Source of the DNA: Flavivirga aquimarina | GTDB lineage: Bacteria > Bacteroidota > Bacteroidia > Flavobacteriales > Flavobacteriaceae | DNA: 64,000 nucleotides | NCBI RefSeq assembly: GCF_030540835.1 | Contig: NZ_JAUOEK010000184.1 | Location: forward strand, 1 to 64,000 | Direction: 5' to 3' | The notes under the pieces: model-generated | Seen by the model: only the letters and a program-made list of their open reading frames with translations | What the model was told of the DNA's origin: nothing | Databases searched by the model: none | Part shown: piece after piece, positions 1 through 64,000 of the stretch | How the letters are laid out: each line of letters opens with the position of its first letter | Numbering within the stretch: the first letter of the stretch is position 1 | Made by a program: the position numbers and the translations under genes

Positions 1-31
1 AATTGAACTTTTTGTTGTTGATCTAGCATAG
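1..31 (+). CDS. C-terminal end of an unidentified gene (partial)
   Basis: Reading from base 2 gives a short hydrophobic tail (I-E-L-F-V-V-D-L-A) ending in TAG at 29-31. A strong terminator hairpin follows 35 bases later, which is what the 3' end of a plus-strand gene would look like. Only nine codons are visible, so the product cannot be named. The competing reading is a minus-strand start at 29 (M-L-D-Q-Q-Q-K), but the terminator position fits that less well. Confidence 0.35.
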   Translation, partial: IELFVVDLA

Positions 32-65
32 GTAAAAGAATATTTTTACTCTTTTAAGATACAAA

Positions 66-101
66 AAAAGGAGTAGAAAATCTTCGATTTCTACTCCTTT
101 T
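66..101 (+). terminator. Intrinsic terminator hairpin
   Basis: AAAAGGAGTAGAAA pairs with TTTCTACTCCTTTT across a short loop. A-rich and T-rich flanks on both sides allow termination in both directions. It separates the gene ending at 31 from rlmB. Confidence 0.8.
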
Positions 102-175
102 CATTACTATTTAAGTCTTAATAGACTTTTTCAGTGGCCTCAGATTTTCAGCCTCTTTTTTTATACCTTTATCCC

Positions 176-910
176 ATGCAAGAGCAAACACAAATTTTTG
201 GTATTAGAGCTATTATTGAAGCCATAAACGCAGGTGAAACTATTGACAAAGTATTTCTTCAAAAAGGCTTAAAAGGAGAGCTTTTTAGTGAATTAGAAAG
301 CTGTTTAAGAAAAAATGCTATTAACTCCTCTTACGTACCTGTTGAAAAGCTTAACAGGCTTACAAGAAAAAACCATCAAGGTGCTGTTGCTCAAATTTCT
401 CCGATTGAATTTCACAATATTGAAACTTTAGTATTAAATGTTATAGAATCTGGTAAAACGCCGTTATTCTTATTACTAGATCAATTAAGTGATGTTCGCA
501 ACTTTGGGGCTATTATACGTACTGCTGAATGTACCGGAGTTGATGGTATCATTATTCAAAAAAAAGGAGGCGCTCCAGTAAATGGTGATACCATAAAAAC
601 AAGTGCTGGTGCTGTTTTTAAAGTGCCTATTTGTAAAGTTGACCATATTAAAGATGCCGTATTTTACATGCAAGCATCTGGCATAAATGTTATTGCGGCT
701 ACCGAAAAAACAAATAATGCCTTATACGATGTTTCTTTTAAAGAACCTTGTGCCATTATAATGGGGTCTGAAGGAAGAGGTATAAACCCTTCTACATTAA
801 AAGTTGTTGATGCCAAAGCTAAGCTGCCTATATTGGGCGAGATTGAGTCTTTAAATGTCTCGGTGGCTTGTGGTGCTTTTTTATATGAAGTGGTAAGACA
901 ACGTCTCTAA
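176..910 (+). CDS. rlmB: 23S rRNA (guanosine-2'-O-)-methyltransferase RlmB, SpoU/TrmH family
   Basis: A SPOUT-class RNA 2'-O-methyltransferase expected to methylate G2251 in the peptidyl-transferase region of 23S rRNA. After the N-terminal substrate-binding domain (IFGIRAIIEAI), the three SpoU motifs are visible: NFGAIIRTAE (motif 1), IIMGSEGRGI (motif 2) and LNVSVACGAFLYE (motif 3). These form the knotted SAM site. The ATG at 176 is preferred over an upstream in-frame codon at 134, because the 14 extra residues do not resemble the family and the usual start is M-x-x-x-x-I-F/Y-G. The length of 244 residues is normal. The 3' end overlaps the convergent rhomboid gene by four bases. SpoU paralogues are similar, so the exact target nucleotide is inferred. 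Confidence 0.88.
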   Translation: MQEQTQIFGIRAIIEAINAGETIDKVFLQKGLKGELFSELESCLRKNAINSSYVPVEKLNRLTRKNHQGAVAQISPIEFHNIETLVLNVIESGKTPLFLLLDQLSDVRNFGAIIRTAECTGVDGIIIQKKGGAPVNGDTIKTSAGAVFKVPICKVDHIKDAVFYMQASGINVIAATEKTNNALYDVSFKEPCAIIMGSEGRGINPSTLKVVDAKAKLPILGEIESLNVSVACGAFLYEVVRQRL

Positions 911-1629
911 GCCTCTTTGTCTTTTTTGTATGTATAGTTTACAATAGTGTTTTCTTCTTCTGTTTCAATATCCTCTATAAAGTTACCATCTGCATCAAAA
1001 TGTTTTAAAAACGGATCATTATTTTCATTATAGTTTTCTTGTTCCCAAACATATTTTTTAGGCTTTGCAATTTCTTTTCTAAAGAAAAAAGCAAATAATA
1101 CTCCGGTAATTAAACCTGATAAGTGGCCTTCCCATGATACGCCCTCTTTAATAGGAATGGCATACCATATTAAACTTCCATAAAGAAAAATAACTAACAG
1201 AGATAACGCTATAAGTCTATAATGTTTGGCCAAGACACCTTTAAAAAAGGTAAAACTTACTAAAACGTAAATAAGACCACTAGCACCAATGTGATAGGAC
1301 GGTCTACCTATACACCAAGTGAAAAATCCTGAAAATAAAATTCCAAAAAATATAACCTTCCATGCAATAGGTTTATAGAAATAAAACAAAGCCATAGAAA
1401 GTACAAACAATGGAATCGTATTATGATAAATATGTTCTATATCACCATGAATAAATGGACTTAAAATGACGCCTCTTAATCCTTTTAAAGTTTGAGGATA
1501 CACACCATATTTACTGAAATTATAACCAAAACGTACTTCGTACCAAAACACTAACCAAACAATTAGTACAAATAGTACTGGATATATAATAACTCCTGTC
1601 GAGAATTTAAAATGGTCTTGGGGCTTCAT
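907..1629 (-). CDS. Rhomboid-family intramembrane serine protease
   Basis: A polytopic inner-membrane protein of about 240 residues with six predicted membrane segments. The catalytic serine sits in H-I-G-A-S-G-L-I-Y (GxSG motif) and the catalytic histidine in W-E-G-H-L-S-G in a later helix. An HN-containing segment (IYHNTIPLF) lies before them, as in the rhomboid oxyanion region. The charged C-terminal tail, rich in Asp and Glu, is probably cytoplasmic. Rhomboids cleave transmembrane substrates within the bilayer; the substrate here is unknown. The gene stands alone, convergent with rlmB. Confidence 0.88.
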   Translation of the reverse strand: MKPQDHFKFSTGVIIYPVLFVLIVWLVFWYEVRFGYNFSKYGVYPQTLKGLRGVILSPFIHGDIEHIYHNTIPLFVLSMALFYFYKPIAWKVIFFGILFSGFFTWCIGRPSYHIGASGLIYVLVSFTFFKGVLAKHYRLIALSLLVIFLYGSLIWYAIPIKEGVSWEGHLSGLITGVLFAFFFRKEIAKPKKYVWEQENYNENNDPFLKHFDADGNFIEDIETEEENTIVNYTYKKDKEA

Positions 1630-1901
1630 CTGGATCTATTTATAGTTTTCTATTTGGTCATGCTCATTCATTACATTAAAGATAGCAAATAGTTAACCAG
1701 ATTTCACATAAGTGCTAAAATGTCAGATTAGTAAACTAAGAGATTGATATAATATCCTTTTCCGCCTTACTCCACGAAAAGGTATAGCGAAAAGCCCGAC
1801 TTCTTTTAAAGGGTAAGCAAAAAATAAATATTACCTTTAACTTCCTAAATTCTTTGGAGAGGTTCTTACCTCCGCAGGAATAAATACTTTAATTTTATAT
1901 T

Positions 1902-3179
1902 ATGAATGAACCTTTAGCCGAACGTTTAAGACCAAAAATCCTAAGCGACTATGTAAGCCAAAATCACTTGGTTGGTAAGCAGGGTAGCTTAACGCAACAC
2001 ATAAAACAGGGGCTAATTCCTTCGATGATTTTCTGGGGACCACCGGGTACGGGAAAAACAACACTTGCTAATATTATTGCTTCAGAATCCGGTAGACCTT
2101 TTTACACTCTTAGTGCTATAAATTCTGGGGTAAAAGACATTCGTGATGTTATTGATAAAGCGAAACAAAGTGGTGGATTGTTTACTACAAAAAACCCTAT
2201 TTTATTTATTGACGAAATTCACAGGTTTAGTAAATCACAACAGGATTCTCTTTTACAAGCTGTAGAAAAAGGTTGGATTACATTAATTGGAGCAACTACT
2301 GAAAATCCTAGCTTTGAAGTTATTTCAGCACTTTTATCTCGCTGTCAGGTTTATATTTTAAATGCGTTTAATAAAAACGATTTAGAAACACTTTTAAGGC
2401 GTGCTATCGAACAAGATGAATATATCTCCAAAAAAACAATTAAACTAAAAGAAACAACTGCTCTTATTAAGCTTTCCGGTGGCGATGCCAGAAAACTACT
2501 TAATATTTTTGAACTTATTGTAAATTCTTATGAATCTGATAAGGTAACCATTACTGATGCATCTGTTTTGGAAAAAATTCAAAGTAATACGGTTCATTAC
2601 GATAAAACCGGTGAGCAGCATTACGATATCATTTCTGCATTTATAAAATCTATTCGTGGTAGCGATCCAAATGCAGCTGTATATTGGTTAGCTCGTATGG
2701 TAGAAGGCGGTGAGGATGTAAAATTTATTGCACGGAGGTTACTCATTTTAGCTAGTGAAGATATAGGGAATGCTAATCCAACTGCTTTAGTAATAGCAAA
2801 TAATACATTTCAAGCAGTTTCTACAATTGGCTATCCGGAGTCTAGAATTATATTAAGTCAATGTGCGACATACTTAGCATGTTCACCTAAAAGCAATGCT
2901 GCTTATAAAGCCATTGGTAACGCACAACAGTTGGTTAAAGAAACAGGTAATTTATCGGTGCCATTAGAAATAAGAAATGCGCCAACCAAATTAATGAAAG
3001 AATTGGGTTATGGTGATAATTATAAATATGCTCATAATTACGACCTCAACTTTGCCAATCAGGAGTTTTTACCGGATGAAATTAAAAACACAAAACTTTA
3101 TGATCCGGGAAATAATGCTCGTGAGGATGCTCATAGAGTATTTTTAAAACAGCGTTGGAAAGATAAATATGATTATTAG
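1902..3179 (+). CDS. rarA: Replication-associated recombination protein A (RarA/MgsA, AAA+ ATPase)
   Basis: A clamp-loader-like AAA+ ATPase acting at stalled or broken replication forks. Visible motifs are Walker [10 protein letters not shown] (about residues 46-54), Walker [10 protein letters not shown], the sensor-1 region [10 protein letters not shown], and the C-terminal MgsA domain with [14 protein letters not shown] and EDIGNANP. The length of 425 residues is typical. It starts with the characteristic N-terminus P-L-A-E-R-L-R-P. The gene is monocistronic, with a 272-base upstream region that includes a small GGAGAGGT/ACCTCC hairpin near 1855-1875 of unknown meaning. Confidence 0.93.
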
Positions 3180-3316
3180 CCACTAACCAGGCTTTTGTTT
3201 GAACAAATTAATCACAGACAGAACGTAACTCTAAGGAGTAAAGCGACATAATAATCTCTTTACCAATAAACAAAGATTGCTACATCACTATTCGTAATGA
3301 CGCTATTTTAAAAACT

Positions 3317-4198
3317 TTAGAATTTAACATTCAATATTTCCTGCTTTAAGACATTATCTACATAATATTCAATAACCCAACTATCACTTTTCATATAAAT
3401 AATAGCGCTCTTATTTTCTACTAAAAATACGTTATCAAGTTTAGTCTTCCTTATTTTATATATTACTTTTGGAGAACTATCAACTAATTGAAACCCATTT
3501 TCAATTTCTTGGGCATATAGAACTTCAGATAACATCTTTTTTATGCCCGCTTCCATAGCAGCTTCTTTTTTAATTGAAGGTACTTCTGCTACTGTTCCAA
3601 CTTCTGGTTTTGGAGGAGCTACTACCACTTTCGGTTTATTTGCTACTATTTCTTTTTCTTTTTTGAGGTTTTGAATTTCTTGCTTTAATTCCTCAATTTC
3701 TTGAGCTACTTCATTCTTTGCATTTGTAGTACTTTGATTTCCTAAAGCTGTTACACTTTCGCTAGGCTTATATTTATAATTAAGTGCCTCGATAGATTTG
3801 AAAGCCGCCCTTAGAGCCTCCGTATATGATTTAGAATAATCTTTTTCCCTACTTTCTCCTTGCTTCGATGTATATACTACTCGATCATTACAATCTTTAA
3901 GCTCTACCATTAATTTAGTCTTAAACATACCTGAACCCTTCAATACATCAGATTTCAATCCTAAACACCTATTTCTAATTAAATCTTCAGGGTAGTCACT
4001 CCCTTCCATTAAAGCTTCAAAGCCATATTTCTTAAATAAGAACTGTGCTAATGAATTTAATTGGTATTTATCTTTTTCCTTTAAAAAATCAAATTTATGA
4101 GGAACAATCACATACTTATAGTCGTTCAGATTAGATTGCGAAAAAACAGTAGTAACAATAAAGCATGCTATAATTGCAGAAAAAAATTTAGTCTTCAT
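3317..4198 (-). CDS. Exported coiled-coil protein of unknown function
   Basis: The 293-residue product starts with a signal peptide (residues 1-20, ending V-F-S-Q-S). A globular N-terminal part of about 130 residues follows. It includes a segment (TKLMVELKDCNDRVVYTSKQG) reminiscent of proteins that build lipoprotein or outer-membrane complexes, but I cannot assign a family. A heptad-rich coiled coil (EEIEELKQEIQNLKKEKE, about residues 165-188) leads into a Pro/Val linker and a small beta-rich C-terminal domain. It is the last gene of an operon and overlaps the stop of the preceding outer-membrane gene by 11 bases. It is probably periplasmic and may work with that protein. Confidence 0.7.
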   Translation of the reverse strand: MKTKFFSAIIACFIVTTVFSQSNLNDYKYVIVPHKFDFLKEKDKYQLNSLAQFLFKKYGFEALMEGSDYPEDLIRNRCLGLKSDVLKGSGMFKTKLMVELKDCNDRVVYTSKQGESREKDYSKSYTEALRAAFKSIEALNYKYKPSESVTALGNQSTTNAKNEVAQEIEELKQEIQNLKKEKEIVANKPKVVVAPPKPEVGTVAEVPSIKKEAAMEAGIKKMLSEVLYAQEIENGFQLVDSSPKVIYKIRKTKLDNVFLVENKSAIIYMKSDSWVIEYYVDNVLKQEILNVKF

Positions 4199-5603
4199 TT
4201 TTATTAAATATATAGTTAAACCCTAGTTGTAAAGATACACTTTGTGCATTATATACGTTTCTTAATTCTAAAAAATTATCTGCCATAACATAAAAATTTA
4301 CTCCTTTTAGGTTAGCAGACATTCCCAAACCTATATTAGTCATAGAATATGGGTCTATTGTATACGTGGTTTTAACTTGTAGGCCATTAAACAAACGCCT
4401 ATAATAATATAATGTTAGTGCTAATTGGGGTTGCCTAGGTCTACTTATAGCATATAATTGTAAACCTGTTTTATTTTGATAAATATCTTCTTCGTTTTCA
4501 CAATTACATATATCGTCTATTTTTTTACCAAATGCATAATTTAATGAAGCATTAAGTTTAACTGGCCGCCATGTAGTATATTTAGTTGCCGTTGTATCCA
4601 GTTTAAATAAGTCTTCAAAATTGGTTTCAATATCACTCCAATACTCTTCTGCTGTTTGTCCATTTCCTGTATCAGGAAAAATGGGGTTTATACCTTCAAA
4701 AACATAATCTCCTTCTACCTTATAATTTTCAATATCTTTTGTATGCCTAATAAAACCTACATCCAGCAAACTTGCATCTAAGCTCCATTGTTTATTTAAT
4801 TGATGTGTTAATCCTATATCAAACCCTAAGCCTAAATCCCCTCCTAATAATGCTCGTTTTCTTAAGTCTTTAACAACAGAGTTTGAATCGGAGTCATCAT
4901 CTTTTAAATTGGCCAACCCAGAAGTTCTAGCTTCTAAATCTAAATTAAAAATATGGTCATAAAAGTTATTTTGTCCTCGTACAGTTACAAAACGACCTTC
5001 GTTTTTTGTAGAGTTAACATTCACAATATTTGAATATATTTTCCCTCTAACCCCAAAAGTAAAATGGTCATTTACTTTTTTATTATACCCCACATGCAAT
5101 ACCGAAATAGCCTCTGCAGCTACATTCACATTATTTGCTCTAAAAGACCTTCCTATATTGTTTTGGTTTCCTTCTAAAGCTAAAATTGCCAAATCTTTAG
5201 GGAAATAGGCTATAAAATCTAATTCTTGATATAAACCAAAACTTAAATATTCTTTCTTCCCCAATGTGTTTTTTAAAGAAAATCCTCCTGAAAAAATTTC
5301 TAATTGTTGATTTACGGAAAAAGAATCTCTTGATCCCATACTGTAAACAGCATTTTGAAGCTTGGTATTAAAATCTATACCATCATTTGCAAAAATATCA
5401 TAAACAGTACTTCCTGTAATACCAACATTCGCATGAATATGTGATAATAATGGCATTCCAAAATACCAATCATTTTTCACTTCACCTCCCGGATTAATCA
5501 TTAATGATTGTGGTATATCTGAAAACCCATAAAGTAATTGCTTGTTTTGTGAAAACGAGAAACTGCATGAAGCAACTATAAAAAGCAAAGCGATGTACCT
5601 CAT
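4188..5603 (-). CDS. DUF5723-like outer-membrane beta-barrel protein
   Basis: The 471-residue product has a signal peptide (MRYIALLFIVASCSFSFSQ) and then the pattern of Bacteroidota DUF5723 proteins: an N-terminal LLYGFSDIPQSLMINPG segment, alternating amphipathic strands (for example FTFGVRGKIYSNIVNV, QLALTLYYYRR), and an aromatic C-terminal strand (VSLQLGFNYIFNK). This fits an outer-membrane barrel of unknown substrate. It overlaps the upstream lipoprotein gene by four bases and the downstream coiled-coil gene by 11, so the three are probably translationally coupled. The DUF assignment is from memory of the family; the role is not known. Confidence 0.72.
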   Translation of the reverse strand: MRYIALLFIVASCSFSFSQNKQLLYGFSDIPQSLMINPGGEVKNDWYFGMPLLSHIHANVGITGSTVYDIFANDGIDFNTKLQNAVYSMGSRDSFSVNQQLEIFSGGFSLKNTLGKKEYLSFGLYQELDFIAYFPKDLAILALEGNQNNIGRSFRANNVNVAAEAISVLHVGYNKKVNDHFTFGVRGKIYSNIVNVNSTKNEGRFVTVRGQNNFYDHIFNLDLEARTSGLANLKDDDSDSNSVVKDLRKRALLGGDLGLGFDIGLTHQLNKQWSLDASLLDVGFIRHTKDIENYKVEGDYVFEGINPIFPDTGNGQTAEEYWSDIETNFEDLFKLDTTATKYTTWRPVKLNASLNYAFGKKIDDICNCENEEDIYQNKTGLQLYAISRPRQPQLALTLYYYRRLFNGLQVKTTYTIDPYSMTNIGLGMSANLKGVNFYVMADNFLELRNVYNAQSVSLQLGFNYIFNKNED

Positions 5604-6163
5604 ATCTCCTCACCTATATTTAAATAAAAAATGGCTTTGGACCTTAATGCTATTCTACCTGGCATGCTTTGATCAATAGCTCCACCTGATAAGATACTTA
5701 AAGTAAATACCAATTTTGAAGTGTTTTTTAAAGCTATGAGCGACTCTCCTTCAAATACTTCTGTATGGTTAGATAAAACATCACTACCGTCTGTTGATGG
5801 TGGTGCTGAAAATGTAAATGTATGTACGAGTTGATCTATATCATTAATAAAATCTACCTGTATTTCGAATCCTCGATTGATTGAGTTTGTAGCCTCTAAT
5901 ACAAAGTCCGCTTTTATAAGGTTATCAACTACAAATTCATTATTAAAAATATCTATCTCTACGTAGTCACTAATAGGCGGGGTTGCAACACCATTAACTA
6001 TAAAGCTATCGGCTGGTTCGTCTAAAAATATGAGGCTTGATTCTATAACAGGGGAAATTTCGAAATCATCTGCCTGATCAAAATCTACTTCCTTTACACA
6101 AGAAAAAAGGCTTAAGTATATTATGATGGCTAAAAACAAATACTTGTTAAGTTCTTTTAGCAT
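5600..6163 (-). CDS. Hypothetical lipoprotein
   Basis: The 187-residue product has a hydrophobic N-terminus ending in a lipobox (L-F-S-C, cysteine at about residue 22) followed by the acidic stretch V-K-E-V-D-F-D-Q. The rest is beta-rich and includes an acidic, serine-containing sequence, possibly an Ig-like fold. No catalytic motif is seen. It is the first gene of the three-gene envelope operon and overlaps the DUF5723-like gene by four bases (ATGA-type overlap). An Asp/Glu-rich sequence after the lipid cysteine often marks surface-exposed lipoproteins in Bacteroidota; that is an inference here. Confidence 0.7.
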   Translation of the reverse strand: MLKELNKYLFLAIIIYLSLFSCVKEVDFDQADDFEISPVIESSLIFLDEPADSFIVNGVATPPISDYVEIDIFNNEFVVDNLIKADFVLEATNSINRGFEIQVDFINDIDQLVHTFTFSAPPSTDGSDVLSNHTEVFEGESLIALKNTSKLVFTLSILSGGAIDQSMPGRIALRSKAIFYLNIGEEI

Positions 6164-6237
6164 AGAAAAAAGGGGTATCGATTTAGGAAACGTAAAAATA
6201 TAAAAATTAGTTCATTATAGATATTTCTTTAACTGAA

Positions 6238-6903
6238 TTAAATTATTGATTCGTTTAATATTATTATTAATAGCTGTGTTACGGGTATCAAAAAAACAAC
6301 TTCCATACCAATATTTTTTGCTCCTATTATATCGGCTTCATAACTATCTCCTATCATAATACTCTGATTACTATTACTATTAGCTAATTGTAAAGCGAAA
6401 TTAAAAATTTTTGGATTTGGTTTTTTAACTCCGGCCATTTCAGAATTAGTGACTGTTTTAAAGTACTTATTAATGTTAGATTTAGTCAATTTCTTGTATT
6501 GCACTTCATCGAATCCGTTCGTAATGATATGTAAATTATAACGATTATTTAAATAATCTAATATCTCAAAAGTATTTTCAATTAGATAATTAAACATTGT
6601 TAAATGTGTTATATAATCATCAGCTAATTTATAAATCGTCGCTTCTTCAACCTGACTACCTAAGGCTAAAAAAGTATCGTTCAACCTTCCAAACCGTAAG
6701 GCATCTTTTTCTATTTTTTCTTCTTGATATAGCTTCCAATACTTTAAATTTATGGGAACATAATGATACAAAAAGTCGTTTACATCTACGTTTATATGAT
6801 TTTGTTTTAATATTTTATCGAAAGCTAGTGCAGAGTTTCTATCAAAACCCCATAGCGTATGATCTAAATCGAAAAACACATCTGTAATACCTTTAATCCT
6901 CAT
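6238..6903 (-). CDS. HAD-superfamily nucleotidase, YjjG-like
   Basis: A soluble phosphatase of 221 residues. Motif I is F-F-D-L-D-H-T-L-W (nucleophile Asp and acid/base Asp), motif II is I-I-T-N-G-F, the motif III lysine is in GVKKPNPKIF, and motif IV is M-I-G-D-S-Y-E-A-D. The GFDEVQYKKL segment and the helical cap resemble YjjG, which hydrolyses pyrimidine nucleoside monophosphates in a house-cleaning role. It overlaps the preceding deacetylase-like gene by 11 bases, so it is the last gene of the radC operon. Exact substrate is inferred. Confidence 0.8.
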   Translation of the reverse strand: MRIKGITDVFFDLDHTLWGFDRNSALAFDKILKQNHINVDVNDFLYHYVPINLKYWKLYQEEKIEKDALRFGRLNDTFLALGSQVEEATIYKLADDYITHLTMFNYLIENTFEILDYLNNRYNLHIITNGFDEVQYKKLTKSNINKYFKTVTNSEMAGVKKPNPKIFNFALQLANSNSNQSIMIGDSYEADIIGAKNIGMEVVFLIPVTQLLIIILNESII

Positions 6904-8194
6904 TTGCAGATTCTAAAATAATATTAAACAATTCCTTAAATCCGTACCACTGCTTTTCGTTACTATAAGTATAATTATGAAATACGGGAATAAACTCGCC
7001 GTTTACTTGTTTTACTTCGTGAATAATCTCATTTAAAACTTTCTTTTTATCTAATAAAGAATGTGTTTTTAATAAAGCATAATCCATAAGGTGGTATGGG
7101 TGAATTTTTAAAGGTGTTTGTGTTTCGTAATCTAAATCGTAAAACAGGAAAGGCGTACAGGATCCAGCTCTAAAACCTATATGATTCACATAGCCCATAG
7201 TATAATCTTCTTGTATTTCTAATTCGATAAGGTTTCTATAAGATTCTGGTAAATTAAGCCTAGAAAAAGATTGTCTGGAAGCTTTTAATGTGGTGTTTAA
7301 AATATCTTCCATTCGCAATTTTTCTTTCTTCAAAATCGATATATCTTCTATAGCAAAATAAGATGTTTTTAAACCTACAAGGCAATAATCGGCAACATGT
7401 TTTATTAGCGATACAAATTTCTTTTTATTAGGGTTAATACCTTTGTCGTAAGTAGAATAATCACCAATTAAAAAAAAGAACAAAAACTTGACCTTAGTGT
7501 TTTTTTGTCTATTTATCAAAAATTTAAACGTATCAAACGGATCGTGTTTAAAGCCAAGAATAACCATAAATCTTATGTACAAACTCTTAAATCTAAATCT
7601 AAAAATATCTTTCACAACGCCACCAAGAGTTCGCATAAAACCTTTCAATCTAAAATTATAGGCACTGGGTACATCAATAATAGGCTTAATGGTATAGCTT
7701 TTTTCGGAGAACTTAAATTCCTCAAATTGTGCTTGTATAGCTTCTTTAAATTTGTATGCCCAAATATCTACGACAGGCTGATGTAAAAAACCGCACTTAT
7801 AAGCCAAGCTTTCTGCTGCAGTAAAACGACCAAATTCATCTTTTACATGTGGTAAATATTCTTCATAACGGGATAATAAATAAAAGGAAGCAGCAAAAAT
7901 ATCGAAAGGAATGGCGCTTTTATCTCCATTGTAAAAGAAGCATTTTGTGTTTTCCCAATTCTGTACATTAATATCGAGATCGCTTAGTCCTTGCTCAAAT
8001 AAAATATCATGACTCTTAACAAAAAACTCATTTCCAAGCTGTTGCTTTGTATAAGACATTTTTAAACTATCGTGCGCTATAAACGTCTCTATTTTGGTGG
8101 TGAACTCTACTTTTACACCCAAAATTCTGGTACAAATATGCTTAAAAACATATTTTAATCGGGGTGTAATTTTATGAGTATAAACTAAAAGCAT
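6893..8194 (-). CDS. Polysaccharide-deacetylase-like family protein (DUF7033-type N-terminus)
   Basis: The 433-residue protein is recognisable as the Flavobacteriia polysaccharide-deacetylase-like family that begins LLVYTHKITPRLKYVFKHI. It contains GFLHQPVVDIWAYKF and IKPIIDVPSAYNFRLKG, where a canonical NodB-type enzyme would have T-x-D-x-D; here it is I-D-V-P-S. A histidine-rich end (GFRAGSCTPFLFYDLD, FIPVFHNYT) fits a TIM-barrel-like fold. Because the usual metal-binding D-D and H-x-x-x-H signatures are not clear, activity is uncertain. It has no signal peptide. It overlaps radC by one base and the HAD gene by 11, so all three are co-transcribed. Confidence 0.72.
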   Translation of the reverse strand: MLLVYTHKITPRLKYVFKHICTRILGVKVEFTTKIETFIAHDSLKMSYTKQQLGNEFFVKSHDILFEQGLSDLDINVQNWENTKCFFYNGDKSAIPFDIFAASFYLLSRYEEYLPHVKDEFGRFTAAESLAYKCGFLHQPVVDIWAYKFKEAIQAQFEEFKFSEKSYTIKPIIDVPSAYNFRLKGFMRTLGGVVKDIFRFRFKSLYIRFMVILGFKHDPFDTFKFLINRQKNTKVKFLFFFLIGDYSTYDKGINPNKKKFVSLIKHVADYCLVGLKTSYFAIEDISILKKEKLRMEDILNTTLKASRQSFSRLNLPESYRNLIELEIQEDYTMGYVNHIGFRAGSCTPFLFYDLDYETQTPLKIHPYHLMDYALLKTHSLLDKKKVLNEIIHEVKQVNGEFIPVFHNYTYSNEKQWYGFKELFNIILESANED

Positions 8195-8892
8195 TATAAA
8201 ATAATTTCATCGGCAAAACTAAAATATGCTTTTTCTGTTATAATTACATGATCTAATACTTTTATATCTATACTTTCAGCTGCTTTTTTTAATTTATTTG
8301 TAATACGCCTATCGGCTTCACTTGGTTTTAAAGCTCCAGATGGATGGTTATGAGCTAATATTAATCCTGTAGCACCAACCTCTAAGGCATTTTTCAATAC
8401 CAATCGTATATCGACCAAAGTTCCTGTAATACCTCCTTTACTTAATCTGTTTTTTTGAATCACTTTATTAGAATTATTCAAATAAACAATCCAAAACTCT
8501 TCATGGTCTAACTCGCCAATTTGGGGTTGCATAAGCTCAAAAACCGACTTGCTAGATGTTATTTTACTTTTCTCTAAAGCTTCCTCACCTCTTCTACGTC
8601 TTCCTAATTCTAAAGCAGCTGCAATTGTTATAGCTTTAGCTTCCCCTATGCCTTTAAACCCCTTAAGCTGATTGATAGATAATTTACCCAACTCACTTAA
8701 ATTATTATTGGCACTTGCCAAAATTCGTTTGCATAACGCTACAGCACTTTCTTCTTTATTACCAGAACCTATTAAAATAGCCACTAATTCTGCATCACTT
8801 AAAACTTCTCTTCCTTTATGTCTTAGTTTTTCGCGAGGTTGATCATCTTGCGACCAATTTTTTATTGAAAATGATGCTAGTTTTTCTTGCAT
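8194..8892 (-). CDS. radC: RadC family protein (JAB1/MPN metallo-domain)
   Basis: The 232-residue protein has an N-terminal helix-hairpin-helix part (KGIGEAKAITIAAALELGRRR) and a C-terminal JAB/MPN domain. The zinc motif H-N-H-P-S-G with downstream S-x-x-D (KPSEADRR) is intact, and a Glu precedes it (EEFWIVYLN). It is named for DNA repair in old literature, but its true biochemical role is unresolved. It is the first gene of an overlapping three-gene operon. The region just upstream has a near-match to TAnnTTTG on the minus strand (around 8926-8933). Confidence 0.9.
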   Translation of the reverse strand: MQEKLASFSIKNWSQDDQPREKLRHKGREVLSDAELVAILIGSGNKEESAVALCKRILASANNNLSELGKLSINQLKGFKGIGEAKAITIAAALELGRRRRGEEALEKSKITSSKSVFELMQPQIGELDHEEFWIVYLNNSNKVIQKNRLSKGGITGTLVDIRLVLKNALEVGATGLILAHNHPSGALKPSEADRRITNKLKKAAESIDIKVLDHVIITEKAYFSFADEIIL

Positions 8893-9045
8893 GAGTTGAA
8901 TGTATTTTTTTAGTTTTTAATGAGCACAAAATAACGCAATAATTTATAAAGTAAGTAATTTCTTTCTTGTTTTAAAAATAAATTGTGAAGAAAAAATATT
9001 GTAGTTTTATAAATTATCTATACTTAATTTAAAACCAAAAATCAT

Positions 9046-9639
9046 TTGAAATATCCTCCAAAATATCATCTGGATAATAACATGAATCACATGATTGAAG
9101 TTATTAAAACTTATCCATTAGCAACTGTAATTTCGGTAAAAGATAATCAACCTTTAATTACTCATTTGCCTTTGATTTTTAATGATGAAGGTAAACTTAT
9201 TGGGCATATTGACAAATTTAATCCGCAAGCGGCATTGTTAAAAGATGATAACGATGTAACTATTGTATTTTCCGGACCGCAATGCTACATTTCTCCCAGT
9301 GTATATGCTTCCAAACAACTCCCAACGTGGAATTATATTATGGTTCATTTAAAAGCTACTGTTAAAGCCATTGAAAGTAAAGAAGCTTTAAAAGAATCGT
9401 TAATAAATATGACTGCTTTTTTAGAAGCTCCAGACCATAAATATGTTTTAGAACCTGATAACCGTAGCATGAAAGGGTATTTAGATTATATTAAAATGTT
9501 TGAAATGACTATTACTAATTGGGAAGGTAAATTTAAACTCTCTCAAGATAAAAAACCACGTGATATGGAAAATGCCAGAGCCGAACTTATAAGAGCTAAT
9601 CAAGAAAGTATCGAACAGTTTTTAAAGAAAGTATTTTAA
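9046..9639 (+). CDS. FMN-binding split-barrel protein, PaiB-like
   Basis: The 197-residue protein matches the PaiB/negative transcriptional regulator family: Y-P-P-K-Y-H near the N-terminus, TYPLATVIS, LITHLPLIF, GHIDKFNPQ, and the central VVF-type strand followed by Y-I-S-P-S-V-Y and T-W-N-Y, which line the flavin site. Members bind FMN; whether this one regulates transcription is unknown. The start is TTG at 9046: the family begins M-x-x-P-x-x-F/Y exactly there, and the next ATG codons (9081 and 9090) would remove the conserved P-P-K-Y-H segment. It stands alone. Confidence 0.82.
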   Translation: MKYPPKYHLDNNMNHMIEVIKTYPLATVISVKDNQPLITHLPLIFNDEGKLIGHIDKFNPQAALLKDDNDVTIVFSGPQCYISPSVYASKQLPTWNYIMVHLKATVKAIESKEALKESLINMTAFLEAPDHKYVLEPDNRSMKGYLDYIKMFEMTITNWEGKFKLSQDKKPRDMENARAELIRANQESIEQFLKKVF

Positions 9640-9757
9640 GCCTCTAATTATTAGTCGGAGTAAATACAATAAATAAAAATGAATAAAAAACGTTGTTTAA
9701 GAATAAGATGGGACACTTTTAAATGATTTCAGGTTGTAATCCAAAAACTAGGCAGTA

Positions 9758-10837
9758 TTGAAGCTATCAAAAAAACTATTATTATTCCTTTATATATCAA
9801 TACCTAGCCTTGCTATTTCTCAAACAACTCAAACAAAAGTTATTGCTACTGGCGGTGATGGTATTTATTCTATCCTTAGAAAAAATGGTCTTGAACCAAC
9901 AAAATACTATAAAGCTTTTATTGAACTTAATAAAGAAAATTTAACTCCAGACAATGGTTTAGTTAAAGGTAGAACCTATAAACTTCCAGTAGTAACAAAA
10001 GATTCCATTATTACTATAGATACATTATCTATAGTAAAGAAAACTATACCAAAAACCATTGAAAAACCTATTGTTAGTAACACACCAGTAAATCAAATTA
10101 ATTATCCACTTTTTGGCAAAGATTATGATGATGTGCCTCTGGAAAACAATACTCTAAAGGGAGCTATTTATTATTTAATTTCTGGACATGGAGGCCCCGA
10201 TCCCGGAGCCATAGAAACTTACAATAGTAAATTAATTTCTGAAGACGAATATGCTTATGATGTTACTTTACGATTAGCACGAAGGCTCATGGCTCATGGT
10301 GCAAAGGTTTATCTCATTATTAAAGATTATAACGACGGCATTAGAGACAAAAAAATACTTGAAGTCGATTACGACGAAGTTAATTTCCCAGATAAACCAA
10401 TTTCGAAAAGTCAAAAATTACGATTAAGACAACGCACAAAAACTGTAAATAATTTATACTTAAAACATAAAGGTGCCTACCAAAGATTAATTGTTACACA
10501 TGTTGACAGTAGAAGTAAAGGTAAAAATATTGATGTGTTTTTTTACCATCATCATAGCAGTAAAAGCGGGAAACGATTAGCTGAAAATATTCACAGGTCG
10601 TTCAAAGAAAAGTATGCTAAACACCAACCTAACAGAATATATTCGGGTACCGTTAACTCCAGAGGGCTCTATCTAATAAAAAATACCTTACCAGCTATGG
10701 TATATATTGAACTAGGGAATATAAAAAACAAAAAAGACCAAAAACGAATTCTTAATTACGAAAACAGAGCGGCTTTAGCAAAATGGGTTTTCAATGGACT
10801 TTTGGTTGATTTTGATGAGAGCAAAAGACTTCATTAA
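9758..10837 (+). CDS. N-acetylmuramoyl-L-alanine amidase with LysM-like domain
   Basis: An exported cell-wall hydrolase of 359 residues. It has a signal peptide (KLLLFLYISIPSLAISQ), a degenerate LysM-like repeat (GDGIYSILRKNGL to GRTYKLPVV, about residues 32-85), a linker, and an amidase_3 domain from about residue 135. Zinc-ligand and catalytic motifs are S-G-H-G-G-P-D-P-G, E-D-E-Y-A-Y-D-V, V-D-S-R (in place of the usual H-x-N), and I-E-L-G-N with the catalytic Glu. It would cleave the bond between MurNAc and the stem peptide. Start is TTG at 9758, required to include the signal peptide. The neighbour downstream is a small unknown gene 68 bases away. Confidence 0.85.
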   Translation: MKLSKKLLLFLYISIPSLAISQTTQTKVIATGGDGIYSILRKNGLEPTKYYKAFIELNKENLTPDNGLVKGRTYKLPVVTKDSIITIDTLSIVKKTIPKTIEKPIVSNTPVNQINYPLFGKDYDDVPLENNTLKGAIYYLISGHGGPDPGAIETYNSKLISEDEYAYDVTLRLARRLMAHGAKVYLIIKDYNDGIRDKKILEVDYDEVNFPDKPISKSQKLRLRQRTKTVNNLYLKHKGAYQRLIVTHVDSRSKGKNIDVFFYHHHSSKSGKRLAENIHRSFKEKYAKHQPNRIYSGTVNSRGLYLIKNTLPAMVYIELGNIKNKKDQKRILNYENRAALAKWVFNGLLVDFDESKRLH

Positions 10838-10905
10838 CTTAGAGCAGTCGAAAAAATTTCGATACTATTTTGAATAATACTTTTTAATTTATAAATTCTG
10901 GACTC

Positions 10906-11325
10906 ATGTTTCCAGAAATTACACATATTCAGAATTTTATTGCAACTAATCAGGTCTCCTTTTGGTTAGGTAAAACGCGACCTATTAATGAAAAATTAGT
11001 TCCTGCAATATTAAAAATTCGAAATAACACCTATACGATTCATGCATTAGATGAATATGAAGATCTTAATTATTATAACCCCATATTAAACTTTATCGTC
11101 GTTTTTAGATCTATTGCAATTATTGATGAGTCCGAAGATTTTTTAATGTGGTGTAAGCTAGAATCCTTAGATGCTAACAACCATAAACTTTTAGATTACT
11201 ATAAAGGCATTTGTAACAATATTGAGGGTATCAATAATTGTTTTCCAAATAACAAGATCGATTATTTTGTCTCTGATTTGGATTTTCAATTGAATGCGGG
11301 AGTGATGCAGTTTTTGAGGAGGTAA
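10906..11325 (+). CDS. Conserved-looking small protein of unknown function
   Basis: The 139-residue soluble protein has no signal peptide, no membrane segment and no motif I recognise. It is Asn- and Asp-rich, with an aromatic N-terminal half (NQVSFWLGKTRP) and an acidic central part (IDESEDFLMWCKLE). It has an ATG start and coding-like composition. It lies between the amidase and the TIR-PLP island, and could belong to either or neither. Confidence 0.55.
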   Translation: MFPEITHIQNFIATNQVSFWLGKTRPINEKLVPAILKIRNNTYTIHALDEYEDLNYYNPILNFIVVFRSIAIIDESEDFLMWCKLESLDANNHKLLDYYKGICNNIEGINNCFPNNKIDYFVSDLDFQLNAGVMQFLRR

Positions 11326-11607
11326 TTTATAAGTTTGAAAACGAAGGTTTTGTTATTCAATTATTCTAGATAAATTATCTTATATGTATACCCTATAAGG
11401 CTTACAAAAATGTTATTCTATTTTAATTATACCATAAACCTCTGTAATTTAAGTAATAAAACGTTATTTTCCCCACCCTTTTTCTTTTTTAATTGTATTT
11501 ATGATATAAGAATTAATAAGTAATAAATTCCCACTTAATTATTCAAAGTAAATGAATAAAAGTTATTGATTCTATATTTAAAATGGGATTACCTCACAAA
11601 AAACTTA

Positions 11608-13290
11608 ATGAATAAAGAATTAAAAATATTTCTATCATATTGTCAGAAAAACGATCATCAAGCTGATACAATTGAACATGATTTAAAGACGAAGCATAAC
11701 TTAACAGTGATCAGAGATATAAGAGATGTAAAAGCATTTGGTAGTGTAAAAAAATTCATGAAATCTGTTAGAGATTCAGACTTTGTAATAAAGTTGATAA
11801 GCAAAGAATATCTAGAATCAGATAGTTGCATGTATGAGGTAATCGAGTTTATTAAGGACAACAACCAATTATTACATTATTTGGAAAGGACGATTCCAAT
11901 TATAATACCAAATGCAAGACAAGGTAAGCACAATATTTTTAAACCATCAGGAAAGCTATTTTGGACAAAATACTGGGCCAATAAACACAAAGAATTGTTT
12001 CATGAATATCAAGAATTTATAAAAGGAAACTACTCAATAGACCTTGATATAGCACTTAAAGAATTGCGAAATGATCTAGGTGTTTATAAAACGATATCTG
12101 AATGCATTTCTAATGAATTCCTAACATATATATGCAATCATAAACTATGCGTTAATTATAATGGGTTATTGAAAAATGACTATCGTCAAATCCTATTTAA
12201 GATTTCACCAAATCAAGTACCTAACTTAAACAGAGAATCTATTCCAAACAAAAGCCAAAGAATTTCAAATTTGGACACACGTTTCAAATTAATTTCTATA
12301 GTTGAGAATGCTGATCCGAAGCATCCAGAATTTCCACCGGAAAATCCACAATTTCCTGCTACTCCAACTATTCCAATTACGATAAATGGATTTGATAATG
12401 TTTGGCTAAAAGATGAAAGCTACAACCCAACTGGAACACACAAAGATAGACTTGCATATGAAGTTATACGTAAGTTTTACAAGCCACTTCTAAAGTCGAA
12501 TATAGCAAATGACAAAAAATCTATACCACATTTATCAATGATTTCATCTGGTAGTGCTGCATTTGCAATACAAAGATTACTTAATAACTATAATTTACCA
12601 CATTTAAAAGTACTAACAGATGAAAATACAAACAAAACAATCATTAATTCACTTAAAAATATAGGGTGTGAAATCTTCTATGCAGATTTGAATGAAAAAG
12701 CCTTAACTTGTTCAGAAATCCTCGACTTAACTGATAATCATGGTGGAGTTGATATAAGCTCTCGAGATATGTTAGACCCCATTAATTATGTTTACTATGA
12801 TTGGCTGAGTTATGAAATACTAAATAACAAGGGCGATTATTATTTCATTCCATTTGGCACAGGTGATTTATTCTCTAATATTTTAAATATATCTGTGAAG
12901 GAAGCATTGTCAAGCACCCATGACAAAAGGTTAATTGATACCCGTTATGATTATTCCAAGTCAAATTTTATAGGTGTAACAACATCTGATAAAAAATCAA
13001 TTATGGATAAACTTTATTCTCCATTTCTTCCGTTCTCTGGTATTCGCCTAAAAGAAATTGAAGAGTATAAAGAAATAGGAGTTTGCGGAGAGTTAACTGG
13101 AATACGTTATTTAGAAGAAAACTTAATTTATCCAGCGCTTGAAATTGCTGAAAGAAATAATATTAATTGCGAACCTAGCGGGATTGCTGGTCTTGCAATG
13201 TTGCTAAGTATGGAAAGTCAAATTCCAAAGGACAAGAAAATAGTGGTTGTGAATACTGGAAAACTAAAACTCGATCTATACGAGTTATAA
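11608..13290 (+). CDS. TIR domain fused to fold-type II PLP-dependent enzyme
   Basis: This is a two-domain protein of 560 residues. Residues 1-140 form a TIR domain: K-I-F-L-S-Y-C (strand A), D-I-R-D-V-K-A-F-G-S, a conserved D-S-D-F-V-I-K-L-I-S-K-E-Y-L-E-S, and S-C-M-Y-E in which Glu77 sits where NAD-cleaving TIR domains have their catalytic Glu (C-x-x-E). After a helical linker (about 145-225), residues 230-560 match threonine-synthase/cysteine-synthase-like PLP enzymes: L-K-D-E-S-Y-N-P-T-G-T-H-K-D-R with the Schiff-base lysine at 279, a phosphate loop I-S-S-G-S-A-A-F-A (about 312-320), and P-F-G-T-G-D-L (about 415-421). ATG at 11608 is chosen over an upstream TTG at 11566 because K-I-F-L-S-Y is the normal TIR beginning. 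No signal peptide. The function is not known; TIR fusions in bacteria are mostly immune effectors. Confidence 0.85.
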   Translation: MNKELKIFLSYCQKNDHQADTIEHDLKTKHNLTVIRDIRDVKAFGSVKKFMKSVRDSDFVIKLISKEYLESDSCMYEVIEFIKDNNQLLHYLERTIPIIIPNARQGKHNIFKPSGKLFWTKYWANKHKELFHEYQEFIKGNYSIDLDIALKELRNDLGVYKTISECISNEFLTYICNHKLCVNYNGLLKNDYRQILFKISPNQVPNLNRESIPNKSQRISNLDTRFKLISIVENADPKHPEFPPENPQFPATPTIPITINGFDNVWLKDESYNPTGTHKDRLAYEVIRKFYKPLLKSNIANDKKSIPHLSMISSGSAAFAIQRLLNNYNLPHLKVLTDENTNKTIINSLKNIGCEIFYADLNEKALTCSEILDLTDNHGGVDISSRDMLDPINYVYYDWLSYEILNNKGDYYFIPFGTGDLFSNILNISVKEALSSTHDKRLIDTRYDYSKSNFIGVTTSDKKSIMDKLYSPFLPFSGIRLKEIEEYKEIGVCGELTGIRYLEENLIYPALEIAERNNINCEPSGIAGLAMLLSMESQIPKDKKIVVVNTGKLKLDLYEL

Positions 13291-13651
13291 ACTAAAATAT
13301 CCACTAACTATTGTCGTACAAATGACCAAATTTATAAAGTAAGGTTTTTTCAGTTTAATAGAATACATAAAATGTTTATTGATGTTTTTTAAAAAAGACA
13401 CAGATGGCAACTTTCTAAGTTAAAAGAGTTTTAGAAAGATTGAATACGAAAGAAGATATCAATATATACCACTAAGAGTAATTGATAACTTACTAAAAAG
13501 TGAAACCAAAAGCTCCTTAGTAAATTGGAAAAAATCATTAATGATCTAGTAAGTTTAAATTTCTAATTCACAAGACATATCAAGACAAAGAAATTTTGAA
13601 TACGATATATCACGTTCAATAAGAAGAAACAATTTTTAAAATTAAAGCATT
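13291..13651 (+). other. Gap between TIR-PLP and its small neighbour, possible decayed reading frame
   Basis: No intact gene. One plus-strand frame from an ATG at 13382 reads through 13637 with several stops. It contains a stretch of 41 codons with protein-like composition (R-K-I-E-Y-E-R-R-Y-Q-Y-I-P-L-R). This may be the remains of a small gene, or chance in AT-rich DNA. No terminator or clear TAnnTTTG promoter was seen. Confidence 0.3.
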
Positions 13652-14173
13652 ATGCCAATAGTAAAATTATCATCTACAAGATTTAAGGTTAACCTTGGGT
13701 TTCTTTCAATAGAAACAAATTGGGAGATTAATGAAATACAAAAACATGCGGCTTGGGAAATGTATGTAGAGTTAGCAACAAGAACCGCAACGAATAAACT
13801 TTCGAAAGACGAAGGACTACTTAGAGAAACGTTAACTTCTCTTCATTCTCTTTTTGCCATTACCAGAGATATTTTAAAGAAATACGGATCTCTAATTGCT
13901 ACACCAGAAAACACGGGTGATATAACATTTGGGCATTTAGCAATCAGTGTTTTGAATAAGGTACTCAGGCCTACATTGGCAAAATGGCATCCTATTCTTC
14001 TAGATTGGGAACAACAAAAGCCAATTAAAAAAAGTTCAACTGAACATGAAAGTCAATGGGAGTTTAACGATAAATTAAGAGAAGAGCTTAACGTTGTTAG
14101 GTTGAAATTAATTGAATATGCTAATGTTTTGGGAGAAGTTTCAGAAGTTTCAAATCTGATCGGTAAAGAATAA
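13652..14173 (+). CDS. Small helical protein of unknown function next to the TIR-PLP gene
   Basis: The 173-residue soluble protein looks mostly alpha-helical. Features are an N-terminal beta hairpin (VNLGFLSIETNWEI), H-A-A-W-E-M-Y-V-E-L, a helix pair around L-L-R-E-T-L-T-S-L-H-S-L-F-A-I-T-R-D-I-L, and V-L-N-K-V-L-R-P-T-L-A-K-W-H-P-I-L-L-D-W-E, followed by a hydrophilic helical tail. The WHPxLLDWE signature is distinctive and I have an impression of related small proteins in other bacterial conflict loci, but I cannot name a family. It lies 361 bases downstream of the TIR-PLP gene on the same strand. Confidence 0.65.
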   Translation: MPIVKLSSTRFKVNLGFLSIETNWEINEIQKHAAWEMYVELATRTATNKLSKDEGLLRETLTSLHSLFAITRDILKKYGSLIATPENTGDITFGHLAISVLNKVLRPTLAKWHPILLDWEQQKPIKKSSTEHESQWEFNDKLREELNVVRLKLIEYANVLGEVSEVSNLIGKE

Positions 14174-14211
14174 AAATGAGGCAAAACAAGATCTCCCATA
14201 AAAAGTATTGG

Positions 14212-15582
14212 TCAAGAAAACTTCGTACGCCTAAATCCATCCTTAACAGCCTCAAAATCCAATCCACCATAATTCCCAGAACTCATAAGCAACAAAGTTT
14301 TATTTTCAAATCCCTGCGAAAATAAAAAGTTTTTAAAATCCTCAGGGTTTGTATAAATAATGAGATCCTCACGTTGAAAAGCATTAGCTATTTGTTCATG
14401 AGTTACCTCTTCAAGCTTTTTAATTTCAACCGCATGAGGCGAATAAAAAACCACTGCAACATCGGCAGCGTCTAATGCACCTCTATATTCTTTTAAAAAC
14501 TCCGCATTTAAACTACTGTAGGTATGTAACTCTAAACAAGCTACTAAGGTTCTATCATCATATTGCTCCTTAACAGCTTTTGTAGTCGCTTCTACTTTGC
14601 TAGGTGAATGTGCAAAATCTTTATAAGCCACACTGGTACTACTTTCAGCAATTTTTTCCAAACGCTTACTAGCGCCTTTAAAAGTAGCAATAGCTTCATA
14701 AAAATCATCTTCATCAATACCCATATGCTGACAAATCCATTTAGCACCCGCCAGATTATTTAAATTATGCTTTCCAAATACTTCAATAGGTAAATCACCT
14801 TCCGGTGTTTCTAATAAGGTTTGTCCATTTTCTACGGTATACTCAGGTGTTTGGTATGCCAATTTTCTAATCGTGTTCGCCGAAGCTTCCACTACTCGTT
14901 TTACCTCTGGGTCTTCTTCGTTGTAGTTAATGCTTCCACCACTGACAATAGAATCTACAAAAATGCGAAACTGCTCTACATAGTTATCATAAGTCGGAAA
15001 CACATTGATGTGATCCCATGCTATACCACTTAAAAGTGCGATATTAGGCTTATATAAATGGAATTTCGGACGCATATCAATAGGAGAACTTAAATACTCA
15101 TCACCTTCTAACACGATAAAATCATTAGCTTCAGTAAGTTTTACCATCACATCAAAACCCTCTAACTGTGCACCTACCATATAATCGACATCTCTATCAT
15201 GATAATGCATCACGTGTAAAATCATAGAAGTTATGGTTGTTTTCCCATGACTTCCTCCAATAACCACACGTGTTTTATGTTTTGATTGCTCGTATAAAAA
15301 CTCTGGATAACTATAAATTTTCAAATCCAGTTCTTGAGCTTTTAATAACTCCGGATTATCTTGTTTAGCATGCATTCCTAAAACAATAGCATCTAAATCT
15401 GAGGTGATTTTTTCCGGATACCACCCAAAAGTTTCAGGCAATAGTCCTTTGGCATCTAATCTTGATTTTGAAGGTTCGAATATGGTATCATCACTTCCAG
15501 TTACTTTGTATCCTTTATTATATAATGCTAAAGCTAAATTATGCATGGCAGCACCACCAATGGCTATAAAATGTACATTCAT
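14212..15582 (-). CDS. mpl: UDP-N-acetylmuramate:L-alanyl-gamma-D-glutamyl-meso-diaminopimelate ligase
   Basis: A peptidoglycan-recycling ligase of 456 residues that attaches recovered tripeptide to UDP-MurNAc. It belongs to the Mur ligase fold: N-terminal H-F-I-A-I-G-G-A-A-M-H (nucleotide-sugar binding, Mpl-specific where MurC has G-I-G-G-x-G-M-S), the ATP loop G-G-S-H-G-K-T-T-I-T, L-E-G-D-E-Y (catalytic Glu/Asp), and H-N-L-N-N in the third domain region. ATG at 15582 is preferred over 15603, as the family starts right before H-F-I-A. It stands between the accessory TIR island and a CAGT-repeat region. Confidence 0.9.
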   Translation of the reverse strand: MNVHFIAIGGAAMHNLALALYNKGYKVTGSDDTIFEPSKSRLDAKGLLPETFGWYPEKITSDLDAIVLGMHAKQDNPELLKAQELDLKIYSYPEFLYEQSKHKTRVVIGGSHGKTTITSMILHVMHYHDRDVDYMVGAQLEGFDVMVKLTEANDFIVLEGDEYLSSPIDMRPKFHLYKPNIALLSGIAWDHINVFPTYDNYVEQFRIFVDSIVSGGSINYNEEDPEVKRVVEASANTIRKLAYQTPEYTVENGQTLLETPEGDLPIEVFGKHNLNNLAGAKWICQHMGIDEDDFYEAIATFKGASKRLEKIAESSTSVAYKDFAHSPSKVEATTKAVKEQYDDRTLVACLELHTYSSLNAEFLKEYRGALDAADVAVVFYSPHAVEIKKLEEVTHEQIANAFQREDLIIYTNPEDFKNFLFSQGFENKTLLLMSSGNYGGLDFEAVKDGFRRTKFS

Positions 15583-15592
15583 AAAACAAATA

Positions 15593-15804
15593 TCAAGCTC
15601 CAAATTTCAAATTCCAAATTAAACCTGATAAAATAGTCGTATTCAGTGCTCAGTATACAGTAATCGGTGTTCAGTGTTCGTCCAATAATATTTTAGTATA
15701 AAGTATTAAGTTTAGGACTTACCTTATAGAAAGGGTACACTTTGACTGCTATTTTTTCTGCTTACTGAGCACTGAACACTGTATACTGAACACTGATTAC
15801 TGTA
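15593..15804. repeat. CAGT-rich imperfect inverted repeat
   Basis: The left arm (15641-15680) and right arm (15763-15804) are built from variable copies of CAGT-type units such as TTCAGT, ATACAGT and their complements. The best arm match is TACAGTAATCGGTGTTCAG at 15656-15674 against the reverse complement of 15786-15804, with one mismatch in 19. Just to the left, 15593-15622 holds another simple repeat (CAAATTTCAAATTCCAAATT). It lies between mpl and a TPR gene, both minus strand. No protein is encoded. Confidence 0.7.
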
Positions 15805-15812
15805 TCCTAAAC

Positions 15813-16766
15813 CTACAACCCAAGTATCTTCTCTTTTTGCTCCTTAAATGGTTCAATTTTTGGAAGTTCAGCAATGGCTAGCTCAATATATTTTAGAGCT
15901 TCCTGTTTGTTTTTTTTGTGCATATGGATTTGAGCCAAACGATAATGAGCCCAAGCTTTAGGAACCCCATCTTCGGCAGAATAATTCTCTAAATAGGTAT
16001 GCAAACATTGCTCACCCTTTTGTAACTCGATATTATATTCGGCAGCCACCTTACCTATTTGGTAATGCATCGCGTTACGTTGGTGCTTCCTATGGGCTGC
16101 TTCAATAGTTTCTATGGCTTTTTCCGGTTCTTCTTCGTTTTTATAAAAATTGGTTAATTTATTATAACAGGTTACAGACTCACCTTCTTTTATAGCCATT
16201 TTATAATACGTTTCGGCAAGTTCCGGTTCGTCATCATACTCATAAACATAGCCTTTAGCCAAATAACCATCTACTTTCGAAAGAGCTTCCAATTCTTGAG
16301 CATAGTATAACGATTTACTTTTACTACCTCCCAAAATACCCGGTAGTTGCATGTATAATTCTACCAAAGCCCAACGGGTATCAATATGGTTTTTATCCAG
16401 TTCGGCGGCCTTTAAAAAGGCTTCTTTCACATCGCCGATAATGCCCAGAGCTTTTAATTTACTAATAGACAAGACTTTCATAGCCAATGCACCACCATAT
16501 TTATAATGGTAATTGGCATCACTTTCTTTATATTTTATTAGTTTTTTATATTGTATAATGGCATCATCCCATTTTTTTTGATGCCCATAAGCGTCCCCCA
16601 ATAATTCAATAGCCTTCAAATTATTCGGATGTGTTTTCAAATAATAACTAACAAATTGTTCTGCCTTTTTAAATTGCTGTTGTTTTAAAAGTGCTTCTAC
16701 TTCAATGAGATTAGATTGAGCCAGAGCCATAAAAGGAAATAAGAAAAGGAGCAAATAAAACTTCAT
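15813..16766 (-). CDS. Exported TPR-repeat protein
   Basis: The 317-residue product has a signal peptide (FYLLLFLFPFMALAQ) and at least five tetratricopeptide-like helix pairs, for example A-I-E-L-L-G-D-A-Y-G-H-Q-K-K-W-D-D-A-I-I and A-H-Y-R-L-A-Q-I-H-M-H-K-K-N-K-Q-E-A-L. Probably periplasmic, acting as a protein-interaction scaffold. A cluster of Ser/Gly (GILGGSKSKSLYYAQEL) interrupts the repeats. No catalytic motif. It is divergent from the alpha-2-macroglobulin gene, with a 142-base intergenic region. Confidence 0.8.
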   Translation of the reverse strand: MKFYLLLFLFPFMALAQSNLIEVEALLKQQQFKKAEQFVSYYLKTHPNNLKAIELLGDAYGHQKKWDDAIIQYKKLIKYKESDANYHYKYGGALAMKVLSISKLKALGIIGDVKEAFLKAAELDKNHIDTRWALVELYMQLPGILGGSKSKSLYYAQELEALSKVDGYLAKGYVYEYDDEPELAETYYKMAIKEGESVTCYNKLTNFYKNEEEPEKAIETIEAAHRKHQRNAMHYQIGKVAAEYNIELQKGEQCLHTYLENYSAEDGVPKAWAHYRLAQIHMHKKNKQEALKYIELAIAELPKIEPFKEQKEKILGL

Positions 16767-16908
16767 AATTGTATAGTCGAAAACGTAAAAATAAACTTTC
16801 TATTTTACTCACAAAAAACTAACTTCACTCAATCAAATAGTCTGTTTACTCATTGCTTATTTTTTGGTATAGCTTTTGAAAGTACTTTAGATATAAACTT
16901 TAAAACCC

Positions 16909-19900
16909 ATGAGAAATACTTTACCCCTATTAATAATTATATTATTTGCCACATTTTCTAACGCTCAAAACAGTAAATATGAGAACTTATGGGCTAAAGT
17001 TGGTCAATTTGAAGCTGAAGGTTTAGCTAAATCTGCTTTAAAAACAGTTGAAGACATTAACAAATTGGCTAAAAAAGAGAATAACGCACCTCAAGTTATT
17101 AAAAGTATGCTCTTAAAAAGCAAATATGCCTTGACTTTAGAGGAAGATGCTCAACTTAAAGTTATCAACGATTTTAATGACGCCATTGAAAAAAGTGCAT
17201 TTCCAACAAAAAACGTTTTAGAAAGTATCCTAGCCAATATGTATTGGCAATATTTTAATAGAAATGGGTGGAAGATTTATAATCGTACAAAAACTACAGA
17301 GAAAGTAGACACCTCCGATTTTAGAACATGGGATTTACAAACATTATTCAACGAGATTCATATACACTACCAAAATTCGTTACAAAACGGATTGATGTTA
17401 CAATTAGAACCTCTAAGCAATTACGATGATATTTTAGATTTAGAAGAAGGTTCTAAAATTTACAGACCGACCCTATTCGATTTCTTAAGTCATAATGCAC
17501 TACAGTTTTATAAAACCGATCAAACTCATATTACCAAACCTGCCTATAAATTTGAGATCGAAAATCCTGAACTCTTAGGTAAAAGTGATGTTTTTTCAAA
17601 GTTAAAAATAACATCAAAAGATAGTACGTCTTTGCAACTTAATGCTTTAAAAATTTATCAAAATTTAATTAATTTTCATTTAAAAGACAATGCCCCTTTT
17701 GCCTTAGCCGATGTAAATATTCGTCGTTTAAAGTTTGTGAATCGACATGCTACATTTAACGATAAAGATCTTATTCTTTTAAACATTTTAAAAACAGAAA
17801 AAGACCGTTTAAAAGCATATGAAGTATCTACTTTATACGATTATGAAATAGCAGCTATTTACAATCAACAAGGTGCAAATTACAAACCTAAGACCAATGA
17901 AGGTAACCAATGGAAGATTAAAGAAGCCCTTGCTATTTGCAACAATGCTATTTCAAAATTTCCAAAAAGTGATGGTGCTGAAAAATGTACTGTTTTAAAA
18001 CAACAAATAGAACAGTCAACATTACAAATCACTACAGAAAATTTTCTTCCTATTCAACAGAATACACGCATACTGGTACAGTATAAAAACTTAGATCAAC
18101 TTCAGTTTAAAATATTTAAGCTCACTCAAAGTCAATTAAAAAAATTTAAAAAAACCTACAGACAAGACAAACAACTAGCATTTATTAAAAAATTAAACAT
18201 TTATAAAGATTGGAACCATACATTACGAAATGAAGACGATTATCAAACACATACTACCGAAATTTTAATTCCAAAGCTAAATAATGGTAACTATTTAATT
18301 TATGTTTCTCCTAAAAACGATGATAAAATCTTAGCATTTAGTATAACACAAGTCACTAATTTAGCTTTAGTAGAAATAGAAAGCCCTAAATACAAAACGT
18401 TTCAAATTATTGATCGGAATAATGGAACTCCTATTAAAAATACAGCGGTAGAATTAAGCTACTTTAAGAACAATGATAAAAGCTTAAGTACAGAAAACTA
18501 CACTACAAATAGTTACGGTGAAATTAAAATTAAAAAGGCTAATATCAGATATAGAAATATTTCTGTTAAAGTTAAACACTTAGGTGACTTAGCTTATTTT
18601 GGCAATTATTATGTAGGTCAATCTTATAAGCGCGAAAAAGAAAAAGATGTTTATAAAGCTTTTGTATTCACAGATAGAAGCATATACAGACCCGGGCAAA
18701 CCGTATATTTTAAGGCCATAGCTATTAAGGCACAAAAAGGAACATCAGAAGTTTTAGCAAATAAGAATGTTTATGCTACACTATACAACTCTAATAGTGA
18801 AGAAGTTAAGGAGTTGGAGTTAAAAACCAATGAATTCGGATCGGTTTCTGGCTCCTTTATTTTACCAAATAATGGCTTAAATGGTGAATATCATATAGAA
18901 TTTGATTCAGATTTAGCATCTATCGATTTATATACAGAACATTATTTCTCAGTAGAAGAATATAAACGTCCAAAATTTGAAACAACGCTTAATCCCGTAA
19001 CCGAAACTTATAAGGTTAATGATTCTGTAACCATAAAAGGTAATGCATTAGCTTATGCAGGAAGCAACATTACCGATGCTAAAGTAGTATATAGAGTCCA
19101 TAGAAAAGTGCAGTACCCCCGCTGGTATTTTTGGAGTCACCCAAGTTTTTATAGTAAACCCCAAGAGATTACACATGGCGAAAGTGTAACGAATAACAAA
19201 GGGGAATTTGAAATCACTTTTAAAGCCATTCCAGATCAAAGTGTTAACAAAAAGGGACTTCCTGTTTTTAATTACGAAGTAACAGTTGATGTTATCGATT
19301 TAAATGGCGAAACCAGAAGTGCTACCTCTATAGTTAATGTTGGGTATCATGCATTAACAATGAATATGACCATTCCTAGCCTCATAGATAAAACTAAAAA
19401 GAATAATGCCATTACCATAGATTCTAAAAATTTGAATGGTGAATTTGTACCGGCAAAAGGAACTGTTAAAATTTACAAATTAGATGCACCTAAAAGAGCT
19501 TTAAGACAAAGACCATGGAATGCTCCAGATTATCAAGAATTTTCACAGGAGGTTTTTGAAAACCTATTTCCTTATGATGCCTATAATGATGAACAGAATC
19601 CTAACAATTGGAAAAAAGAAGAGCTTGTTTTTATATCGTCCTTTAACACAGACAAAACAAAAAAACTCAATCTGGGCAAAATTAAAAAATGGGAATCGGG
19701 CACTTATAGTATTGTATTAGAAAGCAAAGACAAGTTTGGACAATTAGTTAAAGATGAAATTAAAACAACCTTATATAGTGATAAAGATAAAACCGTAACA
19801 GATAAACAATTATTTGCTATCACAACAAACAAATCAAACTATAAAGTAGGAGAAAATGCCTTAATTACGTTAGGGTCTGCTGCTAGTAATTTAAGTGTTA

Positions 19901-22900
19901 CACTTAACATAGAAAAAAACCATAACATTATAAAAACATATATCATTCAACTAAATAATAACAAAAAAACAATTTCTGTCCCTGTGAACAATGAAGATAT
20001 TGGAGGTTTTGTTATTAATTACAGTTTTGCAGCTTTCAATAGTTTTAAATCGGGTCTTTTAAATATTTCCGTTCCGTATCCAAAAACAAATTTAGATATT
20101 GAAACTACAACCTTTAGAGATAAGTTACAACCCGGAACAGACGAAACTTGGAGTTTTAAAATAAAAGGACCTCAAGGCGACAAGGTTAGTGCAGAATTAT
20201 TGGCAAGTATGTATGATGCATCATTAGATCAATTTAAGCCATACACCTGGTCTTTCTCTCCTATAAATAAGCCTATTTATTATTCTTATCATCGAAGTAA
20301 TGCCCATCAAAGTTTTGGTACACGTTATTTTAGTATTTACAATAACCGATACACTAGTGTACATTACACACAATATTATGATCAACTTAATTGGTTTGGA
20401 TTTAATATTAATGATAATTCATTAAGATTTAAAGGCTTATTAAGCGTATCCAAACCTAAAAATGTATCTGTTTCGGAAGAAGAATCGGTAGCTTTCATGA
20501 GCGCAAACGATAGTGCTAACCTAGATGAAGTTGTTGTAGTTGGTTATGGTAGTACAGAAAAAAAAGAAATAACAAGTAGCGTTACAAAGGTTAGTGAAGA
20601 AAGCATCAACCCGAATGAAAAACCAAACTTTGGTAATGTTAAAGTTCGTAAAAACCTACAAGAAACTGCTTTTTTCTTCCCACAGTTAACAACAGATACC
20701 GAAGGTAACGTTAGCTTTAGCTTTACAACCCCAGAAGCCTTAACTCAATGGAAACTACAATTATTGACGCATACAAAAACCTTAGAGAGCACCACTAAAA
20801 CCTTAACAACCGTTACTCAAAAAGAGCTCATGGTAATACCAAATGCGCCTCGCTTTTTACGTGAGGGGGATCACATCACAATTAGCAGTAAAATTGCAAA
20901 CCTTACCGAAAAACAATTATCCGGACAAGCTGTTTTAATTTTAACAGATGCTATTTCTGGAGAAGATATATCGACAAAATTAATTAGGAATCCCGATAAT
21001 TCTCTCCCTTTGGGAGAGATGGCGAAGCCAGAGAGGGATTTCACAATTCCTACTAAAGGCAATACCCAAGTATCATGGAACTTATCTATTCCAAATGATG
21101 TACAAGCCGTTCAATATAAAATAATTGCCAAATCAGGTACTTTTAGCGATGGCGAACAAAACGCATTGCCCGTTTTAAGTAACCGCATGCTGGTTACTGA
21201 AACACTACCTATGTGGGTTCGTAGTAATCAAACAAAAACGTTTACGTTAGATAAGCTTGTTTCGACTTACTTAGACTCCGCTCAACACAAGCCGCTCAGC
21301 AACCAATCTTCTACACTTAAACATCATAAGTTAACTCTGGAAATAACTTCCAATCCGGCATGGTACGCCATACAGGCACTTCCCTATTTAATGGAGTACC
21401 CTTATGAATGTAACGAACAAACATTTAGCCGTTATTATGCTAATGCTTTGGCAAGTTATATTGCAAATTCTAATCCTAAGATTCAAGAGGTCTTCAACCA
21501 ATGGAAATCTCAAGATGTCCTAATTTCTAATCTAGAAAAGAATGAGGAATTAAAATCTATCCTCATTCAGGAAACCCCTTGGTTACGAGATGCACAAAGT
21601 GAAACAGAACAGAAAAAACGCATTGCGCTACTTTTCGATCTAAATAAAATGACTAATGAGCTGCAATCTGCTATTAGAAAATTAAAAAATAATCAAATGA
21701 ATTCTGGAGCCTGGGCATGGTTTAAAGGTGGCTATGAAAACAGATACATCACACAACACATTATAACCGGCTTTGGTCACTTAAACAAACTCGGTGTCAC
21801 CCAGAGCCCTTCGACTCTGCTCAGGGCAGACGACGAGAAACCTCACGATCAAATGATCTCAAAAGCCATCGGTTATTTGGATTCTGAATTCGTAAATGAA
21901 TACAAAGACATTAAAAAATACAATGTTAAAGTAGATTTAAACAAAGATCATTTAAGCTATAAGCAATTACATTATTTGTATATGAGAAGCTTCTTCCCGT
22001 CCATTAAAAAGTCGAATGAAGTAGATAAGATCATGCAATATTACCAAACGCAAATTCAAAAATACTGGTTAAATCGTCCTCTATATGCTAAAGGCTTAAT
22101 GGCATTGATATCACATAGAAATGGCGATTCAAAAACCGCTGATAAAATTCTAAAATCTTTAAAAGAAACAAGTATAACTTCTGAAGAATTAGGTATGTAT
22201 TGGAAAGAAAACACCAATTCTTGGTTTTGGTATCAAGCTCCTCTTGAAACACAAGCACTTTTAATTGAAGCGTTCTCAGAAATTGAAAACGATACAGAAA
22301 CAATCGATAACCTAAAGATCTGGTTGCTTAAAAACAAACAAACAAATCGATGGAAAACAACCAAAGCAACCACAGATGCAATATACGCTTTGTTACTTCA
22401 AGGAAGTGATTGGCTAAGTGTTACCGATATGGTAAATGTTGTTTTAGGCGGACAAAAAATAACGCCTTTCAATCCCGATAACTATCGGGAAGAAAGTGTA
22501 AAAATAGAAGCCGGAACAGGATATTATAAAACATCTTGGAACGCTTCTGAAATTAAACCAGAAATGGGAGAAGTAAAACTTACCAAAAAAGGCAACGGTA
22601 TTGCTTGGGGAAGTCTTTACTGGCAATATTTTGAAGATTTAGATAAAATCACCTCGGCAGAAACACCTCTTAAACTAAAGAAAAAATTATTCCTAAAACA
22701 ACATACAGATACAGGTGAATCCATTTCCGAAATCACAAAAGACACACATTTAAAAGTTGGTGACCTAGTAAGAGTTCGTATAGAATTACGAAGCGATCGA
22801 GATATGGAATTCATTCACATGAAAGATATGAGAGCTTCAGGATTAGAACCTATAAATGTATTATCACAGTACAAATGGCAAGATGGTTTAGGATATTACG

Positions 22901-23085
22901 AAAGCACAAAAGATGCCTCTACTAATTTCTTTTTTGACTATTTACCAAAGGGTATTTATGTTTTTGAATATGACTTAAGAGTTAATAATGCAGGTAATAT
23001 GAGCAATGGAATTACGACCATACAAAGCATGTATGCTCCAGAATTTAGCAGCCATAGTGAAGGTACTCGCTTGTTAGTTAAATAG
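16909..23085 (+). CDS. Alpha-2-macroglobulin family protein, MG domains, CxEQ thioester, embedded TonB-box-like motif
   Basis: A 2058-residue exported protein with signal peptide (LLIIILFATFSNAQ). The MG2-type region is at about residues 590-680 (D-R-S-I-Y-R-P-G-Q-T-V-Y-F-K-A). The alpha-2-macroglobulin core starts around T-A-F-F-F-P-Q-L-T-T-D (about 1250). The complement-like helical domain contains P-Y-E-C-N-E-Q, so Cys1501 and Gln1504 keep the CxEQ thioester pattern. Such proteins are thought to trap foreign proteases in the periplasm or at the surface. Residues 1205-1232 hold L-D-E-V-V-V-V-G-Y-G-S-T-E-K-K, identical in style to the N-terminal motif of SusC-type receptors. Three short palindromic DNA repeats lie in frame inside the gene (see separate entries). 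No PbpC gene is nearby. Confidence 0.9.
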   Translation: MRNTLPLLIIILFATFSNAQNSKYENLWAKVGQFEAEGLAKSALKTVEDINKLAKKENNAPQVIKSMLLKSKYALTLEEDAQLKVINDFNDAIEKSAFPTKNVLESILANMYWQYFNRNGWKIYNRTKTTEKVDTSDFRTWDLQTLFNEIHIHYQNSLQNGLMLQLEPLSNYDDILDLEEGSKIYRPTLFDFLSHNALQFYKTDQTHITKPAYKFEIENPELLGKSDVFSKLKITSKDSTSLQLNALKIYQNLINFHLKDNAPFALADVNIRRLKFVNRHATFNDKDLILLNILKTEKDRLKAYEVSTLYDYEIAAIYNQQGANYKPKTNEGNQWKIKEALAICNNAISKFPKSDGAEKCTVLKQQIEQSTLQITTENFLPIQQNTRILVQYKNLDQLQFKIFKLTQSQLKKFKKTYRQDKQLAFIKKLNIYKDWNHTLRNEDDYQTHTTEILIPKLNNGNYLIYVSPKNDDKILAFSITQVTNLALVEIESPKYKTFQIIDRNNGTPIKNTAVELSYFKNNDKSLSTENYTTNSYGEIKIKKANIRYRNISVKVKHLGDLAYFGNYYVGQSYKREKEKDVYKAFVFTDRSIYRPGQTVYFKAIAIKAQKGTSEVLANKNVYATLYNSNSEEVKELELKTNEFGSVSGSFILPNNGLNGEYHIEFDSDLASIDLYTEHYFSVEEYKRPKFETTLNPVTETYKVNDSVTIKGNALAYAGSNITDAKVVYRVHRKVQYPRWYFWSHPSFYSKPQEITHGESVTNNKGEFEITFKAIPDQSVNKKGLPVFNYEVTVDVIDLNGETRSATSIVNVGYHALTMNMTIPSLIDKTKKNNAITIDSKNLNGEFVPAKGTVKIYKLDAPKRALRQRPWNAPDYQEFSQEVFENLFPYDAYNDEQNPNNWKKEELVFISSFNTDKTKKLNLGKIKKWESGTYSIVLESKDKFGQLVKDEIKTTLYSDKDKTVTDKQLFAITTNKSNYKVGENALITLGSAASNLSVTLNIEKNHNIIKTYIIQLNNNKKTISVPVNNEDIGGFVINYSFAAFNSFKSGLLNISVPYPKTNLDIETTTFRDKLQPGTDETWSFKIKGPQGDKVSAELLASMYDASLDQFKPYTWSFSPINKPIYYSYHRSNAHQSFGTRYFSIYNNRYTSVHYTQYYDQLNWFGFNINDNSLRFKGLLSVSKPKNVSVSEEESVAFMSANDSANLDEVVVVGYGSTEKKEITSSVTKVSEESINPNEKPNFGNVKVRKNLQETAFFFPQLTTDTEGNVSFSFTTPEALTQWKLQLLTHTKTLESTTKTLTTVTQKELMVIPNAPRFLREGDHITISSKIANLTEKQLSGQAVLILTDAISGEDISTKLIRNPDNSLPLGEMAKPERDFTIPTKGNTQVSWNLSIPNDVQAVQYKIIAKSGTFSDGEQNALPVLSNRMLVTETLPMWVRSNQTKTFTLDKLVSTYLDSAQHKPLSNQSSTLKHHKLTLEITSNPAWYAIQALPYLMEYPYECNEQTFSRYYANALASYIANSNPKIQEVFNQWKSQDVLISNLEKNEELKSILIQETPWLRDAQSETEQKKRIALLFDLNKMTNELQSAIRKLKNNQMNSGAWAWFKGGYENRYITQHIITGFGHLNKLGVTQSPSTLLRADDEKPHDQMISKAIGYLDSEFVNEYKDIKKYNVKVDLNKDHLSYKQLHYLYMRSFFPSIKKSNEVDKIMQYYQTQIQKYWLNRPLYAKGLMALISHRNGDSKTADKILKSLKETSITSEELGMYWKENTNSWFWYQAPLETQALLIEAFSEIENDTETIDNLKIWLLKNKQTNRWKTTKATTDAIYALLLQGSDWLSVTDMVNVVLGGQKITPFNPDNYREESVKIEAGTGYYKTSWNASEIKPEMGEVKLTKKGNGIAWGSLYWQYFEDLDKITSAETPLKLKKKLFLKQHTDTGESISEITKDTHLKVGDLVRVRIELRSDRDMEFIHMKDMRASGLEPINVLSQYKWQDGLGYYESTKDASTNFFFDYLPKGIYVFEYDLRVNNAGNMSNGITTIQSMYAPEFSSHSEGTRLLVK
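21000..21045. repeat. In-gene palindromic repeat (CTCCCTTTGGGAG type)
   Basis: Bases 21002-21014 form the near-palindrome CTCCCTTTGGGAG, followed by GAGATGGCGAAGCCAGAGAGGG. The stretch encodes S-L-P-L-G-E-M-A-K-P-E-R, which looks foreign to the alpha-2-macroglobulin domain on either side. No frameshift results. Confidence 0.6.
21805..21830. repeat. In-gene palindromic repeat (CCCTTCGACT...GCTCAGGG type)
   Basis: CCCTTCGACTCTGCTCAGGG at 21807-21826 belongs to the same family as the intergenic TTCGACTGCGCTCA copies at 30103-30164, 33012-33089 and 59029. It is read as S-P-S-T-L-L-R-A inside the alpha-2-macroglobulin. Confidence 0.65.
22474..22489. repeat. In-gene palindromic repeat (CCCGATAGCTATCGGG type)
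   Basis: CCCGATAACTATCGGG differs by one base from the perfect palindrome CCCGATAGCTATCGGG in the intergenic elements at 27573 and 49556. Translated here as P-D-N-Y-R-E within the alpha-2-macroglobulin. Confidence 0.65.
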
Positions 23086-23163
23086 TACTCTTTTGATAAA
23101 CCTGAAAGTAGATTAATTTTTAATTTACTATATTTCAGTCTATTAACTAATAAATACATCTTT

Positions 23164-23535
23164 ATGAATTCAAAAGTTTTTATGATCGTTAGAATACTTC
23201 TTGGGCTTTTTGTTTTGTTTTTTGGACTTAACAAATTCTTCCATTTTATGGCCATGGAAGAGATGTCTACTGAAGCTGGAGCCTATTTTGGAGCACTATC
23301 TTCTGCTAAAGTAATTACTCTAGTAGCTGTTATAGAAATTGTTGCGGGATTGGCATTAATCTTTAACAAATTTGGAGCTTTATTAGCACTTATTTTAATG
23401 AGTATTTCAGTCAACGCTGTATTATTTCATGCTACATTAGAACCAGGTAGTATAGCTGGCGCTTTAATTTTACTAGTCTTAAATATTATTGTTTTATATG
23501 GTTATAAAGACAAATATTCAGACTTATTGAATTAA
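23164..23535 (+). CDS. DoxX-like small integral membrane protein
   Basis: The 123-residue protein is almost entirely hydrophobic with four predicted membrane helices. It has the DoxX-type pattern: R-I-L-L-G-L-F-V-L-F-F-G-L-N-K-F at the first helix, A-V-I-E-I-V-A-G-L-A-L-I in the second or third. DoxX family members have been linked to respiratory or redox functions, but the activity of this branch is unknown. It is followed by a long-loop hairpin with a T-run. Confidence 0.75.
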   Translation: MNSKVFMIVRILLGLFVLFFGLNKFFHFMAMEEMSTEAGAYFGALSSAKVITLVAVIEIVAGLALIFNKFGALLALILMSISVNAVLFHATLEPGSIAGALILLVLNIIVLYGYKDKYSDLLN

Positions 23536-23556
23536 ATAATTAATAAATCATTCTCG

Positions 23557-23633
23557 GGTCTGAAAAGTCTTGTAAATTGCTTATTAAAGGTTAATCAATT
23601 ATGACCTATAGATTTCTTTTCAGACCTTTTTTA
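23557..23633 (+). terminator. Long-loop terminator-like hairpin
   Basis: GGTCTGAAAAG (23557-23567) pairs perfectly with CTTTTCAGACC (23616-23626). A T-rich tract follows. The 48-base loop contains a smaller AATTG/CAATT stem. Probably the 3' terminator of the DoxX-like gene. Confidence 0.6.
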
Positions 23634-23639
23634 TTTTCT

Positions 23640-23647
23640 TAAATTTG
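23640..23647 (+). promoter_or_regulatory. -7 promoter element TAAATTTG
   Basis: TAAATTTG matches the Bacteroidota -7 consensus TAnnTTTG and lies 15-27 bases before the two candidate TTG starts of the lipoprotein gene. No clear TTG -33 element is seen. Confidence 0.55.
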
Positions 23648-23661
23648 CACAAATTTATTAT

Positions 23662-24180
23662 TTGTTTAGACCTTTGGAAAAGCAAAAATTAAATATCCCC
23701 AAAACTACAATTGTATGTCTCTTTTTTACCATGCTGTTGAGCTGTGCTGTAAAACAAAGTCTGGCAAAAAATACAGACAAAATTGAAAAAAATCCTCAAA
23801 TCATTTTTCTAAACTATGCTATTGAAAAAACTCCGGATGGAAATAGAATAGTTCGTTTTATAAGCAAAAAAATAGTAGAAGGGAGACTAAAAAACCATAA
23901 TAAAAACTCTAAAGAAGCGTATATTTCTGGTGATTTAATCTGCTATCAGCTCGATAAAAAATCAAAAAAAATATACAGTACTATCATAAAAAACCCACTT
24001 ACCAAAACTATTGAGTTTGTAGATGAGTCCAAATCGTTTCAAATGAAAAAAATGGATTTGGATAGTGCCCAATTTTCCTTAAGGCTACAACTTAAACCTA
24101 ATACAAAATATATTAGCATACACAGTATTAATGATCCTAAAAAAAAGTCAAAGTCCCTCATTAAAACCAAACTTAACTAA
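23662..24180 (+). CDS. Small hypothetical lipoprotein
   Basis: The 172-residue product has a hydrophobic N-terminus with a lipobox (M-L-L-S-C). There is no ATG before it: TTG at 23662 or TTG at 23674 must be used, and the -7 box at 23640 fits either. The body is Lys-rich and beta-like, with no motif I recognise. It ends four bases before the M64 peptidase gene, so the two are probably one operon and may work together at the envelope. Confidence 0.6.
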   Translation: MFRPLEKQKLNIPKTTIVCLFFTMLLSCAVKQSLAKNTDKIEKNPQIIFLNYAIEKTPDGNRIVRFISKKIVEGRLKNHNKNSKEAYISGDLICYQLDKKSKKIYSTIIKNPLTKTIEFVDESKSFQMKKMDLDSAQFSLRLQLKPNTKYISIHSINDPKKKSKSLIKTKLN

Positions 24181-24183
24181 CCT

Positions 24184-25593
24184 ATGAGGTATTTTTTAAT
24201 TTACATAGTAGTTTTTTTTAATATCAATATCATATCTGCACAGGTTTTCGATATGGAAACCATAAAATATTCTGGTGATAATGACAAAAGAATAAATCTC
24301 ATTATTTTAAGTGAAGGCTATCAAAGCACTGAATTGACTGATTTTATTACAGATGCTACTAATTTTTCAAACGATATGTTCAGTCAATCGCCTTTTTCAG
24401 AATATGCCGATTATTTCAACGTATATGCTATAAAAGTGCCATCTAATGAAAGTGGCGCAGACCATCCCGGCACTGCTACTGATGAGGATGGAACACCTGT
24501 TGTTTTTGTTGACACCTATTTTAATGCTACCTTTGATGCTTTTAATACTCATAGACTCCCATATTATGGTATAGATTATGCAGATGCTGCCCCAACTGTA
24601 TCAAAAATACGTTCTGTTTTAGCCGATAATTTCCCAACTTACGATCAGGCTTTAATTTTAATTAACACACCTACATATGGAGGTAGTGGAGGTGAATTTC
24701 CAATAGCTTCAACTTTAGCAACCGATATTGCTATTCATGAACTAGGACATTCTTTATTTAATTTAAAAGATGAATACCCGCTTCCCGACATATATTATGC
24801 TGAAGCCATCAATATGACACAAGAGACTGACCCTAATCTAGTAAAATGGAAAAATTGGATGGGGGATAATGGCATTGGTATTTATGTTCATGGTTCATCT
24901 GGGGTTCAACCAAATTGGTATAAACCACAGAGCGGAAATAAATGCAAGATGGAAAAATTGGATACCCATTTTTGTTCAGTTTGCAAGGAAGGTATAATCG
25001 AAAAAATACATGATTTAACTTCACCTATTGATTCTTACACCCCAGTTTCAAATACGATTTCAAGCCCAAGTTTCCCTCTTGATTTTAATTTGAACCTAAT
25101 TAAGCCTAACCCCAACACACTTGAAAGTTCATGGTCACTTAACGCTGTTAATTTTGCCACAAATGTTGATGATGTAAGTATTTTAGAAACCGATTTAAAT
25201 GTAGGATCCAATGATTTAACTGTTGTAATAACAGATAACACAACGCTTTTAAAAGTCACGAATCACGAATCCATTCACGTATATACAGTTACCTGGACAA
25301 TTAACCATTCTTCTCTGGGAGTTGAAGATATTGAAAGTAACGTCAATAATTTAGTCATTACCATGTATCCAAATCCTGCGAATACCACGGCTAATTTTAA
25401 AGTTGAAAGTAATAATGATACCCGCTTAAAAGTTGATATTATTAGTTTAGATGGCAAAAGCGTTAAAACAGTACCATTATCAAACTATGAAACCCAACAG
25501 GTAGATATTAGTAATTTAAACACAGGTATCTACATAGCAAATGTTTATACAAATAATATACTGGTCGCTAGTAAAAAATTGGTAAAACAATAA
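24184..25593 (+). CDS. M64-family (IgA peptidase-like) metallopeptidase with type IX sorting domain
   Basis: The 469-residue secreted zinc peptidase has a signal peptide (IYIVVFFNINIISAQ). The N-terminal part has the M64 pattern I-N-L-I-I-L-S-E-G-Y, then A-D-H-P-G-T-A. The metal site is H-E-L-G-H-S-L-F-N-L-K-D-E-Y (about residues 193-206), which gives HExxH plus a downstream D-E-Y. A cysteine pair (KCKMEKLDTHFCSVCKEG) follows. The last 75 residues are a type IX secretion C-terminal domain: M-Y-P-N-P-A-N, then V-D-I-I-S-L-D-G-K and L-N-T-G-I-Y-I-A-N-V. The protein should be exported across the outer membrane and anchored or released. Confidence 0.88.
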   Translation: MRYFLIYIVVFFNINIISAQVFDMETIKYSGDNDKRINLIILSEGYQSTELTDFITDATNFSNDMFSQSPFSEYADYFNVYAIKVPSNESGADHPGTATDEDGTPVVFVDTYFNATFDAFNTHRLPYYGIDYADAAPTVSKIRSVLADNFPTYDQALILINTPTYGGSGGEFPIASTLATDIAIHELGHSLFNLKDEYPLPDIYYAEAINMTQETDPNLVKWKNWMGDNGIGIYVHGSSGVQPNWYKPQSGNKCKMEKLDTHFCSVCKEGIIEKIHDLTSPIDSYTPVSNTISSPSFPLDFNLNLIKPNPNTLESSWSLNAVNFATNVDDVSILETDLNVGSNDLTVVITDNTTLLKVTNHESIHVYTVTWTINHSSLGVEDIESNVNNLVITMYPNPANTTANFKVESNNDTRLKVDIISLDGKSVKTVPLSNYETQQVDISNLNTGIYIANVYTNNILVASKKLVKQ

Positions 25594-25594
25594 G

Positions 25595-26122
25595 TTATTG
25601 TTTAGGAGGATATGCTATAAGTATCTTTTCTACAATCTTATTAAATTGTACTTCTCGTTGTTCTGGTGTGGCATTAGGATTAAAACTAGATTCACTTACC
25701 GCCTGCCAAAATAATTGTTTTTTATTTTCATCAACAAAATCGATGGTTATTTGACGATTCATATTTGCCTGTCCTACTGGTATACCTATAGAAATTCCAC
25801 CACCAGCATTACGTCCGCCGCCACCCAAACCAACACCAACCGTGTTACGTTGAGCCTCTTGATACTCACTACTTTTTATATCGATAAAAAAATCTGGAGT
25901 ATCAGAAAAACTAAACCCTTTTGCTGTCATTTTTGCGTCTATAGCATTTAACAGACGTTTCGTATCTAATTCACTTAACCCTGTATTCATATCACTATAA
26001 TAATTATAGGTTTTATAAGAACTAAATTGAGTGGTTCTATCATAATCATAATTAACACGAATAGGTGCACATCCTAAAATAAGTAAAGCGAGTAAAATGA
26101 TTTTTAAAAATTTCATAGCCAT
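25595..26122 (-). CDS. DUF4136-domain lipoprotein
   Basis: The 175-residue product has a lipobox (L-I-L-G-C-A). The DUF4136 pattern is clear: V-N-Y-D-Y-D-R-T-T-Q-F-S-S-Y-K-T-Y-N-Y-Y after the cysteine, D-F-F-I-D-I-K-S in the middle with a Gly-rich loop (GVGLGGGGRNAGGG), and I-D-F-V-D-E-N-K-K-Q-L-F-W-Q-A near the end. Function unknown; such proteins are envelope lipoproteins common in Bacteroidota. It is convergent with the M64 gene, with one base between the stops. Confidence 0.85.
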   Translation of the reverse strand: MAMKFLKIILLALLILGCAPIRVNYDYDRTTQFSSYKTYNYYSDMNTGLSELDTKRLLNAIDAKMTAKGFSFSDTPDFFIDIKSSEYQEAQRNTVGVGLGGGGRNAGGGISIGIPVGQANMNRQITIDFVDENKKQLFWQAVSESSFNPNATPEQREVQFNKIVEKILIAYPPKQ

Positions 26123-26335
26123 ATTTTTAAATTTGATGAAATCTTAATTTCTATCAAGTAAGTTTAACGACTCAATTATAAAATTGAAGTTTTACTAAGT
26201 TAATCAAAAACTATTCCATGGATTAAAGTTAGAAGTTTTTTGAACTTGAATTCAATATCCCAACATTTGATTTCTAATATTATTTATCATGATATCCTAT
26301 TCTAAAAGCATCTTTTTAATTTATGTCCTTTTTAA

Positions 26336-26542
26336 TAATTACCAAAAATCAATTTAGAAGGTATTAAAAATGGGTTAGAAACTGCCGGAAATAAAGATGT
26401 AACGATTAAGGAATTAGAAGGGTTAAATCATTTGTTTCAAACTGCTAAAACAGGAAGTATGCATGAATACAGTAAAATTGAAGAAACTTTTTCTCCTATG
26501 GCTTTAAAAATTATAAAAGATTAGATTTTAGAACGGTTTTAA
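26336..26542 (+). pseudogene. Remnant of an alpha/beta-hydrolase gene (C-terminal fragment)
   Basis: A plus-strand frame without a start reads N-L-E-G-I-K-N-G-L-E-T-A-G-N-K-D-V-T-I-K, then E-L-E-G-L-N-H-L-F-Q-T-A-K-T-G, then Y-S-K-I-E-E-T-F-S-P. This is the last 60-70 residues of a dienelactone-hydrolase/acyl-hydrolase type family, including the catalytic His of G-L-N-H-L-F-Q. The frame stops at TAG (26522-26524), where the family normally has Trp (K-D-W-I-L-E-R), and continues to a natural TAA at 26540-26542 next to the obg stop. Stops lie just upstream at 26333, and the N-terminal part is gone. Confidence 0.8.
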
Positions 26543-27541
26543 TCAATCGTTCAACATTTTCCACAAAGTATCCTTTAACTCAGTAATACCCTGTTGAGCT
26601 ACGGATGAAATAAATAAATAAGGAATAGGAAGTTCGTTATCTAGTACTCCTTTAAGTTCTGCTTTCAATTCATTATCAAGCATATCACTTTTCGATATGG
26701 CTATCATACGATCTTTGTCTAGCATTTCGGGATTATAGCGACGAAGTTCATCCAAAAGGATATCATACTGTTTTCTAATATCGTCCGCATCTGCAGGTAT
26801 TAAAAACAGTAAAATTGAATTACGCTCTATATGGCGTAAAAAGTAATGCCCTAAACCTTTTCCCTCGGCAGCACCTTCAATAATTCCGGGAATATCGGCC
26901 ATAACAAAAGTTTGAAAATCACGATACTCTACAATCCCTAAATTAGGCTTTAACGTAGTAAATTCGTAATCAGCAATTTTTGGTTTAGCTGATGTAATAA
27001 CTGATAGCAACGTAGATTTACCTGCATTTGGAAAACCTACTAATCCAACATCCGCTAACACTTTCAATTCCAGTGTAATATATTTTTCTTCCAACGGAAG
27101 ACCTGGTTGTGCATATCTTGGAGTTTGATTCGTTGACGACTTAAAATGCCAATTACCTAATCCTCCTTTACCACCTTCTGCAAGAATTTTTTCTTCACCA
27201 TCTTCGGTAATCTCTAAAATAACAGCATTGGTTTCAGTATCTCTAATAATCGTACCTAAAGGCACGTCTAAATACACATCTTCCCCATCAGCTCCAGTAC
27301 TCCGACTCTTACTGCCATGTTCACCATGACCAGCTCGAATATGTTTTTTGAATTTTAAATGAAAAAGTGTCCACAAATTAGAATTCCCCCTAAGAATAAC
27401 ATGACCTCCGCGTCCACCATCACCACCATCTGGCCCTCCTTTAGTAATATACTTTTCTCGATGTAAGTGCACAGATCCCTTACCCCCGTTACCAGAAGCC
27501 ACATACATTTTTACATAATCAACAAAATTTCCTTCGGTCAT
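26543..27541 (-). CDS. obg: GTPase Obg/CgtA
   Basis: A ribosome-assembly GTPase of 332 residues. The glycine-rich Obg fold is at residues 1-155 ([22 protein letters not shown]). The G domain has G1 [10 protein letters not shown]2-region [10 protein letters not shown]3 D-I-P-G-I-I-E-G-A, a G4 variant I-S-K-S-D (in place of N-K-x-D) and G5 S-S-V-A. There is no C-terminal OCT domain, as is usual in this phylum. A 54-base palindromic repeat begins 8 bases upstream of the start. Confidence 0.93.
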
Positions 27542-27548
27542 AATTTAT

Positions 27549-27602
27549 GTCATTCCGCAAATCCCGATAACTCCCGATAGCTATCGGGACGGGAGGGAAT
27601 CT
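27549..27602 (-). repeat. 54-bp palindromic intergenic repeat, copy 1
   Basis: The element reads GTCATTCC ... GGGAATCT and contains the perfect palindrome CCCGATAGCTATCGGG at 27573-27588. It matches the reverse complement of 49542-49596 over nearly its whole length with a handful of mismatches. It lies between obg and the hpt-adk fusion, in the leader of obg. Confidence 0.85.
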
Positions 27603-27690
27603 TTTTAATTGAAGTCCTATTTTCCAAAAACCATATCCCTTCATTAGGTAGAATGGTACAACTCTGGATAATGAGATTCCTATATGTAAT

Positions 27691-28800
27691 CTACAGGCCG
27701 TCTATTACACTACTCAAACGCACTGTAATATCTTCAATACTACCTACACCATCAACTCCAAAATATTTATTTTGTGCAGAATAAAAGTCTTTTAAAATAG
27801 CCGTTTTATCATAATACTCTGCTATTCTATTTCTAATAATAGATTCATCTGCATCATCAGATCTTCCACTAGTCTTACCTCGCGATAATAAACGTTCTAC
27901 CAAAATTTCATCATCAACTTCTAAAGCAATCATAGCATTTATTTGAGAATCTTTGCTATCCATTAACTTAGCTAAAGCATCTGCTTGAGTATTTGTACGT
28001 GGGAAACCATCAAAAATAAAACCATTAGCATCAGTGTTTTTTTCAACTTCAGCATTTAACATGTCAATAGTAACTTGATCTGGAACCAATTCCCCTTTAT
28101 CCATATAAGATTTTGCCAACATCCCTAAAGCAGTTTCGTTTTTAATATTGTATCTAAAAACATCGCCTGTTGAAATATGCACTAAATTATATTTCTCCTT
28201 TAAAAAATCTGCTTGCGTTCCTTTTCCTGCACCTGGAGGGCCAAATAGCACTAAGTTTGTCATGTGTTGTGTTTCTTTTATTTGATATATTTCTGGTAAA
28301 TTTCTTCCCAATCCATTGTAGTCTAGGCCATAACCAACTATAAATTTATTAGGAATCTCAATACCGACATAATGTAGTTTAAAATCTTTTTTATAGGCTT
28401 CTGGCTTGTAAAATAGCGTTGCTATTTTTAGCGACTTAACTTTTTCATTCTCAAAAATTCTATGAACTTCAGCCAAGGTATTTCCTGTATCAATGATGTC
28501 TTCCAAAATAATAACAGTACGCCCTGTTAAATCTTGAGTTAAACCAATAAGCCTTTGAATATCTTCGGTGGATTTAACACCTTCGTAAGATGCTAATTTT
28601 ATAAACGTAACTTCACAAGGTTTTGGGTATTCTTTTACAAAATCGCTTACAACCATAAACGACCCGTTTAAAATACCAACAAATACAGGAATTTCGTCTC
28701 CTACATCGTTAGCAATTTCTACTGCTAAACGCTGTACTGCATCATTAATTTCTGTAGCAGAAATAAATGGTTTGAAGTGTTTGTCATGTAGCTTTATCAC
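27691..28800 (-). CDS. Hypoxanthine phosphoribosyltransferase-adenylate kinase fusion
   Basis: A 369-residue bifunctional purine enzyme. Residues 1-178 are a phosphoribosyltransferase: G-I-L-N-G-S-F-M, the PRPP loop V-I-I-L-E-D-I-I-D-T-G-N-T-L, and V-G-Y-G-L-D-Y-N. A short linker follows, then an adenylate kinase from Met180: P-loop G-P-P-G-A-G-K-G-T-Q, I-S-T-G-D-V-F-R-Y, F-I-F-D-G-F-P-R-T, and a short LID-type segment G-R-S-D-D. It combines salvage (IMP/GMP formation) with AMP phosphorylation. This gene order is fused in many Flavobacteriia. A GTG start is implied; TATCTTTG on the minus strand (28822-28829) is a good promoter. Divergent from purK. Confidence 0.9.
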   Translation of the reverse strand: MIKLHDKHFKPFISATEINDAVQRLAVEIANDVGDEIPVFVGILNGSFMVVSDFVKEYPKPCEVTFIKLASYEGVKSTEDIQRLIGLTQDLTGRTVIILEDIIDTGNTLAEVHRIFENEKVKSLKIATLFYKPEAYKKDFKLHYVGIEIPNKFIVGYGLDYNGLGRNLPEIYQIKETQHMTNLVLFGPPGAGKGTQADFLKEKYNLVHISTGDVFRYNIKNETALGMLAKSYMDKGELVPDQVTIDMLNAEVEKNTDANGFIFDGFPRTNTQADALAKLMDSKDSQINAMIALEVDDEILVERLLSRGKTSGRSDDADESIIRNRIAEYYDKTAILKDFYSAQNKYFGVDGVGSIEDITVRLSSVIDGL

Positions 28801-28821
28801 GATTAGCTATTTTTGAAGGTG

Positions 28822-28829
28822 CAAAGATA
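28822..28829 (-). promoter_or_regulatory. -7 element TATCTTTG for hpt-adk
   Basis: The plus strand reads CAAAGATA; the minus strand is TATCTTTG, an exact match to TAnnTTTG, 22 bases before the hpt-adk start. Confidence 0.65.
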
Positions 28830-28894
28830 ACTATATAGATTACAAAAAACGATTTTTTTGATTTATGATTTAGGTGCTAATTAATATTTAAATG

Positions 28895-28902
28895 TATTTT
28901 TG
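28895..28902 (+). promoter_or_regulatory. -7 element TATTTTTG for purK
   Basis: An exact TAnnTTTG match 37 bases before the purK ATG. It lies 66 bases from the divergent hpt-adk element. Confidence 0.65.
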
Positions 28903-28938
28903 CGTATCCTTATTTAATTTCAGTTAATAAAGAAATCA

Positions 28939-30093
28939 ATGAACTACTTTTCTTCAAATTTCAAACTTGGTATTCTTGGTGGTGGTCAATTAGGCAAAAT
29001 GCTACTTAACGATACCAGAAAATTTGATATTCATACTTGTGTTTTAGATTCCAGTAATGAAGCGCCTTGTAAAATTGCCAGTAATGAGTTCCGTTTGGGT
29101 GACTTAATGGATTATGATGCTGTGTATAATTTTGGAAAACAAGTAGACGTATTAACCATTGAAATCGAAAATGTAAATGTAGACGCTTTAGAAGCGCTTG
29201 AAAAAGAGGGTGTAAAAGTATACCCTGCATCTAAAACGCTACGAACCATTCAAAACAAAGCAACTCAGAAACTGTTTTATGTCGACCATAATTTACCAAC
29301 AGCTTCTTTTTCACGCTTTGCTTATACTTCTGAAATTAAAGAAGCTATAAGTCATGGAGGATTAACCATGCCTTTTGTTTGGAAATGCGCTCAATTTGGA
29401 TATGATGGTACTGGTGTAAAAATTGTAAAAACACTTCAAGATTTAGAAAATTTACCAAATGTAGAGTGTATCGCAGAAACCTTGGTTCCTTTTAAAAATG
29501 AACTTGCAGTTATTGTGGTTAGAAATGCATCTGGAGACATTAAAACATTCCCGGTTGTAGAGATGGAATTTCATCCGGAAGCAAATCAAGTAGAGTATGT
29601 TATTTGTCCTGCCAGAATTTCGGACGAAGTTGCAAAAAAAGCTACAGAAATAGCTTTAAAAACATCTAAAGCCTTTAACCATGTTGGGCTATTAGCAGTA
29701 GAAATGTTCCAAACCCAAAATGATGATATTTTAATCAATGAAGTGGCTCCCAGACCTCACAACTCGGGACATCAAACTATTGAAGCAAGTTATACATCTC
29801 AATTTGAACAACATATAAGGGCCATCTTAGATTTACCTTTAGGCAGCACCGATAATAAAGTTGGTGGCGTTATGGTAAACTTGGTTGGAGCTGAAGGTTA
29901 TACAGGTAATGTCGTTTACGAAAATATTGAAACCATAATGGGAATGGAAGGAGTAACACCTCATATTTATGGTAAAAAACAAACACGTCCGTTTAGGAAA
30001 ATGGGACATGTTACTATTGTAAATAAAAATTTAAACGAGGCTCGAAAAATAGCCGAAGAAGTTAAAAAATCAATTAAAGTTATAAGTGAATAA
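28939..30093 (+). CDS. purK: N5-carboxyaminoimidazole ribonucleotide synthase PurK
   Basis: An ATP-grasp enzyme of 384 residues that makes N5-CAIR from AIR, bicarbonate and ATP in purine synthesis. Visible: L-G-I-L-G-G-G-Q-L-G-K-M at the N-terminus, W-K-C-A-Q-F-G-Y-D-G-T-G in the ATP-grasp lid, L-L-A-V-E-M-F and I-N-E-V-A-P-R-P-H-N-S-G-H-Q-T-I-E-A in the metal and substrate site. It is followed by purE in the same operon, with 94 bases between that contain an inverted repeat. Confidence 0.95.
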   Translation: MNYFSSNFKLGILGGGQLGKMLLNDTRKFDIHTCVLDSSNEAPCKIASNEFRLGDLMDYDAVYNFGKQVDVLTIEIENVNVDALEALEKEGVKVYPASKTLRTIQNKATQKLFYVDHNLPTASFSRFAYTSEIKEAISHGGLTMPFVWKCAQFGYDGTGVKIVKTLQDLENLPNVECIAETLVPFKNELAVIVVRNASGDIKTFPVVEMEFHPEANQVEYVICPARISDEVAKKATEIALKTSKAFNHVGLLAVEMFQTQNDDILINEVAPRPHNSGHQTIEASYTSQFEQHIRAILDLPLGSTDNKVGGVMVNLVGAEGYTGNVVYENIETIMGMEGVTPHIYGKKQTRPFRKMGHVTIVNKNLNEARKIAEEVKKSIKVISE

Positions 30094-30102
30094 TATCTCC
30101 CC

Positions 30103-30164
30103 GAGCGCAGTCGAGGGGTCTTTTAAATACGTTTAGTTTCGATATATAGGTCTCGACTGCGCTC
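30103..30164. repeat. Intercistronic inverted repeat (REP-like) between purK and purE
   Basis: GAGCGCAGTCGAG at 30103-30115 is the exact reverse complement of CTCGACTGCGCTC at 30152-30164. The transcript could form a 13-bp stem with a 36-base loop. It belongs to the TTCGACTGCGCTCA family seen elsewhere in the window. Confidence 0.85.
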
Positions 30165-30187
30165 GACCTGACATAAAATAAAAGTTT

Positions 30188-30667
30188 ATGAAAAAAGTAG
30201 GAGTAATCATGGGAAGCAAAAGCGACCTTCCGGTAATGCAAGACGCTATAGATATTTTAAAAGGGTTTGATATTGAAGTGGAAGTGGATATCGTTTCGGC
30301 TCACAGAACCCCTGAAAAATTATTCGATTATGGAAAACATGCCCATACAAAAGGATTTGCAGTTATTATTGCCGGTGCAGGTGGCGCAGCACATTTACCC
30401 GGAATGATTGCTTCATTATCGCCTCTTCCTGTTATTGGTGTGCCTGTAAAAAGCAGTAATTCTATTGACGGTTGGGATTCTGTTTTATCTATACTACAAA
30501 TGCCCGGCGGTGTTCCTGTTGCTACAGTCGCTCTTAATGGTGCAAAAAATGCAGGTATATTGGCTGCGCAAATTTTAGGCACTAGTGACAACTGTGTTTT
30601 AGATAAAGTTTTAGTTTACAAAGAAGGCTTAAAACAAAAAGTAAACGAATCGGCTAAAGATCTATAA
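30188..30667 (+). CDS. purE: N5-carboxyaminoimidazole ribonucleotide mutase PurE
   Basis: A 159-residue class I PurE that converts N5-CAIR to CAIR. The conserved G-S-K-S-D-L-P-V-M near the N-terminus, S-A-H-R-T-P-E with the catalytic His, A-G-A-G-G-A-A-H-L-P-G-M and G-V-P-V-A-T-V-A-L are all present. It is the second gene of the purKE operon and is followed by a strong terminator. Confidence 0.95.
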   Translation: MKKVGVIMGSKSDLPVMQDAIDILKGFDIEVEVDIVSAHRTPEKLFDYGKHAHTKGFAVIIAGAGGAAHLPGMIASLSPLPVIGVPVKSSNSIDGWDSVLSILQMPGGVPVATVALNGAKNAGILAAQILGTSDNCVLDKVLVYKEGLKQKVNESAKDL

Positions 30668-30673
30668 TAAGAA

Positions 30674-30710
30674 AAAAAGGTCTTGAATTTAAAAAATTCA
30701 AGACCTTTTT
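30674..30710 (+). terminator. Intrinsic terminator after purE
   Basis: AAAAAGGTCTTGAATTT pairs with AAATTCAAGACCTTTTT, three-base loop, T-run on the plus strand. Confidence 0.9.
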
Positions 30711-30748
30711 ACTATTAATGTATAATTCTATGAGTTAGTCACTCTGTA

Positions 30749-30756
30749 TATCTTTG
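30749..30756 (+). promoter_or_regulatory. -7 element TATCTTTG for the M3 peptidase
   Basis: An exact TAnnTTTG match 68 bases before the ATG at 30825 and just after the purE terminator. Confidence 0.5.
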
Positions 30757-30824
30757 ACTACAAAAATACAAAAAATTTTATTATGCATACATAATAAAAT
30801 TATTTTTTAACATATTTTCTCAAA

Positions 30825-32891
30825 ATGACAAAAAATATATTAATAAAACCTTTTGAAACCACTTATAATTCGGCTCCTTTCTCAAAAATAAAAAATGATG
30901 ATTTCCTACCTGCTTTTAAACAGGCTATTGCTGATGCTAAGTTTGAAATTGATGCCATAACCAACAATGACATCGCTCCTACTTTTAAAAACACTATTGA
31001 AGCTTTAGACTTTGCTGGAGAACAATTAGATAGAATTTCCAGTATATTCTTTAATTTAAATTCTGCCGAAACGAATGATACCATTCAAAAAATAGCACAA
31101 GAAATATCTCCGCTTCTATCTGAATTTAATAACGATATAACTCTAAATGAAGACTTATTTAAACGCATAAAAACCATTTATAACAGTAAGGATTCATTGG
31201 ATTTAACTGTCGAACAGCAAACACTGCTTGATAAAAGGTATAAAAGTTTTTCACGTAATGGTGCTAATTTACCTAAAGATAAAAAACAGGAACTTCGAGA
31301 TATTGATAAACAACTAAGTCAATTAACACTCAAATTCGGGGAAAATGTATTGGCAGAAACCAATGCTTTTGAAATGTTAATCAATAACGAAGATGACTTA
31401 TCTGGTTTACCTGAAGGTGCTAAAGAAGCTGCTAAACAATTAGCTGAATCTAGAAAAAAAGAAGGCTGGCTGTTTACATTAGATTACCCTAGCTATGTAC
31501 CTTTTATGACCTATGCAGATAATCGTGAATTAAGAAAAAAGCTCGCACTAGCCGCCGGATCAAAAGCATTTAAAGGCGACGCGCTAGACAATCAGGATAA
31601 CATATTACAAATAGTAACATTAAGATTTCAACGTGCTAACTTGTTAGGTTACAAAACCCATGCACATTTTGTTTTAGAAGAGCGCATGGCAAAAACACCT
31701 GAAACTGTTGAAAGTTTTTTAAATGAATTACTAGAAAAGGCAAAACCAGCTGCCGAAAAAGAATTTAAAAATCTTGAAAAATTTGCCAAAGAATTAGATA
31801 ACATCGACCGACTTGAAAAATGGGATGGATCGTATTATTCTGAAAAATTAAAACAGAAACTGTTTAGTCTTGATGATGAAAAGCTAAAACCTTATTTCAA
31901 ATTAGAAAACGTTATCAATGGTGTTTTTACTGTTGCTAAAAAATTATTCGATTTAAATTTTGAGGAAATTGATACCATAGATAAATATCATAAAGACGTT
32001 TTAACTTATAAAGTAACTAATAATGATGGTGATTTAATTTCCCTTTTTTATGCAGATTTTTTTCCGAGAGCTGGAAAACGAAATGGTGCGTGGATGACAT
32101 CTTACAAACCACAATCTATAAAAAATGGTATTAATGACAGACCTCACGTATCTATAGTTTGTAACTTCACTAAGCCTGTCCTGAGCGCAGACGAAGGGGC
32201 GACAAAAAGCAAGCCTTCTCTTTTAACCTTTAACGAGGTTACAACTTTATTTCATGAATTTGGGCACGCATTACATGGTATGTTAGCAAACACTACATAC
32301 CCCAGTTTATCTGGAACCAGTGTATTTTGGGACTTTGTTGAATTACCAAGTCAGGTTTTAGAAAATTGGTGCTATGAAAAAGAAGCTTTAGAACTTTTTG
32401 CTACCCATTATGAAACCGGAGAGGTTATCCCGATGGATTTAGTCGAAAAAATAAAAGAATCTGCTACCTTCCATGAAGGGATGCAAACACTTAGGCAAAT
32501 AAGTTTTGGGTTATTAGACATGAGTTGGCATGCAAACGAGGCACCCGACACTATAAAATCTGTTAAAGCTCACGAAACTAAAGCTTTTAAAAATACAACG
32601 CTTTATCCTGAAGTACCAGAAAATTGTATGAGCACTGCTTTTTCACACATCTTCCAAGGAGGTTATTCGTCTGGTTATTACAGTTACAAATGGGCTGAAG
32701 TTTTAGATGCCGATGCTTTCGAATATTTTAAAGAAGCTGGTATTTTCGATAAAACAGTAGCTAGCAAGTTTAAAGATAACGTATTATCGCAAGGAGGAAC
32801 AGAAAACCCAATGACCTTATACAAACGTTTTAGAGGTCAAGCTCCTAAACCAGAAGCTTTACTTAAACGTGCTGGATTAATTAAATCTTAA
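30825..32891 (+). CDS. M3-family zinc oligopeptidase (Dcp/OpdA type)
   Basis: A 688-residue cytoplasmic-looking oligopeptidase with no signal peptide. The active site H-E-F-G-H-A-L-H-G is at residues 477-485, with the third ligand in F-V-E-L-P-S-Q-V-L-E-N-W downstream. Substrate-loop sequences S-G-Y-Y-S-Y-K-W-A-E and H-I-F-Q-G-G-Y-S are intact, so it should be active on short peptides. Between T-K-P and K-P-S-L-L-T-F-N, normally nearly adjacent in the family, there are about 10 extra residues (V-L-S-A-D-E-G-A-T-K-S) encoded by a palindromic repeat. The gene is monocistronic with its own terminator. Confidence 0.92.
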   Translation: MTKNILIKPFETTYNSAPFSKIKNDDFLPAFKQAIADAKFEIDAITNNDIAPTFKNTIEALDFAGEQLDRISSIFFNLNSAETNDTIQKIAQEISPLLSEFNNDITLNEDLFKRIKTIYNSKDSLDLTVEQQTLLDKRYKSFSRNGANLPKDKKQELRDIDKQLSQLTLKFGENVLAETNAFEMLINNEDDLSGLPEGAKEAAKQLAESRKKEGWLFTLDYPSYVPFMTYADNRELRKKLALAAGSKAFKGDALDNQDNILQIVTLRFQRANLLGYKTHAHFVLEERMAKTPETVESFLNELLEKAKPAAEKEFKNLEKFAKELDNIDRLEKWDGSYYSEKLKQKLFSLDDEKLKPYFKLENVINGVFTVAKKLFDLNFEEIDTIDKYHKDVLTYKVTNNDGDLISLFYADFFPRAGKRNGAWMTSYKPQSIKNGINDRPHVSIVCNFTKPVLSADEGATKSKPSLLTFNEVTTLFHEFGHALHGMLANTTYPSLSGTSVFWDFVELPSQVLENWCYEKEALELFATHYETGEVIPMDLVEKIKESATFHEGMQTLRQISFGLLDMSWHANEAPDTIKSVKAHETKAFKNTTLYPEVPENCMSTAFSHIFQGGYSSGYYSYKWAEVLDADAFEYFKEAGIFDKTVASKFKDNVLSQGGTENPMTLYKRFRGQAPKPEALLKRAGLIKS
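32175..32201. repeat. In-gene palindromic repeat inside the M3 peptidase
   Basis: CTGAGCGCAGACGAAGGGG at 32181-32199 is the reverse complement of a CCCCTTCGTCTGCGCTCAG unit, the same family as 21807, 30152 and 33076. It is read in frame as L-S-A-D-E-G about 20 residues before HEXXH. Confidence 0.7.
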
Positions 32892-32930
32892 AACAAAAGT
32901 CTGGGTTTAAGTAACCCAGGCTTTTGTTTA
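32891..32930 (+). terminator. Intrinsic terminator after the M3 peptidase
   Basis: AAACAAAAGTCTGGGTTT pairs with AACCCAGGCTTTTGTTT (one wobble/mismatch) around AAGT. Confidence 0.85.
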
Positions 32931-32955
32931 ACTTTTTCTGTCGCCAAAATCTTGT

Positions 32956-33164
32956 TATAATTTAACCTGAGTTTAATATAAGTACACCAAATTTGGATGT
33001 CAGGTTGAGTACTTCGGCTACGCTCAGTATTAACTAAAGTCGAAACCTATTTAAACTTGTAAATTTTAATGACCTTTCGACTGCGCTCAAGGCGACAAGT
33101 GATAATATTATTGAGTTTATTCTTAAAATGAGTTTATCTTAAATTTAACTCAGGTTAAATTATA
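32956..33164. mobile_element. MITE-like element with 18-bp perfect terminal inverted repeats
   Basis: TATAATTTAACCTGAGTT at 32956-32973 is the exact reverse complement of 33147-33164. The 209-bp element has no coding capacity, possible TA target-site ends, and two internal copies of the TTCGACTGCGCTCA family (33012-33027 and 33076-33089). It fills the gap between the M3 peptidase terminator and the DUF2461 gene. Confidence 0.65.
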
Positions 33165-33185
33165 CTTTTAGTTTTTAATGAACCG

Positions 33186-33842
33186 CTAAAATGCTTCATT
33201 TAAAAACTCATTCAAAGGTTTTATAACCTTAAAATGTTTTAAAATAACTTCTTTCAGACTAGTTGAATTATAATATTTAGCTAAAGGAATTTCTGCCATA
33301 GCATAAAACTGCTTTTTATAGATAAGGGCTGTTTTCTCTGCGACAGCTTCATACTTTTTATCAATACGTTTAGCTTCATCACCTTTCACACCCCTTAAAG
33401 TGTTATTAAACTCTGTTGTAGTAACAATATTTAAAAAGTTATCTGTATTATTTGCGATATGCTCTCTTACAAGCTTTAATTCTGGAGGTTTCACATTAAA
33501 CATACCACCACCAACATGAATTGTATTTGCACTTATTCCTAAAAAATATCCCGGAAGCATGGACTTTTTACCATTGGGAGAAAACCCTGCTTTTAATAAA
33601 GTATGGTAAGGTGTTTTATCTTTTGAAAACCGAACATCTCTATTAATTCTAAAGAGCGCTTTCTTTTCATCGTCTAAAATTCTGCTATCCCATTCATTTA
33701 GGGTTAAAAGTAATTCGGAAAGCAACACTAAAAAAGGGGTTTTAACATCATTTTCATACCTTTTTTTATTGGCATGAAACCATTCTTTGTAGTTGTTCTC
33801 TTCTAACTCGTTGAAAAAATCGGTGTAAGCTTTGGTTATCAT
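33186..33842 (-). CDS. DUF2461-domain protein
   Basis: The 218-residue soluble protein fits DUF2461: F-F-N-E-L-E-E-N-N-Y-K-E-W-F-H-A-N-K near the start, R-I-N-R-D-V-R-F-S-K-D-K-T-P-Y-H in the middle, and G-G-M-F-N-V-K-P-P-E-L-K-L-V-R-E. The biochemical role is unknown. It overlaps the preceding TfoX-like gene by four bases, so the two are translationally coupled. Confidence 0.85.
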   Translation of the reverse strand: MITKAYTDFFNELEENNYKEWFHANKKRYENDVKTPFLVLLSELLLTLNEWDSRILDDEKKALFRINRDVRFSKDKTPYHTLLKAGFSPNGKKSMLPGYFLGISANTIHVGGGMFNVKPPELKLVREHIANNTDNFLNIVTTTEFNNTLRGVKGDEAKRIDKKYEAVAEKTALIYKKQFYAMAEIPLAKYYNSTSLKEVILKHFKVIKPLNEFLNEAF

Positions 33843-34159
33843 TTTTTATCCTGTATTATGCTTAATGCTAATTTTGTTAGTGGTTCCCAGTAACTTTTAT
33901 GTTCTTTTCTCAATTGATACCAGCCAGACAATGGCTTTTTACTTTTAAATGGGCTAAATACTTCTAAAGGGGCAGAAATAGCTTGGGTATTATAATCCTT
34001 TCCTAGCTTAAATACCATATTCTGTTTGGTTGAAAAAAATGCAAATACTTTACCTTTATAATGTATTGCTTCAGAACTCATCATTTTTCCTTCAGTAATA
34101 TGCTCATATTTAGAACAAAATTCTCCTCTAATAACATTAAAAAATTGTTTTGGTTCCAT
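33839..34159 (-). CDS. Small TfoX-N-like protein
   Basis: The 106-residue protein resembles the TfoX N-terminal domain: G-K-M-M-S-S-E-A-I-H-Y-K-G-K-V-F-A-F-F and a later V-F-K-L-G-K. ATG at 34159 is chosen over an upstream TTG at 34171 because the promoter element at 34180-34187 leaves a short leader and the family starts close to this Met. The function of these stand-alone domains is unknown. It is the first gene of a two-gene operon with DUF2461. Confidence 0.68.
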   Translation of the reverse strand: MEPKQFFNVIRGEFCSKYEHITEGKMMSSEAIHYKGKVFAFFSTKQNMVFKLGKDYNTQAISAPLEVFSPFKSKKPLSGWYQLRKEHKSYWEPLTKLALSIIQDKK

Positions 34160-34179
34160 AGATCTTTTCAATAAGAACT

Positions 34180-34187
34180 CAAAGTTA
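34180..34187 (-). promoter_or_regulatory. -7 element TAACTTTG for the TfoX-like/DUF2461 operon
   Basis: The plus strand reads CAAAGTTA; the minus strand TAACTTTG matches TAnnTTTG exactly, 21 bases before the ATG at 34159. Confidence 0.6.
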
Positions 34188-34284
34188 GAAAATAGAAGCC
34201 AACATTAAAGAGGTTAAATATGACACTCTAAGGTGTTGATTATGACGAAAATTAATAATATCTTTAAAACTGAAATATGTAACT

Positions 34285-35280
34285 ATGAAACATGTAAGTA
34301 TTCTGGTTCCAAAGCATAACACTATTCTAAGTAGCGTCGTTGGCCCTTATAAAATTTTTAATAGTGTTAACGATTTTCTTATACAAACAGGAAAAAGCAA
34401 AAAGCCTTTTTTCGATATAAACCTGGTTGGGATAGACTATGGAACAGCACTCTATGACGGTGCATTCTCTATACACTGCAACGCTACTATACATGATATT
34501 GATAAAACCGACCTTATTATTATCTCAGCTGTTAGACCTAACTGTGTCGCAGAAAGCATAAAAACCAATCACGCATTTATTCCTTGGATTAAGCAACAAC
34601 GCGAACAGCATAATACAGAAGTAGCCAGTTTATGCCTTGGGGCATTTATTTTAGCTGAAACAGGCTTATTAGACAACAAACAATGTGCAACACATTGGGC
34701 TGGTATCGATCTATTTAAACAGAGATATCCGCAAATTGATGTATTTCCGGAAAAAATTGTTACTGACCAAGATGGTATTTATTCTAGTGGCGGTGCTTAT
34801 TCGTTTTTAAATCTTATTGTGCATTTGGTTCATAAATATTGCGGACAAGAGGTTGCGATTTACGTATCTAAACTCTTTGAAATTGATATAAGTAGAGACA
34901 ACCAAAATCAATTTGCCATTTTTAAAGGACAAAAAGAACATGCCGATGTTTTAGTACAAAAAGCTCAGATATTCATTGAAGAGAATGTTACTAAAAAAAT
35001 TTCGGTAGAACAGCTATCGGAAAGTTTAGCCGTTAGTCAACGTCATTTTATTCGCCGATTTAAAAAAGCCACAGCCAATACACCATTAGAATATATTCAG
35101 CGTGTAAAAATTGAAGCTGCTAAAAACAGTTTAGAATCTACGCAAAATACTATAAACGAGGTGATGTTTTCGGTAGGGTATTCAGACACAAAAGCCTTTA
35201 GATCTTTGTTTAAAAGGTATACTGGTTTAACACCGATGGCTTATAAAAATAAATATAATAGAGAGTTGGTTAATTATTAA
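34285..35280 (+). CDS. GlxA-type transcriptional regulator (DJ-1/PfpI domain plus AraC HTH)
   Basis: The 331-residue protein has an N-terminal DJ-1/PfpI-like domain (residues 1-195) with A-S-L-C-L-G-A-F-I-L-A-E-T-G-L-L at the position of the nucleophile elbow, and A-T-H-W-A-G. A C-terminal AraC/XylS domain with two helix-turn-helices follows (V-E-Q-L-S-E-S-L-A-V-S-Q-R-H-F-I-R-R-F and V-M-F-S-V-G-Y-S-D-T-K-A-F-R). The ligand is unknown. Gene stands alone; downstream is the putative LAS peptidase. Confidence 0.88.
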   Translation: MKHVSILVPKHNTILSSVVGPYKIFNSVNDFLIQTGKSKKPFFDINLVGIDYGTALYDGAFSIHCNATIHDIDKTDLIIISAVRPNCVAESIKTNHAFIPWIKQQREQHNTEVASLCLGAFILAETGLLDNKQCATHWAGIDLFKQRYPQIDVFPEKIVTDQDGIYSSGGAYSFLNLIVHLVHKYCGQEVAIYVSKLFEIDISRDNQNQFAIFKGQKEHADVLVQKAQIFIEENVTKKISVEQLSESLAVSQRHFIRRFKKATANTPLEYIQRVKIEAAKNSLESTQNTINEVMFSVGYSDTKAFRSLFKRYTGLTPMAYKNKYNRELVNY

Positions 35281-35320
35281 TTTGCTAGAATAAGTTGATA
35301 CATTTTTCCGTTTACTGCTT

Positions 35321-36103
35321 ATGAGCTTTATGAAATTACTCGTACATCTTATTATTATTTTTCTTCTAACAGTTTTAACACAAGTTGGGGGAGTAATTTG
35401 GATTATTACATGGATACTATCTTCTAAGTTTAAAAAGAAGAAACGGTTTATTTTTCCCATTTTATATTTAATATGTAATCTTTTGATAGTTCCTCCAATT
35501 GCAAAACAATTTGGTAGAGAACAATTACCTGTTTTCGATAAAAAACTTAAGCCTCGAAATTTTATTTACCCTTTGCTATTTAGAAATTACGTAAACCCTA
35601 AACTAAAAACAGAACTTGAAGATTCAGCTCATGTTTTATTTAAATCAAAAATTTCAATCACATATCTAGATGCCAATTTTCCATTTATAAATGGCTTTCC
35701 TTTGCTGCCCCATTTAAGCCATAGCGATGGAAAAAAGATTGATCTTTGTTTTATGTACCTAGACAAAAACTTAAAATCAACAAATAAAAAACCTTCTGTT
35801 TCCGGATATGGCATTTACGCAAATTCTGAAAGTAACTTCACATCAAAACCTTGTTTAGAAAAGGGTTATTGGCAATATGATTTTTCGAAATATTTATCCT
35901 TAGGAAAAATTCATGATTTAACTTTTGATAAAAAGAAAACCAAACAATTAATAAATCAATTATTAGAAAAACCTTCAACTGGGAAAATATTTATTGAACC
36001 TCATCTAAAAAAATCATTAGGATTAATTGAAGAAAACAAAATCCGCTTTCACGGTTGTCAAGCAGTTCGTCATGATGATCATATCCATCTTCAAATTAAA
36101 TAG
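35321..36103 (+). CDS. Membrane-anchored protein with LAS-metallopeptidase-like motifs
   Basis: I do not recognise the family with certainty. The 260-residue protein has two N-terminal membrane segments (about residues 4-33 and 43-61), then a soluble domain. This holds H-S-D-G-K-K-I-D (His134 to Asp141, HxxGxxxD) and near the C-terminus H-D-D-H-I-H-L-Q (His254 and His256, HxH). That combination is the zinc signature of LAS peptidases (D-Ala-D-Ala carboxypeptidases/endopeptidases such as MepA and VanY). If correct it would cut peptidoglycan cross-links at the outer face of the inner membrane. A second ATG at 35330 is an alternative start. Confidence 0.6.
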   Translation: MSFMKLLVHLIIIFLLTVLTQVGGVIWIITWILSSKFKKKKRFIFPILYLICNLLIVPPIAKQFGREQLPVFDKKLKPRNFIYPLLFRNYVNPKLKTELEDSAHVLFKSKISITYLDANFPFINGFPLLPHLSHSDGKKIDLCFMYLDKNLKSTNKKPSVSGYGIYANSESNFTSKPCLEKGYWQYDFSKYLSLGKIHDLTFDKKKTKQLINQLLEKPSTGKIFIEPHLKKSLGLIEENKIRFHGCQAVRHDDHIHLQIK

Positions 36104-36119
36104 CTCTAGTAATTCTAGA

Positions 36120-37052
36120 TTAAATATTCTTTATGAAATTGTACATCTTCTCTCTTGTTTTCTCATCAGGCATTTTACCATAACCAGCCATCATATTATC
36201 AATAGCATGATGTGGTTTTGATGTACCAGGAATCACACAGGTCACTAATTCATTAGACACAATAAATTTTAGAAAGAACTGCCCCCAGCTATTTATATCA
36301 TATTCTTTTACCCACTCTGGTAGGGCTTTACCTTTTACATGCCTAAACAGACTACCACTTTCATAGGGTCGGTTAATTAAAACGGCAGTATTATTTTTTC
36401 TAATAGTTTCAAATAAAGACTTTTCGGCATGACGGGATCTTATGGAATAATTAAATTGTACAAAATCTGGTTTTTCTGCTTTAATGACATTTTCCAGTCG
36501 ATAATGAGACGCATCCGTATAATGCGTAATGCCCCAATATTTAATCTTGCCTTGCTCTTTCCAATCTTTAAGTGTTTTTACATGAACTCTCCAATCGACC
36601 AAATTGTGAATTTGCATTAAATCCATCTGTTTGCGCTTCATTAATTTAAAGGAACTATTCATTTGATTAATTCCTGCTTCTTTTCCACTGGTCCATACTT
36701 TTGTGGCATAGAAAAAATCTTTATTAAAATTATTTGTACTGGTTAAATCACCAACAACACGTTCCGAGCTTCCGTACATTGGAGAAGAATCTATAACCTT
36801 ACCACCTAATTTCTTCATTTCTAACAAAACCTGAGTTAAACGTTTTCGATCTGCATTAGAATTACCAACATCAAAAGTCTGCCATGTACCTAAGCCAACA
36901 ACTGGTAACAATTGATTTGATAATGGAATTTTTCTCTGTAACATGGTATCTTTAAAATTAAACGCTGATAGTACCGGAGACAAGGCCATTGCTAATCCTG
37001 CAAGCCCTGATAGTTTTAAAACTTCTCGTCTATTAAAATTATTATTCATCAT
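36120..37052 (-). CDS. Tat-exported aldo/keto reductase
   Basis: The 310-residue protein begins with a twin-arginine signal (N-R-R-E-V-L-K-L-S-G-L-A-G-L-A-M-A-L). An aldo/keto reductase domain follows: V-V-G-L-G-T-W-Q-T-F, D-S-S-P-M-Y-G-S-S-E-R (catalytic Asp and Tyr), A-T-K-V-W (Lys), I-H-N-L-V-D (His). Cofactor is expected to be NAD(P)H, although a Tat-exported enzyme would need to fold with it inside the cell first. It overlaps the end of the upstream transporter gene by 11 bases. Confidence 0.85.
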   Translation of the reverse strand: MMNNNFNRREVLKLSGLAGLAMALSPVLSAFNFKDTMLQRKIPLSNQLLPVVGLGTWQTFDVGNSNADRKRLTQVLLEMKKLGGKVIDSSPMYGSSERVVGDLTSTNNFNKDFFYATKVWTSGKEAGINQMNSSFKLMKRKQMDLMQIHNLVDWRVHVKTLKDWKEQGKIKYWGITHYTDASHYRLENVIKAEKPDFVQFNYSIRSRHAEKSLFETIRKNNTAVLINRPYESGSLFRHVKGKALPEWVKEYDINSWGQFFLKFIVSNELVTCVIPGTSKPHHAIDNMMAGYGKMPDEKTREKMYNFIKNI

Positions 37053-38313
37053 GTTTTATTGTGTTTGAAATTAATTCTTTTTCTTTAATCTTATACACTT
37101 TTCCTAATCGATTTCCATTAAACGACCATAACAATGCAACTGGTAGTGAGATGAGAGCAATTATAGACAATCCTAAACCAAAAGATATGAGCAAAGAAAA
37201 TAACCACCCCGTTAAAGCATCTCCACCCCTATAAATTATAGTATCAATAAAATTCTTAACTCTATATTTCTCTTCTTTATTACATACCGTAAACAATATT
37301 TCCTTCGAAGGCTTTAAAAGCGAAAAATTTCCAGCTCGATGGACTATAATTAAAGTTCCTATTACCAATACAGATGGATTTATACTTAAAAAAGCAAAAC
37401 CAATAGCTATTAAAAAAGGAACTAAAAATAATGTTATTTTCAATCCGTATTTTTTTATAACGCTACTAGTTATGAAAACTTGACTGAATACAGTTAATGT
37501 GTTTGTTATTAAATCAACCTTTGAAAAATACAATAGCCGTCGACTGCTTTCTGTAATGGAATTTTCAACTATATGAGCTTGTTCAAAATATAAAAACGTT
37601 GAAATAGCTGTATAAAAAATCATGAACAAAATGATGCTCTGCAAATACTTTGATTTCATTCCTTTTTTGATAGATAATAGAATATCTGGGGCTAATATGA
37701 CATTTGAATTAAAACCATTATTTGATTTCAAATGCTTGTTTTCTTCTTTAAGATTCACAATTTTTTTAATCGCAAATAACACTATTAACATACATACTCC
37801 TGCTACTAGAAAAAGGTTTTCAATTGAGGTTTGAGTAACCAGTAACGAAGAAATGATTGGACCAATTAAAGCGCCAATACTCCCACCCGCTGCAATAATA
37901 CCGAACAAACGTTTAGATGATTCACTTGAAAAAACATCGGCCATAAAACTCCAGAAGAGAGACACCACAAAAAGATTAAAAACGCTAAGCCATATAAAAA
38001 AGGAAGCCGCTAAAAGCTTAGACCCATGAAATATTTTAAAAAGAATATAAAATATTATAATATTAAAAAGGAAAAAAGTGTAAGACAAAAAAAGTACTTT
38101 CTTTAAAACAAACTTTTTTGTTATGTATAAAAATAGTGGCACTACCAAAAGCATTGCAACAAACGTCCCTGTAAATAACCATTGCATATTATTTGCTCCA
38201 TTAACAATCCCCATTTCATCCCTAATTGGTCTTAAAATAAAATAACCGGATAGCAAACTAAAAAAATATATAAAAGACCAAAGAACTATTAGTTTCTCTG
38301 ATTTTTTCATCAT
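37042..38313 (-). CDS. MFS/NTP-NDP-exchanger-like transporter
   Basis: A membrane protein of about 423 residues with roughly 12 membrane segments. The N-terminal signature G-Y-F-I-L-R-P-I-R-D-E-M-G-I is that of the bacterial group related to ATP/ADP translocases, grouped with the major facilitator fold. Free-living bacteria have such genes with unknown substrates. Start is taken at the ATG at 38313 because the 13 upstream residues (S-A-C-S-R-I-V-T) do not fit the family. The downstream aldo/keto reductase overlaps by 11 bases, so the two are co-transcribed. Confidence 0.7.
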   Translation of the reverse strand: MMKKSEKLIVLWSFIYFFSLLSGYFILRPIRDEMGIVNGANNMQWLFTGTFVAMLLVVPLFLYITKKFVLKKVLFLSYTFFLFNIIIFYILFKIFHGSKLLAASFFIWLSVFNLFVVSLFWSFMADVFSSESSKRLFGIIAAGGSIGALIGPIISSLLVTQTSIENLFLVAGVCMLIVLFAIKKIVNLKEENKHLKSNNGFNSNVILAPDILLSIKKGMKSKYLQSIILFMIFYTAISTFLYFEQAHIVENSITESSRRLLYFSKVDLITNTLTVFSQVFITSSVIKKYGLKITLFLVPFLIAIGFAFLSINPSVLVIGTLIIVHRAGNFSLLKPSKEILFTVCNKEEKYRVKNFIDTIIYRGGDALTGWLFSLLISFGLGLSIIALISLPVALLWSFNGNRLGKVYKIKEKELISNTIKHDE

Positions 38314-38430
38314 AACCACACTGGTTACTATTCTAGAACAAGCACTTTTCATCAGTTTAAGTTTTATTAAACCAAATATGAAAAAGGCAACCCTAAAAGT
38401 CTGATTGATTTATTTAAATGAATGACTTAT

Positions 38431-39465
38431 TTATAAATCAGGGATAAATCTTTTATAGTAAGAAGGAGTTGATCCAGTATGTTTTTTAAATGCTGCATTG
38501 AAGGCAGATAAAGAATTAAACCCACATTCGTAAGCAATACTGGAAATTTTAATGTTTTGATAGTCTTTATGCTTAAGTAACTTTTTAGCTTCTTCAATTC
38601 TATATACATTAATGTATCCTGAAAAGTTTGTATTGAAATAATCGTTAATTATATGCGACATTACATATACCGGTACTCCCAAAGATTTTGACAATTGTTT
38701 TAAGTTGAAATTAGAATCAAGAAAAGGTTTTTCAACGCTCATTAATGTCTCTATTTCTTTTATACGTGCCTCTAAGTCTTGATGTGATAAATTGATATTA
38801 TTATATTTCTTTTTTCTTGAAATTAAATAAAAGAACTGGGGATTCTTCATTAAGAAAAAACTTAAAAAAAACACATAGACACCATAAACAATTGGTCCAA
38901 GTAAATAAGGTGTCATACCAAGAATATAATTGGAAAAATATGAAAACTGCAGAAACACAGTACCACCAACCAATAAACTTAACCACAGCCATTCTTTTTT
39001 TTGGCACTTTGCTATACCATTTATAAAAACATAAACTATAATTAAAGTATAAAATAACTGATGATAAAGTAGCATACTATACCCTCCAACATTCCAAAAG
39101 CTATTTGAAGTTAGCGAGAAGCTGTTAGCCAAAATTATAAATGAAGGAATAAAGTGTAACAGGTTAATTTGTAACCAACTCTTTTCGTTTACAAAATAGT
39201 ACGTGTATAAATAGAGTAAAGGACCAAAAGCCAAATGTGCAGCAAACCCTAAATTAATAAACCAATTGGGAGTTTCACTTAAGTAAACCCATAAAATAGA
39301 TTTTACAATTCTTATAGTAATAGAAAAGAAAAATAAACCCAGTAAATAGTTTTTAATATGTCGCTTCCTTTCAAAGAAACTAAATAATGCTAAATAGATG
39401 CTTTGGAATGCGCCTAAACAAGCTAAGATTAATTCTACATTCTTATTTAGCTTGACTACTTTCAC
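38431..39465 (-). CDS. AraC-family regulator with seven-helix membrane N-terminus
   Basis: The 344-residue protein has six to seven hydrophobic helices in residues 10-215 (for example L-I-L-A-C-L-G-A-F-Q-S-I-Y-L-A-L-F), a cytoplasmic linker, and a C-terminal AraC HTH: F-N-L-K-Q-L-S-K-S-L-G-V-P-V-Y-V-M-S and I-A-Y-E-C-G-F-N-S-L-S-A-F-N-A-A-F-K-K. This type is typical of Bacteroidota and should sense a membrane or extracellular signal. It is divergent from the GbsR-type gene, with a 137-base intergenic region that holds the palindromic operator. Confidence 0.88.
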   Translation of the reverse strand: MKVVKLNKNVELILACLGAFQSIYLALFSFFERKRHIKNYLLGLFFFSITIRIVKSILWVYLSETPNWFINLGFAAHLAFGPLLYLYTYYFVNEKSWLQINLLHFIPSFIILANSFSLTSNSFWNVGGYSMLLYHQLFYTLIIVYVFINGIAKCQKKEWLWLSLLVGGTVFLQFSYFSNYILGMTPYLLGPIVYGVYVFFLSFFLMKNPQFFYLISRKKKYNNINLSHQDLEARIKEIETLMSVEKPFLDSNFNLKQLSKSLGVPVYVMSHIINDYFNTNFSGYINVYRIEEAKKLLKHKDYQNIKISSIAYECGFNSLSAFNAAFKKHTGSTPSYYKRFIPDL

Positions 39466-39552
39466 TTGAATTCATTTTAACTAAAATACTTATTTCATTG
39501 ATTAAAATGGCTCACATTATAAAAATTTATGAAAACTTTAATAGCATTAAAC

Positions 39553-39578
39553 AAACTTTCAATAATTATTGAAAGTTT
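39553..39578. promoter_or_regulatory. Perfect 26-bp palindromic operator upstream of the GbsR-type gene
   Basis: The left arm AAACTTTCAATAA (39553-39565) is the exact reverse complement of the right arm TTATTGAAAGTTT (39566-39578). It overlaps a TTG (39569-39571) that lies 19 bases from TATCTTTG. This placement fits a repressor site for a dimeric MarR/GbsR regulator. Confidence 0.8.
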
Positions 39579-39598
39579 AGAAATTATTATTATCTTTG
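39569..39598 (+). promoter_or_regulatory. Promoter: TTG, 19 bases, TATCTTTG, nearly leaderless
   Basis: The -33 TTG is inside the palindrome and the -7 element TATCTTTG is at 39591-39598. The ATG at 39603 comes only four bases later, so the transcript would begin at or next to the start codon. Confidence 0.75.
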
Positions 39599-39602
39599 TT
39601 AC

Positions 39603-40106
39603 ATGGAATATCAAGAAGCAAAAGAAAAATTTATTAGTACATGGGGAAGTTTAGGCTCTTTATGGGGCATAAACAAGGCTATGGCACAAATACAATCTTT
39701 GCTTTTTATTTCAACAAAACCACTTTCTATGGAAGAGATCATGGAAGATTTAAAGATTTCACGAGGTAATACCAGTATGAATTTACGACAGCTTATGGAT
39801 TGGGGTATTGTTACAAAAGAACTTATTCCGGGCGAACGTAAAGAGTTTTTCACTACCGAGAAAGATGTACAGGAATTAGCAAGACACATAGCCAAAGAAA
39901 GAAGTAGAAGAGAAATTAAACCGGTTATTAAAATTTTAAAAGACGTTAGCTCTATAAAAGATGATGGTACCGCAAAAACCAAAGAACTTATAAAACAAAC
40001 TAAAGCCTTACACGATTTAGCAAAAACAGCAGATGCTATGATGAATAAAATAGTGAGTCAAGACCAAAATTGGTTAACTAAATCTTTACTTAAATTTATA
40101 AAATAA
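39603..40106 (+). CDS. GbsR/MarR-family transcriptional regulator
   Basis: A 167-residue winged-helix regulator. The HTH lies at about residues 40-75 (S-M-E-E-I-M-E-D-L-K-I-S-R-G-N-T-S-M-N-L-R-Q-L). The wing is in W-G-I-V-T-K-E-L-I-P-G-E-R-K-E-F-F, and a C-terminal helix is available for dimerisation. N-terminal G-S-L-G-S-L-W-G-I-N-K-A-M-A is the hallmark of GbsR-like proteins. In Bacillus, GbsR senses choline; the ligand here is unknown. It is first in an operon with a membrane protein and a methyltransferase, and probably autoregulated through the palindrome. Confidence 0.88.
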   Translation: MEYQEAKEKFISTWGSLGSLWGINKAMAQIQSLLFISTKPLSMEEIMEDLKISRGNTSMNLRQLMDWGIVTKELIPGERKEFFTTEKDVQELARHIAKERSRREIKPVIKILKDVSSIKDDGTAKTKELIKQTKALHDLAKTADAMMNKIVSQDQNWLTKSLLKFIK

Positions 40107-40121
40107 AAAAATTTAAAATGT

Positions 40122-40143
40122 ACTTTCAATATTTTCTGAAATT
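40122..40143. promoter_or_regulatory. Degenerate second copy of the GbsR operator
   Basis: ACTTTCAATATTTTCTGAAA plus TT matches the central 22 bases of the upstream palindrome at 18 of 22 positions, with the left half intact. It lies just before the membrane-protein gene. Confidence 0.55.
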
Positions 40144-40151
40144 TTAATAAT

Positions 40152-40592
40152 ATGAAAACACAAATACCAAACTGGCTTATTATTCTTGGAGGATGCGGCC
40201 AAATATTCACAGCAATGATTTATCCTTACATACGTCATAAAGTATTTGATTGGTATAACGACGTAAAACAACTGAAATCTTTAAATCAAGAAATTGCAAA
40301 AACCTATGGTAGATATATTCAAGGTTTAAACTTTTCATTTGGTTTAATTGCAATACTATTAACTGGTGATTTACAAAATGGAACCAGATTAGCTTTAGCT
40401 TTAACAGGTTTAATTGCTGCTTATTGGGTTGGAAAAGTAATGACACAGATTGCCTATTATCCTATGTATCAAATTCCTCAAAAAACAATTTTTAAAATTG
40501 GAAGCTATTTTATGAATAGCCTGTTTATCCTTTTTGCAATTGTTTATACATGGCTGTTCATTATCAATTTTACTACTTACTTCAACTTTTAA
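40152..40592 (+). CDS. Small integral membrane protein of unknown function
   Basis: The 146-residue protein is predicted to have four membrane helices (I-P-N-W-L-I-I-L-G-G-C-G-Q-I-F-T-A-M-I near the N-terminus, two in the centre, one at the C-terminus). No motif recognised. It lies between the GbsR-type regulator (45 bases) and a methyltransferase (9 bases), so it is part of that operon. Confidence 0.7.
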   Translation: MKTQIPNWLIILGGCGQIFTAMIYPYIRHKVFDWYNDVKQLKSLNQEIAKTYGRYIQGLNFSFGLIAILLTGDLQNGTRLALALTGLIAAYWVGKVMTQIAYYPMYQIPQKTIFKIGSYFMNSLFILFAIVYTWLFIINFTTYFNF

Positions 40593-40601
40593 ATAAAATA
40601 G

Positions 40602-41477
40602 ATGGAATCTACAATAATTACATATCAAGAAAAAGCAAAAAACAACAAAATAGAAATAATTGATTTCTATAATGAAGCAACAGAAGATTACAAATTCTGG
40701 AGTAAAGATTACAATATGCATTTTGGATACTTCATACCATTTAAAACAAATATTTTTAAAAGAGATACCATGCTTAATGAAATGAATAATCAAGTACTAA
40801 AACGATTAAAACTCCCTTCAGAAAAAACACTTTTAGCAGATTTAGGTTGTGGTATGGGTGGCTCAATGAGGTTTGCCTTAAAAAAGAAGAAAAATATTGC
40901 TGCGTTTGGTGTAACATTGTCAGATTTTCAAGTTAAAAAAGGCAATGAGTTATTACAAAACCTAAATGGTACTATCCTAAAAGAAAATTATAATAAGACA
41001 TCATTTTCATCAAATATTTTTGATGGCGCTATTGCTATTGAAAGTTTTTGTCATTCTGGCCATGGTAAAGAGGCTTTTAAGGAAGCTTTTAGAATATTAA
41101 AACCTAATGGCAAACTTATAATAGCTGATGCTTTTCTTAAAAAGAAAGAAAAGGACCTCTGCAAAGGGGGGCATTATGCATACCATAAATTGTGTAATCA
41201 TTGGAGTTTAGAAAGGTTAGGTTATATAGATGACGTTATTCAAGAATTAAAAAAAGTAGGCTTCTCAAAAGTTAAAATCGAAAATACTTCGTTTAAAGTA
41301 GCGCCATCGGTATTGCACGTTCCTTTTACTATTATAGGCTTTATAATGAAAAAAATATTTCGTTCAAAAAAATTGAAAAGAGAAAGTCTGCACAATTTAA
41401 AAGGTTCTTTTTATGCATTATTATCGGGTTTACATATGAAAAGCTTTGGATATTATTTAATAACCTGTACTAAATAG
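40602..41477 (+). CDS. Class I SAM-dependent methyltransferase (UbiE/tocopherol-methyltransferase-like)
   Basis: The 291-residue protein begins E-A-T-E-D-Y-K-F-W-S, a pattern seen in small-molecule methyltransferases of the sterol/tocopherol type. Motif I is L-A-D-L-G-C-G-M-G-G-S, followed by F-D-G-A-I-A-I-E-S-F-C-H (motif II/post) and L-K-P-N-G-K-L-I-I-A-D-A (motif III). Substrate unknown; a lipid or quinone-like compound is plausible. It is the third gene of the GbsR-type operon. Confidence 0.85.
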   Translation: MESTIITYQEKAKNNKIEIIDFYNEATEDYKFWSKDYNMHFGYFIPFKTNIFKRDTMLNEMNNQVLKRLKLPSEKTLLADLGCGMGGSMRFALKKKKNIAAFGVTLSDFQVKKGNELLQNLNGTILKENYNKTSFSSNIFDGAIAIESFCHSGHGKEAFKEAFRILKPNGKLIIADAFLKKKEKDLCKGGHYAYHKLCNHWSLERLGYIDDVIQELKKVGFSKVKIENTSFKVAPSVLHVPFTIIGFIMKKIFRSKKLKRESLHNLKGSFYALLSGLHMKSFGYYLITCTK

Positions 41478-41553
41478 ACTTTTAAGTTTCAATTAAACCA
41501 ATTAAGAATTTTACATGATTTATTAAACCTTTAAAAAAGTCATTTTTTTACCT

Positions 41554-41561
41554 TATTTTTG
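41554..41561 (+). promoter_or_regulatory. -7 element TATTTTTG for the sigma-factor gene
   Basis: Exact TAnnTTTG match. It overlaps a candidate TTG start at 41559, which makes ATG 41586 the likely start of translation. Confidence 0.6.
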
Positions 41562-41585
41562 AAATTCAAAATATTTGTATATATA

Positions 41586-42140
41586 ATGCCTAACCATCAA
41601 ATTAATCCAAATCAATGGATAGATTTATATTCTGATTACTTATACAACTACACGATTACACGTGTTAGTGATAAAGAGATTGCTCAAGATTTGGTACAAG
41701 ATACTTTTTTGGCTGGTTTAAAATCGATGAAAAACTTTAAGGGAGAAGCTAGCGAACGCACTTGGCTTATCTCCATTTTAAAGAGGAAAATCATAGATCA
41801 TTACCGCAAAATAAATTCAAATAAAGGAAAAGCAGAAGTACGTATTAGTTATAATAACGACTCCGAAACAGAAGGCGATTGGCTAGAAGAACGTGTTGCA
41901 GACCCTTTTGATAAAACTGCAGAAGACACAATGCAAAATAGTGAGTTAGGTGATACCATTCATAACTGTTTAGGGAAATTACCAAAAAAACAAGCAGATG
42001 TTTTTAAAATGAAAACCATTCAAGGTTTTGAAACCGAAGTTATTTGTAATGAATTAAGTATTACAGCGTCTAACCTTTGGGTAATCATACACAGAGCACG
42101 CACGGCTATGGCAGATTGCTTAAAAGAAAATTGGTTTTAA
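41586..42140 (+). CDS. ECF-type RNA polymerase sigma-70 factor
   Basis: The 184-residue protein has region 2 (L-Y-N-Y-T-I-T-R-V-S-D-K-E-I-A-Q-D-L-V-Q-D-T-F-L-A, then T-W-L-I-S-I-L-K-R-K-I-I-D-H-Y-R-K) and region 4 (L-P-K-K-Q-A-D-V-F-K-M-K-T-I-Q-G-F-E-T-E-V-I-C, with A-S-N-L-W-V-I-I-H-R-A-R). ECF sigma factors are usually held by an anti-sigma; the next gene two bases downstream is a likely candidate. Confidence 0.9.
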   Translation: MPNHQINPNQWIDLYSDYLYNYTITRVSDKEIAQDLVQDTFLAGLKSMKNFKGEASERTWLISILKRKIIDHYRKINSNKGKAEVRISYNNDSETEGDWLEERVADPFDKTAEDTMQNSELGDTIHNCLGKLPKKQADVFKMKTIQGFETEVICNELSITASNLWVIIHRARTAMADCLKENWF

Positions 42141-42142
42141 TT

Positions 42143-42403
42143 ATGAGTAAAATTAAGATTTTAATCCCTTGCGAAGATGCAAATCATGTATGTGATAAAA
42201 CGCAATATAAAGAAGCTACATTATGGGAGAAAATTATACTCAATATACATTTAATATATTGTAGAGTCTGTAGAAAATACACAAAAAACAATACGAAACT
42301 TACCAAGGTTATAAAAAAATCTAAAGTGGAATGTTTAGACAAAAAGTGTAAAGAAACTATGAAGCTAGATTTTGAAAAAGCTTTAAAAGAATATTCTAAT
42401 TAA
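42143..42403 (+). CDS. Small zinc-binding protein, probable anti-sigma factor
   Basis: The 86-residue protein has the cysteine/histidine arrangement seen in zinc anti-sigma (ZAS) domains: C-E-D-A-N-H-V-C-D-K-T-Q-Y near the start and H-L-I-Y-C-R-V-C (H-x-x-x-C-x-x-C) about 25 residues later. No membrane helix. ATG at 42143 is preferred over one inside the sigma gene at 42077, because the sigma stop is two bases before it. Likely binds the sigma factor encoded immediately upstream. Confidence 0.7.
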   Translation: MSKIKILIPCEDANHVCDKTQYKEATLWEKIILNIHLIYCRVCRKYTKNNTKLTKVIKKSKVECLDKKCKETMKLDFEKALKEYSN

Positions 42404-43233
42404 TAGAATATAAATAGCAGTATTAGCCATAAAACAGGTATACCTTCTACCCAAAATGCACTATAACTTTTTCCTTGTTCTGTTTTAGAAAATAATAAAA
42501 ACAGTAAAGTAATACAGGTAATTATCATTAAAACAATGATGTCCACCCCACTTATTTCATTCTTTAAAAAATCTAAAAAGAAGCATACTACCAATAATAC
42601 ACTTCCTATTATTTTTGTTTGTTTCACCCCTATTTTCTGAGGAATAGTTGATAACTTTAAACTATCATACCTTAAGTCTCTAATTTCAAAAGGTAGCATT
42701 AAAACCATGATAAAAAGACACCTCTGAATCACAGTAATAACAACATCGGTATCTATAGAATAATTATTATTTATTAAAGGAAGTAAAACAGTAACACCGG
42801 TCCAAATAAGGGCTATTAAATAAATTTTCAGACCGCCGATACTTCTTAAATTATGTTGTCTATCTAAAAAAAAATGTTTTGGCAAAAAAGGAATGGCATA
42901 TAAAAATGTAATAACTGCAAAACCAGCAATATAAATTAAAGTCGTTACACTTAACTTAAAAGCATAATAACACATTAAAAGAAAGCTAAAAAAGGAAAAT
43001 ATTTGAATCAATTTTAATCCATTTGCCAAGCTTCTATGGTGAAACTTTGCTATCCCAAAGTACTTAACAAAATTATATCCGGTTATAGAAGCATAAAACA
43101 CAAAACAAAGTATGTTTTTATCGTAGGGAATTTGAAATTCCATAAGCGTAATCCATGTTAACGAAAACACCGATAAAGCCACATGAATACTACTGTTTAA
43201 ATAGAAATTAAAAAGCTGTTTTATAAACTTCAT
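42400..43233 (-). CDS. UbiA-like membrane protein with degenerate first aspartate motif
   Basis: The 277-residue protein has about eight to nine hydrophobic segments in the UbiA-prenyltransferase arrangement. The second Asp-rich motif may be E-I-R-D-L-R-Y-D (about residue 183). The first motif, normally N-D-x-x-D-x-x-x-D, is not found; its place is taken by G-Y-N-F-V-K-Y-F-G-I. So the enzyme may be inactive or use a different substrate. It ends overlapping the anti-sigma gene on the other strand by four bases. Confidence 0.62.
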   Translation of the reverse strand: MKFIKQLFNFYLNSSIHVALSVFSLTWITLMEFQIPYDKNILCFVFYASITGYNFVKYFGIAKFHHRSLANGLKLIQIFSFFSFLLMCYYAFKLSVTTLIYIAGFAVITFLYAIPFLPKHFFLDRQHNLRSIGGLKIYLIALIWTGVTVLLPLINNNYSIDTDVVITVIQRCLFIMVLMLPFEIRDLRYDSLKLSTIPQKIGVKQTKIIGSVLLVVCFFLDFLKNEISGVDIIVLMIITCITLLFLLFSKTEQGKSYSAFWVEGIPVLWLILLFIFY

Positions 43234-43319
43234 AATGTAAAAATAATCAAAGTGTTGATAACCTATTCAAATGGTTAAAAAGTTTCCATTTTATGCAACA
43301 AAACACATCAAATATTATG

Positions 43320-43327
43320 TATTTTTG
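43320..43327 (+). promoter_or_regulatory. -7 element TATTTTTG for gcvP
   Basis: Exact TAnnTTTG match, 27 bases before the ATG at 43354. Confidence 0.6.
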
Positions 43328-43353
43328 CGAATTATATAATAATTTCAGTTTTA

Positions 43354-46203
43354 ATGAATACAAACGCTTTTGCATTGCGTCATATCGGCCCTAGAGAAGA
43401 GGATCAAAACCTTATGTTAAAAACCCTTGATATCGATTCTTTAGATCAATTGATTTATGAGACAATTCCAGATGATATTCGCTTAAAAAACGGGTTAAAT
43501 TTGGAAGCTCCTATGACCGAACATGAATATTTACTCCATATTCATGAGTTATCTAAAAAAAACAAAGCCTATAAAACATATATTGGTTTAGGCTATCACC
43601 CAACTATATTACCTGCCGTAATTCAAAGAAATATTCTTGAAAATCCGGGTTGGTATACAGCCTATACCCCTTATCAGGCAGAAATTGCTCAAGGAAGGTT
43701 AGAAGCGCTTTTAAATTTTCAAACCATGGTCATCGACTTAACCGGTATGGAAATTGCCAACGCGTCGCTTCTTGACGAGAGCACGGCTGCTGCAGAAGCT
43801 ATGAGTTTGTTATTTGCAGTTCGTGAACGCGATCAAAAAAAAGCAGGGATCAATAAGTTTTTTGTTTCCGAAAACATATTACCTCAAACCCTATCCTTAT
43901 TACAAACCAGAGCAACCCCTATAGGTATTGAATTAGTTGTTGGTAATGAAGATACTTTTGATTTTTCTTCCGAATACTTTGGAGCTATATTACAATACCC
44001 TGGAAAAAATGGGCAAATAACCGATATTAAGACTTTTATAACTAAAGCAAATGAAGCGAGAATTAAAGTTGCTGTTGCTGCCGATATATTAAGTTTAATA
44101 AAACTGGAAGCTCCCGGAAAATTTGGAGCAGATGTCGTAGTTGGCACAACACAACGTTTTGGTATCCCTATGGGATATGGAGGGCCGCATGCTGCCTTTT
44201 TTGCTACTAAAAAAGCCTATAAACGTGATATACCTGGTAGAATTATTGGCGTTACTAAAGACAAAAACGGCAATAGAGCCTTACGTATGGCTTTACAAAC
44301 CCGCGAGCAACATATAAAAAGAGATAAAGCGACTTCAAATATTTGTACAGCTCAGGTTTTATTAGCTGTTATGGCAAGTATGTATGCCGTATATCATGGC
44401 CCTAAAGGGTTACAATTTATAGCTAATAAAGTTCACAACAAAGCCTCCGAATTGGCAAAAGCCTTAGAAAAATTAGGATACAATCAAATCAACACATCCT
44501 ACTTTGATACACTTCAAATAAAAACAAATTCTAAAAAAATAAAAGCAGTAGCCAAAGAGAAAAAAGTAAATTTATATTATCCAGATAAAGAAACCGTAGT
44601 TATTTCAATTAATGAAACAACTGCGATTAGAGATATTAATTACTTAATTTCTGTTTTTGCAGAAGCTGCTAAAAAAGAAACCGTTACTATTTCGAATATT
44701 AACAAAGCCAATAATATTTTAGAAGCTACACAAAGAACATCTACTTTTTTAACATCAGATGTTTTTAATACACACCATTCTGAAACCGAATTAATGCGTT
44801 ACATAAAATTTCTTGAACGCAAAGATTTAGCATTAAATCATTCTATGATTTCTTTAGGATCTTGTACCATGAAATTAAATGCTGCCTCAGAAATGTTACC
44901 ATTAAGCTGGTTTAAATGGGGTAATATCCATCCATTCGCACCGTTAAAACAGGCTAAAGGCTATTTAACAATATTAAAAGAATTGGAAGACCAATTAACA
45001 GAAATAACAGGTTTCGCTGCTACTTCTTTACAGCCAAATTCTGGAGCACAAGGTGAGTTTGCCGGACTTATGGTTATTAAAGCCTATCATGAATCTCGCG
45101 GTGATCATCATAGAAATATCTGTTTAATTCCATCATCAGCACACGGTACAAATCCTGCTAGTGCGGTTATGGCTGGTATGAAAGTAATCGTTACAAAGTC
45201 GACTGTAGAAGGTAATATCGATGTAGATGACTTACGTGAAAAAGCAGAATTGCACAAAGATAATTTATCTGCTTTAATGGTAACTTATCCTTCTACACAT
45301 GGTGTTTATGAGTCTGCTATTAAAGAGATTACTCAAATTATTCATGACAACGGCGGACAGGTTTATATGGACGGTGCCAATATGAATGCCCAAGTAGGGT
45401 TAACAAACCCGGGGAATATTGGAGCAGATGTATGCCATTTAAATTTACACAAAACGTTTGCCATTCCACACGGTGGTGGTGGCCCAGGCGTTGGCCCTAT
45501 TTGTGTTGCAAAACAACTCGTACCATTTTTACCTGGAAACCCTATTATAAAAACTGGAGGAAAAAAGGCTATTACAGCTATTTCGGCTGCACCTTTTGGA
45601 TCTGCTCTTGCTTGTTTAATATCGTATGGTTATATAAAAATGTTAGGAGCCGAAGGTTTAACAAAATCGACTAAAATTGCGATTTTAAATGCAAACTACA
45701 TCAAACATCGTTTAGAAGGTAGTTTTAATACCTTGTATTCTGGTGAACGCGGACGTGCAGCACATGAAATGATTGTAGATTGCCGACCTTTTAAAACACA
45801 TGGTATTGAAGTAACTGATATTGCAAAACGTTTAATGGATTATGGTTTTCATGCTCCAACAGTATCTTTTCCAGTAGCTGGTACTTTAATGATTGAGCCT
45901 ACAGAAAGTGAAAGCAAGGCAGAAATTGATAGATTCTGTGATGCCATGATTTCTATTAAAAAAGAAATTGACAAGGCTTCTAAAGATGATGACAATAATG
46001 TTTTAAAGAATGCACCACATACATTAGATATGATAACATCAGATGAATGGTATTTTCCTTACTCTCGTGAAACTGCAGCCTTTCCTTTAGAATATGTTAG
46101 AGATAACAAATTTTGGCCCAGCGTAAGACGTGTGGATGATGCTTATGGTGATAGAAATTTAATTTGTTCCTGTACGCCTATAGAAGCTTATGTAGAGGCA
46201 TAA
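43354..46203 (+). CDS. gcvP: Glycine dehydrogenase (decarboxylating), GcvP
   Basis: The P-protein of the glycine cleavage system, 949 residues as in other fused forms. N-terminal R-H-I-G-P-R-E-E-D motif, N-terminal pseudo-PLP half (Y-T-P-Y-Q-A-E-I-A-Q-G-R-L-E), and the PLP site in the C-terminal half with D-V-C-H-L-N-L-H-K-T-F-A-I-P-H-G-G-G-G-P-G. PLP binds the Lys in H-K-T-F. It decarboxylates glycine and passes the aminomethyl group to the H-protein lipoate. GcvT and GcvH are not in the window. Confidence 0.96.
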   Translation: MNTNAFALRHIGPREEDQNLMLKTLDIDSLDQLIYETIPDDIRLKNGLNLEAPMTEHEYLLHIHELSKKNKAYKTYIGLGYHPTILPAVIQRNILENPGWYTAYTPYQAEIAQGRLEALLNFQTMVIDLTGMEIANASLLDESTAAAEAMSLLFAVRERDQKKAGINKFFVSENILPQTLSLLQTRATPIGIELVVGNEDTFDFSSEYFGAILQYPGKNGQITDIKTFITKANEARIKVAVAADILSLIKLEAPGKFGADVVVGTTQRFGIPMGYGGPHAAFFATKKAYKRDIPGRIIGVTKDKNGNRALRMALQTREQHIKRDKATSNICTAQVLLAVMASMYAVYHGPKGLQFIANKVHNKASELAKALEKLGYNQINTSYFDTLQIKTNSKKIKAVAKEKKVNLYYPDKETVVISINETTAIRDINYLISVFAEAAKKETVTISNINKANNILEATQRTSTFLTSDVFNTHHSETELMRYIKFLERKDLALNHSMISLGSCTMKLNAASEMLPLSWFKWGNIHPFAPLKQAKGYLTILKELEDQLTEITGFAATSLQPNSGAQGEFAGLMVIKAYHESRGDHHRNICLIPSSAHGTNPASAVMAGMKVIVTKSTVEGNIDVDDLREKAELHKDNLSALMVTYPSTHGVYESAIKEITQIIHDNGGQVYMDGANMNAQVGLTNPGNIGADVCHLNLHKTFAIPHGGGGPGVGPICVAKQLVPFLPGNPIIKTGGKKAITAISAAPFGSALACLISYGYIKMLGAEGLTKSTKIAILNANYIKHRLEGSFNTLYSGERGRAAHEMIVDCRPFKTHGIEVTDIAKRLMDYGFHAPTVSFPVAGTLMIEPTESESKAEIDRFCDAMISIKKEIDKASKDDDNNVLKNAPHTLDMITSDEWYFPYSRETAAFPLEYVRDNKFWPSVRRVDDAYGDRNLICSCTPIEAYVEA

Positions 46204-46300
46204 ATAGCCTTTTGAACATCGTAAATTAAAACAAAATCGAATTTGCCTTTTATTAAAAATAGGTATCTTGCTTGTACACTAAAAAATTTTAAGGCATTTT

Positions 46301-47359
46301 ATGAATATAAAGATAACTGGTACTGGGAGTTATATTCCGTCTAACGTTGAAAAAAACATAAACTTTCATAACCACACATTTTTAAATAATGACGGAACTT
46401 CTATAAATGCAACAAATCAAGTCATAGTAGAGAAATTCAAAGCTATTACAGGTATTGCTGAACGCCGTTATACGAAAGAGCACTTAAACTCATCTGACTT
46501 AGGTTTTTTTGCTGCAGAAAAAGCTATAGAAGATGCAAAAATAGATCCTGAAACTATAGATTATATCATAGTAGCCCACAACTTTGGAGATGTTAAACAT
46601 AACACGAACCAAAGTGATATGCTACCTTCTTTGGCCTCAAGAATTAAGCATAGTTTACGTATTAAAAACCCAAAATGTGTAGCCTACGATTTACTATTTG
46701 GTTGTCCAGGTTGGGTAGAAGGTGTTATCCAAGCCAAAGCATTTATAAAATCTGGCATGGCAAAACGTTGTTTGGTTATTGGATCTGAGACACTATCTAG
46801 AGTCGTTGACAAGCATGACAGAGATTCCATGATTTTTTCTGATGGTGCCGGAGCTACTATTCTTGAAGAAACCAGTGAAGAAGGTGGGATTTTATCACAT
46901 GAAACAGCAAGTTTCACTTATGATGAAGCTTATTATTTATATTTTGGGAATTCAAACAATCAAGAACTACCAAAGGATACACGGTATATAAAAATGGATG
47001 GGCGAAAAATTTACGAATTTGCACTCACTAACGTCCCTAAAGCCATGAAAACTTGCCTGGATAATAGCAATATTGATATTAAAGATGTAAAAAAAGTGTT
47101 CATTCATCAAGCCAATGAAAAGATGGATGAAGCCATTCTAAAACGTTTTTACAGACTTTACAGAACCGATATTCCGGAAAATATTATGCCTATGAGTATT
47201 CAAAAATTAGGTAATAGTTCCGTGGCAACCATACCAACTCTTTTCGATTTGGTGAAAAACAATAAATTGGAAAATCATAGTTTAAACAAAGGCGATGTTA
47301 TTATTTTTGCAAGCGTTGGAGCTGGTATGAATATAAATGCTATTGCCTATAAATATTAA
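46301..47359 (+). CDS. 3-oxoacyl-ACP synthase III-like protein (FabH/KAS III family)
   Basis: The 352-residue thiolase-fold enzyme has the catalytic triad: Cys in L-L-F-G-C-P-G-W, His in F-I-H-Q-A-N-E-K-M, and Asn in L-G-N-S-S-V-A-T. N-terminal K-I-T-G-T-G-S-Y-I-P fits KAS III. It may start fatty-acid chains or act on a specialised acyl substrate; the W-V-E-G segment and an insertion near 25-45 suggest a divergent branch rather than housekeeping FabH. Confidence 0.86.
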   Translation: MNIKITGTGSYIPSNVEKNINFHNHTFLNNDGTSINATNQVIVEKFKAITGIAERRYTKEHLNSSDLGFFAAEKAIEDAKIDPETIDYIIVAHNFGDVKHNTNQSDMLPSLASRIKHSLRIKNPKCVAYDLLFGCPGWVEGVIQAKAFIKSGMAKRCLVIGSETLSRVVDKHDRDSMIFSDGAGATILEETSEEGGILSHETASFTYDEAYYLYFGNSNNQELPKDTRYIKMDGRKIYEFALTNVPKAMKTCLDNSNIDIKDVKKVFIHQANEKMDEAILKRFYRLYRTDIPENIMPMSIQKLGNSSVATIPTLFDLVKNNKLENHSLNKGDVIIFASVGAGMNINAIAYKY

Positions 47360-47718
47360 AAAAATCCTTCTTTTTAACATAAGTGAGACGGACATCTCTT
47401 TTAGAGATATCATCTGTACAAGTTACTATAACCGATAATCGTCTGAAGGCATTTTATTATCATTGTAATTACCAATCTATCCATCACTACTCCAAAGAGC
47501 CATCATCATCTAAATTTCTAGAAAAAAGGCCTTGAATCTCATTTATTTTCTGGAAACTCCTCATACTATATAAGTTTATGAAAAAACAATAGTTGTATTA
47601 ATAATGAGAAAAGTAAATAATATTTAATCGTAGTTAATATCATTAAGAAAAGTGCGTGAAGCTACTTTATTTTAATAAATCTAAATATATTTACATGTTA
47701 TAAATCCGTTCCAAAAAC
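47360..47718. other. Intergenic region, no gene seen
   Basis: AT-rich 359 bases between the FabH-like and FkbM genes. It includes a small ATCTCT/AGAGAT stem near 47396-47410. No terminator, promoter consensus or conserved RNA could be recognised. Confidence 0.5.
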
Positions 47719-48636
47719 ATGAAAATCCCGCAAATATTTTATAAATTAATCTATCAAAAACATATAAACTATGTTTTAAGAAATTTAATATCTCTATTGC
47801 GTCCTATTCTACCTAAAAAACTCCGACTACCTCCTTCTGGAATACTTAAATTAAACACAAATTCGGGGCCAATAAAAATGGCGACTAACCAAACCAGTTA
47901 TCTCACACAATTACTTTTCTGGGATGGTTATAAGAACTTTGAATATTCAGAAATTTTCGAAAAACTTTCTAAAAATAAAAACATAAACACTTTTTTAGAT
48001 ATTGGTTCTAACATAGGCTATTATTCGTTAATAGCATGTAAAGCTAATCCAAAAATCAAAGCGTATGCTTTTGAGCCAGCTCTTGGGCCTAAACACTTTT
48101 TAAAAAAGAATATAGTTTTAAATAACCTCGAAAAAAACATAAAAGCTCTTGACTTAGCATTGAGTAGTACAACAGGTTTTATCGATTTTTACGAAGTAGA
48201 AAGCTTAAAATATAAAAAGTTACCATATAATTTAGCAGGAGAAGGTAATGCTGGCACAAAAACAACATCAAGGAATTTTATAAAAAATACGGTAAAAGCA
48301 ACAGACTTAAAAAGCTTTGTAAAAACTGAGAAAATTGAGAAAATCGATTTAATTAAAATCGATACTGAAGGTACAGAGATTGATATTTTGAATTCAGGAA
48401 TAGAAATCATTAAATCATTCGAACCAATAGTGATATGTGAAACATTATTTAATACCATTGAAAACGAACTAGATGATTTTTTTAATACATTAGATTTTGA
48501 ATTTTTCAATCACACACCGTATGGTTTAAAAAAAGTTTCGAGTATAAAAAGAGAAACAGATAATGGTATAAGAAACTGTTTCTTTGTACCAAAGTCAAAA
48601 TTAGAGTTAGTTTCAAGTTTCATATATAAAGGTTAA
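47719..48636 (+). CDS. FkbM-family SAM-dependent methyltransferase
   Basis: The 305-residue protein has motif I F-L-D-I-G-S-N-I-G-Y-Y-S-L-I-A, A-F-E-P at the end of the next strand, and I-D-L-I-K-I-D-T-E-G-T-E-I-D-I-L (FkbM signature). FkbM enzymes O-methylate sugars or polyketides. Being nine bases upstream of a glycosyltransferase gene, it may methylate a surface glycan. Confidence 0.88.
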   Translation: MKIPQIFYKLIYQKHINYVLRNLISLLRPILPKKLRLPPSGILKLNTNSGPIKMATNQTSYLTQLLFWDGYKNFEYSEIFEKLSKNKNINTFLDIGSNIGYYSLIACKANPKIKAYAFEPALGPKHFLKKNIVLNNLEKNIKALDLALSSTTGFIDFYEVESLKYKKLPYNLAGEGNAGTKTTSRNFIKNTVKATDLKSFVKTEKIEKIDLIKIDTEGTEIDILNSGIEIIKSFEPIVICETLFNTIENELDDFFNTLDFEFFNHTPYGLKKVSSIKRETDNGIRNCFFVPKSKLELVSSFIYKG

Positions 48637-48644
48637 ATTTATAA

Positions 48645-49493
48645 ATGAATTTCTATATTATCATTCCAGCACACAATGAACAAAGTTCTATAGGACTCAC
48701 TTTAGATTCGTTGGCAAAACAGTCCTTACTACCAAAACGTATTGTAATTGTAAATGATAATTCAACAGATAAAACTCAGGATATTGTCGAAGTTTATACT
48801 GAAAAGTACGCTTGGATTTCTCTAGTAAATTCTAAATCATCTAACGAACATTTACCCGGTTCGAAAATCATTAATGCCTTCTATAAAGGATATGATACTT
48901 TAGATGACAACTATGATGTGATTTGTAAGTTTGATGCCGATTTAATTTTTCCTAATAATTATCTAGAACAACTGGCCAATCATTATAAGAAAAATGAAAA
49001 ACTAGGCATGGCTTCTGGCTTTTGCTATATTGAAAAAAATAATAATTGGGTATTAGAAAACTTAACGCGAAAAGATCATATTCGTGGTGCATTAAAAGCC
49101 TATAGAAAAACGTGCTTTCTTCAAATTGGGAAGCTTAAACCATCTATGGGCTGGGATACCGTAGATGAGTTATTAGCTAAGTTTTATAATTGGGATATTT
49201 TAACTGATGACTCTTTAAAAGTAAAACATTTAAAACCAACTGGTATTAGTTATAATAAAGCTTCAAAATATTTACAGGGAGAAGCTATGTACAAAATGCG
49301 TTATGGGTTTATTATTACTTTAATTTCTGCAATGAAATTAGCCTACAAAAAGAAAAGTCTTAGGTTATTTAAGAATTATATGTCCGGTTATTTTAAAGCT
49401 AAAAAAAGTAAAATTGAATATCTTGTTTCTGAAAAAGAAGGGGAATTTATCAGACGCCTACGTTGGAAGGGGATGCTAAATAAATTTAAGTAA
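48645..49493 (+). CDS. Family 2 glycosyltransferase
   Basis: The 282-residue GT-A fold enzyme begins I-I-P-A-H-N-E-Q-S-S-I-G, has I-V-N-D-N-S-T-D-K-T-Q (nucleotide-sugar site) and a D-A-D-L-I-F metal motif (D-x-D), followed by S-M-G-W-D-T-V-D-E. No membrane helix. It probably builds extracellular polysaccharide or lipopolysaccharide, together with the FkbM gene upstream. Confidence 0.88.
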   Translation: MNFYIIIPAHNEQSSIGLTLDSLAKQSLLPKRIVIVNDNSTDKTQDIVEVYTEKYAWISLVNSKSSNEHLPGSKIINAFYKGYDTLDDNYDVICKFDADLIFPNNYLEQLANHYKKNEKLGMASGFCYIEKNNNWVLENLTRKDHIRGALKAYRKTCFLQIGKLKPSMGWDTVDELLAKFYNWDILTDDSLKVKHLKPTGISYNKASKYLQGEAMYKMRYGFIITLISAMKLAYKKKSLRLFKNYMSGYFKAKKSKIEYLVSEKEGEFIRRLRWKGMLNKFK

Positions 49494-49541
49494 TTCAAAA
49501 AAACAAATTTTATATAAAGAACATAAGAGGTTCGATTTATA

Positions 49542-49596
49542 AGATTCCCTCCCGCCCCGATAGCTATCGGGAGCTATCGGGATTCGAGGGAATGAC
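49542..49596 (+). repeat. 55-bp palindromic intergenic repeat, copy 2
   Basis: Nearly the reverse complement of 27549-27602, with the perfect palindrome CCCGATAGCTATCGGG at 49556-49571. It lies between convergent gene ends (glycosyltransferase and nuclease). Confidence 0.85.
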
Positions 49597-49604
49597 AAAA
49601 TATA

Positions 49605-50414
49605 CTATTTAAAGCTCCATCCTTTATAACTGCTTGAGGATTCTAGTTGAGTCTCTAAAGTATCGTCTAATTCGGGAAAGAAATCGATTCCAGTTAACCT
49701 TTCAATAGAATCTACAGAAACGACAAATTCATATAATGGCGCATTCGATTGTTTATGAGGTATCAAGAAAGCTATCATCTTTGTTTTACCGGAATTGTTA
49801 TCAATTAACACTTTATAAAATTGATTAGGAACGGCTACCTCATCGTCACCTATAGTATGCATCTGTCCTTTTAAAACACCTCCTGTAACAACAAAAACAC
49901 CATCATATTTATTGGCCCAATAACGCACTTTCTGTTCAAGTTTATTCCATATCCCCGAATTAAATTGGTGCTCTTGTGGACTAATATTACTTGTTAAAAA
50001 TGTTTCATCATGAGCCATTTTACTATACCGCCTATCTCCTGCCGGACATAAATGTCCGCGATCATATCCTGAATTTTTGTAACTTTTCCAATGCGCAGCA
50101 CCTGTTTTTACAGCATTATCTATTTCAAAATAAGGACGCTTAAAATTACTATTAGAAAGATGTGCTTTTTTTAATTCATAAGCCACCCATTCGGCTTGCT
50201 CGTGTGGTTCACTATAAGACAATGAATACCCATCGTGATGAATTATTTGCTCGGTTGTGCTTGTAGGCAAAAAATATTCATTCGTACTATTTTTAACTTC
50301 CTTTCCTGTTTCAACAATCTTATGCTGTTCTTCTTCATTTAAAAAATACTCATAACCATAAATTCCGAAAACAATAAGAATTGCTACGAGTGAGTAAATT
50401 GTCTTTCTATTCAT
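49605..50414 (-). CDS. DNA/RNA non-specific endonuclease
   Basis: The 269-residue protein has an N-terminal membrane segment or signal anchor (T-I-Y-S-L-V-A-I-L-I-V-F-G-I-Y-G-Y) and the NUC1 motif Y-D-R-G-H-L-C-P-A-G-D, with F-L-T-S-N-I-S-P-Q (catalytic Asn) following. It would degrade nucleic acids in the periplasm or outside, in a metal-dependent way. It is three bases from the PafA-like gene and is probably co-transcribed with it: together they could release phosphate from nucleic acids. Confidence 0.88.
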   Translation of the reverse strand: MNRKTIYSLVAILIVFGIYGYEYFLNEEEQHKIVETGKEVKNSTNEYFLPTSTTEQIIHHDGYSLSYSEPHEQAEWVAYELKKAHLSNSNFKRPYFEIDNAVKTGAAHWKSYKNSGYDRGHLCPAGDRRYSKMAHDETFLTSNISPQEHQFNSGIWNKLEQKVRYWANKYDGVFVVTGGVLKGQMHTIGDDEVAVPNQFYKVLIDNNSGKTKMIAFLIPHKQSNAPLYEFVVSVDSIERLTGIDFFPELDDTLETQLESSSSYKGWSFK

Positions 50415-50417
50415 ACT

Positions 50418-52064
50418 CTAATCTAAAACAAACTCTAAAGGCTGTCCGGTAGCTCCGTTTGGAAAACTAATATTTAAAAGCGCAGACATGGTTGGAGCAA
50501 TGTCTGTTATTTCTGTTTTTTGATATGTTTCACCATTTTTTATACCCTTTCCAAAAAACAAAAGGGGTACATGCGTATCGTAGTTTAAACCACTGCCGTG
50601 TGTAGATCCTGTTTTTGAGTAAGAGATAAACGCAGGGTCGTTTACTAATAAAATGTCTCCTGACCGTTTTTGATTAAACCCATTTTGCAATAACACTTCA
50701 ATACCGGTAGTAAAATCGACTTTGCTCATAGTGGTAGCCGTATAAGCTTTTGAAATATTTTTATATGTTATTTGCTCATTCACAATAGCATCTTGTACCT
50801 CATCTAACTTCAATCCTAATGCTTTAATTTTTTCTCTATTTAAGAAAATTTGACTGTTACTAATATTCTCCAAAATATCTGTTGTTCCAAAAGTAGTCTT
50901 TAGAAACTTCTGGAATTTTTCTTTACGTTCTGCATTATTTAAATATCCTGCTGGAATTTTTACAGACTGTAAATATGCAGGGACATCTACAGCTCCATGA
51001 TCTGCAGTTAAAAATACTGTATAAGCTCCTTTTCCTACCTTAGCATCAAGAATAGTAAATAGTCTTTCTAAATCTTTATCTAACCGAATATATGTATCTT
51101 CAACTTCTTTTGAATTTACTCCAAACTTATGCCCTACATAATCTGTGCTAGAATAGCTAATAGTTAAAACATCTGTAATAGCATCTTTCCCTAATGCCTC
51201 ACCCTCTAATGCTGCTAAAGCAAAATCTGTAGTTAAACTGTTTCCGTATGCGGTCGCTTTTAAAATATCAAAGTTGCCGTTTTTTTCTTTTAATACATTT
51301 AAGTCATAAGGAAACGTTGCTGTTTTTTTTCCTTTAAACACACCTTCAAATGTATTTAAATCGCTTCCACTCTCTATATACGAATCGATGTCGTACATAG
51401 TATTCCAAACTTTGAAATAAGACTCAGCGATATCAGATTTGTTAAAATCCTTTACCCATTTTGGTAAATCATTCATATAAAATGAACTGGAAATCCAATG
51501 ACCTTCATCCATCCCATGAAACCAATAAGCAGCATTTGCTGTATGTCCGGCAGGTAAAATAGCACCTCTGTCTTTAATAGAGATTCCTATCGTTTTACCT
51601 CTCATTTGAGTAAACAATCTATTCTCGTCTGCTAATGTTGATGTTTTCATTCTATGAGGTGACATTTGTCCTGCTATACTTTTAGTTCCAATAGATTGAA
51701 CGGAATCATTTCCAGCACAATAAACATTACTCTTGGTTTCTTTATCATACCAGTTATTTCCTATAATTCCATGGTACTTTGGTGTAGTGCCTGTATAAAT
51801 CGATGCATGTCCCGGACCTGTATAGGTTGGTATATAATTAAAATGATTGTTCTTACAATTAAAGCCTTCATTCATCATACGTTTAAATCCACCTTCCCCA
51901 AATTTATTATAAAACCGTGTTAAGTAATCATATCGCATTTGATCGACTACTATGCCCACAACTAACTTTGGATTAGATTTAACAACATCATTGGCAGTTT
52001 CATTTTGGCCTTTAAATGACATGCAAAAACAGAAAACCAAACAAAACGAAAATATATTTTTCAT
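50418..52064 (-). CDS. PafA-like alkaline phosphatase family protein
   Basis: The 548-residue exported phosphatase has a signal peptide (F-S-F-C-L-V-F-C-F-C-M-S-F-K-G-Q), V-V-G-I-V-V-D-Q-M-R-Y-D-Y-L (metal Asp), Y-I-P-T-Y-T-G-P-G-H-A-S-I (nucleophile Thr) and F-L-T-A-D-H-G-A-V (metal Asp/His). PafA-type enzymes are calcium- or zinc-dependent phosphate monoesterases of Bacteroidota. ATG at 52064 is chosen because the -7 element at 52089-52096 overlaps the longer start. Confidence 0.88.
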   Translation of the reverse strand: MKNIFSFCLVFCFCMSFKGQNETANDVVKSNPKLVVGIVVDQMRYDYLTRFYNKFGEGGFKRMMNEGFNCKNNHFNYIPTYTGPGHASIYTGTTPKYHGIIGNNWYDKETKSNVYCAGNDSVQSIGTKSIAGQMSPHRMKTSTLADENRLFTQMRGKTIGISIKDRGAILPAGHTANAAYWFHGMDEGHWISSSFYMNDLPKWVKDFNKSDIAESYFKVWNTMYDIDSYIESGSDLNTFEGVFKGKKTATFPYDLNVLKEKNGNFDILKATAYGNSLTTDFALAALEGEALGKDAITDVLTISYSSTDYVGHKFGVNSKEVEDTYIRLDKDLERLFTILDAKVGKGAYTVFLTADHGAVDVPAYLQSVKIPAGYLNNAERKEKFQKFLKTTFGTTDILENISNSQIFLNREKIKALGLKLDEVQDAIVNEQITYKNISKAYTATTMSKVDFTTGIEVLLQNGFNQKRSGDILLVNDPAFISYSKTGSTHGSGLNYDTHVPLLFFGKGIKNGETYQKTEITDIAPTMSALLNISFPNGATGQPLEFVLD

Positions 52065-52088
52065 CACAACAATTTTATTTCTACAACC

Positions 52089-52096
52089 CAAAAATA
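52089..52096 (-). promoter_or_regulatory. -7 element TATTTTTG for the PafA-like gene
   Basis: The plus strand reads CAAAAATA. An exact match on the minus strand 25 bases before the ATG at 52064. Confidence 0.6.
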
Positions 52097-52176
52097 CAGA
52101 TTTTAAAGCATCATAAATTAAAATTAGGGTTAAATACTATTAACTTTTTTTTACTTTAGCGCTAACAAACTTTAAT

Positions 52177-52917
52177 ATGACATACCTTAGTAATATTGGT
52201 GCTTATTTTTTAATGATTGTTGAGATGTTTCGCAAGCCTACCAGATGGTCTGTGATGAAGAAATTAATATTGAAAGATATTGACGATTTAATTATAGGTT
52301 CTCTAGGCATTGTTGCATTTATATCATTTTTTGTTGGTGGTGTTATAACGATTCAAACCGCTCTAAATATAAACAACCCGCTTATTCCTAAATATTTAGT
52401 TGGATTTGCTACCAGACAATCTATTATACTAGAGTTCGCCCCAACCTTTACCTCTATAATAATGGCAGGAAAAGTTGGTTCTTTTATAACGTCTAGTATA
52501 GGTACTATGCGTGTAACAGAACAGATAGACGCTTTAGAAGTTATGGGTATAAACTCCTTAAATTACCTCATTTTACCTAAAACAATTGCATTATTACTAT
52601 ATCCTTTTGCAATAGCCATAGGCATGTTTTTAGGAATTTTTGGTGGTATGGCTGCGTGTGTTTTTGGGGGTTATACATCTTTAGAAGATTATATTTTAGG
52701 AATACAAACCGATTTTCAATCTTTTCATGTTATTTACTCATTTATAAAGACTTTTGTATTCGCTTTTATTCTTGCCACAATCCCTTCTTTTCATGGTTAT
52801 TATATGAAAGGTGGTGCTCTTGAGGTAGGAAAAGCAAGTACGACATCTTTTGTTTGGACATCTGTTGTTATTATACTGTTAAATTATATATTAACTGATA
52901 TGATGTTAGGCCGATGA
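52177..52917 (+). CDS. mlaE: MlaE-type ABC transporter permease
   Basis: The 246-residue membrane protein has five or six helices and matches MlaE: G-S-L-G-I-V-A-F-I-S-F-F-V-G-G-V-I-T-I-Q-T-A, E-F-A-P-T-F-T-S-I-I-M-A-G-K-V-G-S, and A-L-E-V-M-G-I-N (the conserved E-x-x-G-I segment). It is part of a phospholipid/lipid transporter for outer-membrane maintenance. It overlaps the ATPase gene by four bases. MlaD is not adjacent. Confidence 0.9.
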   Translation: MTYLSNIGAYFLMIVEMFRKPTRWSVMKKLILKDIDDLIIGSLGIVAFISFFVGGVITIQTALNINNPLIPKYLVGFATRQSIILEFAPTFTSIIMAGKVGSFITSSIGTMRVTEQIDALEVMGINSLNYLILPKTIALLLYPFAIAIGMFLGIFGGMAACVFGGYTSLEDYILGIQTDFQSFHVIYSFIKTFVFAFILATIPSFHGYYMKGGALEVGKASTTSFVWTSVVIILLNYILTDMMLGR

Positions 52918-53681
52918 TAGAAGTAAAAAAATTACATAAATCGTTTAGTGGTGTTGAAGTTTTAAAAGGCATTAGTACCTCCTTTGAAAAAGGCAAAACA
53001 AACCTTGTTATTGGACAAAGCGGTTCTGGGAAAACTGTTTTTCTTAAGTGTTTGTTGGGGCTATTTGATTACGAAGAAGGTGCTATTGAATATGATGGAA
53101 AAATATTTTCTCAATTAACAGAAGACGAAAAGCGGAATCTCCGTGCCGAAATTGGTATGGTATTTCAAGGAAGTGCTTTATTTGACTCTATGACAATTGC
53201 AGAAAATGTTATGTTTCCATTGCAAATGTTTACAAATCAAAGTAAAAGCGAAATGGAAGATCGTGTAAACTTTGTTCTAAATCGTGTGAATTTAGAAGAT
53301 GCCCATAATAAAATGCCTAGTGAAGCCTCTGGGGGTATGCAAAAACGTGTTGCAATTGCCAGAGCTATAGTAAACAATCCTAAATACTTATTCTGCGATG
53401 AGCCTAATTCTGGGCTTGATCCTAAAACAGCTATTGTTATAGATAACCTCATTCAAGAGATTACAGATGAATACCAAATTACAACCGTAATTAATTCTCA
53501 CGACATGAATTCTGTAATGGAAATTGGTGAAAAAATTGTCTTCTTAAAAGATGGACTAAAGGCTTGGGAAGGCTCTAACAAGACCATTTTCAAAACTGAT
53601 AACGAAGTGGTAACAGATTTTGTCTATTCTTCTGAGCTAATGAAAAAAGTTCGCCAAATGTATATTGAGGAAAAACAATAA
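52914..53681 (+). CDS. mlaF: MlaF-type ABC transporter ATP-binding protein
   Basis: The 255-residue ATPase has Walker A G-Q-S-G-S-G-K-T-V, Q-loop G-M-V-F-Q-G-S-A-L-F-D-S-M-T, signature A-S-G-G-M-Q-K-R-V-A-I-A-R-A, Walker B Y-L-F-C-D-E-P-N-S-G-L-D-P and the H-loop N-S-H-D-M. It pairs with the permease upstream. Confidence 0.92.
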   Translation: MIEVKKLHKSFSGVEVLKGISTSFEKGKTNLVIGQSGSGKTVFLKCLLGLFDYEEGAIEYDGKIFSQLTEDEKRNLRAEIGMVFQGSALFDSMTIAENVMFPLQMFTNQSKSEMEDRVNFVLNRVNLEDAHNKMPSEASGGMQKRVAIARAIVNNPKYLFCDEPNSGLDPKTAIVIDNLIQEITDEYQITTVINSHDMNSVMEIGEKIVFLKDGLKAWEGSNKTIFKTDNEVVTDFVYSSELMKKVRQMYIEEKQ

Positions 53682-54027
53682 TAGCTTAATCGAATATTTT
53701 ATTAGTTAAAGTATAAGAAAAGCTCTTAAACGACTCGGTTAAATTAAATATCTTTTTTGATTCTTTTTTTAATAGTAACACTTCAAGATTTGTTAAATTT
53801 TAAAAATATGGAAAATTTAACAAAATATATTTTTATTTAACAAAAATTCAATTTTATAACATAATATTAACGAATAACAAAAAAGATAGTCATAAAATTA
53901 TGATTATATTAAAAAAATGATTAATTTGGTTAACCAGTTTGGTAAACCAGTTTTTAAAAAATTAGATTTCGATAATATAGATTAAACAGCAATCAACTAA
54001 ATATTGCTTACTTTAAACTATAATATT
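53682..54027. other. AT-rich intergenic region with regulatory repeats before the alginate lyase
   Basis: 346 bases with no gene. It holds the 13-bp tandem motif at 53925-53950 and a weak -7-like TAGATTTC near 53963. No terminator was recognised after the MlaF gene. Confidence 0.5.
53925..53950. promoter_or_regulatory. Tandem 13-bp operator-like motif TTTGGTTAACCAG / TTTGGTAAACCAG
   Basis: Two direct copies differing by one base. The first contains the perfect palindrome TGGTTAACCA. It is positioned where a transcription factor could act on the alginate-lyase promoter, 78 bases before the ATG. Confidence 0.65.
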
Positions 54028-55350
54028 ATGAAAAAAAATGAAAATTATTTAAGCAGAACATTTTGCTTGAACGTACTACTTATTGGAATATTATTTCTAA
54101 TAGCTAGTTGCTCTAATGAACCCCCTACCATTGACCTTGCCAACGAAATAGAAGAAGAAATAGTGGACGAAAAAGGTCCTTCTACGGCTAAATCTTCAAA
54201 GTCTGTCAAGATGTCCATCACTGGAATTTCTGCCAGTGCTACGCATAGCTCTAATTACTCTGCTTCCAGAGCCATAGATGGCAATTTAAATACAAGATGG
54301 ACTGCCAGTGGAACTGTATATCTATATTTAGATCTTGGTTCTACAGCATTAATTGACTATGTTAAAATTGCACATCACGCAGGAAACAGTAGGGTATACA
54401 CCATGAAGTTCCATGTACGTAATTCAACTAGTGCTAGTTGGAATCTTGTCGGAACTAAATCGAGCCCAGGAAACACTAATGGCCTTTATGATTACGACCT
54501 AGTTAACAGTAATAACAGATACATGAGAGTTACATGTACTGGTAATACTTCGAATGGTTTTAGTGATATTAAAGAACTGGAAATTTGGGGTACGCCTGGT
54601 AGTGGTAGCAGCGGAAGTTCGGCTAAAGATATTTTGGGTGGCCTTACGAATTGGAAATTAAACGCATACTCCGGCTCTCTTAATGTAAGTAGTAGCAACA
54701 ATGGCTTATCTTATGTTGACAGTGCATCAAAAAATGATAACTCTAATTGGTTTTATGGCTCCAACGGATATGCTTATTTTAAAACGTACCCTGGTAACCC
54801 TACAAGTAGTAGTGGTACATCTAACCCAAGAACAGAATTAAGAGAAATGACCTCAAACGGTTCTAGTTTAATACATTGGGACGGCACCACTAGTACCGAG
54901 CATAGTATGAAGTGGACCGTAAGAGTGGATGATTTACCACCCTCAGGCAAGGTATGCTTTGGTCAAATTCATGCTATAAGTGGATCTTCTTTTGATGACA
55001 TCCTCAGAGTGCAGGTACAGGGAAGTAGTGGACAAAATTCTGGATCTGTGACATTAAGGCTTTTAGGGTATGCCACTGAGGACCTATTGGGCAGCGGACA
55101 GTCTATTAATTTCAATTTCAATATGGATACAGCTTATTCGTTTGAATTAACCATGCAAAATAAAATCGTAAAACTTTATGCATTAAATTCAAGTGGTTCA
55201 AGAACATCAACACTTTTTACTTCTGGTAGCATAGATTCTGATGCGAATTATTTTAAAGCAGGATGTTATTTACAATCAACATCAAGTAGCGATAGTGGTT
55301 CTTCAGTTTATGGATTAGTGGGAATTTCGTCTCTTAGCGTTTCTCATTAA
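54028..55350 (+). CDS. Alginate lyase (PL7) lipoprotein with discoidin (F5/8 type C) domain
   Basis: The 440-residue protein has a lipobox (I-A-S-C, Cys28) and an acidic stretch after it. Residues 55-190 form an F5/8-type C carbohydrate-binding domain (S-R-A-I-D-G-N-L-N-T-R-W-T; Y-V-K-I-A-H-H-A). A Gly/Ser linker leads to an alginate-lyase domain at about 205-440: P-R-T-E-L-R-E-M (R-x-E-L-R), F-G-Q-I-H-A (Q-I-H) and Y-F-K-A-G-C-Y-L-Q-S (Y-x-K-A-G-x-Y-x-Q), the three PL7 signatures. It would cleave alginate at the cell surface. Start at 54028 because it precedes the signal peptide. Confidence 0.9.
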   Translation: MKKNENYLSRTFCLNVLLIGILFLIASCSNEPPTIDLANEIEEEIVDEKGPSTAKSSKSVKMSITGISASATHSSNYSASRAIDGNLNTRWTASGTVYLYLDLGSTALIDYVKIAHHAGNSRVYTMKFHVRNSTSASWNLVGTKSSPGNTNGLYDYDLVNSNNRYMRVTCTGNTSNGFSDIKELEIWGTPGSGSSGSSAKDILGGLTNWKLNAYSGSLNVSSSNNGLSYVDSASKNDNSNWFYGSNGYAYFKTYPGNPTSSSGTSNPRTELREMTSNGSSLIHWDGTTSTEHSMKWTVRVDDLPPSGKVCFGQIHAISGSSFDDILRVQVQGSSGQNSGSVTLRLLGYATEDLLGSGQSINFNFNMDTAYSFELTMQNKIVKLYALNSSGSRTSTLFTSGSIDSDANYFKAGCYLQSTSSSDSGSSVYGLVGISSLSVSH

Positions 55351-55392
55351 AAAATAAAGTAATAAGTTCAGGATAGCTAACATTAAAGCAAT

Positions 55393-55420
55393 AAAAGCGG
55401 GAGATTTTTCTCCCGCTTTT
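55393..55420. terminator. Bidirectional terminator between alginate lyase and the beta-propeller gene
   Basis: AAAAGCGGGAGA pairs with TCTCCCGCTTTT around TTTT, with A/T flanks suitable for both strands. Confidence 0.9.
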
Positions 55421-55445
55421 CAATATCACATATTATTATTTCATA

Positions 55446-56336
55446 TTAAAAATTAAGTTTGTAGCTCATAACATTGTTATGAAAAAAAGTCGGCACAAGT
55501 AGTAGCTGTGTTTCTGGAATATAATCGATATCTGCCGCATAAATACCACGCTCTCTTGTATCGAGCAATAATGTTTTTTGCCAATTGGTTGCATCTACGT
55601 AAAAAACACGCCCTTTCCAATCTGACACCACAAAATCTCCATTTTCTAATTTTACTATACCATCTGCATTTCCTAAATCTTCGACAAGTACTTTAGGCGT
55701 ATTAGTCTCGAAATTATAAGCTCCGAAACATTGTCTTCCAAAATCTACAAAGAAAATATCCTCTTTTTGATGCAATAGTCCATTTAGCCTCCCTTCTTCA
55801 CTTATTTTAATCATATTAATTTCTCCATGCTCTAAAACATAAATAGAATTAGTATTAGACCCTGAAGCATAAACAACACCTTCTGGACTAATTGTAAGAT
55901 CATTTAATTGCGGTTCTCCTTCTACAGTGTAAGTATTGACTATTTTTTGTTCTTTTATATCTATTTCTACAATTTTGTCTATATCATTTACATATAATTT
56001 ACCTTCAAAAATCCCCATGCCTTTAGGTGCGCTTAGACCTTCAATCCATTTTAATTCTATAATAGTTCCTTTTGTATCTATAGTCGATATAAAACCATTA
56101 TTATCTTTTCCCCATGGAGATTCATTTATATTGGCAACAAAAATGGTATTTAATGCTTTATTATAAAGAACAGATTCACTAGTTGTTAAAAGAGTATCTG
56201 TTTGCCAGACTAAATCCAAGCTAGGCGTTTTCTTTAAATTTTCTTTAATCTGATTCGGGCTTTCCTCTTTTTTCTCTTTACATGAAAACCCTAATAAAAG
56301 AAGCACTAAAAGGCTCCCTAAAACACTATGTTTCAT
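55446..56336 (-). CDS. SMP-30/NHL-like beta-propeller lipoprotein
   Basis: The 296-residue product has a lipobox (L-L-G-F-S-C). Its repeats are of the propeller type: G-K-L-Y-V-N-D-I-D-K-I-V-E-I-D, L-N-D-L-T-I-S-P-E-G-V-V-Y-A-S-G, and G-D-F-V-V-S-D-W-K-G-R-V-F-Y-V-D. It resembles the gluconolactonase/SMP-30 superfamily, but the substrate is unknown. Downstream of the DUF389 gene by 17 bases on the same strand. Confidence 0.8.
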   Translation of the reverse strand: MKHSVLGSLLVLLLLGFSCKEKKEESPNQIKENLKKTPSLDLVWQTDTLLTTSESVLYNKALNTIFVANINESPWGKDNNGFISTIDTKGTIIELKWIEGLSAPKGMGIFEGKLYVNDIDKIVEIDIKEQKIVNTYTVEGEPQLNDLTISPEGVVYASGSNTNSIYVLEHGEINMIKISEEGRLNGLLHQKEDIFFVDFGRQCFGAYNFETNTPKVLVEDLGNADGIVKLENGDFVVSDWKGRVFYVDATNWQKTLLLDTRERGIYAADIDYIPETQLLLVPTFFHNNVMSYKLNF

Positions 56337-56353
56337 CGTATTATTTTTAAAAA

Positions 56354-57817
56354 TTAATTTATTCTTTTAACTATCAAAGTATCTAGATCTAATTCTAACC
56401 TCAGCCATTTTTCAAGTTTTTCTTTATCTTTTTTTCTTATTTCTTCTTTAGCACTATTCGCCCATTTTACCGAAAAAACAGGTAGCGTATCTATCTTAGT
56501 AAAATTAGAGTTTATAACACTGGCATAAGAAAATTGCTCAATAGTTTCATAATGTATTTTCGCTTCTTTAGTCAGTTCCTCAAAATCAATATAATTACGT
56601 TCTAATTTTGAAAGTTGTTTAACCTTACCTTCCAGATAAGCTATTTTTTGAGTTTGGGATAATAAATCTAGAGAGTCTCGAGTACGTAATTCTTCCATAT
56701 ATCTGAAATTATCCAAATTTTTAGATTTATTCTGATTGACTATAAGTTGGGTTTCTATCAAGGCACTATAATCATTCATCCTACCTTGTAAAAGCGCAAT
56801 GGTAGATTCCGGAACCTCATCTAAACCAAATGTATTCAATTCTATTACAGAACCTTCCTTTCCTAAATATTTATACGCAGCATTATTCTTTAAATATTCG
56901 GCATGTGGCAATGCGTTTAATTCATTATTTACAAAGTTTTTAGCGTCTCTATTAAAATTACTTTCTTTTAAAACATTTAAAAACGTCCATACGGCTGGAA
57001 CCATAACCACTACGGCTAATAATGTTGCTATTTTGGAAATACGACTCCGCTTTTTAGAGTTTACATATTTAAGCATAGGAAAACGCAGCACTTTTAATAC
57101 AATAAATGTTGCCATGGCAATAAAAATGGTATTTATTGCAAACAAATACATCGCACCTAAAAAGTACTCCCAATTGCCTTTAGCTAAACCATATCCTGCA
57201 GTACAAAGTGGTGGCATTAAGGCTGTAGCAATTGCAACTCCAAAAATAACCGAAGCAATAGTTCCCTTTTTAGTACGTGCAATAATCAATGCTAAGCCTC
57301 CAAAAAATGCTATTAAAACATCTCGAATATCTGGTTTCACTCTCCCTAAAAGTTCAGAATTATCTTCTCTTAAAGGAAACAACCAAAAGAATAAGAAAGC
57401 GGTTAACAAACTTAAAACAATCATAGTTGCTAAGTTTATCAACGATTTTCTTAAGGTATCAACATCGTTAATTGCTATAGAGAGCCCAACACCTAAAATA
57501 GGACCCATTAATGGTGAAATTAACATGGCTCCTATAACAACTGCTGTAGAATTGGCATTTAAACCTACTGAAGCCACAAAAATTGAGCAAATTAAAATCC
57601 ATGCAGTAGCACCCTTAAACGGAATATCTCCTTTAATGGCCTCTATGGTGGCATCTCTATCGGTATCGTCTCTAAAATCAAGTAATTCACTAAAAAAGGT
57701 TTTTATACTTTGAAACAACCCTTTAGCGTCTTTTTTTACTGCTTCTTTTGATTGTTCAACGGCACTTTCCTGATTGGTTTCTTCTTCCGAAAAATTGAAT
57801 TTACTTTCTTCACTCAT
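56354..57817 (-). CDS. DUF389 (TIGR00341-type) membrane protein
   Basis: A 487-residue protein with an acidic soluble N-terminus (residues 1-60), five or six central helices containing A-T-A-W-I-L-I-C-S-I-F-V-A-S-V-G-L-N and G-A-M-L-I-S-P-L-M-G-P-I-L-G-V-G (DUF389 signature), and a C-terminal soluble helical domain. Function unknown. It is nine bases downstream of the guanylyltransferase gene, so they are co-transcribed. Confidence 0.86.
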   Translation of the reverse strand: MSEESKFNFSEEETNQESAVEQSKEAVKKDAKGLFQSIKTFFSELLDFRDDTDRDATIEAIKGDIPFKGATAWILICSIFVASVGLNANSTAVVIGAMLISPLMGPILGVGLSIAINDVDTLRKSLINLATMIVLSLLTAFLFFWLFPLREDNSELLGRVKPDIRDVLIAFFGGLALIIARTKKGTIASVIFGVAIATALMPPLCTAGYGLAKGNWEYFLGAMYLFAINTIFIAMATFIVLKVLRFPMLKYVNSKKRSRISKIATLLAVVVMVPAVWTFLNVLKESNFNRDAKNFVNNELNALPHAEYLKNNAAYKYLGKEGSVIELNTFGLDEVPESTIALLQGRMNDYSALIETQLIVNQNKSKNLDNFRYMEELRTRDSLDLLSQTQKIAYLEGKVKQLSKLERNYIDFEELTKEAKIHYETIEQFSYASVINSNFTKIDTLPVFSVKWANSAKEEIRKKDKEKLEKWLRLELDLDTLIVKRIN

Positions 57818-57826
57818 AATTATATT

Positions 57827-58909
57827 TTACCCATAATGTGCTCCAAACTTGTCTTTCACTTTTTGGAGTACTTTTTTAATATCCTGTTCTTTTTTCTTAG
57901 GAAAGATAAGCAAAACTTCGTCTTTATCTACAATGATGTAATCTTGTAAGCCATCAACAACTACTATTTTGTCATTTTTAGTACGAATCATATTACCAGA
58001 AGCATCCTCTGTTAAGGTTCTGGCATTTACTATAGCGTTCTTGGTGTCGTCTTTATCTAACTTATCGTATAAACTTCCCCAGGTACCAAGATCGTTCCAA
58101 TCGAAATCGGCAGCAATTACATAAACGTTGTTCGATTTTTCCATAATAGCATAGTCTACCGAGATATTTTCTGCTTTTGGATAATTTTCTCGAATAAAAC
58201 TATCTTCTAAATCGGTATTATAAACTTCCATTCCTTTTTCAAACAGATTAAACAGTTCTGGTTGATTATTTAGAAACGCTTTTACTACAGAAGTCACACT
58301 CCACATAAAAATACCTGCATTCCATAAAAAGTTACCTTGTTCTATGTACTGCTTGGCCACCTCGTAAACAGGTTTTTCTTTAAATTGATTGACTGATTTT
58401 ATTGCTTCTGCAGAAGATTTATCAAACTCAATATAACCATATCCTGTATTTGGGAATGTAGGCTGAATACCTAAGGTCATTAAAGCATCATTCTTAGAAC
58501 AAAAGTCGAAAGCCTGTTGCACATTTCCGGAGAAAGCGTCTTCGTCTTCAATCCAGTGATCGCTAGGTGCTACAATCATAACGGCATCCGGATTTTCTTT
58601 TTGAATTTTTAATGACGCATACAATATACAGGGCGCTGTATTTCGCATAGCAGGTTCTAAAACAACTTGTCGTTTTGTAACGCTTGGTAATTGTTCAAAA
58701 ACCAAATCGTTATAACGTTCGTTGGTTAAAATAAAAATATTCTCTTCTGGTATTAATTTTGCTAAACGGTAAAAGGTTTTTTGAATTAATGTATCACCTG
58801 TTCCCAACATATCGTGAAATTGCTTAGGAAAGTCTTGAGTACTTACTGGCCAAAATCTGGAACCAACACCGCCAGCCATTAAAATGGCATAATAGTTTTT
58901 ATTTTTCAT
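57827..58909 (-). CDS. Mannose-1-phosphate guanylyltransferase
   Basis: The 360-residue nucleotidyltransferase makes GDP-mannose for surface glycans. Motifs: L-M-A-G-G-V-G-S-R-F-W-P-V-S (nucleotide loop), F-P-K-Q-F-H, V-A-P-S-D-H-W-I (metal Asp), and G-Y-G-Y-I-E-F. The single-domain form without an isomerase domain is common in Bacteroidota. Start at the internal ATG near 58909 (MKNKNYYAIL), five codons into a GTG-initiated frame. First gene of a set with DUF389 and the propeller lipoprotein. Confidence 0.9.
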   Translation of the reverse strand: MKNKNYYAILMAGGVGSRFWPVSTQDFPKQFHDMLGTGDTLIQKTFYRLAKLIPEENIFILTNERYNDLVFEQLPSVTKRQVVLEPAMRNTAPCILYASLKIQKENPDAVMIVAPSDHWIEDEDAFSGNVQQAFDFCSKNDALMTLGIQPTFPNTGYGYIEFDKSSAEAIKSVNQFKEKPVYEVAKQYIEQGNFLWNAGIFMWSVTSVVKAFLNNQPELFNLFEKGMEVYNTDLEDSFIRENYPKAENISVDYAIMEKSNNVYVIAADFDWNDLGTWGSLYDKLDKDDTKNAIVNARTLTEDASGNMIRTKNDKIVVVDGLQDYIIVDKDEVLLIFPKKKEQDIKKVLQKVKDKFGAHYG

Positions 58910-59028
58910 ATTTTTTATTCCCACAAAAAGTAGGTCTTTGTTAGTTTATAATTTAAAAAAGCTCTTTTGTAAACTCTGTGTAACATTTGGTTTCAATTTA
59001 TGAGATTCCCTAGCTTAAGTTCACTTCA

Positions 59029-59044
59029 CTTCGACTTCGCTCGG
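59029..59044. repeat. Intergenic REP-like unit CTTCGACTTCGCTCGG
   Basis: A copy of the TTCGACTGCGCTCA family in the 282-base gap between SprT-like and guanylyltransferase genes. No other feature was seen in that gap. Confidence 0.6.
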
Positions 59045-59191
59045 TGACTATGACCATGTTCCAAAGACCCAAATTCGACTCCCTATCATTCTGTTAGACA
59101 ATTGTTTAAAGAAAAACAAGAATAGCCATTGTTAATACGTTTCAAAATATACGACTTTTCCTTCATGTACTCAATAACGTCTATACTTAAT

Positions 59192-59788
59192 TTAATCTAT
59201 TACTTTAACTTCTGCATTGGGATTAAACAAATAAATTTTTCCTGTTTTAACTTCTATACATTCAAAACGTTTTACACGTTTTTGTCCCATTTTAAACACT
59301 TTATCATTGTATAATTTAAAAGTGCTCCCTAAAGGTACTTCAAAAATATAAGTTTTATTACTTGGCGGGTCAAACTGTTTTAACGCCAAGGCTAAATTAG
59401 CATCGGTATCGCTACTTGCTTTAGGGTTTTTAAAATGTTTTGCTAAAAGTGGTAACAAATGTTCTGGGAATATATTTGGATTTATAAAAGGTAACATTAA
59501 ATGCTGAAAACTACGCTTCCATTCTATACCATGCGGTTTTATAAATCTACCATAGGTTTTATAGGCTTCAAAATGGGCTATTTCATGAATAAGGGTGATC
59601 AAGAACCGAAACTTATTGAGGTTTGAATTTATTGTTATCTCATGTTGGTCATTTGGCAATCGTTTATAATCACCATGGCGGGTTTTACGTTCATTTTTAA
59701 TTCTAATTAACAAATTATCATGTTCTAAAAGTTTTAGAACCTGAATCAACGCTTTTTCTGGGATGTAGCTTTGAAGTAAATTTTGCAT
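59192..59788 (-). CDS. SprT-like zinc metallopeptidase-domain protein
   Basis: The 198-residue protein has H-E-I-A-H-F-E-A-Y (HExxH) about one-third along and H-G-I-E-W-K-R-S-F with the third His. SprT-type domains are related to SPRTN, which degrades DNA-crosslinked proteins, but bacterial forms are uncharacterised. ATG at 59788 is favoured: the promoter -7 box lies at 59794-59801, too close for an upstream start at 59851. Confidence 0.8.
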   Translation of the reverse strand: MQNLLQSYIPEKALIQVLKLLEHDNLLIRIKNERKTRHGDYKRLPNDQHEITINSNLNKFRFLITLIHEIAHFEAYKTYGRFIKPHGIEWKRSFQHLMLPFINPNIFPEHLLPLLAKHFKNPKASSDTDANLALALKQFDPPSNKTYIFEVPLGSTFKLYNDKVFKMGQKRVKRFECIEVKTGKIYLFNPNAEVKVID

Positions 59789-59793
59789 CACAA

Positions 59794-59801
59794 CAAAAAT
59801 A
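59794..59801 (-). promoter_or_regulatory. -7 element TATTTTTG immediately before SprT-like ATG
   Basis: The plus strand reads CAAAAATA. Only five bases separate the element from the ATG at 59788, so the mRNA is probably leaderless. Confidence 0.6.
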
Positions 59802-59851
59802 CGAGAATTCTTTAAAGTTTCAACTATTACACTTGTATGAAAAATCTTCAA

Positions 59852-60501
59852 ATTTTGTTTTTGGAATTAGTTTAGGTGGGATTACGTTCTCAGTCAAGGC
59901 AAAATAAATGCGAATAGCATCGCTATTTAAAGAAAATTTGCAGCAGAATGAGGGCTTAAAGCAATAAACTAAAGGATAAAATTTAAACAGTTTCTAAGAA
60001 AGCACCAAACTCAATAAATTAGACTCCTAAAGAACGCTATAATTGGAAACCTTGCCTTTGCTGGCAGGCAGATCCCCCCCAAAGGTAGGAGAATTTTTAG
60101 ATGAAGCATGAGTCTCACTAAAAACCGAAAAGGTTTCCTGTTTTATATTTTTTGTCTAATCAATAAAAAGGAGAATCTATGACTTCTTATCAAGCAACCT
60201 ATACCCATTTACAAAACTGACCACCAAGTACTAATAGGTAGGCTTTTTAGGACGAAATAGCGAGAACTTAATCTTTGTTGTTTGTATTTTATTTTCTAAC
60301 TTTTTTCTATGTGTTTTAAATCTGTTTTTACTACTTTTAAACCTTCACTTACGGGTAATTCAGGTTTTGTTTTCATTGTTATTGTTTTATGTTTTAATAA
60401 CAACGTAACTGGTTATTTTACAACAAACTGTATAGACAACACTAAGCTAGACTCTAGATATTTAGTGTAACTAAGTGATTAACTCAATAAACAAAATTAG
60501 G
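59852..60501. other. Long intergenic region with repeat debris
   Basis: 650 bases without a clear gene. It contains GAATAGCATCGCTATT-type inverted repeats near 59911-59928, CTGGCAGGCAGAT near 60060 next to a run of seven C, and a possible 26-residue minus-strand peptide (60296-60376). No tRNA or known RNA family was recognised. Confidence 0.5.
60296..60376 (-). CDS. Possible 26-residue peptide
   Basis: An ATG-initiated minus-strand frame encodes M-K-T-K-P-E-L-P-V-S-E-G-L-K-V-V-K-T-D-L then K-H-I-E-K-S. Its composition is hydrophilic and protein-like. No Gly-Gly cleavage site or Cys is seen. No promoter is clear. Uncertain. Confidence 0.25.
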   Translation of the reverse strand: MKTKPELPVSEGLKVVKTDLKHIEKS

Positions 60502-61362
60502 ATGATAAAGAAAGTGACTAACAAATTAAAATATTTAATTAAAACAAAATTTACATTAAAGGAACTTAAAAAAAATAGTGATAATGATATTCGAATTATG
60601 GGATCAGTGATTGATTTTATAATTTCTGATAATAGTTGGACTGAGGAGGAAAAAGCGGCACTTAATGAAGTTGATAAATTAGAAAAAAAATATTTAAAAT
60701 CATCTGAGACAATTGAAAATGTAGATTATGGGGCTGGAAGTTCAAACTCAAAAAAAAGCCAACAAAATATAAAAGAAGGAAACATTACGATTCAGAAGGT
60801 CTCAGACATCCACAAAATTGCTTCAAGTAATAAGAAATGGGGGAAATTAATTTTTAAAATTATTAGAGCACATAAACCAACTAATTGCTTAGAATTAGGA
60901 ACAAGTCTTGGAGTATCGGCAGCATACCAAATCTTAGCATTAAAACTAAACCATAATGGAAACCTCACAACTATTGAAGGCTCAAAAGAGCGAGCCAAAA
61001 TTGCAAATGAGAGTTTAAAAAATCTTCAGTATAAGGATTACAAAGTTGTTAATGGAAAGTTTTATGATATATTGCCAGAGGTTCTTGATAAAAATGAATT
61101 AATCGATTTGGTCTTTATTGATGGACATCATGATGAGACTGCCACTCAAAAGTATTTCGAATTATTGTATCCCTTTTTATCCGATAAATCAATTTTGATA
61201 TTTGATGATATAAATTGGTCAAATGGAATGAAAAGTGTGTGGAAAAACATATACAAGGATAATAGAATTAACGTTTCATTTGATTTATATCAATGGGGAA
61301 TTTGCCTCGTGAATAAGGATAAAAAAAAGATGGAAGAAAATCATTTTAATCTTAGAATATAG
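60502..61362 (+). CDS. Class I SAM-dependent O-methyltransferase-like protein
   Basis: The 286-residue protein has C-L-E-L-G-T-S-L-G-V-S-A-A-Y (motif I), L-T-T-I-E-G-S-K-E-R (second acidic strand), L-V-F-I-D-G-H-H-D-E-T-A-T and L-I-F-D-D-I-N-W-S, typical of caffeoyl-CoA-type/Methyltransf_24 enzymes. The N-terminal 90 residues are helical and Lys-rich. ATG at 60502 is preferred over GTG at 60475. Substrate unknown. It stands alone. Confidence 0.8.
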   Translation: MIKKVTNKLKYLIKTKFTLKELKKNSDNDIRIMGSVIDFIISDNSWTEEEKAALNEVDKLEKKYLKSSETIENVDYGAGSSNSKKSQQNIKEGNITIQKVSDIHKIASSNKKWGKLIFKIIRAHKPTNCLELGTSLGVSAAYQILALKLNHNGNLTTIEGSKERAKIANESLKNLQYKDYKVVNGKFYDILPEVLDKNELIDLVFIDGHHDETATQKYFELLYPFLSDKSILIFDDINWSNGMKSVWKNIYKDNRINVSFDLYQWGICLVNKDKKKMEENHFNLRI

Positions 61363-61370
61363 CTAAAGCA

Positions 61371-62006
61371 TCACAACATTTTTAAAAGCTCAGACATACT
61401 ACTAAACACTTTAGTAGCCTCACTTTGTAACTCATCATTATAATCATGCGCAGTAAATCCAAACACGTCAAAGCCACCACGTTTTGCTGCAAGAACTCCG
61501 GACAGGCTATCTTCTACAATCACACATTCACTTGGTTTAAATCCCATAGTTTCTGCTGCCCATAAAAATACGGCTGGATCTGGTTTCCATTTGTTAATAG
61601 CGTAACAACTAAAAATTTTATTTTCAAAAAGTGGCAATAAGCCTGTGAGTCCTAAATTAAGACGTATTTTTTCTTCTGGGCCACTGGAAGCTACACAAAA
61701 AGGCAAACTTAAATTTTCAAGTACTTGTTTAACGCCTTCAATTGGCTTCATATCTTTTTTAAAGGCTTCAAAACTTTTCTCTCTATACTCTGCTACAAAT
61801 GTTTCCGGGATCGGTTTTCCTGATAATTCTGAAATAGTATCTATACAAGATTGAAGTGATTTTCCTTTAAAATATGCAAAAGCTTCATTTAAAGACATAT
61901 AAACTCCTTGATCTTTAGCCATATCTGCTATAACTGAATTTCCAATTGTTTCGCTATCTACCAATACCCCGTCACAATCGAAGATAACACACTTATATTT
62001 ACTCAT
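61371..62006 (-). CDS. HAD-superfamily phosphatase (beta-phosphoglucomutase-like)
   Basis: The 211-residue enzyme has V-I-F-D-C-D-G-V-L-V-D-S-E (motif I), C-V-A-S-S-G (motif II), W-K-P-D-P-A-V-F (motif III Lys) and I-V-E-D-S-L-S-G-V (motif IV). A helical cap follows motif I. It could be a sugar-phosphate or nucleotide phosphatase. It lies 11 bases after the OmpA-family gene and is probably co-transcribed with it. Confidence 0.84.
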   Translation of the reverse strand: MSKYKCVIFDCDGVLVDSETIGNSVIADMAKDQGVYMSLNEAFAYFKGKSLQSCIDTISELSGKPIPETFVAEYREKSFEAFKKDMKPIEGVKQVLENLSLPFCVASSGPEEKIRLNLGLTGLLPLFENKIFSCYAINKWKPDPAVFLWAAETMGFKPSECVIVEDSLSGVLAAKRGGFDVFGFTAHDYNDELQSEATKVFSSMSELLKML

Positions 62007-62017
62007 AAGTAACATAT

Positions 62018-64000
62018 TTAATACTCAATAATCTCAAATTCACTACGCCTGTTTAACTGGTGTTCTTCATCGGTACAGTCTAACATCGGACAAGGTACTA
62101 TTGGTTGTAACTCACCAAAGCCTTGAAACTTCATTCTACGAGCATTTACATAGCCTTCTAATGCCAAATAATTCCTGGTCGATTCTGCACGTCGTTCAGA
62201 TAATATTTGATTATATCGTACTGTCCCTCTACTATCGGTATGTGAACTTATTTTTAAATGAATCTTTGGATAACGTTCTAATTTAGCTGCTAACTCATCT
62301 AATATTACTTTAGAATCGCTCCTAATATTCCACATGTCAAAATTAAAATATATAGGTTCTAATTCAAAGAATAGTTTTCCATTTTTTTCAACCACAGGTG
62401 GTCCTTCGGTATCTGTGAGTAGGGCAAACCGCTCTGGATCATCTTCTTTTAGTTTTTTGTCAATTTTCTTTTCTGCTATAATAACTTCTACTGGATCTGG
62501 TGGGTCTGGCGGTGGTATTTTACTTAAATACAAAACATGTTTTTGGTCCTGTTCTTCAATCGCTCTAACATTCATTTCATTCGAACGGTATGCTTCATGT
62601 GTCGCTTTAAACCGATAATTGCCTGCTAATAAATTCATATTAAATGCAGCCAAAGAATCCAATGTATTATTATACAACTCTTTTTCTTTCTTATTTATTA
62701 AGGCAACTTTCACATTTGGTATATATGCTTTGGTTTCGGCATCTCGTACTTCAAATGTATTGATGTATTCTCTAATAAAAATTTCACCTGTTTGGGTAAA
62801 CATAAAAATGTCGTCATTCTTTTTATTTCTATTAGATGCAAAGAAACCTTCTTTTTCGTTATGATAATTTAAATTAAAGTCATCATATCTCGAATTTATA
62901 GGTACTCCTAAATTAATAGGGGTTGTAAAATTGCCATTGTCCCATTCGGACACAAAATTATCCAACATCCCTAATCCCAAATGTCCATTGGAGGCAAAAA
63001 ACAAATCGCCCTTTTGAGATATAAAAGGGAAGTGCTCTCTGTTTTCAGTATTAATAGTTTTTCCTAAATTAATCGGCTCACCAAATAGCCCATCCACTTC
63101 AATAGTCACATAATACAAATCATAACTTCCAAAACCACCTTCCATATTTGATGAGAAATAGAGCTTTTTTCCATCGGGACTTAGTGCTGGGTGCTGATAT
63201 GAAAAACCGTTTTTATTAAATGACAGCTTTTCTAACTTAGCCCACTTTCCGTCTACCCGGGTTGCTTTATAGAGGTGAATATCATTACTAGACTGGTCGT
63301 TAAACTCTTTTTTACCATCGGTGTAATTGCTTCTGGATACGTATATGGTATTTCCATCATTACTAAAACAGAAATTACCTTCGTGCAACTTAGAGTTTAT
63401 AGTTTTTGGCAAAGGTATTGTATTACCTAAAGTGTCATTTTTATCATTTACTTTGGTAACATAAATATCTAAAAAAGGCTGATGTGTCCACTTATAGGTT
63501 TTCTTAAATAACTTTTTAGTATCTCTATCTGATGTAAAGTAAACACTGTCTTTATATTTCACAGCTCCAAAATCTGAAGCTTCTGAATTAAAGCGTGTTT
63601 TTTTTATTTTATAATCTGGATTTTTAAGTTTAAATTCTTCTATAATTTCAACAGATTCTGATTTATTTAATGATGCTGATACATTTTCTTTATATATTTT
63701 AAAATAGTCTAAACCTGTTTCGTAATCGCCTAAAGCAGATAGTACCTGATATAGTTTAAAATTATATTCATTGTTATAGGTTTTATCTTTTTCTCCGAAC
63801 CTTCCTTTTACTAATTGTTTTAAATAACGTGATGCTAATCTATATTGAAATGTATTGTAATAACAAGTAGCTATGTTTTCTAAAGCTTTTTTGTGTCGTT
63901 CTTTTGCTAATTCTTCCTCGTAATATATAGCGGCATTAATATAATCTCCTTTTTCGAAAAAACGGTCGGCTCTTGTTTTCTTTTGCCCAAATGATGACTG
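62018..64000 (-). CDS. TPR-PD40-OmpA envelope protein (N-terminus off the window)
   Basis: The frame stays open from 62018 to the edge of the window, giving at least 660 residues. The internal Met at 63562 is not the start: the in-frame sequence upstream (F-E-K-G-D-Y-I-N-A-A-I-Y-Y-E and L-Y-Q-V-L-S-A-L-G-D-Y-E) forms TPR-like repeats. Then come PD40/WD40-like blades (A-L-S-P-D-G-K-K-L-Y-F-S-S-N and P-F-I-S-Q-K-G-D-L-F-F-A-S-N), a carboxypeptidase-regulatory-like segment, and an OmpA domain with I-S-S-H-T-D-S-R-G and L-S-E-R-R-A. It fits the PorE-like class tied to gliding and type IX secretion; that link is inferred. Probably peptidoglycan-anchored. Confidence 0.85.
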   Translation of the reverse strand, partial: QSSFGQKKTRADRFFEKGDYINAAIYYEEELAKERHKKALENIATCYYNTFQYRLASRYLKQLVKGRFGEKDKTYNNEYNFKLYQVLSALGDYETGLDYFKIYKENVSASLNKSESVEIIEEFKLKNPDYKIKKTRFNSEASDFGAVKYKDSVYFTSDRDTKKLFKKTYKWTHQPFLDIYVTKVNDKNDTLGNTIPLPKTINSKLHEGNFCFSNDGNTIYVSRSNYTDGKKEFNDQSSNDIHLYKATRVDGKWAKLEKLSFNKNGFSYQHPALSPDGKKLYFSSNMEGGFGSYDLYYVTIEVDGLFGEPINLGKTINTENREHFPFISQKGDLFFASNGHLGLGMLDNFVSEWDNGNFTTPINLGVPINSRYDDFNLNYHNEKEGFFASNRNKKNDDIFMFTQTGEIFIREYINTFEVRDAETKAYIPNVKVALINKKEKELYNNTLDSLAAFNMNLLAGNYRFKATHEAYRSNEMNVRAIEEQDQKHVLYLSKIPPPDPPDPVEVIIAEKKIDKKLKEDDPERFALLTDTEGPPVVEKNGKLFFELEPIYFNFDMWNIRSDSKVILDELAAKLERYPKIHLKISSHTDSRGTVRYNQILSERRAESTRNYLALEGYVNARRMKFQGFGELQPIVPCPMLDCTDEEHQLNRRSEFEIIEY

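Follow-up and report, generated by a model that had tools for sequence, protein, structure and literature searches.

What might a bacterium do with a single protein that carries a TIR domain at one end and a PLP-dependent enzyme domain at the other? TIR domains destroy NAD+ or make ADP-ribose signals, and a recurrent TIR-PLP fusion would bring NAD-based immunity and amino-acid chemistry together in a single polypeptide. The question is raised by a 560-residue open reading frame of Flavivirga aquimarina (assembly GCF_030540835.1, contig NZ_JAUOEK010000184.1), which lies within the 64,000-nucleotide stretch analyzed here (positions 1 to 64,000, forward strand; hereafter the window). A first-pass annotation of this DNA had described a TIR domain joined to a threonine-synthase-like PLP enzyme, encoded in a short accessory insertion, and knew of no characterized system with this architecture. 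Likewise, no paper describing a TIR-PLP fusion was found among open-licence papers, and neither pyridoxal nor PLP is mentioned in the available parts of PMC7159879, PMC8195603 and PMC13174449.

The explanation that we tentatively favor, with slightly less than even confidence, makes the gene product a two-headed conflict protein, built from a PLP core and an NAD-cleaving TIR head, for which the product of a small neighboring gene (orf173) serves as a partner. The analysis also brings to light a conserved family of PLP enzymes present in CPR and DPANN organisms, and the small TIR-associated family of orf173 offers a testable partner or receiver. The features on which the discussion below relies are collected in Table 1.

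Table 1. Features of the fusion gene and its surroundings, in window coordinates (roles given for individual residues are our assignments).
Feature	Position	Strand	Remarks
TIR-PLP fusion protein, 560 aa	11608..13290	+	
TIR domain, residues 7-123	11626..11976	+	Pfam TIR_2; TIR structures matched by profile
Glu77 of C-x-x-E	11836..11838	+	occupies the column of the L6 and Roq1 glutamate
Linker, mainly helical, residues about 124-228	11977..12291	+	predicted model m38adc258d83d; low confidence at 205-221
Fold-type II PLP domain, residues about 229-560	12292..13287	+	
Lys279, presumed Schiff-base lysine, in N-P-T-G-T-H-K-D-R	12442..12444	+	61/61 rows of alignment A3
S-S-G-S-A-A loop, residues 313-318	12544..12561	+	Ser replaces the canonical Asn
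G-T-G, presumed phosphate-loop motif, residues 417-419	12856..12864	+	Gly417 61/61, Gly419 60/61
Thr550-Gly551, presumed pyridine-nitrogen contact	13255..13260	+	61/61
orf173, 173 aa, TIR-associated family	13652..14173	+	proposed partner
Accessory interval between orf139 and mpl	11333..14239	.	DNA similarity limits at flanking genes

A TIR domain and a PLP domain share one reading frame

The fusion gene is an uninterrupted frame without stops, and both of its domains pass their Pfam profiles, with TIR_2 scoring 44.9 bits against a cut-off of 28 (E 2e-11) and PALP scoring 75.2 bits against a cut-off of 35 (E 7e-21). A profile search with the window TIR retrieved TIR structures, Cat1 among them, and the order of strands and helices in the predicted model of the window protein fits a TIR domain. 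These profile matches bear out the earlier assignment of the N-terminal part. A fold search with the predicted structure listed PLP structures only and therefore says nothing for or against the TIR fold. The annotated C-x-x-E pattern is indeed present, and we take Glu77 to be the glutamate that characterizes NAD-cleaving TIRs. Among PADLOC models, the fusion yields weak matches to ThsB (E 0.006, residues 6-85) and to SAVED_TIR (E 0.031, within the TIR part).

Because the frame is free of stops and five other loci have the two domains in this order within a single frame, it is exceedingly improbable that an assembly or sequencing artefact has united two genes. The fusion is kept in relatives, which settles the concern, voiced in the first-pass annotation, that a sequencing error might have joined separate genes.

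The fusion recurs in other bacteria

A search of genome contigs with the PLP alignment retained the best 80 of at least 212 relatives, whereas a search with the whole protein gave 61 pattern matches and no relatives. Among the best 80, a TIR-like region precedes the PLP domain in six, which answers the call for other TIR-PLP fusions. Five of these (L064, L069, L087, L089 and L090) encode the fusion as a single frame of about 700 aa, and in the sixth (L091) the TIR and PLP parts are split by a 100-N assembly gap. Five of the six records are titled Bacteroidetes and the remaining one, L089, is titled Candidatus Kapabacteria. The proteins from these MAGs share 37-41% identity with the window protein through the TIR, linker and PLP regions, and the TIR and linker of L087 alone align with those of the window at 28% identity over 184 aa (E 4e-19). 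At their N-terminus the MAG fusions carry a further domain of ~130 aa, which is missing from the window protein. Their TIR assignment comes from alignment and from our own profile, with independent profile matches for only L064, L090 and L091; TIR_2 falls below the Pfam cut-off in L064, L087, L089 and L090 and is absent from L069. The window TIR is no nearer to the TIRs of the MAG fusions than to free TIRs, and an 80-row tree, in which the window lies on a long branch, requires three changes of the TIR label, so the fusion may have arisen once or more than once.

The distribution of the fusion is patchy. Within the genus it is present in one of 12 genomes, its own included. Relatives occur in at least 1 of 397 genomes of the family, 3 of 395 of the class and 2 of 395 of the phylum, counts that include the window's own genome and are lower bounds, as scoring was confined to the highest-ranked first-look candidates of each genome. 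Neither plasmids nor phages gave a match to the fusion at E 1e-5, PHROGs gave none, and viral_contigs gave none to the PLP alignment; a phage-borne origin is therefore unsupported by these collections.

Comparison of the seven fusions, the window's included, reveals a difference between the two heads. The position of Glu77 is occupied by Glu in the window protein, L069, L087 and L089 (4/7), by His in L064, where a Glu occurs one place earlier, and by Asp in L090 and L091. The Glu77 column is invariant in a ten-sequence alignment (A6) that omits L064, L090 and L091, all of which lack this glutamate. NAD cleavage is therefore not required in every member, and the TIR domain is probably an add-on that is catalytic in some proteins, including that of the window, and not in others. 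The cofactor-site residues of the PLP domain are retained in all six complete fusions. With a TIR glutamate that is lost in three of the seven fusions and a PLP site that never varies, the family seems to have the PLP enzyme as its core and constant part.

The PLP domain represents a separate enzyme family

To describe the PLP half we used an alignment (A3) of 61 of 82 PLP sequences, from which near-copies, rows that were cut or had odd starts, and some others were left out. Asn273, His278, Lys279, Gly417, Ser524, Thr550 and Gly551 are identical in all 61 rows, and K268-D-E, T375, N377, Y397-D-W and R441 are invariant as well. We take Lys279 to be the Schiff-base lysine, G-T-G at 417-419 to be the phosphate-loop motif, and Thr550-Gly551 to contact the pyridine nitrogen. 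Such invariance of the cofactor pocket is the pattern expected of a working enzyme.

The substrate loop of threonine synthase reads S-S-G-N-T, with an Asn that the aligned cysteine synthases also have at the equivalent of position 316. In A3 this position is Ser in 46 rows, Ala in five and Asn in four of the 61, and the window protein has Ser316. Threonine synthase itself was considered and rejected as an identity for the domain, given a best NCBIfam score of 28.7 against the 266 bits called for and the missing loop Asn; the domain in fact reaches the cut-off of none of the NCBIfam models listed. Searches of PDB sequences returned nothing at E 1e-5 with a 44-row profile and, with a 3-row profile, a cysteine synthase as the best match (4.5e-6). 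The fold search of the predicted model places threonine synthase and serine racemase nearest. The description of the domain as threonine-synthase-like is therefore sound for the fold but not for family membership. Besides the mostly absent Asn, the family differs from threonine synthase and other fold-type II enzymes by its own K-D-E, T-x-N, Y-D-W and Arg441. From the invariant residues, these motifs and the scores far below threonine synthase models, the PLP half belongs to a family of its own, whose members are probably active enzymes.

Most relatives consist of the PLP domain alone. In the 80-row tree, which was built without L088 (no open frame), L050 and L074 (partial frames only), 56 rows (support 93/99) are proteins of ~340 aa that are mostly from CPR or DPANN organisms by record title. 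Another 20 rows form a clade (98/88) of proteins with N-terminal additions, titled Bacteroidota except for L089, and long branches lead to the window, L107, L111 and L010. Across the family, the N-terminal domains vary on a constant PLP part. The protein nearest to the window by identity, among the best 80 of at least 212 relatives, is from a Nanoarchaeota record (54%). Within the phylum of L042 the family was found in 3 of 87 genomes, and within that of L030 in 8 of 90, the centre genome included each time. The stand-alone members of the set (L030-L109) are thus scattered through CPR bacteria and DPANN archaea and keep their own invariant motifs.

A search for conserved operons among the 80 PLP loci found ten Cyclobacteriaceae-type loci with common neighbors, and other shared clusters were small. 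In these ten (L094-L098 and L100-L104), a TIR-less PLP gene occupies a fixed place after genes that resemble ileS and lspA by eye. This position looks housekeeping, unlike that of an accessory gene, and counts against a conflict role. Genes of one similarity cluster, of Lrp/AsnC type, lie no more than six ORFs from the PLP gene in 7/80 loci, and the member in L087, an Lrp/AsnC regulator by Pfam, is directly upstream of the fusion gene.

The fusion gene and orf173 occupy a variable site

DNA similarity to genus relatives stops at 11332, just past orf139, and restarts at 14240 within the end of mpl, as seen in the five of 11 relatives aligned there. The only ORFs of at least 80 aa inside this interval are the fusion gene and orf173, which are separated by a 361-bp gap and may or may not be transcribed together. 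Neither was matched in the corresponding stretch of any of the 11 relatives. Ten of these have other contents there, of 785-5759 bp, and one (L120) has no orf139 match. The interval is a variable site in the genus. By eye, the ORFs that relatives carry at this place (L112-L122) include a TetR-type regulator, large repeat proteins and lipoproteins. No long terminal repeats bound 11333-14239, and promoter and terminator scans gave results at chance level. The view that the fusion gene is a short accessory insertion holds as far as its accessory position is concerned, but the gene is not alone, because orf173 shares the interval. The two genes likely arrived jointly, and they may instead have arrived separately.

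The orf173 protein has no passing Pfam match and no match in PADLOC, NCBIfam or PHROGs. Homologues occur on ten plasmid records from 8 species. Eight of these records were examined, the other two being further records of S. longwoodensis, and a TIR gene is found within the 4 to 5 kb flank of seven. It is the next gene in Streptomyces cynarae (TIR by annotation, WD40 by Pfam) and Photobacterium toruni, and it lies in the flank in S. longwoodensis, Vibrio cortegadensis, Mesorhizobium, Sinorhizobium and Calothrix; in Ruegeria no TIR was recognized in the flank. On the basis of these neighborhoods, orf173 is assigned to a TIR-associated family and is a likely partner of the fusion. As a comparison, two TIR profiles run over 1.29 Mb of the 80 PLP loci found the fusions and no other TIR, a weak control because one profile recovered the TIR in only 2/8 orf173 plasmid loci (L126 and L131) and the other was built from orf173 loci.

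Some homologues of orf173 are parts of larger arrangements. In Mesorhizobium and Sinorhizobium (L130 and L131) an orf173-like part opens a patatin-domain protein, with the Sinorhizobium patatin under the Pfam cut-off. In genome G450 (L124) three consecutive genes encode a ThsB-like TIR, Nmad2 and a homologue of orf173 that by eye includes a membrane segment. These three loci look like a TIR-signal effector module. Nmad2 genes are present in L124 and L130, and ThsB-like TIRs stand beside the orf173-type domains of L124, L130 and L131.

Few observations connect orf173 with the PLP family. A search of 198 genomes for orf173 gave three matches, namely the window's own, G450 and G460. In G460 (L125:1384-2532) a single protein combines an orf173 domain with the N-terminal domain of the Cyclobacteriaceae-type PLP proteins (L094:9440-10966; profile E 1.2e-6), and G450 also has a PLP homologue, on a different contig from its orf173 homologue. 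No orf173 homologue was found near the other PLP loci examined.

One relative lies beside type III-B CRISPR genes

A CARF-AAA-HTH activator gene, matched by PADLOC as RtcR_PspF2 type (E 5.7e-128), ends 99 bp upstream of the fusion gene in L064. Both genes share a strand, and Cas6b, Cmr1 and Cas10/Cmr2 lie beyond the activator on the opposite strand. Within L064:1-9382, type III-B CRISPR genes, the CARF-sigma54 activator, the fusion, a TumE-type toxin and a methyltransferase occur in one stretch. Four of the five complete MAG fusions have no recognized defence neighbor within 5 kb, as judged mostly by eye; one of these records, L090, ends 79 bp after the fusion gene, which limits the downstream view. 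L064 is thus the one case among six with defence neighbors, none having been recognized near the other five.

Relationship to known systems

Bacterial TIR NADase effectors are comparable through their TIR, as is a TIR subfamily from the family of the window (L002-L007), whose six members share the TIR domain (with a C-M-x-E motif in these six) and a W-containing extension, at 26-34% identity. The other parts of these six are TPR-like or membrane-like by eye and include no PLP domain, in contrast to the fusion. Thoeris also uses a TIR, and some orf173 relatives adjoin ThsB-type TIRs, whereas the window TIR itself matches ThsB weakly and ThsA was not recognized in orf139 or orf173, the two neighbors scanned (no PADLOC match at E 1; no passing Pfam match). 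To our knowledge, Thoeris has no counterpart of the PLP domain. Type III CRISPR-linked effectors such as Cat1 likewise share the TIR, and a relative adjoins type III-B genes as noted for L064; however, the window fusion has no recognized CARF or SAVED domain, and no CRISPR link was seen for the other fusions (with the window annotated over 9000-17000). As for the EAD/STAND conflict systems treated in the available part of PMC7159879, neither an EAD nor an NTPase Pfam match was found in the fusion, orf139 or orf173, although Pfam may not hold every EAD.

Possible roles for the fusion

The two-headed proposal rests on sequence-based observations: the presence of both domains, their intact cofactor and glutamate residues, the recurrence of the fusion, the lack of either gene at this site in the genus relatives, and the association of the orf173 family with TIRs. 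In such a scheme, infection or another assault would be sensed through orf173 together with TIR self-association, and the TIR would then cleave NAD+. The PLP core would carry out elimination or replacement reactions on a substrate resembling an amino acid and, as a second catalytic head, might either attack the amino-acid pool or set TIR activity through its substrate. The outcome would be a growth arrest that protects the population. We judge a conflict or defence role for the window fusion to be reasonably likely, and if so it is probably directed against phage; that both heads are active in this protein is somewhat more plausible than its converse. Any single form of coupling between TIR and PLP is, taken on its own, unlikely. 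Against a conflict role stand the weak PADLOC matches, the scarcity of defence neighbors and the absence of orf173 from other PLP loci.

Other readings of the same observations place the weight differently. The PLP domain could be a ligand sensor that binds an amino-acid-like metabolite as an aldimine, leaves it unconsumed, and thereby gates the TIR NADase. Replacement of the substrate-loop Asn in 57 of 61 A3 rows, from which ordinary PLP chemistry may be altered, would suit a sensor, as would the exchange of N-terminal domains on a constant PLP part and the Lrp/AsnC-type cluster at seven of the 80 loci, a hint of an amino-acid ligand. However, the invariant cofactor pocket and the stand-alone CPR/DPANN copies point to catalysis by the domain itself, and we regard a sensor as conceivable but doubtful. 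The protein could also be a metabolic enzyme for which the TIR is only an interaction or assembly module, with no role in defence. A fold nearest threonine synthase and serine racemase, the stable genomic place of the Cyclobacteriaceae-type relatives and the missing glutamate in three of seven fusions all agree with this, yet the very patchy presence, the adjoining TIR-associated gene, the CRISPR-linked relative and the intact glutamate in the window make a purely metabolic function unlikely.

It is also worth considering that the two heads make one product, whereby the TIR moves ADP-ribose from NAD+ onto an amino-acid-derived acceptor that the PLP domain supplies or modifies, and orf173 reads the resulting signal. 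Precedent is offered by one Thoeris type reported to use His-ADPR and by base exchange with imidazole and histamine by a ThsB TIR (both in the available part of PMC11204291). The orf173-family domains that occur with patatin (L130, L131) or a membrane segment (L124, by eye) fit a signal receiver. A joint product is nonetheless improbable, as no effector part is recognized in orf173 of the window, most PLP homologues have no TIR, and the glutamate is missing from three of the fused TIRs. Returning to the two-headed conflict protein, a broader and more speculative version, which we consider rather unlikely, is that the fusion is an immune protein of a new kind, in which NAD cleavage and PLP amino-acid chemistry jointly make or destroy, in infected cells, either a nucleotide linked to an amino acid or a pool of amino acids, that the PLP head has its origin in a family also present in the ultra-small CPR and DPANN organisms, and that the orf173 family comprises general receivers or regulators of TIR signals.

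Two further PLP loci have distinctive neighbors. In genome G422 a radical SAM/SPASM gene (L093:11065-12213) lies directly 3′ of the PLP gene on the same strand, and no ORF of the other loci examined is homologous to it at E 1e-5. In G450 (L024:3627-10223) the PLP homologue is near genes for a relaxase and a conjugative coupling protein, and it may therefore be carried on a mobile element.
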